This document shows positions 1 through 39,069 of a stretch of DNA of 39,069 nucleotides, one piece after another. The stretch comes from Thiovulum sp. ES (lineage in GTDB: Bacteria; Campylobacterota; Campylobacteria; Campylobacterales; Thiovulaceae), in assembly GCA_000276965.1 (NCBI GenBank), contig AKKQ01000011.1, forward strand, positions 1-39,069, read 5' to 3'. The notes under the pieces are model-generated. The model was not told the DNA's origin, did not search any database, and was given only the letters and a program-made list of their open reading frames with translations. A program made the translations under genes and the position numbers. Every line of letters begins with the position of its first letter. Positions within the stretch are counted from its first letter, which is position 1.

Positions 1-394
1 TAATTGCTGAAATTTTTTCATCAAGTTTTGCAATCTCTTCAGAGTAATCTTTAGCTTCAGGAATTGTGATTTCAGGAATTTTAATCGCAGAAATTTGCTC
101 TTTTAACTCAAAAATTTTTGAAGAGTAATCGACTGTTTCAGGAATAGTAATCGCTGAAACTTTTTCATCAAGTTTTGCAATTTCCTTGCTGTAATCTTTG
201 TTTTCAGGAATAACAATTGCCGACACTTTTGATTTTAAATCGTCAAGAAAAGTATTGTTATTTTCCTTAACAAAAGTTAGTTCGTCTTGAACTGCTTTTA
301 ACTTGCCAAGAACATTCAAGACAAGAATGAGAAGAAGCAGAGAAACTGCAACACTAGCCATACCAGCATATTCTAGAATTTGAGATAATTCCAT
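1..394 (-). CDS. Membrane-anchored repeat protein, C-terminus outside window
   Basis: The gene runs off the left edge, so only the first 131 residues are visible. The ATG is at 392-394 (complement), preceded by an AAGGA ribosome site. Residues 10-30 form one hydrophobic membrane helix. The rest is charged and helical with a repeat: the triplet SAI recurs at residues 58, 80, 102 and 129, and between copies the pattern is IPExxDYSxxIxxLxEK. The period is 22 residues, with a 5-residue insertion (IPEIT) in the last unit. The repeat is also visible in the DNA as near-identical 60-base stretches near 1-60 and 142-205. I do not recognise a family. An inner-membrane protein with a long coiled-coil or fibrous extension is the best description. 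Confidence 0.8.
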   Translation of the reverse strand, partial: MELSQILEYAGMASVAVSLLLLILVLNVLGKLKAVQDELTFVKENNNTFLDDLKSKVSAIVIPENKDYSKEIAKLDEKVSAITIPETVDYSSKIFELKEQISAIKIPEITIPEAKDYSEEIAKLDEKISAI

Positions 395-502
395 CTAGTT
401 TTTCCTTAAAATTTTGTTTAATAGTTTATCAAAAAGTTTTTACTTTTTAATAATGTTTTAAGATTCAAAAATCTAGATTGGAAATTTTTTGGTTAAGAAA
501 AT

Positions 503-529
503 GGGAAATTTCCCGTGAAATACACGGGG
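503..529. terminator. Hairpin after secA
   Basis: A stem CCCGTG (512-517) pairs with CACGGG (523-528). It overlaps the palindrome GGGAAATTTCCC (503-514). The run of T lies on the plus-strand side, and the minus-strand side has only AAATTT, so it is a weak or bidirectional terminator for secA. Confidence 0.45.
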
Positions 530-537
530 TTTTTTGA

Positions 538-3192
538 TTATTGCTCTACTGCAAAAGCACCTTTTTTTGGTCCAGAAGTTCCACAACACTGTTTATATTT
601 TTTACCACTTCCGCAAGGGCAAGGATCATTTCTTTTTGGATTTTTCTCAGATTTAATTGGAGTTTTCTTATTTTCTTCAGCTCGAATCTCATTCTGCTTT
701 TCAGCAATTTTCTTTTCAGCTTCTCGTTTTTCAATAAACTCTTTACTCTCCTCTTCAGCATTTCCACCAAATTGAATAAGTTGTAAAGTTTTGATACTCT
801 CAAATTTCATTGTGCCAACAAGTTCGTTGAAAAGATGAAAACTCTCTTTCTTATATTCCGTAAGAGGGTCTTTTTGATTATAACCTCGAAGTCCAATACC
901 AGCTTTTAAAATATCCATTTGATGTAAATGTTCTCGCCAAGCTTTGTCAAGAGTTTTCAAGTAGAATTCTCGCTCAATGTTTTTCTTGATCATTTTGTCA
1001 AGTCTTTCCATCTTTTTCTCATATTGAGTTTCGATTTTTTCAAGAACAAGAGTTTTGATTTCACCCGCATCTAATTCAGAAACATCAGAATTTTGAATAT
1101 CTAATTTGAGTTCCTCTTTTAAACTGCCGACAAATCCCTCAATATTGTAATCCTCTTTTGGGAGACCTTCAAAAACAGAATAGCTTTTCATGAGAACTTG
1201 CAAATATTCACGACGATTTTCAGAAAGTTTTGTTTCAATGTCGTAATTCCAATCAAGTAGCTGATTTCGGAATTTGAAAACTACTTTTCTCTGCTCATTT
1301 GAAACATCATCATATTGAACAACATGTTTTCGATGTTCAAAGTGCATTCCCTCGACTCGTTTTTGTGCTCGTTCAACAGCTCTTGTAACCATGCCAGATT
1401 CAATATGTTCGCCCTCTTCAATTCCTAGACGATCCATAATTTTCATGATTCGGTCGCTACCAAAAATTCGGAGTAAATTATCTTCAAGACTAAGGAAAAA
1501 TTGAGTTTCACCTGCATCACCTTGCCGACCTGCTCGACCACGAAGTTGATTGTCAATTCGTCTATTTTCATGTCGTTCAGTTCCAAGAATGAAAAGACCA
1601 CCAAGTTCTAAAACACCTTCACCGAGTTTAATATCAACACCACGACCAGCCATATTTGTTGCAATTGTTACCGCACCTTTTTGACCAGCTTTTTTGATAA
1701 TTTCACCCTCTTTTTCGTGATTTTTAGCATTTAAAACATTGTGAAAAATCTTTTCACTTTTTAAAATTTTATGAAGTTGCTCACTCTTTTCAATAGAAGC
1801 AGTTCCAATTAAAATCGGTTGCCCTTTTCCATGAACCTCTTTCACTTTTTTGATAACGGCATCAAACTTTTCTCGCTCTGTTTTGTAGATGAGGTCGTTT
1901 TGATCAATTCTTGTAATAGGAATATTTGTCGGAATTGAAACAACATCCAAATTGTAGATTTCAGCAAATTCAGTCGCTTCAGTTTGAGCTGTTCCCGTCA
2001 TTCCTGCCAATTTGTCATACATTCGGAAATAGTTTTGGAAAGTGATGTCGGCGAGAGTTTGAGACTCCTCTTTTACCTGAACACCCTCTTTTGCCTCAAG
2101 TGCTTGGTGAAGTCCATCAGAGTATCGTCGTCCGTCAGAAAGTCGCCCCGTGAATTCATCAACAATTACAATTTGTCCCTCTTTTACAACATAATCAACA
2201 TCGGCAACAAAAATATAGTTTGCTTTTAGCGACTGGTCGAGGTGGTGCGAAAGAATTGCATTTTCTGGACTATATAAATTATCGACTCCAAAAAGCTCCT
2301 GTGCTTTCTCAATTCCCTGATCTGTAATTAAAACAGTTCGATTTTTTTCATCGACATAGAAATCTTCAGTATATTTTTCAGGGTCTCCAACTTTTTCAGG
2401 CTCAATTTTTTCACCTTTTAAGAGACTTTTTGCAACTTTATCCGCAGTTGTGTAATTATCAAGTTTTCGGTCAATTGGTCCAGAAATAATTAGCGGAGTT
2501 CGAGCTTCGTCAATTAAAATTGAATCGACCTCATCGACAATAACAAAATGGTGTTCTCTCTGAACCATTTCGTCTTTTGAATATTTCATATTGTCTCGGA
2601 GATAGTCAAAACCAAACTCGTTATTTGTTCCGTATGTTATGTCTGCCCAATATTGCTCTTTTTTTTCATAGTCGCTCTCAAATTTTTCAGTAATTGTCCC
2701 AACTGTTAAGCCCAAAAACTCATAAAGTGCTCGCAACTCTTCAGCATCTCTTTTTGCCAAATAGTCATTTACCGTAACAAGATGAACACCTTTTCCTGTC
2801 ATTGCATTTAAAACAATTGGCAAAGTCGCAACAAGTGTTTTTCCCTCACCCGTTTTCATTTCCGCAATTCGACCTTCGTGAAGAGTCATACCCCCGATAA
2901 GTTGAACATCATAATGTCGCATTCCTAGAACTCTTTTACTTGCTTCTCTTGTAATTGCAAATGAATCATGTAGAACTTCATCAAGTTTTTTTGTTCCGCT
3001 TTTTACAGCTTCTCGTAGTTCAGAAAATTTATTTTTGAGTTCATCATCACTTAATTTTGAATAGGTATCTTCAAGTTGATTTATTTCATCAACTCTTTTT
3101 TGATACTTCTTCAGTTCTCTATCATTTTTAGTTCCGAAAATCTTCCCAAAAATAAATAGAAAAAAGTGAGCTATTTTTCTAAAAAAATCCAT
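538..3192 (-). CDS. secA: Protein translocase ATPase SecA
   Basis: SecA is the cytoplasmic ATPase that drives unfolded preproteins through the SecYEG channel. The protein is 884 residues, close to the usual 850-900. Walker A is GEGKT at residues 115-119, and the DEAD-like motif IVDEVDS with nearby IDEAR is near residue 220. The helicase-like second motor domain ends with GRAGRQGD. The C-terminal zinc-binding SEC-C motif (C858, C860, C869, C870 in [13 protein letters not shown]) contacts SecB or the membrane in other bacteria. I chose the ATG at 3190-3192 because AAGGGG lies 4 bases before it; an in-frame TTG just upstream would be only one base from that site. A GATGAGGTC word encodes D-E-V in the DEAD-like motif and another encodes D-L-I. 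Confidence 0.98.
1889..1897 (+). repeat. GATGAGGTC word, 9-mer
   Basis: Within secA. On the coding strand it reads GAC CTC ATC (D-L-I). The flanking base is A instead of C. Confidence 0.7.
2527..2536 (-). repeat. CGATGAGGTC word, perfect 10-mer
   Basis: Within secA, read GAT GAG GTC (D-E-V) in the ATPase motif VDEVD. Confidence 0.85.
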
Positions 3193-3216
3193 CAATCCCC
3201 TTAAAAATTTATTAAA

Positions 3217-3222
3217 AGTGTA
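3217..3222 (-). promoter_or_regulatory. Possible secA -10 box
   Basis: TACACT on the minus strand, about 25 bases upstream of the secA start and preceded by a TTTTCG tract. It is a plausible match only. Confidence 0.3.
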
Positions 3223-3315
3223 GCGAAAATTAAAGATAAGAATATTTTAAATTAAAAACAAATTCACCTTAATTCCGTAAAGTTGCTATCACAATTTAGT
3301 TTTGATTCTTTTTGA

Positions 3316-3321
3316 TAAAAT
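3316..3321 (+). promoter_or_regulatory. Possible -10 box of the DUF1566 gene
   Basis: TAAAAT in the context TTTTTGATAAAATT, about 30 bases before the start codon. The T-rich tract upstream and lack of a -35 fit Campylobacterota sigma-70 promoters. Confidence 0.45.
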
Positions 3322-3349
3322 TTGAATATTCTTATAAGGAGAAACATTT

Positions 3350-4036
3350 ATGAAAACTGAAGAACTTCTACAAGCACTTTACAAGATAAGTTTAGAAAAT
3401 AATAAAATGCTGAAAACTCTTTTGGAAGATGACACAATTACTCTTATTAAAGAGAGTAGTCATATGTTGAAAACTCTTTTTGAAGAAGATATTGTTGTGA
3501 AAACTGCACAGGAAAACAACAAATTACTAAAAACTCTTATTGAAGATGGTGTAAAAGTAAAAGATGGTAAAACAGAAAGTTCTCCAAAAGAGGACATGAA
3601 ATTAGGCAAAGACCTTGAACCAAAAGTTGTTACTGGAGACAAAATTATTGATAAATCTGATTATGTTAGTGGTTGGACTGATGAAGAGACTGGTTTGACT
3701 TGGGAATTTAAATCTGAAGATAGAAGAAATACAATTTTAACTTTTAAAGAAGCTGAAAACTATCGAGATGAATTGAATTCTACAAAATTTTCTGGATTTG
3801 ACGACTGGAGAATTCCGACACTGAAAGAATTGAAAACACTGATTACAAAAGAGAAAAATCTATTCTCATTTATAAAAGCACCACTTGCTAAAAATACGAA
3901 TTACGGATATTGGACTTCTACAAAATACGATGCAAATTTCTTTATGATTGTTAATTTCCGAGCAGGAAAAGAGACAAAAAGCGAGAGAAACAATCTTGAT
4001 TACATTCGGTGTGTTCGAGGACAACTTGAAGAATAG
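3350..4036 (+). CDS. DUF1566 (Lcl-type) domain protein with N-terminal repeats
   Basis: A 228-residue protein starting at ATG after a clear AAGGAG site. The C-terminal half has the DUF1566 signature GFDDWRIPTLKEL near residue 150, followed by a conserved YWTST and a terminal YIRCVRG. This fold is related to the C-type-lectin-like formylglycine-generating family and is often found in exported bacterial proteins of unknown role. The N-terminal 70 residues carry three copies of an LKTLxED motif at about residues 21, 40 and 60, suggesting a short helical repeat. No signal peptide is visible, which is unusual for this domain. The next gene starts inside its last codons, so the two are translationally coupled. 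Confidence 0.85.
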   Translation: MKTEELLQALYKISLENNKMLKTLLEDDTITLIKESSHMLKTLFEEDIVVKTAQENNKLLKTLIEDGVKVKDGKTESSPKEDMKLGKDLEPKVVTGDKIIDKSDYVSGWTDEETGLTWEFKSEDRRNTILTFKEAENYRDELNSTKFSGFDDWRIPTLKELKTLITKEKNLFSFIKAPLAKNTNYGYWTSTKYDANFFMIVNFRAGKETKSERNNLDYIRCVRGQLEE

Positions 4037-4379
4037 AACTTTTCTTTTTTTACTTTTCACAAATTTTCTATTTTCAGAAGAGATTTATCACAAAGTTGGA
4101 AATAAAAGTGTGAAGTATTTTAAGAGTGGAAACAGCTATTCTCTTTATAATGAAAACTTAGAAACAGATGGAACAATTCTAATTCGTGGAAAGATTGAAA
4201 ATCCGACTGATTTCGCACAAAAATATAATTTAGAATTTTTAAAAAGAAATTCTACGGGAACTTTTCTGTTCCTGATTTTATCAGAAGATGAAATTATAGA
4301 AGTTTGCAATAAATTACAAAATTTAGACGATGTAGAAACAGCAGAACCAAATTGGAAAAGAAAAAGAGGTTTAAAATGA
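4026..4379 (+). CDS. Small exported protein resembling a subtilase propeptide (I9-like)
   Basis: A 117-residue protein. I place the start at TTG 4026-4028: it follows GAGGA at good spacing and gives a clean signal peptide (MKNRTFLFLLFTNFLFS, then EE). An in-frame ATG further upstream would put 26 charged residues in front of it. The mature part ends with ILSEDEIIEVCNKL and DDVETAEPNW. The latter pattern, 'V...vEPN', closes the propeptide of subtilisin-like S8 proteases just before the catalytic domain. Here no protease follows; the frame ends at TGA overlapping the hldD start. It could be a stand-alone protease inhibitor or folding chaperone of the propeptide type. The family assignment rests on this motif and overall shape, so it is tentative. 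Confidence 0.6.
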   Translation: MKNRTFLFLLFTNFLFSEEIYHKVGNKSVKYFKSGNSYSLYNENLETDGTILIRGKIENPTDFAQKYNLEFLKRNSTGTFLFLILSEDEIIEVCNKLQNLDDVETAEPNWKRKRGLK

Positions 4380-5323
4380 GAGATATTTTAATTACAGGCG
4401 GAGCTGGATTTATCGGTAGCAATTTGGCTCACAAACTACAAGAACTCTATCCAGAAACTAGAATTGTTGTTTTTGATAAATTTCGAGATGGAACAAAATT
4501 TGACACTTCCCATAATGAGAGATTTTTAGGTCATTTTAAAAACTTGATTGGATTTCGTGGTGAAATTATTGCGGGAGATTTAAGAAACAAAAGTGATTTG
4601 GAAAAATTAAAGAAATATGATTTTGGGACAATTTTTCACGAAGGTGCGGTTAGCGACACAACTGTTATTGATGAAAATTTTGTGATGGAAACAAACCTAA
4701 ATTCATTTCACGACCTCATCGAGTTAGCAAAAGAGAAAAATGCTAAATTAATTTATGCATCAAGTGCAGGAACTTATGGTAATTCTCCAGCACCAAATAG
4801 AGTTGGCGAAGGTGAAAATCCTGAAAATGTTTATGGCTTTAGTAAATTGATGATGGATCGAGTCGCTCAAAACTCTGATTATAAAAATATTATTGGTTTG
4901 CGATATTTCAATGTTTATGGCGAACGAGAAAAATATAAAATGAATTCCGCCTCAATGATTTTTCAACTCCGAAATCAAATTTTAGAAACTGGTAGAGTTC
5001 GACTTTTTGAATTTGGTGAGCAAAAACGAGATTTTGTCTATATTGATGATGTTGTTCAAGCTAATCTTTTAGCGATGAGGTCTGATGCAAATGGAATTTT
5101 TAATGTCGGCAGTGGAATCGCTCGAACTTTTAATGATATTGTTGAAATTCTTCTCTCAGAAATGAAAGAGATTGTTGAAATAGAATATATAAAAAATCCT
5201 TACACTTTCTACCAAAATCACACCGAAGCGGATATTTCTAAAACTGAAAAGATTTTAGGCTATGAGCCAGAATTTTCTCTTGAAGATGGCATTAAAAAAT
5301 ACCTAGAATCCGACTTAATATAA
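4376..5323 (+). CDS. hldD: ADP-L-glycero-D-manno-heptose 6-epimerase HldD
   Basis: HldD (RfaD) converts ADP-D-glycero-D-manno-heptose to the L,D form, the donor for the inner core of lipopolysaccharide. The 315-residue protein is an extended short-chain dehydrogenase. The NAD(P)-binding GGAGFIGSN is at residues 8-16, a serine pair is at 129-130 (YASSAGTYG), and the catalytic Y153xxxK157 is in YGFSK. RDFVYIDDVV is typical of the family. The ATG overlaps the stop of the preceding gene (ATGA) and has AGAGG upstream; a longer start at TTG 4352 would add an unconserved tail. The other heptose genes (gmhA, hldE, gmhB) are not nearby. Two perfect GATGAGGTC words lie in this gene, in different reading frames. 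Confidence 0.95.
   Translation: MRDILITGGAGFIGSNLAHKLQELYPETRIVVFDKFRDGTKFDTSHNERFLGHFKNLIGFRGEIIAGDLRNKSDLEKLKKYDFGTIFHEGAVSDTTVIDENFVMETNLNSFHDLIELAKEKNAKLIYASSAGTYGNSPAPNRVGEGENPENVYGFSKLMMDRVAQNSDYKNIIGLRYFNVYGEREKYKMNSASMIFQLRNQILETGRVRLFEFGEQKRDFVYIDDVVQANLLAMRSDANGIFNVGSGIARTFNDIVEILLSEMKEIVEIEYIKNPYTFYQNHTEADISKTEKILGYEPEFSLEDGIKKYLESDLI
4712..4721 (-). repeat. CGATGAGGTC word, perfect 10-mer
   Basis: Within hldD on the non-coding strand; the coding strand reads GAC CTC ATC (D-L-I). Confidence 0.85.
5073..5082 (+). repeat. CGATGAGGTC word, perfect 10-mer
   Basis: Within hldD but in a shifted frame, GCG ATG AGG TCT (A-M-R-S). It uses the rare arginine codon AGG. Confidence 0.85.
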
Positions 5324-5345
5324 GAAACATAAAATACACCTATTA

Positions 5346-5380
5346 AAAACAGTGTTAAATTTCCGATTTTTCACTGTTTT
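5346..5380 (+). terminator. Likely terminator after hldD
   Basis: AAAACAGTG (5346-5354) is the inverted complement of CACTGTTTT (5372-5380), with a 17-base AT-rich loop and trailing Ts. Confidence 0.5.
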
Positions 5381-5415
5381 CACAAAATTCTCTTTCATTT
5401 ACAAATTTTTTTTGC

Positions 5416-5421
5416 TATGAT
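5416..5421 (+). promoter_or_regulatory. -10 box of the SCP2-like gene
   Basis: TATGAT preceded by a T8-G-C tract, 33 bases before the ATG. The layout is typical of Campylobacterota housekeeping promoters. Confidence 0.55.
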
Positions 5422-5453
5422 TTAATCATACAAATTTAGTATAAGGTAAATAA

Positions 5454-5834
5454 ATGACATTCTTAAGTCCAGAATGGTGTGATGCTTATGTTGAAGCATG
5501 GAAAAACAATGAAGAGCTAAAAAAAGGTCTTAAAAAATTCACAGGAAACTTTGTTTATAGAATTAGTGATAAAGAAGAAGTTGCTCCACTTCAAGTGAAT
5601 GTTGAAAAAGGTGAAATTACTTACCATGGTACTCTAAATGGTGACAAAATTGAATTTGACATGTGGGCTCCATTTGATGGTTGGAGACAAGTTGTTCAAG
5701 GTGAGCTTTCTGTTAAAAAAGCAATGATGGCTAAAGGTTTTGGATTCAAAGGTTCAAAAATTAAAGCTGCAATGTATATGGGTTCTTTTGAAAGAAGTAT
5801 CAATATGATGGGAACAATCGAAACAGAATTCTAA
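5454..5834 (+). CDS. SCP2 sterol-transfer-like domain protein
   Basis: A 126-residue soluble protein with its own promoter and a TAAGG site before the ATG. The pattern FLSPEWCDAYVEAWKNN at the start, then PLQVNVEKGEI and the tail ELSVKKAMMAKGF, resembles bacterial SCP2-fold proteins that bind a hydrophobic ligand in a small alpha/beta barrel. The natural ligand in bacteria is generally unknown. There is no signal peptide or membrane helix, so it should be cytoplasmic. It stands alone between two terminators, so context says nothing about its role. Assignment to SCP2 is from the N-terminal motif and size, without alignment. Confidence 0.65.
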   Translation: MTFLSPEWCDAYVEAWKNNEELKKGLKKFTGNFVYRISDKEEVAPLQVNVEKGEITYHGTLNGDKIEFDMWAPFDGWRQVVQGELSVKKAMMAKGFGFKGSKIKAAMYMGSFERSINMMGTIETEF

Positions 5835-5856
5835 TTCGTTTTTTTCTCTTTATTTG

Positions 5857-5876
5857 TCGGGGAAACTCTTCCCCGA
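5857..5876. terminator. Bidirectional terminator between convergent genes
   Basis: A perfect 8-bp stem TCGGGGAA/TTCCCCGA with a 4-base loop (ACTC). TATATTTT follows on the plus side and an A/T-rich stretch flanks the other side. It sits between the stop at 5834 and the convergent stop at 5883. Confidence 0.75.
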
Positions 5877-5882
5877 TATATT

Positions 5883-8800
5883 TTAGTTTCCAGTCGGAAA
5901 ACTCATTTTTTCACAAACCATTTCAACTTCATCATTTACAATATCAAGATATTTAACATAAAATTCCCGACCCATTGCTTCTGCTGAATATCTCACAACT
6001 CCAATTTGTTCAAAGCTGTTTTTACTAACAATTGAGATTTCACCAATTAACGGAGAAAGAACATCTGTTGTTTCTGGCATATAGAAAAGATTTACTGTTG
6101 TATGAACATTTTCACCATATTCAAAAGGGAAATTTCTTTCCAAATAGATATTTCTTGAAACAAGTGAAAGATTTAGATCCGACGGTAAAACTCCTGATTT
6201 TGCATCAAGTGTTGCAGTTAAATACTCATAACCCTCTTCATGAAGATTTATAGTTCCGCAATCAGCAAAACTGTAAGTAGAAGTTACTTGTGATTCTGAT
6301 TTTAGGAGAATGTCATAAGCAACAGAACCTAAATAATTCCCCTCTTCATCTGATGCCTCAACTGTAACAACAATTGAATCTTCAGTTCCAGCAGTTCCAA
6401 AATCTGGTTTTGCTAATAGTGTATAAGTCAATCCTTCATCAGTCTCTTTAATAAAAACAGACTCGCCGCTATTATTTAAATAGTAATTTCCAATATCCCC
6501 ACTAAAAGTAAAGTTGAGCTGAATTCCCTCTCTTGCACTCTTAACATAGATAGGAATTTCGCTTAATATTCCCTCTTTTAATTTTATAATTACACTCTCA
6601 TCATCTTCATACTCAATACCATTTATTTCTGTATAAACAATTGGAGGAACAACTGTAATTCCAACTTTTTCGACATCTGCATGTCCAGAATTTTGAAGAA
6701 TAAAAGATAGATCCTCTTCTCCACTCACTTCACCTGCTTTTATCGTAACAAGAAAAGTATCTGAATCTACAATTCTTTCAATATTTTCAACTGTTACATA
6801 CTGTGGTAAGTTTAGAACTTGCGAAGTAAAATCATTGTCAAAATTTTCTGTCATGTAGTGTGAAGCTGTAAAACTAATTGTATGCTCTTCACCATAGATT
6901 AGAGTCAAATTTAAAGGAGTAGGGTAAGTAACTATCTCAAACCTGTAATCCATTTGATCAAGCGGAAAAGTCGGTGTTAAATCAACCGTGTCATTCTCAT
7001 CAACCAAATCAGATTCATCAATTGTTAGATTTCCATCGACTGGAACAGAGTTTGGATTTCCATTTTGATCGTGATAATCTTTGATATTTACATCAACTCT
7101 GTATTCGACTTTGCTTTCAATCAATTGTCCAGTTGCTTCATCAATTGTAACTCTGTTTGCCTCAAGCAAAATTGTATCCATAAGAGTTCCATTAAATGGA
7201 ATTTTGAGCGGATTGGTTGCACCAATTTCAACATCTGGATTTGATGCAAAATGCCAAGAGTAACGAACAGTCTCATCCTCAACTCTTGGAATACAAATCG
7301 TGTCGTCATATTTTGATTGGATAGAGCTTAAAAGCTGTAAAGATGGATCATCATACTCAACATAATATTCACGGAATTCCTGAAAACTTCTATTTTCATG
7401 CAGAGTTAAAAAGTTTTCAAAATCAACATTCATCTCAGAGTTGTAACGAATTTTTAAACTTGTTAAAAGAGAATCCATGCTTTCATCAATTCTGACATCA
7501 AGAAGCTTTGAGAATTTCTGAGTAATTCGTTGCCAAAGAAGAACATTTTCATCTTCAGTTGTGTTTAATTCAATATTTGGCAAGTCGTAATACTCTTTAA
7601 GAAGATCATAAAGTGTATTTCCACTTTCAGAAAAGATTTGTCTAAAATTTGTGAAACCACTATCTTCAATTTTTGACACAAAAGTGTGAAGACTGTTTTT
7701 ATCATTTTCTGATTCTGCTAAGAATTTTGTATAGTAATAATCACTATTTTTTGTAAAAGTTTGACTCTCAACATCAAAATCATCTAGCATTGTTGATGGA
7801 TCATCAACCATAAACTCTATAAATTTTTCAAAATTGTAAATCTTTCTTTCATAAGTATCAAGAATAAAAATAATTCCACCGTTATAATCGGCTCTTCTTG
7901 TATCAGTGTAATAACTTTTAAAAGCAGTTAATAGGCTTTTGTCGCCGAGAAAATATTTAAGCATATTTTGAAAATCAGTTCTGTTTAGAAGATTGTCAAG
8001 CTCTTTAAAATCTGGATCGTCATAATATTGAGATTGCAACTCTTTAAAGAGAGATTCCCAAGAATCATTTATATCAATATTCATAAGACGGGTGAAGTTG
8101 TCTTCAAAAGTCTCTTTTAAATAGATTATTGTGTCATTTACATCAATCTCATTTCCATAATCATCAGTATAAATATTCTCATAAATAGTTCCATAATAGT
8201 GGAAAAGAAGTGATTCGTAAGATTGATCAGAAAAACTAAAATTGTTTAAATCATCAATTTTATTTTCACAACCCCACTCGCCAAGAAGAGGAAAATCTCC
8301 ATAAATAAGGGCTTTTGCAACAATTGATTCTTCATCAAAAGTGATATAGATATTATCAAGAATTGGAGCAAGAGAGACGGAGACCTCATCGCGAGGAGAA
8401 TAGATTGAAAAAGTTGTTTCTGTCTTATCTTCAATTGCATTTGTTAAAACAAAACTGTTTTCGGAATAGACCATATTTCCGACATCACCAGAAAATTGAA
8501 TTGAGACCTCAGCAGTTTCAGTATTTAAAGTTGAAAAATCAACACTTCCAGAAATTGAAGAATCAGAATTTAGAGTTCCATCAACTGGAGTAAAATTGAG
8601 AGAACTGTTTGTAACAATGCTCGGATCAGGAATTAGTCTCCAACTTAAAATATCATTGTTTGGATTTTTGAGAGTAAAAGTAATAGTTGTCTCTGTATCT
8701 CCCTCTGTTTGAACAACACTTTTTAATGATGGTTCTGAAATTTCAGAATCTTCATAAGAGACTTTGATTGGAATTGTTACCGATGAGGTCGAGGCTGTTA

Positions 8801-9158
8801 ATTCTTTTGTGATGTTTCCTTCTAAAATTGTATAGCTATTTCCACTTTTTGCCTCTACTAAAAATGTTACATCTCTTTCAGTTGGAATTCCATAAAGCTC
8901 CAAACTCCAATTATTTCCGTCCTTAATCATATTCTCGCTATTGTAATAAGTTTCAGCACTATCAAAAACAGTTATCTCTATTCGTGAAATATCTTCAGAA
9001 GATATATTTTTTATTGCTCTTTTTGTTGAAACAGAAACAGGCAACTCTATTTTTGCTTCAATATCCACACTTGTAACAGTTGTGTTGCTACTACTATCAC
9101 TAGAGCCACAACTATTCACAAACAGAAATATAATAATGGGTAACAGAAATTTCTGCAT
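5883..9158 (-). CDS. Very large lipoprotein of unknown function
   Basis: A 1091-residue protein with a lipoprotein signal (MQKFLLPIIIFLFVNSC, acylated Cys17), then a Ser/Thr-rich linker. Composition is acidic and rich in Asp, Glu, Asn, Ser and Tyr, as for cell-surface proteins. Residues about 30-250 and 680-1080 look like strings of beta-sandwich domains (alternating hydrophobic strands, 'SGDIGNYYL', 'SFTASHYM'). The segment about 300-640 is predicted helical, with repeated aromatic-acidic patterns (SYESLLFHYY, DSWESLFKEL, DFENFLTLHENRSF). I recognise no named domain or catalytic motif. It is monocistronic, divergent from the glutamate dehydrogenase gene. A surface adhesin-like or structural lipoprotein is possible but unproven. 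Confidence 0.85.
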   Translation of the reverse strand: MQKFLLPIIIFLFVNSCGSSDSSSNTTVTSVDIEAKIELPVSVSTKRAIKNISSEDISRIEITVFDSAETYYNSENMIKDGNNWSLELYGIPTERDVTFLVEAKSGNSYTILEGNITKELTASTSSVTIPIKVSYEDSEISEPSLKSVVQTEGDTETTITFTLKNPNNDILSWRLIPDPSIVTNSSLNFTPVDGTLNSDSSISGSVDFSTLNTETAEVSIQFSGDVGNMVYSENSFVLTNAIEDKTETTFSIYSPRDEVSVSLAPILDNIYITFDEESIVAKALIYGDFPLLGEWGCENKIDDLNNFSFSDQSYESLLFHYYGTIYENIYTDDYGNEIDVNDTIIYLKETFEDNFTRLMNIDINDSWESLFKELQSQYYDDPDFKELDNLLNRTDFQNMLKYFLGDKSLLTAFKSYYTDTRRADYNGGIIFILDTYERKIYNFEKFIEFMVDDPSTMLDDFDVESQTFTKNSDYYYTKFLAESENDKNSLHTFVSKIEDSGFTNFRQIFSESGNTLYDLLKEYYDLPNIELNTTEDENVLLWQRITQKFSKLLDVRIDESMDSLLTSLKIRYNSEMNVDFENFLTLHENRSFQEFREYYVEYDDPSLQLLSSIQSKYDDTICIPRVEDETVRYSWHFASNPDVEIGATNPLKIPFNGTLMDTILLEANRVTIDEATGQLIESKVEYRVDVNIKDYHDQNGNPNSVPVDGNLTIDESDLVDENDTVDLTPTFPLDQMDYRFEIVTYPTPLNLTLIYGEEHTISFTASHYMTENFDNDFTSQVLNLPQYVTVENIERIVDSDTFLVTIKAGEVSGEEDLSFILQNSGHADVEKVGITVVPPIVYTEINGIEYEDDESVIIKLKEGILSEIPIYVKSAREGIQLNFTFSGDIGNYYLNNSGESVFIKETDEGLTYTLLAKPDFGTAGTEDSIVVTVEASDEEGNYLGSVAYDILLKSESQVTSTYSFADCGTINLHEEGYEYLTATLDAKSGVLPSDLNLSLVSRNIYLERNFPFEYGENVHTTVNLFYMPETTDVLSPLIGEISIVSKNSFEQIGVVRYSAEAMGREFYVKYLDIVNDEVEMVCEKMSFPTGN
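8382..8391 (-). repeat. CGATGAGGTC word, perfect 10-mer
   Basis: Inside the large lipoprotein gene, coding GAT GAG GTC (D-E-V). Confidence 0.85.
8781..8790 (+). repeat. CGATGAGGTC word, perfect 10-mer
   Basis: Inside the large lipoprotein gene, on its non-coding strand. The coding strand reads TCG ACC TCA TCG (S-T-S-S), a third distinct frame. Confidence 0.85.
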
Positions 9159-9260
9159 AAAAATCCTTAAGTTTTGAAATATCTAGTTAACATCGACTTT
9201 AAAAAAATTGCCTTAATTTATGGCTAATAACTTTGATAGTTTTTTGTTAGTCTTTTTCGC

Positions 9261-9266
9261 TAAAAT
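9261..9266 (+). promoter_or_regulatory. Possible -10 box of the glutamate dehydrogenase gene
   Basis: TAAAAT after TTTTTCGC, about 32 bases before the GTG start. Confidence 0.4.
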
Positions 9267-9297
9267 CAAGTTATATTAAATAATTGGAGTTAAGTCG

Positions 9298-11553
9298 GTG
9301 GAACACCTATTTAAAACTGAAAACTGTGTCCTTTGTGATTTACACGATAATCACAATTTTCTTGTAAAAGAAGTCATGCTTTTTAAAGCAATCAGCGAAT
9401 ATATTGACCAAATTGATCTTGCTGTTGATTTAGGAATTGTTTCAAACATTTTTACACAACATCCTGATTTTTCAAAAGTATTAAAAAATTATTTCATTAC
9501 AAAATTCTCTCCAGATTTTGAGGGCGACCGAAATAAAGAACTTAGCAAATTAGATGAAGAACTAGATAAATTTACAACTGTTGGCGAAATTTCAAATCTT
9601 ATTATTAATGTTGTCAAAAACATCACACGAACAAACTATTTTCTTGACAAAGAGGGAATCGCTTTTAAACTAGAAGTCAAGCAATTCAAACATCTTTTGA
9701 GAGGTCTTCAGCCAAATCATGAAATTTTTGTTTATCACCCAGAATTCAAAGGTCTTCATTTACGAATGACTCATGTTAGCCGAGGTGGTTTAAGATGGAG
9801 TGAAAGAGGAGATTTCCGTGAAGAGATCAAATCACTTATGATTACTCAAGATGGAAAAAACTCAATTATTGTTCCAGCGGGAGCAAAAGGTGGATTTTTT
9901 ATAAATCACTCTCGAGAAAATATTACAAAAGAGATGTTCAAAGATTTCTATTCAAAATTTATTCACAATCTTCTTGATTTAGTTGATAATAGAGTTGATG
10001 GAAAAATTGTGCCAAACAAAAAAAGAATTCTGAAATATGATGAAAACGATACATACTTTGTAGTTGCTGCGGACAAAGGAACAGCTCAAATGAGTGATGT
10101 TGCAAACGGAATTGCGGTAAGTAGAAATTTCTGGCTTGGTGATGCTTTTGCTTCTGGTGGAAGTAATGGGTATTCTCACAAAGATTTGGGAATTACAGCA
10201 AAAGGTGCTTTTGTTTCAACTGAGAGATTTTTCATTGAAAAAGGCATAAATTTCTATGAAACTCCAATTGCAGTAACGGGAATTGGTTCAATGAACGGAG
10301 ATGTTTTTGGAAATGGAATTCTTTTAAGTGATAAATTTAAACTTGTTGGTGCATTTTCACATCGAGAAATTTTCATAGATCCAAATCCAAATCCAGAAAA
10401 ATCGTTTGAAGAGAGAAAAAGACTTTTCAATAGTAGCAATGGTGCATGGAATCAGTATAATCGAGAATTGATTTCAAAAGGCGGTGGAGTTTTCCAAAGA
10501 AAAGATGAAAATATTCCTGTTTCTTCAGAAATGGCAGAAGTTTTTGGAATTGAGACTAAAACTATTTCAGGAAACGACCTCATCAGAAAAATCTTGACAG
10601 CAAAAGTTGATCTACTATTTAATGGTGGAGTTGGAACATATGTGAAAGCTTCGACAGAAGAAGACACAACAGTTGGAGATTATGGAAATTCGAAAGTGCG
10701 AGTTGATGCAAAAGATTTAGGTGCATTTGCAGTTTGTGAAGGTGGAAATTTAGGTTTCACTCAAAAAGGTCGAGTTGAATATGCTTTAAATGGTGGAAAA
10801 ATCAATCTTGATGCAATTGACAACTCTGCTGGTGTAAATACTTCTGACCATGAAGTAAATATTAAAATTCTTTTCTCTCTCACAAATCTTTCAGATGAAG
10901 AAAAAAGCGAACTACTCAAAAAAGCTACCGATGAGGTTGTTGAAATTGTTCTTGATTCAAACTACAAACAAGCTCTTGGACTTTCACTTGATGAAGTTCG
11001 TGCAAAAACTCGCAAAGAGGATTTTGTCTCTGTAATTGGCATTTTAGAAAAAGAGTTACCGCAATTCAATCGTGAATATTTTGCAATTGCAGATGACGAA
11101 AATTTTGAGATGAACCGACCAAACTTATCTTTCCTTTTCTCTTACTCAAAAATTCTTCTTAAAAAGATTTTGATTCGAGATGAAGAAGAGGGAAATCTAC
11201 TTGATAGCTTTTTCTCAACAGAATACATGCTTGACTATTTCCCGCCAACTTTTGATGTGATTAAAGATCATCAACTTCTTCACCCACTTGAAAGAGAAAT
11301 TATCGGAACAGTTCTTTCTGACGGAATTATCAATTCTCAAGGTGTTACATTTATGAATCTTCTCAAAGATCACGGTGAAGATGAATTCCGAGACATCACA
11401 GCAAGATACCTAAAAATTGGAAAAACTGTAAATGCAAAAGCGATTAGAAAAGAGCTTGGAAAATCTGCTGAAACTTACGAAAAACTTGTTGAGTTTGAAG
11501 CAAAACTTTTAGAACATGAAAAAAGTTTAAGAGAGTTTGCAAAAGACTTTTAA
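9298..11553 (+). CDS. NAD-dependent glutamate dehydrogenase, short form of the large (GDH2/L-180) family
   Basis: This family oxidatively deaminates glutamate to 2-oxoglutarate with NAD. The 751-residue protein has its catalytic core: EIFVYHPEFKGLHLR, RGGLRWSERGDFR near residue 160, VPAGAKGGF near 200, AADKGTAQMSD near 260, GGSNGYSHKDLGITAKG near 290, and VTGIGSMNGDVFGNG near 330, the dinucleotide-binding part. A helical C-terminal domain follows. Family members are usually about 1,000 or 1,600 residues with long N-terminal regulatory domains; here only about 130 residues precede the core. GTG 9298 has a GGAG site 8 bases upstream and there is no room for more N-terminus, since the promoter and a divergent gene lie just upstream. 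So it is either a naturally short form or an ancient truncation. Confidence 0.88.
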   Translation: MEHLFKTENCVLCDLHDNHNFLVKEVMLFKAISEYIDQIDLAVDLGIVSNIFTQHPDFSKVLKNYFITKFSPDFEGDRNKELSKLDEELDKFTTVGEISNLIINVVKNITRTNYFLDKEGIAFKLEVKQFKHLLRGLQPNHEIFVYHPEFKGLHLRMTHVSRGGLRWSERGDFREEIKSLMITQDGKNSIIVPAGAKGGFFINHSRENITKEMFKDFYSKFIHNLLDLVDNRVDGKIVPNKKRILKYDENDTYFVVAADKGTAQMSDVANGIAVSRNFWLGDAFASGGSNGYSHKDLGITAKGAFVSTERFFIEKGINFYETPIAVTGIGSMNGDVFGNGILLSDKFKLVGAFSHREIFIDPNPNPEKSFEERKRLFNSSNGAWNQYNRELISKGGGVFQRKDENIPVSSEMAEVFGIETKTISGNDLIRKILTAKVDLLFNGGVGTYVKASTEEDTTVGDYGNSKVRVDAKDLGAFAVCEGGNLGFTQKGRVEYALNGGKINLDAIDNSAGVNTSDHEVNIKILFSLTNLSDEEKSELLKKATDEVVEIVLDSNYKQALGLSLDEVRAKTRKEDFVSVIGILEKELPQFNREYFAIADDENFEMNRPNLSFLFSYSKILLKKILIRDEEEGNLLDSFFSTEYMLDYFPPTFDVIKDHQLLHPLEREIIGTVLSDGIINSQGVTFMNLLKDHGEDEFRDITARYLKIGKTVNAKAIRKELGKSAETYEKLVEFEAKLLEHEKSLREFAKDF
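10576..10584 (-). repeat. GATGAGGTC word, 9-mer
   Basis: Within the glutamate dehydrogenase gene; the coding strand reads GAC CTC ATC (D-L-I). The tenth base differs. Confidence 0.7.
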
Positions 11554-11566
11554 AATAGTGAAATTG

Positions 11567-11584
11567 TTCCTGCATTCGCAGGAA
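11567..11584 (+). terminator. Hairpin after glutamate dehydrogenase
   Basis: A perfect stem TTCCTGC/GCAGGAA with loop ATTC, 14 bases after the stop codon. It has no T-run, so it may be a dispersed palindromic repeat acting as a transcript end. Confidence 0.5.
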
Positions 11585-11616
11585 TAAAGACTAGATAATT
11601 GTTGAAATTTGCCATT

Positions 11617-11763
11617 TCAGTTGATTGAATTTATTTCCAATTGGATTCCAGTTTCAACAATTTCTAAACTTTTTTGTGGTGTGAGTTCTTCAGTTTCAAT
11701 TTTTTTCTCAATCGAATACGAACCAGTTTTACTTATAACACAGGAAAAAGATAAATTTGTCAT
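11617..11763 (-). pseudogene. Fragment resembling part of a Bro-N protein
   Basis: A 48-codon open stretch on the minus strand contains KTGSYSI followed by an acidic helix. The intact Bro-N protein at 15058 has the same KTGSYSI at the end of its Bro-N domain, followed by a similar acidic stretch. The fragment lacks the whole Bro-N domain, and its only ATG lies within a palindromic repeat, so it is probably a decayed piece of a related gene. The match is short and by eye only. Confidence 0.35.
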
Positions 11764-11784
11764 GTTCGAGCTTGACTCGGACAT
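11762..11784. repeat. Short palindromic repeat, copy A
   Basis: Arms ATGTTCGAG and CTCGGACAT (one G-T mismatch) around the loop CTTGA. The same arms recur at 12541-12586 with extra sequence in the loop. Confidence 0.7.
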
Positions 11785-11820
11785 CTTCACGAAAAGAAGA
11801 AGATTGTCATGTTAAGCTTG

Positions 11821-11839
11821 TGCCGAACTTATTTCGGCA
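11821..11839. repeat. Palindrome next to the mobile-element end
   Basis: Perfect arms TGCCGAA and TTCGGCA with the 5-base loop CTTAT. The loop resembles that of the CTGAA-CTTGT-TTCAG palindrome, so it may be a diverged member of the same class. Confidence 0.55.
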
Positions 11840-11881
11840 TCGTTTCAGTGCCACATTCCATTCTGTTTCATTTGACATACT

Positions 11882-11902
11882 CCCCATAGCTAAAGCTAGG
11901 GG
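11882..11902. repeat. Right-end hairpin, copy 1
   Basis: On the minus strand CCCC-TAGC, loop TTTA, GCTA-T-GGGG. It is identical over 21 bases to the copy at 12080-12100. This copy is the one adjacent to the TCAA end. Confidence 0.85.
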
Positions 11903-12079
11903 ATTCTGTTTCATCGAGAAAAGCCTAAAAAAATAGGTCTTACTTCCTCTCCACAAGAGTTGATGCCCCAACTCAAATTTATATCCGAGATTTTACCCTT
12001 CGCGATATTTTCAATACAAATTATACATAAAATTATTTCAAGTGGATAAATCCACTATCATAATTTTAAAGCCTTATAT

Positions 12080-12100
12080 CCCCATAGCTAAAGCTAGGGG
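12080..12100. repeat. Right-end hairpin, copy 2
   Basis: Identical to the copy 198 bases to the left. It lies 77 bases past the tnpB remnant stop and lacks the AGTATGTCAA tail, so it may be an internal scaffold hairpin or the remains of an older element end. Confidence 0.8.
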
Positions 12101-12177
12101 CTTTACGGCTTGTTTTGGGTAAAGCAAAATCTCTTGATTAAAATCGCAATAACCGAGATTATTGTTATGATTATGGG

Positions 12178-12651
12178 TCAAGCTCCCCGAGTTAAATTTT
12201 TGAGGAAAATTCCTCTTGCTCCGTTAATGTCTCTATCCACAGAAAAATTATTACCTTTAATTATCTTTTTTGAACCAAGTTTATTATCAATTTCACCATT
12301 CCAAGATTTTGTTTTTGAAGTGTAGCTTTCATTCACATCAACAACATGTTTTCCGTATTTCTCGGCATACAATTTGAGCTTTAACTTAAATTTATAATGA
12401 TTTAAATCAAGCATATTTCTTGCTGTAATTCGTCGTATTTTTCTTTCACCTTTTTTAGAGGCATCATCTATTTTAAAATAGCGGAAAGTTTTCCAAATAA
12501 GCTCAAATCTATTCCTTTTTTTAATTATAGCTATTTTGTCATGTTCGAGCTTTTCCTGAAACAAGTTCAGAACTTGACTCGGACATATAGTTGAGATTTT
12601 GCCGTATTTGTTATGGTATCTGACAATGTCAAAAAAAGTCAAATCCGACAA
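12178..12651 (-). pseudogene. tnpB: C-terminal remnant of TnpB, zinc-ribbon cysteines lost
   Basis: TnpB proteins are RNA-guided nucleases of about 400 residues encoded by IS200/IS605 and IS607 elements. Only the C-terminal part is left. ARNMLDLNHYKFKLKLK and YGKHVVDVNESYTSKT match the segment leading into the zinc ribbon, and VDRDINGARGIFLK contains the last RuvC aspartate. In intact relatives the ribbon has two Cys pairs (SKTCSxCG ... CxxC); here the positions read SKTKSWNG and KGNNF, so all four are gone. The N-terminal domains and first RuvC acidic residues are missing. A nested palindromic repeat supplies about 15 codons near the start (12541-12586). The product cannot be an active nuclease, but the frame is open for 157 codons. 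Confidence 0.75.
12541..12586. repeat. Nested palindromic repeat, copy B
   Basis: The outer arms ATGTTCGAG/CTCGGACAT are identical to copy A at 11762. In the loop sits a second palindrome, CTGAAACAAGTTCAG (12556-12570). The inner 15-mer occurs again, inverted, at 38927-38941. Confidence 0.75.
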
Positions 12652-12672
12652 TGATAATCCACATTCTCAATT

Positions 12673-13530
12673 TTAACCGTGAAGTTCTACATATTTACTA
12701 GCGACTTCTTTTGTCAATTCACGAATTTTTAAAATGTAGTTTGCTCTTTCTGTAACGGAAATCGCTTTTCGTGCATCAAGAATATTAAAAGTGTGAGATG
12801 CTTCCATACAATAGTCATATGCGACAAGTGGAAGATTTGCCTCAAGTGCTTTTTTTGTCTCTTTGCTTTTTGACTCAAATTGATGAAATAGCATTTCAAC
12901 ATCAGCAACTTCAAAATTATATTTACTAAACTCTTTTTCAGATTCTAAATGAATATCTTTGTAAGTTACGACCTCATCGCCATTTTTATTCCACACGATG
13001 TCAAAAACAGATTCAACACCTTGTAAATACATCGCAAGTCTTTCAGTTCCGTAAGTTATTTCCACCGAAACAGGATTACACTGAAATCCGCCAACTTGCT
13101 GAAAATATGTAAATTGTGTAACTTCCATTCCGTTTAACCAGACTTCCCAACCAAGTCCCCAAGCACCAAGTGTCGGAGATTCCCAATTGTCTTCCACAAA
13201 ACGAATATCGTTATTTTTTGTATCAAGTCCGAGAAATTCCAAACTTTTCAGATAGAGTTCCTGAATATTATCCGGCGATGGCTTAATCAAAACTTGAAAT
13301 TGGTAATAGCTACCAAGTCGGTTTGGATTTTCCCCGTATCGTCCATCTGTTGGTCTTCGCGACGGAGCTACATATGCTGTTGCCCAAGGTTTGCTATCAA
13401 GACTTCGTAAAAATGTGGCTGGGTGAAAAGTTCCAGCTCCCGCACTAATATCGTATGGCTGAACAATTGTACAACCCTCATTTTTCCAAAACTCTTGCAG
13501 TTTTAAAAGCATATCACTAAAAGTTATCAT
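12673..13530 (-). CDS. glyQ: Glycyl-tRNA synthetase alpha subunit
   Basis: The catalytic alpha subunit of the heterotetrameric bacterial GlyRS, which charges tRNA-Gly. The 285 residues match the usual 290-300. Clear family stretches are [17 protein letters not shown] near residue 26, [17 protein letters not shown] near 55 (motif-2-like region of the class II fold), [18 protein letters not shown] near 130 and [15 protein letters not shown] near 157. The ATG overlaps the fabD stop (ATGA), so translation is coupled. The beta subunit gene glyS is not in this window. The TnpB remnant abuts its 3' end, leaving only about 20 bases. Confidence 0.97.
12970..12979 (-). repeat. CGATGAGGTC word, perfect 10-mer
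   Basis: Within glyQ, coding GAT GAG GTC (D-E-V) in a poorly conserved loop (NGDEVVTY). Confidence 0.85.
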
Positions 13531-14462
13531 TTAGCTAATTCCTCAATCGCTTTTTCTAAACTTGCCATATCGGAAACAACGAGTGTTGGAATGCTTTTTA
13601 CAATTCTTCGATTTAAACCTCTTAAAACTCCACCATGTCCAAACTCAATAAATAGATCAACCTCATCGGCAATATTTCTGATTGAGTCGCTATATTTCAC
13701 TGGAGAAACAAGTTGTTTTGTCAAAAGTTCAATCGCTTCTTCTCGAGTGCTGTAAGGTTTTGCCGTAACATTTGAAACAATTGGAGTCCCAAAATTTTCA
13801 CTCAACTTCTCTTCTAGCTCTTTTTGTAATTCACCAGTCGCACTATCCAAAAGTTCGCAATGACTCGCCACCGACATATTTAAAACTACACTTTTTTTAG
13901 CTTTTGCCTCTTTTAAATCTGGTTGGACACTCTCTAAATCTGATTTGATTCCCGCAAGAACAACTTGACCGTCAGAATTGAAATTTGCTCCCCAAACTTT
14001 TTTTCCATTTTCTCTCGCTGTTGCACAAACTTTTTCAACATTTTCATCAGAAATTCCAATAACTGCCATCATTCCCGCATCAACATTTTCACATGCTTCT
14101 TTCATCAATTCGCCACGACGATTTACAAGTTTCACAGCACTATTTAAATCCAATGCACCCGCAGAAACAAGTGCCGAAAATTCACCAAGCGAATGTCCTA
14201 AAAGATATTTTGGTTCGATTTCTGTTTTTTCTCTAAAAAGTTGGTATGCAATTTGACTCACAAGAAGAATTGCAGGTTGAGTAAATTCTGTTTTTTCTAA
14301 ATCGCTATTTTCAGTAAAAAGGAGTTTTTGGAAATCAATTCCACTTTCCGCACTCGCTTTTTCAATTAATTCTTTTGCTTTTTCACTATTTTCAAAAAAA
14401 TCTTTTCCCATTCCGACCGCTTGACTGCCTTGCCCAGGAAAAATAAATGCTACTTTTTTCAA
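13527..14462 (-). CDS. fabD: Malonyl-CoA:ACP transacylase FabD
   Basis: FabD loads malonate from CoA onto acyl carrier protein for fatty-acid synthesis. From TTG at 14460-14462 it is 311 residues, the standard length. FPGQGSQ is at residues 8-14, the nucleophile S91 is in GHSLGE, and the catalytic H201 is in [10 protein letters not shown] chose the TTG because AAGGG lies 5 bases upstream and a TAGAAT promoter box lies just before it at 14480-14485. The longer in-frame ATGs would start upstream of the promoter. It is the first gene of a fabD-glyQ operon. Confidence 0.95.
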
Positions 14463-14479
14463 GAAAACCCTTTTTTGAA

Positions 14480-14485
14480 ATTCTA
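14480..14485 (-). promoter_or_regulatory. -10 box of fabD-glyQ
   Basis: TAGAAT on the minus strand, 18 bases upstream of the fabD TTG. It supports a short leader and the TTG start. Confidence 0.5.
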
Positions 14486-14611
14486 TCAGTTTCATTTTTT
14501 TTGACATTGTAAGTAACAACAAATTTTGTCTCTTTAATTAGTCCTGTTTTTAAAATTCTATGCACCATTTCGCTGAAACTTAAATTTAAAAAGCAGGGGG
14601 ATTACTGGAAT

Positions 14612-14627
14612 CAAGGCTTTAGCCTTG
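14612..14627. repeat. Hairpin upstream of the HTH gene
   Basis: Perfect stem CAAGGC/GCCTTG with loop TTTA, in the otherwise featureless AT-rich gap 14486-14701. Confidence 0.5.
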
Positions 14628-14701
14628 CTTTGCAAAAAAACTCTTTAAGCTAAAAAGATTTCCGACTTAAATTAAAATTCCACATAAAACATAAAAATTG
14701 A

Positions 14702-14707
14702 TAAAAT
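14702..14707 (+). promoter_or_regulatory. Possible -10 box of the small HTH gene
   Basis: TAAAAT in TTGATAAAATCATG, 25 bases before the TTG start. Confidence 0.4.
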
Positions 14708-14731
14708 CATGAAAAATAGAAAAGGTGATTT

Positions 14732-14965
14732 TTGGAAAACAAAGAAGAGAATCTAGTTAAAAAAACTTGCCGAGAATTGGGAATCACACAAAAAGAATTA
14801 GCAAAACTAACAGGTTTCAAAGAACAAACAATCAGAAATTGGAGTTCGACAAAAGAGTTTCCCGAATATACACAAGCATTTTTTAAAGTTTTAATTCAAA
14901 ATAAAAAATATGAAGAAGCCCTTTTACATTTTACAAAATTTTCTGAAATTGTAAAGTCAATTTAA
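14732..14965 (+). CDS. Small helix-turn-helix protein (XRE/Cro-like)
   Basis: A 77-residue protein beginning at TTG after AAAAGGTGA. Residues 13-40 (CRELGITQKELAKLTGF, then KEQTIRNWS) are a helix-turn-helix of the Cro/XRE type, with the recognition helix around EQTIRNW. The remainder is a short helical tail, with no catalytic or sensor domain. The last bases of the window (39029 onward) begin a gene whose N-terminus (MEQKKEDNLVKKT) closely matches this one (MENKEENLVKKT), also with a TTG start and AAAAGGA. It is therefore a small paralogous family. Its targets are unknown; the Bro-N gene just downstream could be a partner or regulated neighbour. Confidence 0.75.
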   Translation: MENKEENLVKKTCRELGITQKELAKLTGFKEQTIRNWSSTKEFPEYTQAFFKVLIQNKKYEEALLHFTKFSEIVKSI

Positions 14966-15015
14966 AAGTTTTTACTTTAAATCTACTATTTTTAACTAAA
15001 TCCCTTTTTTTACAG

Positions 15016-15021
15016 TATAAT
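15016..15021 (+). promoter_or_regulatory. -10 box of the Bro-N gene
   Basis: TATAAT after TTTTTTTACAG, 37 bases before the ATG. It is the consensus hexamer, giving this gene its own promoter separate from the HTH gene. Confidence 0.6.
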
Positions 15022-15057
15022 TATTTTGCAGAACAATTTACACAAAGGAATTTAGTA

Positions 15058-15930
15058 ATGGATATTATATCATTCACTTTTCAAGAAAACACAATCCGAA
15101 CAATCGAAATCAATAATGAGCCGTATTTTATAGCAAAGGATTTGGCAAAAGTTCTTGGTCTAAAAGATAGCAAAGGAGCTATTCGAGATTTACGAAATAG
15201 ATACATTGAAAACAACATAAATTTAGAGGGGGTGATTTTAACTCACCCCCTTAAAACAGAAGGTGGAATTCAAAATTTAACAGTTCTTTCAGAGATCGGT
15301 CTTTATGAATTTATCTTTGCTTCAAGAAAATCAATTGCTGTAATTTTCAGAAATTGGGTAGCCTCAGAAGTCCTGCCACAAATTCGTAAAACTGGTTCTT
15401 ACTCGATTTCAAAAACTGATGAACCAGATTTAGAGAAAATCAAAAAAAGAGCTGAATTGATTCGTGTTGCTACGGAACTTGTTTTAAATTACAAAAAATC
15501 ATATTTTGAAATTGGAATCACTCGACCTGAAGAACTCGGAATTACTGTAAATAAAAGTGTGGCAAAAGATACAACTGTGGATTTTTTGGAAATTGCTGAA
15601 AAAAAAGGACTTTCAACAATTGAAAAATATTACACTGTTACCGAACTTTGCGAAATTGTGATGAACGGCGATTTTTCAGAAGAAGCAAAAAAACTTGTTT
15701 CGACAAAAAAAGGCGATAAACCGCGACCGCAAAACCTGAACAAACTTTTGGAAAAATTGGGTTTTCAAGAAAAAGAAGATGATATTTGGAAAGCAACAGA
15801 AAAAGGAAAAAAGTTTTCTGATTTTGTGCAAAACAAATCAAAATATTCGGAAAAAACTGTTTTTCACACAGTTTGGAAAAAAAGAGATTTTGAACAAACT
15901 TTTTTAGGTAGAATTTTTTTAAAAGGATAA
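15058..15930 (+). CDS. Bro-N domain protein (phage antirepressor-like)
   Basis: A 290-residue protein with AAAGGAA before the ATG. Residues 1-115 are a Bro-N domain: FTFQENTIRTIEINNEPYF, AKDLAKVLG, then LTVLSEIGLYEFIFASRK and FRNWVASEVLPQIRKTGSY. This domain binds DNA in phage antirepressors and baculovirus BRO proteins and is common in mobile or recently acquired genes. Residues 120-290 are a lysine-rich domain resembling the C-terminal parts of such proteins, with two possible winged-helix segments (TVTELCEIV and RPQNLNKLLEKLGF). No other phage genes are nearby. A perfect GGGGGTGA/TCACCCCC inverted repeat lies inside the coding region at 15228-15250. The region 12980-17637 lacks the GATGAGGTC word. 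Confidence 0.85.
   Translation: MDIISFTFQENTIRTIEINNEPYFIAKDLAKVLGLKDSKGAIRDLRNRYIENNINLEGVILTHPLKTEGGIQNLTVLSEIGLYEFIFASRKSIAVIFRNWVASEVLPQIRKTGSYSISKTDEPDLEKIKKRAELIRVATELVLNYKKSYFEIGITRPEELGITVNKSVAKDTTVDFLEIAEKKGLSTIEKYYTVTELCEIVMNGDFSEEAKKLVSTKKGDKPRPQNLNKLLEKLGFQEKEDDIWKATEKGKKFSDFVQNKSKYSEKTVFHTVWKKRDFEQTFLGRIFLKG
15228..15250. repeat. GC-rich inverted repeat inside the Bro-N gene
   Basis: GGGGGTGA (15228-15235) and TCACCCCC (15243-15250) with a 7-base loop, in a very AT-rich gene. It could form a strong mRNA hairpin about 170 bases after the start, or serve as an operator-like site. Confidence 0.65.
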
Positions 15931-15933
15931 TTT

Positions 15934-16767
15934 TTGGAACTTTTTTCAGAACTAGAAAAAATTTTAGAAATAGAAAATGCCGAACAAAAGTGCCTTACTT
16001 TTGATAAATTTTATTTAGAATATAAAAACGGAAATCTTTTGGAAAATCACGAAATGGAAATCCAGAGTTTTCAAAAACCATCATATCAAAAAATGCTAGA
16101 TGTTGTTTTACCGTCAAAAGTCAAAAGTCGCCGAAAATTAAATACGATTGAGGGACAAGCTTCACTTTTGCACTCGATAATTCATATTGAATATTCCGCA
16201 ATTGATTTGGCACTTGACCACTCGTATCGATTTCGGAATTTGCCAAAATCATATTATGATGATTGGTTAGAAGTGGCAAAAGAGGAGATTTCTCATTTCC
16301 GAATGTTAGTTTCTCTTTTGGATGAAATCGGATTTTCATATGGCGATTTTCCTGTTCATGATAATTTGTTTCTTGCTTCTAAAAAAACTGAAAACAGTTT
16401 AGCCTCTCGAATGAGTGTTGTTCCGCGATTTTTAGAGGCTTCTGGACTCGACTCAAATCCGCTAATTATGGAAAAACTGAACAGCATAAATACAGAATTT
16501 ACTCGAAAAATTGTTGATGCACTTCAAATAATTTTGGATGAAGAGATTTCCCATGTTCAAAAAGGGGATAAGTGGTTTGAGTTTGCTTGTGAAAAAGAGA
16601 ATTTTACAAAAGAGTGCTACTTTTCACTTGTGAAAGATATTTATCCAACGGCATTTGACAAAGGCAAAAATATAAATCGAGAGGCAAGAGAGAATTCAGG
16701 TTTTTCAGAAAAAGAGTTAGATTTTATTTCAGGAGATGGCGGAGAAATTCCAATTTGTAATCGCTAG
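15934..16767 (+). CDS. DUF455 ferritin-like protein
   Basis: A 277-residue protein starting at TTG, 6 bases after AAAAGGA and 3 bases after the Bro-N stop. It is a four-helix ferritin-like protein of the DUF455 family. The helices carry paired iron-ligand patterns: HIEYSAIDLALD near residue 90, KEEISHF near 113 and DEEISHVQKG near 205 (E-E-x-x-H type). Family members are thought to bind a di-iron centre, but no reaction is established, and a link to tRNA modification enzymes (MiaE fold) is structural only. The stop is followed by a TCTCCC/GGGAGA hairpin. It is likely transcribed together with the Bro-N gene. Confidence 0.85.
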   Translation: MELFSELEKILEIENAEQKCLTFDKFYLEYKNGNLLENHEMEIQSFQKPSYQKMLDVVLPSKVKSRRKLNTIEGQASLLHSIIHIEYSAIDLALDHSYRFRNLPKSYYDDWLEVAKEEISHFRMLVSLLDEIGFSYGDFPVHDNLFLASKKTENSLASRMSVVPRFLEASGLDSNPLIMEKLNSINTEFTRKIVDALQIILDEEISHVQKGDKWFEFACEKENFTKECYFSLVKDIYPTAFDKGKNINREARENSGFSEKELDFISGDGGEIPICNR

Positions 16768-16771
16768 ATTT

Positions 16772-16788
16772 TCTCCCAAAAAGGGAGA
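16772..16788. terminator. Convergent terminator between DUF455 gene and mltC-like gene
   Basis: Stem TCTCCC/GGGAGA with loop AAAAA, centred between the two convergent stop codons (16767 and 16795). Confidence 0.6.
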
Positions 16789-16794
16789 TGGATT

Positions 16795-18015
16795 TTAGTA
16801 TCCAGCACTTTTATAGATTTCGTATCTTTTTGAGACTTTTTCCAAATAGTGCTTAGTTTCATCCCAAGGTAAATCTTTTAGGAGTTTCTCTTTGACTTCC
16901 TCTGGACTCATCTTATTTATAGTTCGTGAAGCAACTCGGATATTTGTTTTTCCAGTAAATGCTTTTGCGACATTTCCCGCACCTGTGTTATATGCAGCAA
17001 TTGTGGCATAGAGTCGGCTTTCAGGATTTGTGATACTTTTCAAATATCGGTAGTAGAGAATGTGTAAATATGCTGTTCCCATTTCAATATTTTGAGTACT
17101 GTTAAAAAGATAAGAACCTGGTAGAACTCGCTTCTTTTTATAAACCATGTAATAGGCATCAATACCCGCACTTCTCGGAACAACTTGCATTAAACCATAA
17201 GCAGGAATATGCGATTTTGCCATTGGATTAAAAGAGCTTTCAGAATGCATAATTGCGAAAACAAGAGCAGACTCAATTTTAAACTCTTTTGCATATTTAT
17301 TTGCATCTTTTCGGAATTTACTTGCTCGTTTTACAGGAAAGTTTTTTGGAAGTTTTATAACTGTTGAATAGACTTTTGCACCAGAAACTTTTTTAGAGCT
17401 TTCTGCTTTTGTTTCTGATTTCATCTCTTTTGCAATTTTAATTTTTTCACGAACAGTTGTGTTTGGAGCAACTAAATCAGCGAGAAAAGGAGTTTTTTCA
17501 ACCTTTGATTTTGCAACTTCTTGCTTAGTGATTTTTTTGAATTTCTCTTCAACTTTTTGTGTTACAACATCTTTTTTAATAGCAGTTTCTGGAGATTCAG
17601 CCATAATTACAACGGTGTCAGCAAGTAGCTGTTTTTCGACCTCATCGCGATTTTTCTTCGAGATGATTTCAATTCTGATTTCACCTTTTTCAAAGTCTAT
17701 GATTTTCCGCCGTTTTTTATCTTCAGAATACTCAACCCAAATATGTGCAGATGAGGTTTTTGGGTCTTCCCAATATTGAGAAAGCTCTTTTTTATATTGC
17801 TTAAATTCCGCATCTAAAAGCTTTTTGTATTGCTTATATTCTGCTTCCAATTCTGCTTTGAATTGTTGAAACTCTCTCTCATTTTCCTCTTTGTATTTCT
17901 GGAAATCCTCTTTCTCTTGCTTTATAGAATTCTGAAATTCATTTTGAAAATCACTAAAACTCTCTTCCGCAAGAAGTAATGCCGATGAAACCAAAAGCGT
18001 AGGTAAAATTTTCAT
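16795..18015 (-). CDS. MltC-like lytic murein transglycosylase
   Basis: Cleaves the glycan strand of peptidoglycan. The 406-residue protein has a signal peptide (MKILPTLLVSSALLLA, then EES) with no lipobox cysteine, so it is periplasmic and not a lipoprotein like E. coli MltC. Residues 20-80 form a coiled coil with a repeated EFKQYKK-type heptad. Residues 85-160 match the MltC N-terminal domain (AHIWVEYSEDKKRRKIIDFEKGEI, split here as two pieces: AHIWVEY and IIDFEKGEIRIEI). The SLT domain starts near 235, with catalytic E259 in MHSESSFNP and the conserved AYGLMQV, GTAYL and AAYNTGAGNV. GGAGAGAG precedes the ATG, and only 9 bases separate it from the LPP20 gene upstream. Confidence 0.92.
   Translation of the reverse strand: MKILPTLLVSSALLLAEESFSDFQNEFQNSIKQEKEDFQKYKEENEREFQQFKAELEAEYKQYKKLLDAEFKQYKKELSQYWEDPKTSSAHIWVEYSEDKKRRKIIDFEKGEIRIEIISKKNRDEVEKQLLADTVVIMAESPETAIKKDVVTQKVEEKFKKITKQEVAKSKVEKTPFLADLVAPNTTVREKIKIAKEMKSETKAESSKKVSGAKVYSTVIKLPKNFPVKRASKFRKDANKYAKEFKIESALVFAIMHSESSFNPMAKSHIPAYGLMQVVPRSAGIDAYYMVYKKKRVLPGSYLFNSTQNIEMGTAYLHILYYRYLKSITNPESRLYATIAAYNTGAGNVAKAFTGKTNIRVASRTINKMSPEEVKEKLLKDLPWDETKHYLEKVSKRYEIYKSAGY
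17638..17647 (-). repeat. CGATGAGGTC word, perfect 10-mer
   Basis: Within the MltC-like gene, coding GAT GAG GTC (D-E-V). Confidence 0.85.
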
Positions 18016-18024
18016 TTCTCTCTC

Positions 18025-18447
18025 CTATTTTTGAACAACGAGAACATAATAAATTCTCTTATTTTTATCGTAATATTCCGCAACTATTTTTGTTTTTAAG
18101 TCTTTAATTGCACTTTCGACTTTTCGTTGAATATTTGATCTTGTTGCACCAAAAGCACCTTGTGCTTCAGCTTCTGAAGTGAATGTTGATTCAACTTTTG
18201 ATTTAACTTGCATTGCCACACTTGAAATCGCATTTTTTAATGCTCGGTCTTTCTGTTCGCTGAAACTTCCAATTCCCTCACCAGCTTCACCAAGTCCATA
18301 AATCTTATCTCCAACTTCTGGGTGTTTTGTCGGATGTTTAATCCATATTGCTGGTTTGATCTCTTTCGGTTTCGCACTCTTAGAACTACAAGCAGAAAAA
18401 GAGAATGCTAACAGAATAGAACTTATTGTTAAAACTAATATTTTCAT
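18025..18447 (-). CDS. LPP20-family lipoprotein
   Basis: A 140-residue outer-membrane or periplasmic lipoprotein. The signal ends in a lipobox, FSAC with Cys20. The mature part has the LPP20 pattern: PAIWIKHPTKHPEVGDKIYGLGEA, abbreviated here to its key pieces KIYGLGEA and ALKNAISSVAMQV, then VAEYYDKNKRIYYVLVV. LPP20 is a known Helicobacter lipoprotein, and Campylobacter FlgP, a flagellar basal-disk protein, shares the fold. It is the middle gene of a three-gene minus-strand cluster with another LPP20-like gene and the transglycosylase, so an envelope or flagellar-disk role is possible. No flagellar gene is present in the window to support the latter. Confidence 0.85.
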   Translation of the reverse strand: MKILVLTISSILLAFSFSACSSKSAKPKEIKPAIWIKHPTKHPEVGDKIYGLGEAGEGIGSFSEQKDRALKNAISSVAMQVKSKVESTFTSEAEAQGAFGATRSNIQRKVESAIKDLKTKIVAEYYDKNKRIYYVLVVQK

Positions 18448-18471
18448 GATTTTTCCTAAACGGAGATTTGT

Positions 18472-18495
18472 GGGGTTTCCCCAAATTGGGGGAAA
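18472..18495. repeat. Competing inverted repeats between the two lipoprotein genes
   Basis: GGGG-TTT-CCCC (18472-18482) overlaps TTTCCCC/GGGGAAA (18476-18495), so two mutually exclusive hairpins are possible. The T-run is on the plus side, so for the minus-strand transcript this looks more like an attenuator or RNA stabiliser than a terminator. Confidence 0.45.
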
Positions 18496-18518
18496 AATTT
18501 TTTGTTTTGTAAAAAGTT

Positions 18519-19139
18519 CTACTCTCTACCAAATTCTTTATCAATTTCTGCATCTAATTCAGCTTGAGCTTTTTTAGCTACAAATTGTTGATAAAGAGCT
18601 TCATCGTTTCTCATAGAAGTTTTAACAGTCTCTTTAACTTGTTCTGCAACCATTTTTGTAGCAGCAGGATTTAGAACAACTCTTACATAAAGTGTTCCAG
18701 TTTTTGGGTTTTGCCAAGAATCTCTTGGAATTGCACCAGAAAGATCAATTTTTGCAACTTGTTTTGAAACATTTGTTGTTACTTTTTCGATACTTTGTGA
18801 TTCACCAACACCTGTTGATTGAGAGAAGTTTTTGAACATGTTTTTTACTTTTGTATTCAACTGTCTCGCAAGTGAATCTCTAGCTTGTGATTCAGCTTCA
18901 ACTCTTTGATGACCTTCGCCAAGTGGAGAACTGTCTGCACTACCAACAGCAGTTAATCCGCCTTCAAGGTATGGGCTACAAATCCAAGTTGGAGCTAAAG
19001 CACCATCTCTAGAACATTGATTTGGATCAATTTGTGGAGCATCATTAACAGATTGAGCTACTGGTTGATTTCCACTACAACTAGCTAGACCGAAAAGAGC
19101 AACTGCTGAAAAAGCTAAAACATTACTTCTTAATTTCAT
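18519..19139 (-). CDS. LPP20-like lipoprotein
   Basis: A 206-residue lipoprotein (lipobox LASC, Cys21). The mature protein has two further cysteines (NQCSRDG and WICSPY), which could form a disulphide. It then has the LPP20-like core GGLTAVGSAD, HQRVEAESQARDSLARQL and GTLYVRVVLNP. The C-terminal 50 residues are a charged helix. It is the first gene of the cluster with the smaller LPP20 protein and the transglycosylase. Its base composition is more GC-rich and codon use more regular than its neighbours, as in highly expressed envelope proteins. The AAGGA ribosome site lies 5 bases before the ATG. Confidence 0.85.
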   Translation of the reverse strand: MKLRSNVLAFSAVALFGLASCSGNQPVAQSVNDAPQIDPNQCSRDGALAPTWICSPYLEGGLTAVGSADSSPLGEGHQRVEAESQARDSLARQLNTKVKNMFKNFSQSTGVGESQSIEKVTTNVSKQVAKIDLSGAIPRDSWQNPKTGTLYVRVVLNPAATKMVAEQVKETVKTSMRNDEALYQQFVAKKAQAELDAEIDKEFGRE

Positions 19140-19209
19140 AAGAATCCTTTAAATATAAAGACATATATAAGAACAAATATCGACTATCTAAAAAAACTTT
19201 CAAATTTGT

Positions 19210-19215
19210 TAGAAT
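19210..19215 (+). promoter_or_regulatory. -10 box of murF
   Basis: TAGAAT after CAAATTTGT, 18 bases before the murF ATG. Confidence 0.5.
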
Positions 19216-19232
19216 AGTAAAAAAGAGAATAG

Positions 19233-20705
19233 ATGGAATTTTCAGAGCTATTAGAAATAGCGAAACCAGTTACTCACATTCTGCTTGTGATGTCGCTTGG
19301 CTTTTACCTCATCACGAATTTACAATGGTATAGCTATAAAATTGAGCGGGTTTTGACAAAACACCACAAACCACATTGGCACTTTTTATATTTTGCAATT
19401 CCATTTACACTCTATTACTTTGTCGGAAATTTTTTCATTGTATTTTTCTTTTTCGCCTATTTGCCTTCACTCTATATTTGGCACAGGAGACTTGATAAAA
19501 AATTAGCTTGGACAGGTAGAGTAAAAAGATTTTTTGGACTACTTGTTTTCTTGACAATTTACGGAGATATTTTGTGCATGGTAAAAGAGGGTTGCCAGGA
19601 GTTTGGAATTTTATTACCGATAATTTTGACTCTTCTCGGTTCGCATTTGACAGAAAAAGTGATATTTTTATCTTTCAAAAAAAGTGCAGAAAATAAGTTA
19701 CGGAATTTACATAACTTAAAAATCATTGCAGTTACAGGAAGTTATGGAAAGACTTCGATTAAAAATTTCTTATATCAAATTTTATCACGAAAATATCGAG
19801 TACAGATGACACCTCGAAGTGTAAATACTCTTGGTGGAATTGTAAAAGATATAAATGAGAATTTGATGAACAGCACAGAAATCTATATCGTAGAAGCTGG
19901 AGCAAGGGAAAAGGGAGATATTAGAGAAATTGCGGAACTTTTACAACATCAAATTGCTGTTGTAGGAAAAATTGGCGAACAACACATCGAATATTTTAAA
20001 AACATAAGCAACATTGCAAAAACAAAATTGGAACTTCTTGAATCTAAAAACCTGAAAAATGCCTATTTGAACGACTCTGCAAATGATTATTTATATATTG
20101 TGGAGCCACCGTTTCAAATCGAGTTTTTTGGAAGAGAGATTTCACAAATCTACTCAACAATTGAAGGAACAGATTTTTCATTACAAATTGGAAATGAGAA
20201 AGTTCGTTTTCAAACAGAACTCCTTGGAAGTTTTCAGGCTGAAAATATTGACGGAGTTGTTCGAGTTGCTCTTGATTTAGGTTTCTCTATCGATGAGGTG
20301 CAAAGAGCAATTTTAAATCTCAAACCTGTTACAAATCGATTGCAAAAAATTAAAGCGGGTGGGAAAACAATTCTTGATGATGGATATAACAGTAATTTTG
20401 ACGGAATGTTAGAAGCTTTCCGAATTGTTGAAAAGAGTCGAGGTAGAAAAGTTCTTGTTTCCCCAGGTCTTGTTGAAAGCAGTGATGAATTGAATATTCA
20501 AATTGCAAAAGAGATTGATAAAATCTTTAATTTCGTAATTATTACTGGCTCTTTAAATCGAGACCTTTTTAAGCGGGAGTTGAAAAACACAAAGGCAAAT
20601 AAAGTTTTTCTTGAAGACAAAAGCAAACTAGAAGCAATTTTAGGAAAATACACGAAAAGCGGAGACCTTATTCTTTTTGCAAATGATGCTCCAAACTTCA
20701 TTTAA
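19233..20705 (+). CDS. murF: UDP-MurNAc-tripeptide:D-Ala-D-Ala ligase MurF, with N-terminal membrane region
   Basis: MurF adds the D-Ala-D-Ala dipeptide to complete the peptidoglycan precursor. The 490-residue protein has the Mur ligase ATP loop TGSYGKTS at residues 168-175. Later come EAGAREKGDI, a conserved GEQHIEYF and the C-terminal domain LDDGYNSNFDGM. Residues 1-145 hold about four hydrophobic segments (about 12-30, 50-80, 100-115, 122-145). This membrane-anchored form is typical of Campylobacterota and absent from E. coli MurF. It starts with ATG, 18 bases after its -10 box. A hairpin carrying the GATGAGGTC word follows the stop. Confidence 0.93.
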   Translation: MEFSELLEIAKPVTHILLVMSLGFYLITNLQWYSYKIERVLTKHHKPHWHFLYFAIPFTLYYFVGNFFIVFFFFAYLPSLYIWHRRLDKKLAWTGRVKRFFGLLVFLTIYGDILCMVKEGCQEFGILLPIILTLLGSHLTEKVIFLSFKKSAENKLRNLHNLKIIAVTGSYGKTSIKNFLYQILSRKYRVQMTPRSVNTLGGIVKDINENLMNSTEIYIVEAGAREKGDIREIAELLQHQIAVVGKIGEQHIEYFKNISNIAKTKLELLESKNLKNAYLNDSANDYLYIVEPPFQIEFFGREISQIYSTIEGTDFSLQIGNEKVRFQTELLGSFQAENIDGVVRVALDLGFSIDEVQRAILNLKPVTNRLQKIKAGGKTILDDGYNSNFDGMLEAFRIVEKSRGRKVLVSPGLVESSDELNIQIAKEIDKIFNFVIITGSLNRDLFKRELKNTKANKVFLEDKSKLEAILGKYTKSGDLILFANDAPNFI

Positions 20706-20710
20706 AATTT

Positions 20711-20727
20711 GTCGGATTCTTTCCGAC
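20711..20727 (+). terminator. Hairpin after murF, overlapping an uptake-like word
   Basis: Stem GTCGGA/TCCGAC with loop TTCTT, 5 bases past the stop. The right arm runs directly into GACCTCATCG (20725-20734). A weak terminator or DNA-level element; there is no T-run. Confidence 0.5.
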
Positions 20728-20734
20728 CTCATCG
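20725..20734 (-). repeat. CGATGAGGTC word, perfect 10-mer, intergenic
   Basis: The only perfect copy outside a coding region, between murF and the kdsC-like gene. It shares three bases with the hairpin arm. Confidence 0.85.
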
Positions 20735-20749
20735 AACAATTATTTTCGT

Positions 20750-20755
20750 TAGAAT
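20750..20755 (+). promoter_or_regulatory. -10 box of the kdsC-like gene
   Basis: TAGAAT after TTTTCGT, 19 bases before the ATG. Confidence 0.5.
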
Positions 20756-20773
20756 TATTAAAAAAGGAAAAAA

Positions 20774-21280
20774 ATGAAATCTCAAGCAAAACATGTAAAA
20801 GCAATTCTTACTGATGTTGATGGAGTTTTGACAGACGGCGGAATTTATTACGACGAAAATGGAAATGAATTCAAAAAATTCAATGTTAAAGATGGGCAAA
20901 TTGTCAAGAATTTAAAAGATAACGGAATTATTCTCGGTGTTATCACTGGTCGAATTTCAAAAAGTGTGGATCGACGAATTGATGAACTAGGTTTTGATTT
21001 TTATCGAAGTGGAGTAGAAAACAAAATTGTCGAATTTGCAAATTTTCTCAAAAAATTTGGTTTAAAACCTGATGATGTCGCATATATTGGTGACGACATA
21101 AATGATTTAAAACTTTTAAAAAGTGTTGGCTTCTCTTCCGCTCCGACCGATTCAAGATATTACATTAGAAATACTGTGGATTATGTTACAAACTCAAAAG
21201 GTGGAGATGGAGCTTTTCGAGATGTCGCTGACTATATTTTAGAGGCAAAAGGAAAATTCCGAGAGATTTTAAATAAATAG
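20774..21280 (+). CDS. KdsC-like HAD phosphatase
   Basis: A 168-residue HAD-superfamily phosphatase without a cap domain, as in KDO-8-phosphate phosphatase (KdsC), which makes KDO for lipopolysaccharide. The nucleophile D14 and acid/base D16 are in DVDGVLTDGG. The motif-2 threonine T58 is in ITGR, and the metal-binding acids are in GDDIND (106-111). The family tail GGDGAFRDVADYIL is also present. KdsC is the best guess from the motifs. However, its stop is followed at once by the ATG of a StiP/PRTase gene, and HAD phosphatases also occur in Ter-linked gene sets with StiP, so it could act in that pathway instead. AAAAGGA precedes the ATG. Confidence 0.85.
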   Translation: MKSQAKHVKAILTDVDGVLTDGGIYYDENGNEFKKFNVKDGQIVKNLKDNGIILGVITGRISKSVDRRIDELGFDFYRSGVENKIVEFANFLKKFGLKPDDVAYIGDDINDLKLLKSVGFSSAPTDSRYYIRNTVDYVTNSKGGDGAFRDVADYILEAKGKFREILNK

Positions 21281-22333
21281 ATGTTTCATGGTAGCTATTT
21301 AGAAAATGATGTGAATTTTCTGCTTAAAAAAATAGAGTTAGAATTTACAGATGTTTCAGAAAAGGAGCGAGAAATTCAGAGTGGAAAAAAGCACTACTCC
21401 GAAATGATTTCTCGTGAAAATTTACCAACTGAGAAATATTTGGAAATTTTCCACGAAAGTATGAACCGAAATTTAGAAAATTTCGCACAAGACATTTTAA
21501 ACTTAGCATTTTTGCTTCCAAAAGATGTAGCGATAGTTTCACTTGCACGGGGCGGAACTCCAATCGGAGTTATTGCAAAACGGATAATCCTAGAGCGATT
21601 TGGAGTAGATTTACAGCACTACTCTATTTCAATAATTCGGGATCGTGGAGTCGATTGGAATGCACTTAAATTTATTTTGGAACGACACAAAAAAGTTATT
21701 TTTCTCGATGGCTGGACTGGAAAAGGTGTGATTGGTCGAGAACTCAAAAAGTCCATTTCTGAATTTAATTCAAAGTTCAAAAAAAATCTCTCAACAGATC
21801 TATATGTCTTAGCAGATATTTCAGGAACAGCCGATTTTTCGGTAACAAACAGGGACTATTTAATTCCGTCATCTGCCTTAAATTCAACAATTTCTGGACT
21901 AATTAGCCGAACAGTTTTAAATGACCTCATCGGTAAAAATGATTTTCATGGTTGCCTCTTTTACAGCGAATTTAAAGACAACGATTACTCTTTGGATTTT
22001 GCGGAAAAAGTTGTTAAAAAGAGTCAAAAACTAGAACCAAATTTGAAAAAATTTATAGAACCAAAAAGCGAATTTAGAGAGAATAAAAAAAAGAGAATTG
22101 ATGAATTGATGAAAAAATATGATGTTTCAAACTACAATTTCTTAAAACCTGGTGTTGCTGAAACAACTCGTGTTTTGCTTCGCCGAGTTCCTAAAAAAAT
22201 TCTTCTACAAAACTTGGAAAATTGGGACACAAAACACTTAATTCAACTATCAAATGAGAAAAATATTCCTGTCGATGAGGTCGCTGATTTGCCTTTTTCA
22301 GCAATTGGAATTGTTAAAAACATTGTGAAATAA
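21281..22333 (+). CDS. StiP / Ter-associated phosphoribosyltransferase-like protein
   Basis: A 350-residue protein. The N-terminal two-thirds match the StiP/PRTase family (also described as a cysteine protease or phosphoribosyltransferase) that accompanies tellurium-resistance Ter genes. The key segments are EIQSGKKHYSEM at 31-42, SLARGGTPIG at 87-96, HYSISIIRDRGVD at 113-125, FLDGWTGKG at 141-149 (PRPP-loop-like), and SSALNSTISGLISRT near 197-211. The C-terminal 90 residues are a separate lysine-rich domain (RVLLRRVPKKILLQNL) that may bind nucleic acid. The ATG directly follows the TAG of the HAD gene. No terA-F, ATP-grasp or Pelota genes are present here. The exact reaction is not known. 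Confidence 0.75.
   Translation: MFHGSYLENDVNFLLKKIELEFTDVSEKEREIQSGKKHYSEMISRENLPTEKYLEIFHESMNRNLENFAQDILNLAFLLPKDVAIVSLARGGTPIGVIAKRIILERFGVDLQHYSISIIRDRGVDWNALKFILERHKKVIFLDGWTGKGVIGRELKKSISEFNSKFKKNLSTDLYVLADISGTADFSVTNRDYLIPSSALNSTISGLISRTVLNDLIGKNDFHGCLFYSEFKDNDYSLDFAEKVVKKSQKLEPNLKKFIEPKSEFRENKKKRIDELMKKYDVSNYNFLKPGVAETTRVLLRRVPKKILLQNLENWDTKHLIQLSNEKNIPVDEVADLPFSAIGIVKNIVK
21923..21932 (-). repeat. CGATGAGGTC word, perfect 10-mer
   Basis: Within the StiP-like gene; the coding strand reads GAC CTC ATC (D-L-I). Confidence 0.85.
22273..22282 (+). repeat. CGATGAGGTC word, perfect 10-mer
   Basis: Near the 3' end of the StiP-like gene, coding GAT GAG GTC (D-E-V), 340 bases from the previous copy and in opposite orientation. 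Confidence 0.85.
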
Positions 22334-22353
22334 TTCTTAAAATTATAAATATT

Positions 22354-23604
22354 TTATTGATTTTCACTGTTTTCAGCTTCCATCATTTTATCTAAAAGTT
22401 TTATCCTTTCTTTCATTTTGTAAAGAGATTTTAAAACTATTTCGTAACTCTGTTTTTGATCTGTTTTATATTTCAAATCAACAAGCTCTTGTTCAAAATC
22501 ATATTTGGTTTGTCTAATATCTCTCTGAATTTCTGCAAGCTCTTCACGGTCAAGGTCTTTGATAATATTTTTACAACCTTGGTAATCTGAAGGCATTCCA
22601 TTTCTTTTGTTTTGTGCTTTTTCAATTCGGCACATTGCTCGACCTTGCATAAAATTTAGAACCATGTCTCGCTGAATTTCTACAACTTTCAGAAAAAGTC
22701 CTTTTCGTTTTTTAAGTCTGTTAATTTGTGCTGGAATCTCATTTAAAAGTTTTTCATTTCTTTGAATTTTTTGCTCAATTCTCTCTAAAAGTTCTAACAT
22801 CTCTCTCATGTTGTAAAGATATTTTAAAACTGCTTCATAAACTCTTTTTTTACCTGTTTTGAATTGCAAATAATCAAGTTCTTTTTTAATATCACTCTTT
22901 ATCTCAATAAGAACATTTTTGCTTTCTTGGAACTCTTCACTATCCAATATTTCACAATCTTTAACTAAATAACTTTCTGAACATATTTCTTCATATTTGT
23001 AAATATTATCGCGAAGCAATTTTTCTATTTTTTGAGAAAACTTTTTGAGTTTTTCTGCTCTCCTCAATTGCGATGGAATTTGATTTAAGAGTTGTTCATT
23101 TCTATAAATTTTTGCTTCTATTCGACCTAAACGAGTTTCGGGAAATTCTCTTTTTTCGATAGTCCTAATTTGAAATTCTCTTTTTAAAATTTCATACTCT
23201 TTTTCCAATCTTTCCGTATCAAGAAAGTTTTTTTCATGCTTTTTAGATTGATTTGGAGCTTTTGGAATACTCAATTCAGCTTTTAACCAATATGAATTAT
23301 TTTCCCAAGAGTAATCCAAAATTTTGATTTTTACAAGAGTTTTGAAATTTTCTTCTAAATTGTAGTTTGAGAAATTTTTAGCTTTTCCGTTTTGCAATTG
23401 AGTTGATTTCACATATTGACTTTGGATTGTTGTTCCAAACTCTTTTGCAAATTCACTTTTTATTTTCAATTCAGCTTTTTGTTGTGCAGTAGTTTGACTC
23501 TCATCTTCACTTACTTGGTAAATTGTTTCTCGGATTTGAGAAGTTGGGCTGTGTTTCGCACAGGCAAAAAATAGAAATGGAATTATAAAAATAATGCTTT
23601 TCAA
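22354..23604 (-). CDS. Coiled-coil lipoprotein with internal duplication
   Basis: A 416-residue lipoprotein (lipobox FFAC, Cys15). Residues 25-110 resemble the LPP20-type small domain (AQQKAELKIKSEFAKEFG, then VKIKILDYSWENNSYWLKAEL in part). The rest, about 125-410, is almost entirely charged helix. Two units of about 130 residues share the order: RIEAKIYRNEQLLNQIPSQ versus RIEQKIQRNEKLLNEIPAQ, then a two-cysteine segment, then LDYLQFKTGKKRVYEAVLK versus LVDLKYKTDQKQSYEIVLK, then a YNMRE/YKMKE end. So the region arose by tandem duplication. Each unit has a close pair of cysteines (CSES...KDCE and CRIE...GCK) that could form disulphides. The function is unknown; it may span the periplasm. Confidence 0.8.
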   Translation of the reverse strand: MKSIIFIIPFLFFACAKHSPTSQIRETIYQVSEDESQTTAQQKAELKIKSEFAKEFGTTIQSQYVKSTQLQNGKAKNFSNYNLEENFKTLVKIKILDYSWENNSYWLKAELSIPKAPNQSKKHEKNFLDTERLEKEYEILKREFQIRTIEKREFPETRLGRIEAKIYRNEQLLNQIPSQLRRAEKLKKFSQKIEKLLRDNIYKYEEICSESYLVKDCEILDSEEFQESKNVLIEIKSDIKKELDYLQFKTGKKRVYEAVLKYLYNMREMLELLERIEQKIQRNEKLLNEIPAQINRLKKRKGLFLKVVEIQRDMVLNFMQGRAMCRIEKAQNKRNGMPSDYQGCKNIIKDLDREELAEIQRDIRQTKYDFEQELVDLKYKTDQKQSYEIVLKSLYKMKERIKLLDKMMEAENSENQ

Positions 23605-23666
23605 TGGAAATCTTTTTAATCGATTTTAACAAAAAGAGATCCGATTTGCAGATTTTTTAAATTTAA

Positions 23667-23696
23667 TTTTGCGGACAAAAAATCTTGACCGCAAAA
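23667..23696 (-). terminator. Terminator after fabG
   Basis: TTTTGCGG (23667-23674) and CCGCAAAA (23689-23696) form an 8-bp stem with a 14-base AT-rich loop. TTAAATTT follows in the minus direction. Confidence 0.55.
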
Positions 23697-23699
23697 AAG

Positions 23700-24443
23700 C
23701 TACATGCTTAAGCCACCATTCACTTTTAAAACACTACCTGTAATATATCCCGCACCGTCTGAAAGTAAAAATGCTACTGTTTCCGCAACCTCTTCACCTT
23801 TTCCAAATCTTTTTAGTGGAATATTTGAGATGTAAGCCTCTTTAATTTCGTCTTTCAAAGTTTCCGTCATATCTGTTGCGATAAATCCTGGAGTGATAGA
23901 ATTGAAACGAATTCCCCGAGCCGAACCCTCTTGTGCAAAACTTTTTGTCATAGCGATAACACCGCCTTTTGAAGCAGAATAGTTTGTTTGTCCAGCATTT
24001 CCAGTTTCCCCAACAATTGAAGCAATATTTACAACTGATCCAAACTTTTTCTTACTCATAACCTTAAGAGCTTCTCGAGAACCGTAGAAAGTTGAGTTGA
24101 GATTTGCACGAATTACAGAATCAAAATCTGCTCCTTTCATTCGGATAGCCAGTTTGTCATTTGTAATTCCCGCATTATTTACAAGATACGAAAGTTCGCC
24201 GTCCGCTTCAATGATTGTTTTGATTCCTGCAACAAATTCATCTTCATTTGAAACATCAAATTTAATTACAGCAGATTGAAGACCTTTTTCGCTAAGTTCG
24301 TTGTGTAATTTGTCCGCTTCTTCATGCGAACTTCTGTAATTTATCCAAACTTTTAAACCGTATCCAGCAAGAACTCGAGCAACATCAGAACCGATTCCAC
24401 GACTTGCTCCAGTAACTAAAACATTTTTTCCACTAAAATTCAT
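23700..24443 (-). CDS. fabG: 3-oxoacyl-ACP reductase FabG
   Basis: NADPH-dependent reductase of the fatty-acid elongation cycle, a classical short-chain dehydrogenase. The 247-residue protein has the cofactor loop TGASRGIG at 11-18, NNAG at 89-92, and the catalytic tetrad N114, S142, Y155 and K159 (YSASK). PGFIATDMT and the C-terminal GGYLTGSVLKVNGG-type end (here GAGYITGSVLKVNGGLSM) are typical of FabG. I start at ATG 24441-24443, which gives MNFSGKNVLVTG. An in-frame TTG two codons upstream is too close to the AAAG site. Single gene with its own terminator; fabD lies elsewhere in the window. Confidence 0.93.
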   Translation of the reverse strand: MNFSGKNVLVTGASRGIGSDVARVLAGYGLKVWINYRSSHEEADKLHNELSEKGLQSAVIKFDVSNEDEFVAGIKTIIEADGELSYLVNNAGITNDKLAIRMKGADFDSVIRANLNSTFYGSREALKVMSKKKFGSVVNIASIVGETGNAGQTNYSASKGGVIAMTKSFAQEGSARGIRFNSITPGFIATDMTETLKDEIKEAYISNIPLKRFGKGEEVAETVAFLLSDGAGYITGSVLKVNGGLSM

Positions 24444-24483
24444 ATACAATCTTTTTTTCTAATTCTAACAAGAAAGAGGTAAT

Positions 24484-26061
24484 TTGGAAAAATTTGCAAT
24501 TATTATTCCCGCACTTAAAAAAAACGGAATTATTCCTGACCAACTTATAAAAAAGATGAATGGAGAAACTCTGATTTCTCGTGCAATTGCTGTTGCAAAA
24601 GATTTAAATTCTACAATTTTTGTCGTTACGGACTCAATTGAAATTTCACTAATTGCGGAACGGAATCAAATCAAATCAATTTACAACAAAGATTTTAAAA
24701 TTGATGGAAACTCAATTTTAGATAATTTTAGGACTTTTTTAAATTCAATTGAAAATTTTGAGAATTTCATAATTTATCGTGCAAATACTCCGCTTTTGGA
24801 AAGTGTGGATATTTTAAAAGCCGTTTCGATTTTCAAAAAAAATCGTGAAAAAATTATAGTTTCAGTTCGAGAAGAGAAATTTTTTAAATTCAAAAAAGAT
24901 TCCTTGGGAAATTTTCACAGAACTGAAGAAAAAATCTTTCGGGAAATAAATTCATTTATCATTTTGTCTTCAAAAAATCTCTACAACAAAAAAGAGGATT
25001 TTCTGCCTTTTGTAATCGAAAATGAGAAAGCTGTTGAAATTGAAAATTATCAAGATTGGTGGATTTCTGAAAAACTTTTACAACGAAAAAAAATTGTAAT
25101 TCATGTTTTTGGTTCAGTCGAATTGGGAATGGGACATATTTTCCGTTCGCTCTCTCTTGCTCATGAAATCACAAATCATCAAGTAGTTTTTGTTTGTAAC
25201 GAAAAATATGAACTTGCAGTGAAAAAAATTGCTTCAATGGATTATCGAGTAATTTCGACAAAAAATGTTTTGGAAACAATTTTAAATGAAAAGCCAAATT
25301 TAGTTGTAAATGATGTTTTGAATACGGAAAAAGATTTTATTTTGGAATTGAAAAAAAGCGGTGCAAAAGTTGTGAATTTTGAGGATTTAGGAAGTGGTGC
25401 AGAATTTTCTGATTTTACAATAAATGAATTATATGAAAATCCAATTCGAGATGGTGAAAATTTTCTTTGGGGAAATCAATACTATTTTTTACGAGATGAG
25501 TTTGATGATGCTCAACCTCATCGTTCAACTGAAAAAGTTCAAACAGTTCTAATATCTTTTGGTGGAACAGATCAAAATAATTTGACACTTCACTCACTCC
25601 GTGCAATTTTAGAAATTGTGCAAAATTTAAATCTTAAAATCCATATTGTTTGTGGTGGAGGCTACCTTTTTAAAAATGAACTTGAAAATTTTGTAGAAAA
25701 TAGTAAATATCCAAAAATCGAAATCACTTATGCAACTGGAATCATTTCCAAAATTATGGAAAATTCTCAAATCGCAATTTCCTCAAATGGTCGAACCGTC
25801 TATGAACTTGCCGATATGAATATACCGTCAATTGTTGTTTCTCAACACGAACGAGAAGCGACACACTCTTTTGCAAAACTAGAGCGAGGATTTGTAAATT
25901 TAGGAGTTGTTCGAGACGGAATTGAGAGTGAAATTGCTAAAAGTTTTCAAAAACTACTTGATGATTCCTATCGCGAACTTCTATTTTTAAATATTCAAAA
26001 ATTTAGTTTTCGACAAAATAAGAAAAGAGTGGTAAAAAAGATTTTAGGATTATTAAATTGA
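24484..26061 (+). CDS. pseG: Fusion of a degenerate cytidylyltransferase-like domain with PseG
   Basis: The 525-residue protein has two parts. Residues 1-197 have a nucleotidyltransferase layout (IIIPAL start, YRANTPLLESVDI near 98, EIENYQDWWISEKLL near 185), like CMP-sialic or CMP-pseudaminic acid synthetases. However, the usual glycine- and arginine-rich substrate loop (GGSKxIPxKN) reads KKNGIIPDQL, so activity is doubtful. Residues 203-525 are PseG, a GT-B-fold hydrolase that removes UDP from a 2,4-diacetamido sugar in pseudaminic acid synthesis: GSVELGMGHIFRSL with H218, SFGGTDQNN, and SSNGRTVYELADM. TTG start after AGAGGT. It overlaps the next gene at TTGA. Other pse genes are absent from the window. 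Confidence 0.87.
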   Translation: MEKFAIIIPALKKNGIIPDQLIKKMNGETLISRAIAVAKDLNSTIFVVTDSIEISLIAERNQIKSIYNKDFKIDGNSILDNFRTFLNSIENFENFIIYRANTPLLESVDILKAVSIFKKNREKIIVSVREEKFFKFKKDSLGNFHRTEEKIFREINSFIILSSKNLYNKKEDFLPFVIENEKAVEIENYQDWWISEKLLQRKKIVIHVFGSVELGMGHIFRSLSLAHEITNHQVVFVCNEKYELAVKKIASMDYRVISTKNVLETILNEKPNLVVNDVLNTEKDFILELKKSGAKVVNFEDLGSGAEFSDFTINELYENPIRDGENFLWGNQYYFLRDEFDDAQPHRSTEKVQTVLISFGGTDQNNLTLHSLRAILEIVQNLNLKIHIVCGGGYLFKNELENFVENSKYPKIEITYATGIISKIMENSQIAISSNGRTVYELADMNIPSIVVSQHEREATHSFAKLERGFVNLGVVRDGIESEIAKSFQKLLDDSYRELLFLNIQKFSFRQNKKRVVKKILGLLN

Positions 26062-26747
26062 AAAAAGTTGTTGCACTAATTCAAGCAAGAATGGGGTCAA
26101 GTCGTTTGCCGAATAAAATGATGCTGTCTCTTCACGGAAAACCTATTTTACACTGGGTTCTCCAGCGAGTTTCAAAATCAAAAAATATCGATGAGGTCGT
26201 TTTAGCAACTTCTGTAAATCGTGAAAATGATATTTTGGAAAATTACACAAAGCATAATTTTAAAAATGTGAAAGTTTTTCGTGGTTCTGAAGATGATGTT
26301 TTAAATCGTTTTTATAAAGCAGGAAAAAATGCACAGGCTTCTCATATTGTTCGAGTTTGTGCAGATAATCCGCTGATTGATGGAGTTGAAATTGATCGAC
26401 TTGTTGATTTCTATTTTCAAAACTCTTTCGACTATGCTTACAATCATATTCCAAAAAACAACACTTATCCCGACGGGCTTGGTGCGGAAATTCTCTCTTT
26501 CCAAATTTTAGAAGAGATGGAGAAAAAAGTGAAGTCTGAAAATCTTCGGGAACACTCTTTTTCGTATGTTTGGGAAAATATGGAGAATTTTCAAATCGGA
26601 ACTTTCAATCCACCAAAAGAGATTGCTTTTCCAAATTTACGATTTGATATTGATACTTTTGATGACTATTACTATTTGAGTAGTTTAAATTTTGACATTG
26701 ATATAGATTCAGCGGATTTGGTAAAACTCTTTTCTGAAAAGAAATAG
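26058..26747 (+). CDS. SpsF-like cytidylyltransferase family protein
   Basis: A 229-residue nucleotidyltransferase whose N-terminus, ALIQARMGSSRLPNKMM, is the signature of SpsF-type proteins found in spore-coat, flagellar and surface-polysaccharide clusters. FRGSEDDVLNRFYKAG and VRVCADNPLIDG follow, with the metal-binding aspartate. It closes with LRFDIDTFDDYYYL, the usual end motif. Its start codon is TTG within TTGA, overlapping the PseG-fusion stop by 4 bases, so the two are translationally coupled and probably act together. Since the fused domain upstream looks degenerate, this protein may supply the real nucleotidyl transfer. That is inference. Confidence 0.85.
   Translation: MKKVVALIQARMGSSRLPNKMMLSLHGKPILHWVLQRVSKSKNIDEVVLATSVNRENDILENYTKHNFKNVKVFRGSEDDVLNRFYKAGKNAQASHIVRVCADNPLIDGVEIDRLVDFYFQNSFDYAYNHIPKNNTYPDGLGAEILSFQILEEMEKKVKSENLREHSFSYVWENMENFQIGTFNPPKEIAFPNLRFDIDTFDDYYYLSSLNFDIDIDSADLVKLFSEKK
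26189..26198 (+). repeat. CGATGAGGTC word, perfect 10-mer
   Basis: Within the SpsF-like gene, coding GAT GAG GTC (D-E-V). Confidence 0.85.
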
Positions 26748-26752
26748 TGTGT

Positions 26753-26758
26753 TAGAAT
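26753..26758 (+). promoter_or_regulatory. -10 box of dxs
   Basis: TAGAAT in GTGTTAGAATTT, 31 bases before the dxs ATG and just after the SpsF-like stop. Confidence 0.45.
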
Positions 26759-26789
26759 TTAAACTATTTCTAATTTGGTAAAAGAGTCT

Positions 26790-28601
26790 ATGGAGATTAA
26801 AAAGAAAAACATAAAAGAGTTAAACGACTTAGCGGAAAAAATACGAGGTCGGATTTTAGAGAGTGTGAGCAAAAATGGAGGGCATTTAAGTAGCACTCTT
26901 GGAGCTACGGAACTTATTTTAGGTATGCACAAAGTTTTTGATTCTCTCAAAGACCCTTTTATTTTTGATGTTTCACATCAGTCGTATGCACACAAACTTG
27001 TTACAGGTCGGTGGGACGATTTTGATAATTTACGACAATTTGGTGGAGTGTCTGGATACACAAAACCTAGTGAGTCAGATCACGATTATTATGTTTCTGG
27101 ACACTCTTCAACTTCAATTTCTCTTGCGGTCGGTTCAGCAAAAGCAATTAGATTAAAAGGTGAAGAGGGCGAACGAATTCCTGTTGCTCTTATTGGAGAT
27201 GGTTCAATGAGTGCGGGAATGGTTTATGAAGCACTGAATGAACTTGGTGAAAGAAAATATCCAATTGTGATAATTTTGAATGACAATGAAATGAGTATTG
27301 CAAAACCGATTGGAGCAATTTCTCGAGTTCTTTCTCAAGCTATGGCTGGTCGTTTTTATCAAAAAGTGAAAACCAGAACAGAAGATGTTTTGAAACATTT
27401 ACCAGATGGTGCTTCATATTTGGCTAAAAAATTTGAGGAGAGTTTTCGACTTATTACTCCAGGTTTAATGTTTGAAGAGATGGGTTTAGAATATATTGGA
27501 CCAATTGACGGACACGATTTAGAATCAATTATTGAAACTCTAAAACTTGCAAAAAGTATGAAAAAACCCGTTGTAATTCATGCCCAAACTCTGAAAGGAA
27601 AAGGTTACGAATATTCTGAAGGACATCTTGAACACTGGCACGGAGTTTCGCCTTTTGATTTAGAAACAGGAAAAACATTAAAAAAGAGTCCAAGAAAATC
27701 AGCGACACAAATTTTTTCAGAAGAGCTTTTAAAAATTGCGACGGAAAATAAAAAAGTTGTTGGTGTTACTGCAGCGATGCCAAGCGGAACAGGAATGTCG
27801 CCACTTATTGAAAAGTTTCCAAATCGATTTTGGGATGTGGCGATTGCGGAACAACATGCTGTTACTTCGATGGGAAGTTTAGCAAAAGAGGGATTTAAAC
27901 CATTTGTTGCACTCTATTCGACATTTTTACAAAGAGGATATGACCAAGTGATTCACGATGTTGGAATTATGAATATTCCAGTTGTATTTGCGATTGACAG
28001 AGCGGGAATTGTTGGTGAAGATGGTGAGACACATGCAGGTAGTTTTGATTTGAGTTTTCTCCAGCCAATTCCAAATATGACTCTAATTGCTCCACGAGAT
28101 GAAATATCTTTCCGAAATGCTTTAAATTTCACGGCAACCTTTCCAACTCCAATTGCAATTCGGTATCCGCGAGGTGCATTTATTGACAGTGGAGAATTTA
28201 GCGATGAGGTCTGGGAGCTTGGAAAATCACAACTTCTTTCTGACGGAACTGAAAATACTCTTTTTATCGGATACGGAAATGGAGTCGGTCGAGCAATTGA
28301 AACGAAGAAAATTCTCGAAAAAGATATTGCAATTCTTGACTTGAAATTTTTGAAACCTCTTGATGAAGAGATGTTAGAAAAACTCTCAAAAAAATTCACA
28401 AATTGGTATGTTTTTAGTGATTCCGCAAAAATCGGTGGAGTTGGTTCAGCAATTCTCCAATTTCTTTCAGATAAGGATATTTCAGGAATTTCTGTCGAAA
28501 CTTTTGAATTTAGCGACAAATTTGTGCCACACGGAAAAACGATACATGTTGAAGAGCATTTAGGACTCCGACCTCATCAACTCGCTGAAAAAATAGTTTA
28601 A
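26790..28601 (+). CDS. dxs: 1-deoxy-D-xylulose-5-phosphate synthase
   Basis: The thiamine-diphosphate enzyme that starts the MEP isoprenoid pathway from pyruvate and glyceraldehyde-3-phosphate. The 603-residue protein is the usual length. It has GGHLSSTLGATEL near residue 30, HQSYAHKLVTGR near 63, VSGHSSTSIS near 103, the ThDP/Mg motif GDGSMSAG at 136-143 completed by NDNEMSI, then DGHD and the transketolase-like half with AIAEQHAVT and DRAGIVGEDG. I prefer ATG 26790, which has AAAGAG just upstream. The in-frame TTG at 26775 lacks a ribosome site. Two perfect or near-perfect uptake-like words lie near the 3' end. Confidence 0.96.
   Translation: MEIKKKNIKELNDLAEKIRGRILESVSKNGGHLSSTLGATELILGMHKVFDSLKDPFIFDVSHQSYAHKLVTGRWDDFDNLRQFGGVSGYTKPSESDHDYYVSGHSSTSISLAVGSAKAIRLKGEEGERIPVALIGDGSMSAGMVYEALNELGERKYPIVIILNDNEMSIAKPIGAISRVLSQAMAGRFYQKVKTRTEDVLKHLPDGASYLAKKFEESFRLITPGLMFEEMGLEYIGPIDGHDLESIIETLKLAKSMKKPVVIHAQTLKGKGYEYSEGHLEHWHGVSPFDLETGKTLKKSPRKSATQIFSEELLKIATENKKVVGVTAAMPSGTGMSPLIEKFPNRFWDVAIAEQHAVTSMGSLAKEGFKPFVALYSTFLQRGYDQVIHDVGIMNIPVVFAIDRAGIVGEDGETHAGSFDLSFLQPIPNMTLIAPRDEISFRNALNFTATFPTPIAIRYPRGAFIDSGEFSDEVWELGKSQLLSDGTENTLFIGYGNGVGRAIETKKILEKDIAILDLKFLKPLDEEMLEKLSKKFTNWYVFSDSAKIGGVGSAILQFLSDKDISGISVETFEFSDKFVPHGKTIHVEEHLGLRPHQLAEKIV
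28202..28211 (+). repeat. CGATGAGGTC word, perfect 10-mer
   Basis: Within dxs, coding GAT GAG GTC (D-E-V). Confidence 0.85.
28570..28578 (-). repeat. GATGAGGTC word, 9-mer
   Basis: At the end of dxs. The coding strand reads CGA CCT CAT CAA (R-P-H-Q), another reading frame, in the conserved C-terminal LRPHQ motif. Confidence 0.7.
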
Positions 28602-28653
28602 ATTCTCTCTTTTTTCCGAAAAGTTTTAAAATTTTTGGAAAATGAAAAATAGA

Positions 28654-28659
28654 TAGAAT
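28654..28659 (+). promoter_or_regulatory. -10 box of the DUF493-moaA pair
   Basis: TAGAAT in AGATAGAATTTGG, 29 bases before the GTG start. Confidence 0.45.
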
Positions 28660-28687
28660 TTGGGAAAACGAAAAAAAAGGAATCAGA

Positions 28688-28948
28688 GTGATAGAAATTG
28701 AGGGAAAACCAGACATTGAATATCCAACAGAATGGAGATACAAAGTTATCGGTTTAGTTGAAAATGAGATGCGAAAAACTATTGATGAGGTTCTCGAAAC
28801 AAAAAAATATGATCTTCGTTTTTCAAGAGCAAGTAAAGGTGGAAAATTTACATCTCTTGAAGTAAAAACAGTTGTTGATTCAGAAGAGGAACGAGACCAA
28901 ATTTTTAAAGACTTGCAAAAATCTCCAGCTGTTAAAATGGTAATTTGA
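28688..28948 (+). CDS. DUF493 (YbeD-like) protein
   Basis: An 86-residue cytoplasmic protein with a ferredoxin-like ACT-type fold. The family pattern is visible: [11 protein letters not shown] at the start, [20 protein letters not shown] in the middle (the 'SxxGkytSltv' strand), and [11 protein letters not shown] at the end, where ending on the last strand is typical. The function is not established; E. coli YbeD lies beside lipoate genes. The start is GTG, 6 bases after AAAAAAGGA. The stop TGA overlaps the moaA ATG by one base, so the two genes are coupled, although a link to molybdenum cofactor is not known for this family. Confidence 0.88.
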
Positions 28949-29910
28949 TGTTAGTAGATTCATTTCAAAGAAAAATCGATTACTTACGAATTTCAGTAAC
29001 TGAAAGGTGTAATTTTCGGTGTCAATACTGTATGCCAGAAAAACCATTCTCTTGGACTCCGCGAGAAAATTTACTCTCATTTGAGGAGCTTTTTACTTTT
29101 GTAAAAATTGGAATTGATGAAGGAATAGAGAAAGTCCGTATCACAGGTGGCGAACCTCTTCTACGAGAAAACTTAGATCGATTTATTGAGATGATTTACA
29201 AATATAAATCTGACATCGATTTGGCAATGACAACAAACGGGTATCTTCTTCCAAAAGTTGCAAAAAAACTGAAAAATGCTGGATTAAAAAGAATAAATAT
29301 ATCTCTCGATTCTCTCATTCCTGAAGTCGCCCACAGCATCGCACAAAAAAGTGTTCTTTCTGAAATTTTAGAAGGAATTGAAGTTGCTCAAAAAGTTGGT
29401 CTAAAAATTAAAATAAACTCTGTGCCGATGAAAGGAATCAATGACGGTGAAATTTTAGATATTTTACAGTTTGGAATCGATCGAAATATTCCCGTGCGAT
29501 TTATTGAATATATGGAAAACTCATTTGCTAAAAAAGATCTGGTTGGTCTCAAAAGTTCAGAAATTTTAGAAATCATCTCTAAAAAGTGGAGTTTTAAAGA
29601 TGATGGAATTGAACTCGGTTCGCCATCACACTATTATAAATTAGAAAGCGGATACAAGTTTGGAATTATTGAACCTCATCGAGATGATTTTTGCACTCAC
29701 TGTAATCGAATCCGATTGACTGCTGAGGGACATTTAATTCCTTGTCTCTATTTTGATGAAGCAATGTCGATAAAAGAGTCAATTCGTGATGGAGACATCG
29801 AAAAAGCTGGTGAGATTTTGCGAACAGTTGTTAGAGAGAAACCAGAAAAGAATCGTTGGAGCGGAGAAAATGAAGAATCTGCTCGAGCTTTTTATGAAAC
29901 TGGCGGTTAA
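28948..29910 (+). CDS. moaA: GTP 3',8-cyclase MoaA
   Basis: Radical-SAM enzyme for the first step of molybdenum-cofactor synthesis, converting GTP to the 3',8-cyclic intermediate. The 320-residue protein has the N-terminal radical-SAM cluster C21xxxC25xxC28 ([11 protein letters not shown]) and ITGGEPLLR near residue 70. The second C-terminal cluster is C249xxC252 and C266 ([10 protein letters not shown]...PC). The terminal Gly-Gly, needed for activity in studied MoaA proteins, is present. The ATG overlaps the preceding stop. The Mo-bisPGD enzyme at 35517 would depend on this pathway; the other moa, mog and mob genes are outside the window. Confidence 0.97.
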
Positions 29911-29930
29911 GTTAAATAGAAATAGAATGA

Positions 29931-29936
29931 TAGAAT
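29931..29936 (+). promoter_or_regulatory. -10 box of osmC-trpS
   Basis: TAGAAT, 25 bases before the GTG start. A second TAGAAT overlaps just upstream at 29923-29928, so there may be two start points. Confidence 0.45.
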
Positions 29937-29961
29937 TCGTAAAAAAATTGGAGATTTAAAA

Positions 29962-30462
29962 GTGAAAATTATTCTTGAGCATACTGATGGAACTTCTTCT
30001 GAAGATATGGTTTTAAAGGCGACAACATCAAAGACATCTTTTGAGATTCGACCAAAAGAGATTTCCCCTGTTGAGTATTTTTTGACTGGAACAATTGCTT
30101 GTAGCACAACTGATATGGTTGTTCTTCCACGAAAACATGGTTACGAGATTTCAAACATCAAAATTACTGGAGATGTTGAAAGAAATGAAGCTCCTCCAAA
30201 AAAATTCAATAAATTACACTTAATCTATTCTTTCGATTCAAATGCTGAAGATTCAATTGCTCGGCGATGGGTTCTTTCGACTCTTGAAACTTACTGTTCA
30301 ACTATAAATACAATTCGTGGAGTTTCAGAAATCACTTTCTCAATTGTTCATAATGGAAATGAGATTGCTTCAAACGATTCTATTTCAAGCGGAGAGGGAA
30401 AACCTTTAGATTTACCAGAGCATTCAACACATGTTGAAGATGGTATGAGTTGCGAGGCTTAA
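29962..30462 (+). CDS. OsmC/Ohr-family protein
   Basis: A 166-residue cytoplasmic protein of the OsmC fold, which reduces organic hydroperoxides through two redox cysteines. The candidates are C47 in LTGTIACSTTDMV and C112 in LETYCSTINTIRG, positions matching the peroxidatic and resolving residues of the family. C-terminal to the usual end it has about 30 extra residues (ISSGEGKPLDLPEHST...GMSCEA) with a third cysteine. GTG start, 8 bases after GGAG. It lies 1 base upstream of trpS and shares its promoter. The actual substrate is not predictable. Confidence 0.82.
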   Translation: MKIILEHTDGTSSEDMVLKATTSKTSFEIRPKEISPVEYFLTGTIACSTTDMVVLPRKHGYEISNIKITGDVERNEAPPKKFNKLHLIYSFDSNAEDSIARRWVLSTLETYCSTINTIRGVSEITFSIVHNGNEIASNDSISSGEGKPLDLPEHSTHVEDGMSCEA

Positions 30463-30463
30463 T

Positions 30464-31441
30464 TTGAATATTGTTAGCGGAATGCGACCAACTGGACAGC
30501 TCCATTTAGGACACTATTTGGGTGTTCTAAAAAATTGGGTCGAGTTACAAAAAGAGAATAGCGGATACTATTTTGTAGCTGATTATCATGCACTCTCAAC
30601 AAGTTATGAAGATGGTTTAAATTTGAGAAAATTATCTCTCGGGCTTGTTCGAGATTGGTTAAGTGGCGGACTTGATCCAGAGAAATCAACTATTTTTGTG
30701 CAAAGTGCTGTGCCACAACATGCGGAACTTTATGTAATTTTGAACATGATTACTCCACTTGGGTGGCTTGAGAGAAATCCAACTTACAAAGATCAGATTC
30801 AGCAATTGCAGGGAAAAGATATAAATAGTGGTGGCTTTTTAACTTATCCAGTTTTACAAGGTGCGGATATTTTGCTTTACGATGCAGATGCTGTGCCAAT
30901 TGGTGAAGATCAGCGACCTCATCTTGAAATTGCTCGTGAAATTGTTCGGCGATTCTCTCATCTTTTTGGTGAAAAAGTTTTTTTAGAACCAAAAGAGATT
31001 CTTTCTGAAACTCCAAAACTGCTAGGTCTTGACGGTAGAAAAATGAGCAAAAGCTACGGAAACTCTATTTATCTCTCTGAAACTAGCGATGAGGTTTGGC
31101 AAAAACTCCGAACAGCAAAAACTGATACGAACCGAGTCCGAAAAACAGATAAGGGGAATCCTGATGTTTGCCTCGTTTTTGATTATCACAAAGAGTTTTC
31201 TAGCAAAGAGACAGTTGCCGAAATGCGAGAAGGTTGTGAAGCTGGATCAATTGGTTGTGTGCAATGTAAAAAGAGTTGCTTAAAATCTATTGACTCAATT
31301 TTAGATCCAATGAGAGAGAGACGAGAAAAATTCTCTGATTCAGACATTCTTGATATTTTGGAAAGTGGAAACAAAAAAGCACGAGAGACTGCAAAAGCAA
31401 AAATGGAAATTGTAAATAGGGCAGTTTTTGAAAGAGATTAA
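30464..31441 (+). CDS. trpS: Tryptophanyl-tRNA synthetase with a putative Fe-S cysteine motif
   Basis: Charges tRNA-Trp. The 325-residue class I synthetase has its HIGH-type signature HLGH at 14-17 and KMSKS at 193-197. Four cysteines, C236, C258, C265 and C268, have the spacing C-x21-C-x6-C-x2-C. That almost equals the C-x22-C-x6-C-x2-C that binds a [4Fe-4S] cluster in Thermotoga TrpRS; a fifth, C272, follows. The start is TTG, one base after the osmC stop, with GAGG just upstream. It is likely cotranscribed with the OsmC gene. A hairpin follows the stop. Confidence 0.95.
   Translation: MNIVSGMRPTGQLHLGHYLGVLKNWVELQKENSGYYFVADYHALSTSYEDGLNLRKLSLGLVRDWLSGGLDPEKSTIFVQSAVPQHAELYVILNMITPLGWLERNPTYKDQIQQLQGKDINSGGFLTYPVLQGADILLYDADAVPIGEDQRPHLEIAREIVRRFSHLFGEKVFLEPKEILSETPKLLGLDGRKMSKSYGNSIYLSETSDEVWQKLRTAKTDTNRVRKTDKGNPDVCLVFDYHKEFSSKETVAEMREGCEAGSIGCVQCKKSCLKSIDSILDPMRERREKFSDSDILDILESGNKKARETAKAKMEIVNRAVFERD
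30915..30923 (-). repeat. GATGAGGTC word, 9-mer
   Basis: Within trpS; the coding strand reads CGA CCT CAT CTT (R-P-H-L), in the conserved DQRPHLE motif. Confidence 0.7.
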
Positions 31442-31444
31442 AAG

Positions 31445-31462
31445 ATTCGGGATTTCCCGAAT
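31445..31462. terminator. Convergent terminator after trpS
   Basis: Stem ATTCGGG/CCCGAAT with a 4-base loop ATTT, just after the trpS stop and before the convergent stop at 31473. Confidence 0.55.
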
Positions 31463-31472
31463 AACTTAAATT

Positions 31473-32102
31473 CTAATCGAAAAGAAAAGTATCTTGTTCA
31501 GGAATATGTTTCTCAAAATCTTCAAAATAGTCTGAAATATCTGTGTAAAAATCAACTGTTTCAAGATGAAAAATTTTTTCAACCTTTGACTCAAAAATAT
31601 CAAAAATATGAGTCGGAATAAAAGGCACAGCAATATAAATATCATCAATTCCAAAACTTTCCATTGTTGAAATTGCCAATTCCATTCGATATCCTTGTTC
31701 GAGTGAAGCATCAACAATTAAAATTTTTGACTGCTTTTCACCAATTTTAAAAGTTTCCCTATTTCCACGAAACTCATCAGCTTTTGGAATCAACTTATAT
31801 TCATAAATAACATCAATTGCTTTAAGAACTTTTTTCTTTTTAATCTCAAGAAGAGTTTTAACATACTCATTCATTTTGATATTCTTAAATTCATCGACAA
31901 AAGCGATTTCACAATCGGCATTATTTTGACAATAGACAGTTTCAATAAAAAGACACTTTCTTTCAATTCCTAACTTTTCCGCAAGATAATCTGCAATTTT
32001 GTAGCCATTTTTAGAAATAGAGACGATGAGCCAACTTTCGTCGACCTCATCGCTAATCTTTTTCAGTAACTTTTCAGAAGCTTCCTCAAGATTTTTTAGC
32101 AA
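31473..32102 (-). CDS. Phosphoribosyltransferase-like protein with degenerate PRPP loop
   Basis: A 209-residue protein whose order of strands resembles a type I phosphoribosyltransferase: SWLIVSISKNGYKIADYLAEKLG early, then KILIVDASLEQGYRMELAI and DDIYIAVPFIPTHIF, ending FHLETVDFYTDISDYFEDF. In active enzymes the PRPP loop reads about 'DDgiaTGaT'; here it is DASLEQGYR, so binding of PRPP is doubtful. It starts at TTG 32100-32102, overlapping the end of pyrD, hence coupled to it. PyrD makes orotate, which a true orotate phosphoribosyltransferase would use, but this protein does not look like PyrE. A regulatory or new role is possible. Confidence 0.65.
   Translation of the reverse strand: MLKNLEEASEKLLKKISDEVDESWLIVSISKNGYKIADYLAEKLGIERKCLFIETVYCQNNADCEIAFVDEFKNIKMNEYVKTLLEIKKKKVLKAIDVIYEYKLIPKADEFRGNRETFKIGEKQSKILIVDASLEQGYRMELAISTMESFGIDDIYIAVPFIPTHIFDIFESKVEKIFHLETVDFYTDISDYFEDFEKHIPEQDTFLFD
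32043..32052 (-). repeat. CGATGAGGTC word, perfect 10-mer
   Basis: Near the start of the PRTase-like gene, coding GAT GAG GTC (D-E-V). Confidence 0.85.
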
Positions 32103-33157
32103 ACTCTATCACTCCCAACAGCTTCCGCAATTGTTCCAAAACCATCTTTTTCTAAAAGTCTGAGTAATCCAGTATTGATATTTTTCACAAGACCTGAACC
32201 TTGAAAAACAAGAGCAGAATAGACTTGAGTGAGAGAAGCACCAAGCTTTATTCTTTGATAAGCATCTTCTGCACTTGAAATTCCACCAACTGAAATAAGT
32301 GTAGTTTCTCCAAAAAGTTCGCTACTCACCGCATCAAATATTTTAAGACTTTGATCTTTTAAAACTTTTCCGCTTAATCCACCACCAAAAGTAGCAGGAG
32401 ATTTTACAAGAGAATGATTGATTGTTGTATTTGTTGCAACAATTCCACCAGCTCCAGCTTCAACCGCAAATCTAGAAAGCATAACCGCAGTTTCTGGAGT
32501 CATGTCAGGTGCAATTTTTAGCAAAATCGGTTTATTTGTAATTTCACGACCTTTGTAAAAAAGCGATTTTATGAAATCTTTATTTTGCAAATCTCGCAAA
32601 TTCGGAGTGTTCGGCGAAGAAATATTTATAACTAAGTAAGTTCCAATATTGTGAAATTTAGCGATGAGGTCGGTGTAGTCGTCCATTGCATCTTTTTCCG
32701 AAGTCGTCTTGTTTTTTCCAATATTTATTCCAACTGGATACGGAAAATTTCCAACTTCTTGTAAATTTTTCAAAATCACTTCAGAACCAAAATTATTAAA
32801 TCCCATCGCATTTTGTAGAGTCTCTTCTTTTACATGCCGATGCATTCTTGGTTTTGGATTTCCATCTTGCGGTTTTGGTGTAATTGTTCCAACTTCTGTA
32901 AAACCAAATCCAAGTGAAAAAATCTCTCTCACCATTGTTCCATTTTTATCAAATCCCGCACCCAATCCAACTGGATTTTTAAAAGTCTCACCAAAAATTG
33001 TCTGCTCTAATCTCTTATTTGAAACTTTGTGATAATTTCTCCAAAATGAATTTAAAATTGGAGTCTTTTCAGTTTTATTTAGAAGATTTGCAACAAAATA
33101 GTGAGCCTTCTCAGGCTCAAGAGTGTATAAAAGCTTTCGTAAAACTTTATAAATCAA
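32096..33157 (-). CDS. pyrD: Dihydroorotate dehydrogenase (quinone), class 2
   Basis: Oxidises dihydroorotate to orotate in pyrimidine synthesis and passes electrons to quinone. The 353-residue protein has the N-terminal amphipathic helices of membrane-associated class 2 enzymes (YKVLRKLLYTLEPEKAHYF). It also has NPVGLGAGFDKNG near residue 61, GFGFTEVGTITPKPQ near 82, ISSPNTPNLRDLQ near 180 with the catalytic serine, and FMN-binding GGLSGKVLK and SVGGISS. TTG start, 7 bases after GGAG and 3 bases after the stop of the unknown gene upstream. It overlaps the PRTase-like gene downstream. A three-gene minus-strand operon. Confidence 0.96.
   Translation of the reverse strand: MIYKVLRKLLYTLEPEKAHYFVANLLNKTEKTPILNSFWRNYHKVSNKRLEQTIFGETFKNPVGLGAGFDKNGTMVREIFSLGFGFTEVGTITPKPQDGNPKPRMHRHVKEETLQNAMGFNNFGSEVILKNLQEVGNFPYPVGINIGKNKTTSEKDAMDDYTDLIAKFHNIGTYLVINISSPNTPNLRDLQNKDFIKSLFYKGREITNKPILLKIAPDMTPETAVMLSRFAVEAGAGGIVATNTTINHSLVKSPATFGGGLSGKVLKDQSLKIFDAVSSELFGETTLISVGGISSAEDAYQRIKLGASLTQVYSALVFQGSGLVKNINTGLLRLLEKDGFGTIAEAVGSDRVC
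32662..32671 (+). repeat. CGATGAGGTC word, perfect 10-mer
   Basis: Within pyrD on its non-coding strand; the coding strand reads GAC CTC ATC (D-L-I). Confidence 0.85.
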
Positions 33158-33160
33158 AAT

Positions 33161-33760
33161 TTATCTCCAAATAAATGAAAGTGTAATTTCTTTTCCGTCT
33201 TCAGAAATTTCTAAAGTTTCGTCGTAAATTTTGTGCCACTCAAAAGTTGTTTTAATTGAATTCATAACATGATGAAACTCTTTTGAGAATGGAACTTTTA
33301 CCGAACTGATTTTTTTAGATTTGATTAAATCAAAACAGCTATTTACAAGTTCTTCATAAACGATTTTGTTTTTTGCTCTTTGAAGTCTGTAATCATGCAT
33401 CATGTGATAATTGTTTTGTAAAATCTCTTTGTTCATTTCTGAAAGATTTACTTTGTCGGCAACATGATCTTCCTCAAATTCAATTCTCTCTTTATATTTC
33501 TCAATATTTTCACTGTAAAACTCGGCAAAAGTTGATCGAACAGAAAGTAGAGTTTGAATGATTTCAGAATCTGAAAATTTGTTTCCACTGAAATTTTCAA
33601 GATGTTTTTCATCGTTTTCTGAAGTTGCTGAAAGAGTTTTAAGAATTGTTGTTACTGCTTGAAGATAAATATATTTGTCTTCTTTTGAGGGTTGAAAAGT
33701 AATCCCATTGTGAGAGATAACAGGTTTGTTTCCTGTCATTTTGATTTCAAGGTTTTCCAA
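33161..33760 (-). CDS. Conserved-looking cytoplasmic protein, unknown
   Basis: A 199-residue protein with no signal peptide, no membrane helix and no motif I recognise. The first 30 residues contain beta-like segments (MTGNKPVISHNGITFQPS). The middle is mainly charged helix (ENIEKYKERIEFEEDHVADKV) with an aromatic-histidine patch NNYHMMHDYRLQRAKNK. The end returns to strands (LEISEDGKEITLSFIW). It starts with TTG after AAAGGAA, with a TACAAT box at 33787-33792 upstream. It is the first gene of the operon with pyrD, 3 bases apart. Its coding character fits its neighbours, so it is a real gene of unknown role. Confidence 0.75.
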   Translation of the reverse strand: MENLEIKMTGNKPVISHNGITFQPSKEDKYIYLQAVTTILKTLSATSENDEKHLENFSGNKFSDSEIIQTLLSVRSTFAEFYSENIEKYKERIEFEEDHVADKVNLSEMNKEILQNNYHMMHDYRLQRAKNKIVYEELVNSCFDLIKSKKISSVKVPFSKEFHHVMNSIKTTFEWHKIYDETLEISEDGKEITLSFIWR

Positions 33761-33786
33761 AAAATTCCTTTTTTTGACTTTCTATA

Positions 33787-33792
33787 ATTGTA
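33787..33792 (-). promoter_or_regulatory. -10 box of the pyrD operon
   Basis: TACAAT on the minus strand, 27 bases upstream of the TTG start. Confidence 0.45.
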
Positions 33793-33921
33793 GCACTCTT
33801 AAAACTTAAAAAAGGTCAATATAATAAAAGTATAACTTTTAATAAAAATAAATTTCAAATATGAAAATAAATTTTAAAAGATTTCTTTAAAATTTCCAAG
33901 ATAAAATATATACCAATGTGA

Positions 33922-33927
33922 TACTAT
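33922..33927 (+). promoter_or_regulatory. Possible -10 box of the Mo-oxidoreductase operon
   Basis: TACTAT in TGATACTATTC (TGN-extended type), 38 bases before the ATG. The 120 bases upstream are almost pure A/T with no other feature I can see. Confidence 0.35.
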
Positions 33928-33964
33928 TCACTTGTAACTTAAACTACAACTTAAGGAACTTTAT

Positions 33965-34597
33965 ATGAAGTTAGGTTTTTTAGTTGATTTAAATCTCTGT
34001 ATGGGATGTAAAGGGTGCGAAATTGCCTGTAAGGTAGAGAATGAAGTGCCTCTTTCATCTTGGAGATTAAGAGTCAAATATGTAGATATGGGAACATTCC
34101 CTGATACGAAGCGAACTTTCACACCTTTACGATGTAATCACTGTGAAAATGCTCCTTGTGAGAGAATTTGTCCTGTTTCAGCTCTCCACTATATTGATAA
34201 CGGAATTGTCAATATTGACAAAGAGAGATGTATTGGTTGTGCGGGTTGTGTAATGGCTTGTCCATATGGTGCGATTTATATCGATCCAGAAACAAACACA
34301 GCAGACAAATGTACTTATTGTGCGCACAGAATTTCAACAGGGTTAATGCCGTCATGTGTTGTTGCATGTCCAGTTGAAGCGAATATCTTTGGAGACTTAG
34401 AAGATTCAAGCAGTGCGATTAGTAAGTATATTATGAGTAATGATGTCAAAGTTAGAAAGCCTGAAAAAGGAACTTTCCCTAAACACTTCTATGCAGGTGG
34501 TGGAGATGTAAATCTAAATCCATTAGCATCAAAAAGAGAAGAGGGACATCAATTATTTAACAATATTACTCACCTTAAACATGTAGGAGTACACTAA
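33965..34597 (+). CDS. Four-cluster ferredoxin subunit (PsrB/TtrB/SoeB-like)
   Basis: The electron-transfer subunit linking the membrane quinone subunit and the molybdenum catalytic subunit. The 210 residues hold four cysteine groups for [4Fe-4S] clusters: C12xxC15xxC18xxxC22, then CNHCENAPCERIC near 58, CIGCAGCVMAC near 92, and CTYCAHR with a later CVVAC near 118-140. There is no signal peptide, so export would rely on the Tat signal of the catalytic partner. AAGGA lies 7 bases before the ATG. The stop overlaps the next ATG (TAATG). It is the first gene of the B-C-A operon. Confidence 0.93.
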   Translation: MKLGFLVDLNLCMGCKGCEIACKVENEVPLSSWRLRVKYVDMGTFPDTKRTFTPLRCNHCENAPCERICPVSALHYIDNGIVNIDKERCIGCAGCVMACPYGAIYIDPETNTADKCTYCAHRISTGLMPSCVVACPVEANIFGDLEDSSSAISKYIMSNDVKVRKPEKGTFPKHFYAGGGDVNLNPLASKREEGHQLFNNITHLKHVGVH

Positions 34598-35502
34598 TGG
34601 TTGAACATACTTTACCAGCCACTCAAGCTGTTGTTACCCTAGATGTTGCCTTACCAGGTATCGTTTGGGGTTGGATTATCACAATGAATATGTGGGCGAA
34701 ATCTATTGGAACAGGTGTTATTTTTATAGGTTTTTATCTCTTAAAAAAATATCCTGACACAAAAGATGTAACATTCTTAAAAATGCCATTGGTAATTATT
34801 TCACTGGTATTTATTCACATTTTCTTACTATTTACAGTTCTTGATTTACACCAGATGTTTAGATTCTGGCATATTTTCTTCTATCCGCATTGGACATCGG
34901 CAATTACAGTTGGTGCGTGGATTGTAACAGGTTTAGTGGGTGTTCTATTCTTAATGGCAGCAGCTAAATTTGTGAAAAAAGATTCTCTTTACGATTCGCT
35001 TATGCCGTGGGCGGTAATTCTCTCAATTCCTGTTACACTTTATACAGCGGGAATTATGGCGGAAGCGAGTGCAAGAGAGTTATGGCAAATGCCAACTGAA
35101 ATGGTTCAAATGATTCTTGCTGCAACTCTAACTGGTTCTGCAACACTTCTACTTGTTGGAATGAACAGATTTAGCGATGAGGTCAAACGAGACTTATCGG
35201 TTGTTCTTGGTCTTTCTGCATTTGCTGCTTTCATGCTTTATATGGGTGAGTTAGTTTTTGGTCCAATGAAAGCTGAAGAAGTTGCTGCCGTTCTAACTTA
35301 TGTTCAAGCTGGTGGTGAATATTCAACAATGTTCTGGATCGGACAAACATTCGCATTTATCGTGCCGTCTGTTTTAGTATTACTTGCTGTTACGAGCAGA
35401 GCATATACAATTATGCCACTTGCTGCTGTTTCTGCGATTGTTGGTCTTTGGTTAGTAAAACATGTTTGGCTAATCATTCCACAACTTTTACCAATGAGCT
35501 AA
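34597..35502 (+). CDS. NrfD/PsrC-family membrane quinone subunit
   Basis: The integral membrane anchor that exchanges electrons with the quinone pool. The 301 residues form about eight transmembrane helices (approximately 20-45, 62-84, 98-125, 135-157, 168-189, 200-221, 245-266, 272-298), as in PsrC of polysulfide reductase. Charged or polar residues inside helices (D82 and H85 around VLDLHQMF, E157) are candidate quinone contacts. GTAGGAG precedes the ATG. The length of 301 is short among NrfD proteins, which are commonly 310-400. One perfect uptake-like word lies in a cytoplasmic or periplasmic loop. Confidence 0.92.
   Translation: MVEHTLPATQAVVTLDVALPGIVWGWIITMNMWAKSIGTGVIFIGFYLLKKYPDTKDVTFLKMPLVIISLVFIHIFLLFTVLDLHQMFRFWHIFFYPHWTSAITVGAWIVTGLVGVLFLMAAAKFVKKDSLYDSLMPWAVILSIPVTLYTAGIMAEASARELWQMPTEMVQMILAATLTGSATLLLVGMNRFSDEVKRDLSVVLGLSAFAAFMLYMGELVFGPMKAEEVAAVLTYVQAGGEYSTMFWIGQTFAFIVPSVLVLLAVTSRAYTIMPLAAVSAIVGLWLVKHVWLIIPQLLPMS
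35175..35184 (+). repeat. CGATGAGGTC word, perfect 10-mer
   Basis: Within the NrfD gene, coding GAT GAG GTC (D-E-V) in the loop RFSDEVKRD. It is the last perfect copy before the window end. Confidence 0.85.
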
Positions 35503-35516
35503 GGAGAAGATAATAT

Positions 35517-38500
35517 ATGTTTTTTGAAAGTAGAAGAAACTTTTTAAAAGGTACAGCTCTTGCCGTTGGTGGTGTGGCTGTTGCAAAAGGTGTCTTTAGT
35601 GGAGTTTCTCCAGAATTAGAGGCTGAAAGTGAATTTTCAATAACTCCTGAAAATCTTGATTTCTACCCACCACTTGATCAATGGGAAGATTTTAATGAAC
35701 TTGACGGAAATGATTGGAAACGAGGTGGTATTGGTCGAAAAGGTGTAAAAAGCGAAGAAAATCCAGACGGAATTAAAGTAAATAATTTTACAATCGTTCC
35801 AACTGCTTGTTCAAACTGTGAAGCATCTTGTGGTCTAACTGCTTGGGTTGATAAAGAGACAATGGTTGTCAAAAAATACATGGGTAACCCTCTTCATGCT
35901 GGTTCTCGAGGTCGAAACTGTGCAAAAGGTTATGCTGCCCAGTCTCAAATGTATGATCCAGACCGAATTCCTTTCCCACTAAAAAGAGCTGAAGGTTCAA
36001 AACGGGGTGAAGGAAAATGGGTTAGAACAACTTGGCATGATGCAATGACTGCTATCGGTAAAAAGATGGGTGATACTCTCCGAAACGGTGATGAGCTATC
36101 TAAAAAATCTGTTATGTTCCATGTTGGGCGACCAAATGAGAACGGATTTACTGGAAAAGTTTGGCATTCACTCGGTGTTGATGCATTCAACTCACACACA
36201 AATATCTGTTCTTCTGGTGGTCGGACTCCGACAATTCAGTGGGCAAATGATGACCGAACAAGTCCAGATTGGGCAAATGCAAAACTTGTTTTCTTGAATT
36301 CATCACATGCGGCTGATGCTGGACACTATTTCCAACAATCTGCTGGATTTATTGCTGATGCTAGAAAAAAAGGTGCAAAACTTGTTGTTATGGATCCAAG
36401 ACTCTCTAACTCGGCAGGTATTGCTGATTTATGGATTGCTGCTTGGCCAGGAACTGAAGCTTCTATTTATCTCTATTTAGCAAACAGAATTCTTCAAGAA
36501 AATAAAGTTCATGACACTTTTGTAAAAGAGTGGGTGAATTGGGGACATTTCCTAAAAAATGAAAACTATCTAAAATTCATGATGGATCGAGGATATATTT
36601 CACAACTTCCAAAAGATAATTCATATGAGAGTTTCATCGAATTATTAAAAGAGTTGTATGCTCCATACACACTTGAGTATGTTTCAAAAGAGACTCATGT
36701 TCCTGCTGAAAAACTTGAGCAACTTTATGACATCTTTATTTGGGCTGGTGACTCAATTTCAACTTATTTCTGGAGAGCGGCTGCAGCGGGTAACCGAGGT
36801 GGTTGGATGTCTGGACGAGCTGGATACCTTTCACTTGTTCTACGAGGTGCAATTGGTACAGAAGGTGGTACATTCTTCCATCACTGGCATGTTATTTCAA
36901 TCGCAGGAAAAGGTGGAAAATCTACTGTTGGTAACGGAGATATTCCAAAAGTTGATCACTGGAATGAGCTTACTTGGCCTCCAGAATGGCCTCTTTCAAC
37001 TTATGAAATGTCATATTTGCTACCTCATCTTCTTTCAGATACCGAGTGGCAGAAAAAATGGACTGCAAAAGGTCTTAAAGTTCCAACAAAACTTTCAGTT
37101 TGGATTCCAAGAATGTATAACCCTGTTTGGATTAATCCAGATGGTTTCCGATGGATCGATACTCTTAAAGATGAGTCTAAAATGGAGCTTACTTTCAACT
37201 TATCGCCGACTTGGTCTGAAACAAACTGGTTTGTAGATTATATTTTACCAGTTGGATTAGCGGGTGAAAGACATGATCAACACTCTGAAGCAACTTTCCC
37301 TGGACGATGGACTTCATTCCGACAACCAGTATTGAGAGTTGCAATGGAACAAGCTGGTTGGAAGCCAAAAGATCCAAACAAAGCTACTCTTGAAGCTCAC
37401 ATCAAAGCAGGTCTTGGTGAGATTTGGGAAGAAAATGAGTTCTGGATGAACATGGCTGTAAATTACATCGATCCAGATGGTAGTTTAGATGTTAAACAGC
37501 ATTGGGAATCAAAAATCAATAAAGGGAAACCTGTAACGATTGCCGAATGGTATGATGCTGCATTCTCAAAACTTCCAAAACTTGTGAAAACTGCGAAAGC
37601 TGATCCAAAATATCAAGATGAGCAATTCCCAGTTTATGCTTACATGAGAGATCACGGAACTTGGTTAGAAGAAGACAAAATCTATCATGCTCAAAAACGG
37701 GAACTTCACGAAGTTAAAGAAGAGATTTATGATGCTTCAACAGACACATATGTAACAAAAGAGTGCTATGTTTCTCATGGACACCGATACGACAAAAAGC
37801 ATGTTACGAAAGATGAGTTTGGAACTCTAGTTTATGAACATGATGGACATAAAAAATCTATTGGTGTTGAAGTTGATGGAAAACTTAGAGATGGTTTTGC
37901 AACTCTTGATAAAAAACTCGATTTCTTTTCAGAGTGGATGACAGAGTGGAAATGGCCTGAATATGCAATTCCATTCTATCCACGAAATGAGAAAGAGAAA
38001 GAGGAGATGCCTCATATCGTTTCTCATGTTCATCATAGATATATGACGGAAAAAAATGAGCGAGGTGAGAAAAACTCATTTGCACTTAACACTGTTTTCA
38101 GACTTCCGTACAACATTCATACAAGATCGGTGAATTCAAAACACTTGATGGAAATTTCTCAAAACCACGATCCAATTTGGATTGCAACAGGTGATGCGGA
38201 AAGACTTGGCTTCAAACGAGGTGATGCTGTTAAAGTTAAAATTGTTGATTCAGTTTCTGGACTTGAAAGCGGATATTTCGTAGGTATGGCTGTTCCAACA
38301 GAAGGTGTTCTACCAGGAACTTTAGCTTGTTCTCATCACGGTGGTAGATGGAGAGTTGTAAATTCTGTTGAGATCAAAAACGGTTCAGAAGTTGGTGATT
38401 TCCAACCTGAAGGTTTCACTGGCACTTTAGGTGTTATGGGAATCGGTGCTCCACTTGCCGAACTTGAAATGGTTGAGGAAGATGGAAAAGTTGGAAAACT

Positions 38501-38870
38501 TCGATGGAGTGCTGGAATCGAACAGAATCGAAAACCTTGGCAGTTCGCTGAATACAACAAAGATATTGACAATATTTGGTGGGACGGACTTTCAGGAGCT
38601 TGGCAAAATGCCGTTGCTGCTCCACACCCTGACCCAATTTCTGGAATGCACTGTTGGCACCAAAAAGTTCTTCTCGAACAAGTCAGCAAAGATGAAAAAA
38701 TCGGTGATGTCTATGTGAATTATGATAATAACTTCAAAGTTTATCAAGCATGGAGAGATGAATTGGCAAGACCACTCAACTCTTCTGACACACTCCGAAG
38801 ACCAATGCACATCAAACGACCTTGGGTTCCAATCTCGAAAAAAGGTTACACAGTCTCAATCAAAGACTAA
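35517..38870 (+). CDS. Tat-exported molybdopterin oxidoreductase catalytic subunit (PsrA/TtrA/SoeA-like)
   Basis: The 1117-residue Mo-bisPGD enzyme has a twin-arginine signal SRRNFLKG at residues 5-12. A [4Fe-4S] site is at C98xxC101xxxC105 and C135. The likely Mo ligand is C231 in HTNICSSGG. The C-terminal dinucleotide-binding domain begins near residue 900 (DPIWIATGDAERLGFKRGD). It is longer than typical PsrA (about 750), with an apparent insertion around residues 640-860 rich in charged and aromatic residues. Candidate substrates are polysulfide, thiosulfate, tetrathionate or sulfite. The gene order B-C-A equals that of tetrathionate reductase (ttrBCA), but sequence motifs alone do not settle it. 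AAGGAGA precedes the ATG. No TorD-like chaperone is in view. Confidence 0.9.
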   Translation: MFFESRRNFLKGTALAVGGVAVAKGVFSGVSPELEAESEFSITPENLDFYPPLDQWEDFNELDGNDWKRGGIGRKGVKSEENPDGIKVNNFTIVPTACSNCEASCGLTAWVDKETMVVKKYMGNPLHAGSRGRNCAKGYAAQSQMYDPDRIPFPLKRAEGSKRGEGKWVRTTWHDAMTAIGKKMGDTLRNGDELSKKSVMFHVGRPNENGFTGKVWHSLGVDAFNSHTNICSSGGRTPTIQWANDDRTSPDWANAKLVFLNSSHAADAGHYFQQSAGFIADARKKGAKLVVMDPRLSNSAGIADLWIAAWPGTEASIYLYLANRILQENKVHDTFVKEWVNWGHFLKNENYLKFMMDRGYISQLPKDNSYESFIELLKELYAPYTLEYVSKETHVPAEKLEQLYDIFIWAGDSISTYFWRAAAAGNRGGWMSGRAGYLSLVLRGAIGTEGGTFFHHWHVISIAGKGGKSTVGNGDIPKVDHWNELTWPPEWPLSTYEMSYLLPHLLSDTEWQKKWTAKGLKVPTKLSVWIPRMYNPVWINPDGFRWIDTLKDESKMELTFNLSPTWSETNWFVDYILPVGLAGERHDQHSEATFPGRWTSFRQPVLRVAMEQAGWKPKDPNKATLEAHIKAGLGEIWEENEFWMNMAVNYIDPDGSLDVKQHWESKINKGKPVTIAEWYDAAFSKLPKLVKTAKADPKYQDEQFPVYAYMRDHGTWLEEDKIYHAQKRELHEVKEEIYDASTDTYVTKECYVSHGHRYDKKHVTKDEFGTLVYEHDGHKKSIGVEVDGKLRDGFATLDKKLDFFSEWMTEWKWPEYAIPFYPRNEKEKEEMPHIVSHVHHRYMTEKNERGEKNSFALNTVFRLPYNIHTRSVNSKHLMEISQNHDPIWIATGDAERLGFKRGDAVKVKIVDSVSGLESGYFVGMAVPTEGVLPGTLACSHHGGRWRVVNSVEIKNGSEVGDFQPEGFTGTLGVMGIGAPLAELEMVEEDGKVGKLRWSAGIEQNRKPWQFAEYNKDIDNIWWDGLSGAWQNAVAAPHPDPISGMHCWHQKVLLEQVSKDEKIGDVYVNYDNNFKVYQAWRDELARPLNSSDTLRRPMHIKRPWVPISKKGYTVSIKD

Positions 38871-38902
38871 AAACCTTTGTGCTGATACATTTTTGTATTC
38901 TT

Positions 38903-38961
38903 GCTGAATTAATTTCAGCTTTTATGCTGAACTTGTTTCAGTACTTTCCCTTTTTGGGAAA
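38903..38961 (+). terminator. Three tandem hairpins after the Mo-oxidoreductase operon
   Basis: GCTGAA/TTCAGC (38903-38919, followed by TTTTAT), CTGAA/TTCAG (38927-38941) and TTTCCC/GGGAAA (38945-38961) stand in a row. The first is the best terminator candidate. The second is the inverted copy of the 15-mer in the TnpB remnant, so this is partly repeat-derived. Confidence 0.6.
38927..38941. repeat. 15-base palindromic repeat shared with 12556-12570
   Basis: CTGAACTTGTTTCAG is exactly the reverse complement of the inner palindrome at 12556-12570, 26 kb away. Confidence 0.75.
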
Positions 38962-38998
38962 ACCTCGTGAAAAACTTTCAATAAAAAACATTTTTTTC

Positions 38999-39004
38999 TA
39001 TAAT
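38999..39004 (+). promoter_or_regulatory. -10 box of the second HTH gene
   Basis: TATAAT after TTTTTTTC, 25 bases before the TTG start. Same spacing as for the paralogue at 14732. Confidence 0.5.
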
Positions 39005-39028
39005 TACTAAAAATTGAAAAGGACTTTT

Positions 39029-39069
39029 TTGGAACAAAAAAAAGAAGATAATTTAGTAAAAAAGACTTG
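39029..39069 (+). CDS. Start of a second small HTH protein, cut by window end
   Basis: Only the first 13 codons are present: TTG then EQKKEDNLVKKT. The AAAAGGA site is 6 bases before the TTG. The N-terminus lines up with the 77-residue HTH protein at 14732 (ENKEENLVKKT), and start codon, ribosome site and promoter spacing agree. It is therefore most likely a paralogue; the helix-turn-helix itself lies beyond the edge and cannot be confirmed. Confidence 0.6.
   Translation, partial: MEQKKEDNLVKKT

What the first reader, a model, noticed from the sequence alone, without database searches (positions are those of the whole stretch)
11872..12651. Decayed TnpB locus with omega-RNA-like end and loss of all zinc-ribbon cysteines
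The minus-strand remnant keeps the last RuvC aspartate context (VDRDINGARG) but reads SKTKSWNG and KGNNF where Cys pairs are expected. A hairpin plus GGGGAGTATGTCAA marks a right end. The frame is nevertheless open for 157 codons, and the hairpin occurs twice, identically, 198 bases apart. Either a pure relic, or a fragment retained for another role such as a regulator derived from TnpB.
Basis: partly seen in the sequence, partly recalled or inferred. Interest (0 to 1): 0.55.

Follow-up and report, generated by a model that had tools for sequence, protein, structure and literature searches.

The report
Relic of a zinc-finger-less TnpB transposon
The window holds a shortened copy of a bacterial jumping gene whose RNA-guided DNA-cutting enzyme belongs to a little-noticed, apparently intact group that does without the usual zinc-binding cysteines, while the striking pair of identical hairpins beside it belongs to a different small transposon.

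Summary
(1) ORF 12178-12651(-) is an internally deleted (about 1.1 kb lost) IS607-type tnpB whose own right end lies at 12131. (2) The twin hairpins are the left and right palindromes of a separate 247-bp IS608-like MITE, 11872-12118, inserted after TTAC 12 bp beyond that end; seven complete copies were found in this genome.

The missing cysteines are not decay. Relatives with full-length genes in two Thiovulum genomes (79-83% identical over the shared C-terminus) lack them too, as do relatives in other Campylobacterota, Vibrio, Pseudoalteromonas, Endozoicomonas and Vibrio phages. The group keeps the D-E(alt)-D RuvC residues and mostly the DPG motif of pro-Fanzors; several copies carry an IS607 transposase; the predicted fold is closest to mimivirus Fanzor2; the right end encodes an RNA scaffold with covarying helices and a pseudoknot. 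More distant zinc-less relatives make up 19 of 37 tabulated viral-contig hits. The published pro-Fanzor search demanded four cysteines and could not have returned them.

The window copy is a relic; the family behind it looks like a working zinc-finger-less TnpB variant. Nuclease activity is inferred, not shown.

The parts
12178..12651 (-). 157-codon ORF (TTG start): internally deleted IS607-type tnpB remnant
12208..12399 (-). TNB (former zinc-ribbon) and RuvC-III region; keeps E(alt) in NESYTSKT and the RD of VDRDINGARG, no ribbon cysteine
   Evidence: Pfam PF07282; alignment with full-length relatives
12460..12470 (-). deletion junction; about 1,110 nt present in L055 are missing here
12471..12526 (-). 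5' part of the same element, 80% identical to L040/L055
12131..12192 (-). right-end RNA scaffold of the IS607-type element (hairpin, two stacked stems, 3' pseudoknot), ending AATCAAGAG at 12131
12535..12586 (.). REP-like dispersed palindromic repeat inside the remnant's 5' region
11872..12118 (-). separate 247-bp IS608-like MITE
12080..12100 (-). left subterminal palindrome of the MITE, preceded by AAAG (the IS608 left guide)
11882..11902 (-). right subterminal palindrome of the MITE, preceded by GAAT (the IS608 right guide)
11872..11875 (-). right cleavage motif TCAA
12119..12122 (-). TTAC flank, the IS608 target tetranucleotide, left of the MITE

Best explanation
The locus is two nested mobile-element fossils. 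The older is an IS607-family element whose TnpB belongs to a group that has lost the C4 zinc ribbon but keeps the RuvC active site in the Fanzor/pro-Fanzor arrangement (E moved next to the former ribbon). In full-length members the serine recombinase TnpA would move the element, while TnpB, loaded with an RNA cut from the 3' end of its own transcript (scaffold ending ...AATCAAGAG, guide read from the flanking DNA), would cut empty donor sites so that the element is kept. The window copy lost the middle of the gene, so it can neither bind the RNA nor cut; its right-end scaffold still folds. Later an IS608-type MITE jumped in after TTAC 12 bp beyond that right end. Shown by computation: the relationship, the deletion, the residues, the RNA covariation, the MITE anatomy. 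Inferred: RNA processing, DNA cutting, donor-site retention.
For: Five Thiovulum relatives share C-terminus and right end with the window; three have a complete gene (L055, L056, L057), L054 and L065 start at a contig edge. Ribbon cysteines are absent in 19 of 20 loci of the genome scan and one remains in the other, L060. In an alignment of 32 proteins the residues D181, E332 and D365 are invariant; in 39 of 39 E(alt) rows the canonical E site is P, and 31 of 39 have DPG. IS607-type TnpA in L056. NCBIfam guided_TnpB 116.6 bits over a cut-off of 100. Predicted fold pLDDT 84.5, best match mimivirus Fanzor2, Z 25.3 over 363 residues. RNA scaffold: covariation score 0.433 against 0.169 +/- 0.018 in shuffles, 0 of 500 as high; RNAalifold finds the pseudoknot helix and both stems by itself. 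dN/dS among the five relatives 0.056-0.16. MITE: 7 of 7 complete copies after TTAC and ending TCAA.
Against: No activity or RNA data. Two of the five covariation measures (pairs with change on both sides, 43/500; further pair types, 80/500) do not stand out from shuffles, and helix 1 is paired in only 85.7% of cells; I wrote the tested structure after looking at these sequences. Several members are broken (stop in L060 TnpB; frameshifts in L069, L070, L073; fragment L072). In L054 and L055 no TnpA was found. The family is rare: in the phylum sample only the window's own genome matched, 1 of 397. No empty site could be shown, since the gene order around the locus differs in both relatives.
Confidence: 0.9

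Rival explanations
1. The fragment was kept for another role, for example a small regulator or RNA-binding protein derived from TnpB, or its right-end RNA is still used.
For: The ORF is open for 157 codons, the right-end scaffold keeps its pairs, and window-versus-relative dN/dS is 0.09-0.21 over the last 93 codons, below 1.
Against: The low ratio is mostly history shared with functional relatives: the window branch alone has 3 synonymous and 4 non-synonymous changes, too few to tell. The N-terminal RNA- and DNA-binding half is gone; the first codons are repeat DNA; no second copy of the deleted form was found in this genome.
Confidence: 0.05
2. The hairpin pair and the tnpB fragment are one IS605-type element whose tnpB decayed and lost its cysteines on the spot.
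For: They lie next to each other in the same orientation; an element with the same ends as the MITE and a 363-aa TnpB exists in this genome (C72).
Against: The tnpB fragment has its own right end, conserved in five relatives that lack the hairpins; the C72-type TnpB has four ribbon cysteines and a canonical active site; the MITE occurs alone elsewhere.
Confidence: 0.02
3. The zinc-less group is nuclease-dead and works as an RNA-guided binder or repressor (as recalled for TldR proteins).
For: Loss of a conserved domain feature can accompany loss of cutting; TNB is near the active site in solved TnpB.
Against: All three RuvC acids are invariant in 32 proteins, 25 of them zinc-less; TldRs, as I recall them, lose these acids.
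Confidence: 0.12

Closest known systems
pro-Fanzor TnpB / Fanzor2 (IS607; NAR 2023, PMC10711439; mimivirus Fanzor2, PDB 9b0l)
   Same: E(alt) active-site layout in 39 of 39 rows, DPG in 31 of 39, IS607-type TnpA, closest solved fold and sequence.
   Different: No C4 zinc ribbon; hosts are Campylobacterota, marine Gammaproteobacteria and phages rather than cyanobacteria, to which the paper assigns pro-Fanzors.
IS607 TnpB with RAGATH-18 reRNA (ISFba1; PMC11061315, PDB 8iaz)
   Same: IS607 family, right-end RNA with stems and pseudoknot, second- or third-ranked fold match.
   Different: No Rfam family matched seven of the loci at E <= 0.1, so the scaffold is not a recognisable RAGATH-18; no zinc ribbon.
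IS608 / ISHp608 (IS200/IS605 family)
   Same: For the MITE only: AAAG and GAAT guides, near-identical palindromes, TCAA end, TTAC target; Campylobacter and Helicobacter plasmids hold similar ends.
   Different: 247 bp, no genes; no relation to the tnpB fragment.
ISDra2 TnpB (PDB 8h1j/8exa)
   Same: Overall fold (Z 22.8-23.8) and a pseudoknot at the 3' end of the RNA scaffold.
   Different: ISDra2 has the canonical E position and a CCCC zinc finger in TNB.

Membership tests
TnpB (RNA-guided nuclease family) | Match above the curated cut-off of a TnpB model | tested here: met
   NF040570 116.6 bits, cut-off 100, for L057; also L082 and L050. The window fragment itself, 47.8 bits, is below it.
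TnpB (RNA-guided nuclease family) | RuvC D-E-D acids | tested here: met
   Invariant D181, E332, D365 in 32 proteins. The window fragment keeps only E(alt) and the last D.
TnpB (RNA-guided nuclease family) | C4 zinc finger, called strictly conserved by Bao and Jurka 2013 | tested here: not met
   0 ribbon Cys in 19 of 20 loci of the genome scan, 1 in L060; among 39 E(alt) tree rows 24 have 0, six have 1, nine have 4 or 5. The 2023 paper says only 'many' TnpBs have it.
TnpB (RNA-guided nuclease family) | Right-end omega-RNA / reRNA scaffold ending at the element boundary | tested here: met
   Covarying scaffold in 24 sequences, 21 distinct; expression not tested.
TnpB (RNA-guided nuclease family) | RNA-guided DNA cutting | not testable with these tools
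   Needs a bench assay.
pro-Fanzor (DPG + E(alt) TnpB) | DPG in RuvC-I and E six residues before the first ribbon position | tested here: met
   E(alt) 39 of 39, DPG 31 of 39; exceptions DQG, DVG, DGG, DLG, DCG.
pro-Fanzor (DPG + E(alt) TnpB) | CxxC...CxxC after E(alt), part of the search pattern that defined the published set | tested here: not met
pro-Fanzor (DPG + E(alt) TnpB) | Groups with Fanzor2 in a tree | tested here: inconclusive
   E(alt) rows form one side against canonical TnpB, 99/96, but no Fanzor row was in the tree.
IS607 family | Serine-recombinase TnpA with N-terminal MerR-type HTH next to tnpB | tested here: met
   Intact in L056: Resolvase 62.3 bits, MerR 31.3 bits; NF033518 106.5 bits, just under its cut-off of 110. 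TnpA-like DNA in 18 of 25 sources searched; none beside the window fragment, L054, L055, L065, L068, L071 or L072.
IS608-like MITE | IS608 guides, palindromes, TTAC target and TCAA end | tested here: met
   7 of 7 complete copies for TTAC and TCAA; motifs as printed in PMC5934647.
TldR (nuclease-dead TnpB-like repressor) | Full-length TnpB fold with lost RuvC acids (recalled) | tested here: not met
   Full-length relatives keep the acids; the window fragment lacks the N-terminal half.

The most novel reading that the evidence does not exclude
A broad radiation of IS607-type, DPG/E(alt) TnpBs in marine bacteria and phages has dispensed with the zinc ribbon and still cuts DNA under guidance of a pseudoknotted right-end RNA; it was hidden because searches for Fanzor ancestors required the four cysteines, and it widens the pool of Fanzor relatives beyond cyanobacteria.
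Probability: 0.6. Interest if true: 0.65.

Novelty: new variant of a known kind. Interest (0 to 1): 0.5.

Why it matters
The C4 zinc finger has been described as strictly conserved in TnpB/Fanzor (PMC3627910) and sits beside the active site. A family that keeps the active site and guide RNA but not the finger is a natural experiment on what the finger is for, and offers compact (about 380 aa) zinc-free nucleases to test. It also questions the statement that pro-Fanzors occur only in cyanobacteria (PMC10711439), which bears on where eukaryotic Fanzors came from. The window locus itself is an ordinary relic.

Tried and rejected
Rfam: nothing near the locus reached a gathering score and seven relative loci gave no match at E <= 0.1. 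An intact copy in the window's own genome: none found; the other TNB hits there are a different, cysteine-bearing kind or fragments. Viral-contig scans with L055-type, L052 proteins as single queries gave no relative; F100 and F88 proteins gave one each. Empty site in the two Thiovulum relatives: glyQ is found, but the upstream neighbour is not beside it, so no comparison. dN/dS of the remnant: too few changes. One origin of zinc loss: the tree needs three changes, but one clade is not rejected (p-AU 0.12), so the number of losses is open; several long branches meet, so the backbone is unsure. I first took the conserved TnpB N-terminal extension (KPYWN..LWLP) for a domain; in L056 it is the +1 frame of tnpA, and I left it out of tree and model. 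The left end of the element was looked at by eye only (ACAG before the element in several copies) and is not claimed.

Rows dropped before the tree: of 62 loci tabulated, 19 were left out as duplicates or fragments (L060, L065, L068-L073, L075, L078-L081, L086, L093, L103, L104, L112, L113); one canonical row (L052b) was dropped. L107-L109 (same match as L106) and L114 (same place as L100) were not tabulated.

Literature: no zinc-less TnpB group appeared in the listings; the library lacks most subscription papers, so this is weak evidence of novelty.

Full report
Observation. The minus-strand ORF, the odd cysteine-less ribbon text and the two hairpins are all in the window. The ORF carries a Pfam TNB match (E 2.3e-11) and a partial guided_TnpB match (47.8 bits, below the cut-off of 100), so it is tnpB-derived and not a chance ORF.

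Two elements. The 256-bp stretch 11872-12127 recurs through the genome. Aligning copies with their flanks gives a 247-bp unit, 11872-12118; seven complete copies (window included), six at 98-100% and one at 86%, are all preceded by TTAC and end in TCAA. AAAG precedes the left palindrome and GAAT the right one. These are the left and right guides, target and cleavage motifs printed for IS608 (PMC5934647, passages seen). As DNA the right hairpin folds better than shuffles (z -3.7), the left one does not (z -0.7). The unit has no room for a transposase: it is a MITE. A Y1 transposase is present elsewhere in the genome, and one longer element with the same ends and a 363-aa TnpB lies on contig C72.

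The tnpB fragment has a different right end. BLASTN of the window against five Thiovulum relatives gives one block, window 12130-12459, at 83-92% identity, running past the stop codon to ...AATCAAGAG and stopping there in four of five (L047 goes on four bases further); a second block, 12471-12526, matches the 5' part of L040 and L045. Between them about 1,110 nt are missing. The element therefore ends at 12131 and the MITE starts 12 bp further on. A REP-like repeat lies in the 5' part.

The organism. The window genome (206 contigs, 2.08 Mb) is unnamed; G001 is of its genus and has contigs of the same length and match as Candidatus Thiovulum imperiosus, so Thiovulum is an inference from kinship.

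Cysteine loss is a family trait. Protein search of 100 related genomes gave strong matches in G001 and G002 only, besides the window's own (two more genomes have weak, cysteine-bearing or distant matches). A scan of GTDB genomes returned 20 loci in 13 genomes: Thiovulum, Sulfurovum, other Campylobacteraceae/Sulfurovaceae, Vibrio, Pseudoalteromonas, Endozoicomonas. In 19 of 20 the ribbon interval has no cysteine; L060 keeps the first one. Vibrio phages F88 and F100 carry zinc-less members. A wider viral-contig scan gave 40 loci; of the 37 tabulated, 19 are zinc-less, 12 are C4 members of the same active-site type, 4 are canonical C4 TnpBs, one is a canonical fragment and one (L103) could not be read. 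The patterns used in that scan came from an alignment rich in zinc-less members, so the proportion is not a census. The family is rare in the window's phylum: 1 of 397 sampled genomes, the window's own.

Active site. In 39 of 39 tree rows of this type the canonical RuvC-II glutamate site is a proline and a glutamate stands six residues before the first ribbon position; 31 of 39 have DPG. These are the features that the 2023 paper gives for Fanzors and pro-Fanzors (PMC10711439: sections 10 and 23 read, other passages seen). Its search pattern requires CxxC...CxxC, so zinc-less sequences were excluded by design. In 32 aligned proteins, 25 zinc-less and 7 with cysteines, the three acids are invariant.

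Tree. With the ribbon columns left out, the E(alt) rows separate from six canonical rows (99/96), and the 16 rows from Campylobacterota, marine Gammaproteobacteria and phages F88-like and L101/L102 form one fully zinc-less clade (100/99). Zinc state needs three changes; a single zinc-less clade is not rejected (p-AU 0.12).

Transposase. L056 encodes a 186-aa serine recombinase with a MerR-type HTH (Pfam Resolvase 62.3 bits; NCBIfam IS607 transposase 106.5 bits, just below its cut-off of 110) overlapping tnpB in another frame. TnpA-like DNA was found in 18 of 25 sources searched, in some with internal stops. In T. imperiosus copies the tnpA frame carries stops and tblastn finds no TnpA.

RNA. 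Right ends of 24 sequences (window included) share a scaffold of one hairpin, an outer and an inner stem and a pairing between the first loop and the 3' end. Of 461 cells 93.7% pair (79.6% in shuffles), covariation score 0.433 (0.169 in shuffles, at most 0.103 when slid); two count measures do not exceed shuffles (43/500 and 80/500). RNAalifold recovers 16 of these pairs without being told, 9 of them with double changes. A scaffold-end pseudoknot is also known in ISDra2 omega-RNA (PMC10097598, passages seen). The window copy keeps most of these pairs.

Structure. AlphaFold2 on the 381-aa core: pLDDT 84.5, pTM 0.77; the blocks covering the former ribbon (residues 331-370) have mean pLDDT 72-90. 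Best solved match is mimivirus Fanzor2 by Foldseek (E 1.2e-18) and by VIA-align (Z 25.3, 363 aligned, rmsd 4.7), then ISDra2 and ISFba1 TnpB.

Selection. Among the five relatives dN/dS is 0.056-0.16 over 93 codons; window against relatives 0.091-0.21; the window branch has 3 synonymous and 4 non-synonymous changes. This fits a functional family and an undecided, probably dead, window copy.

Verdict. The window copy is a relic; its interest is that it points to a zinc-finger-less, apparently functional TnpB group. Activity, RNA processing and donor-site retention are inferred from known TnpBs.

Noticed in passing
L049:1720-3261 (Vibrio phage F88): Zinc-less TnpB sits between the tail assembly chaperone and tape measure genes; its tnpA remnant lacks the HTH part, so it may act as a homing-type gene.
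   Followed up: partly
L056:2342-2725 and similar starts: The conserved N-terminal extension of annotated TnpBs (MEELVQ...KPYWN..LWLP) is the +1 frame of IS607 tnpA; yet in L054/L055 it stays open and similar although the tnpA frame has stops.
   Followed up: partly
11753-11785 and 12535-12586: REP-like repeat around TGTCATGTTCGAGCTT...GACTCGGACAT, with weaker dispersed matches on other contigs.
   Followed up: no
L025:1485-1644 and L028:1540-1627: Shorter MITE relatives (right-end part only) that also start right after TTTAC.
   Followed up: no
L027 (G000 C72:4821-6174): Element with the MITE's ends and a 363-aa cysteine-bearing TnpB; a Y1 transposase lies at C72:7551-7916.
   Followed up: partly
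L060 and L097: Members that keep only the first ribbon cysteine (SKTCSW), possibly intermediates of the loss.
   Followed up: no
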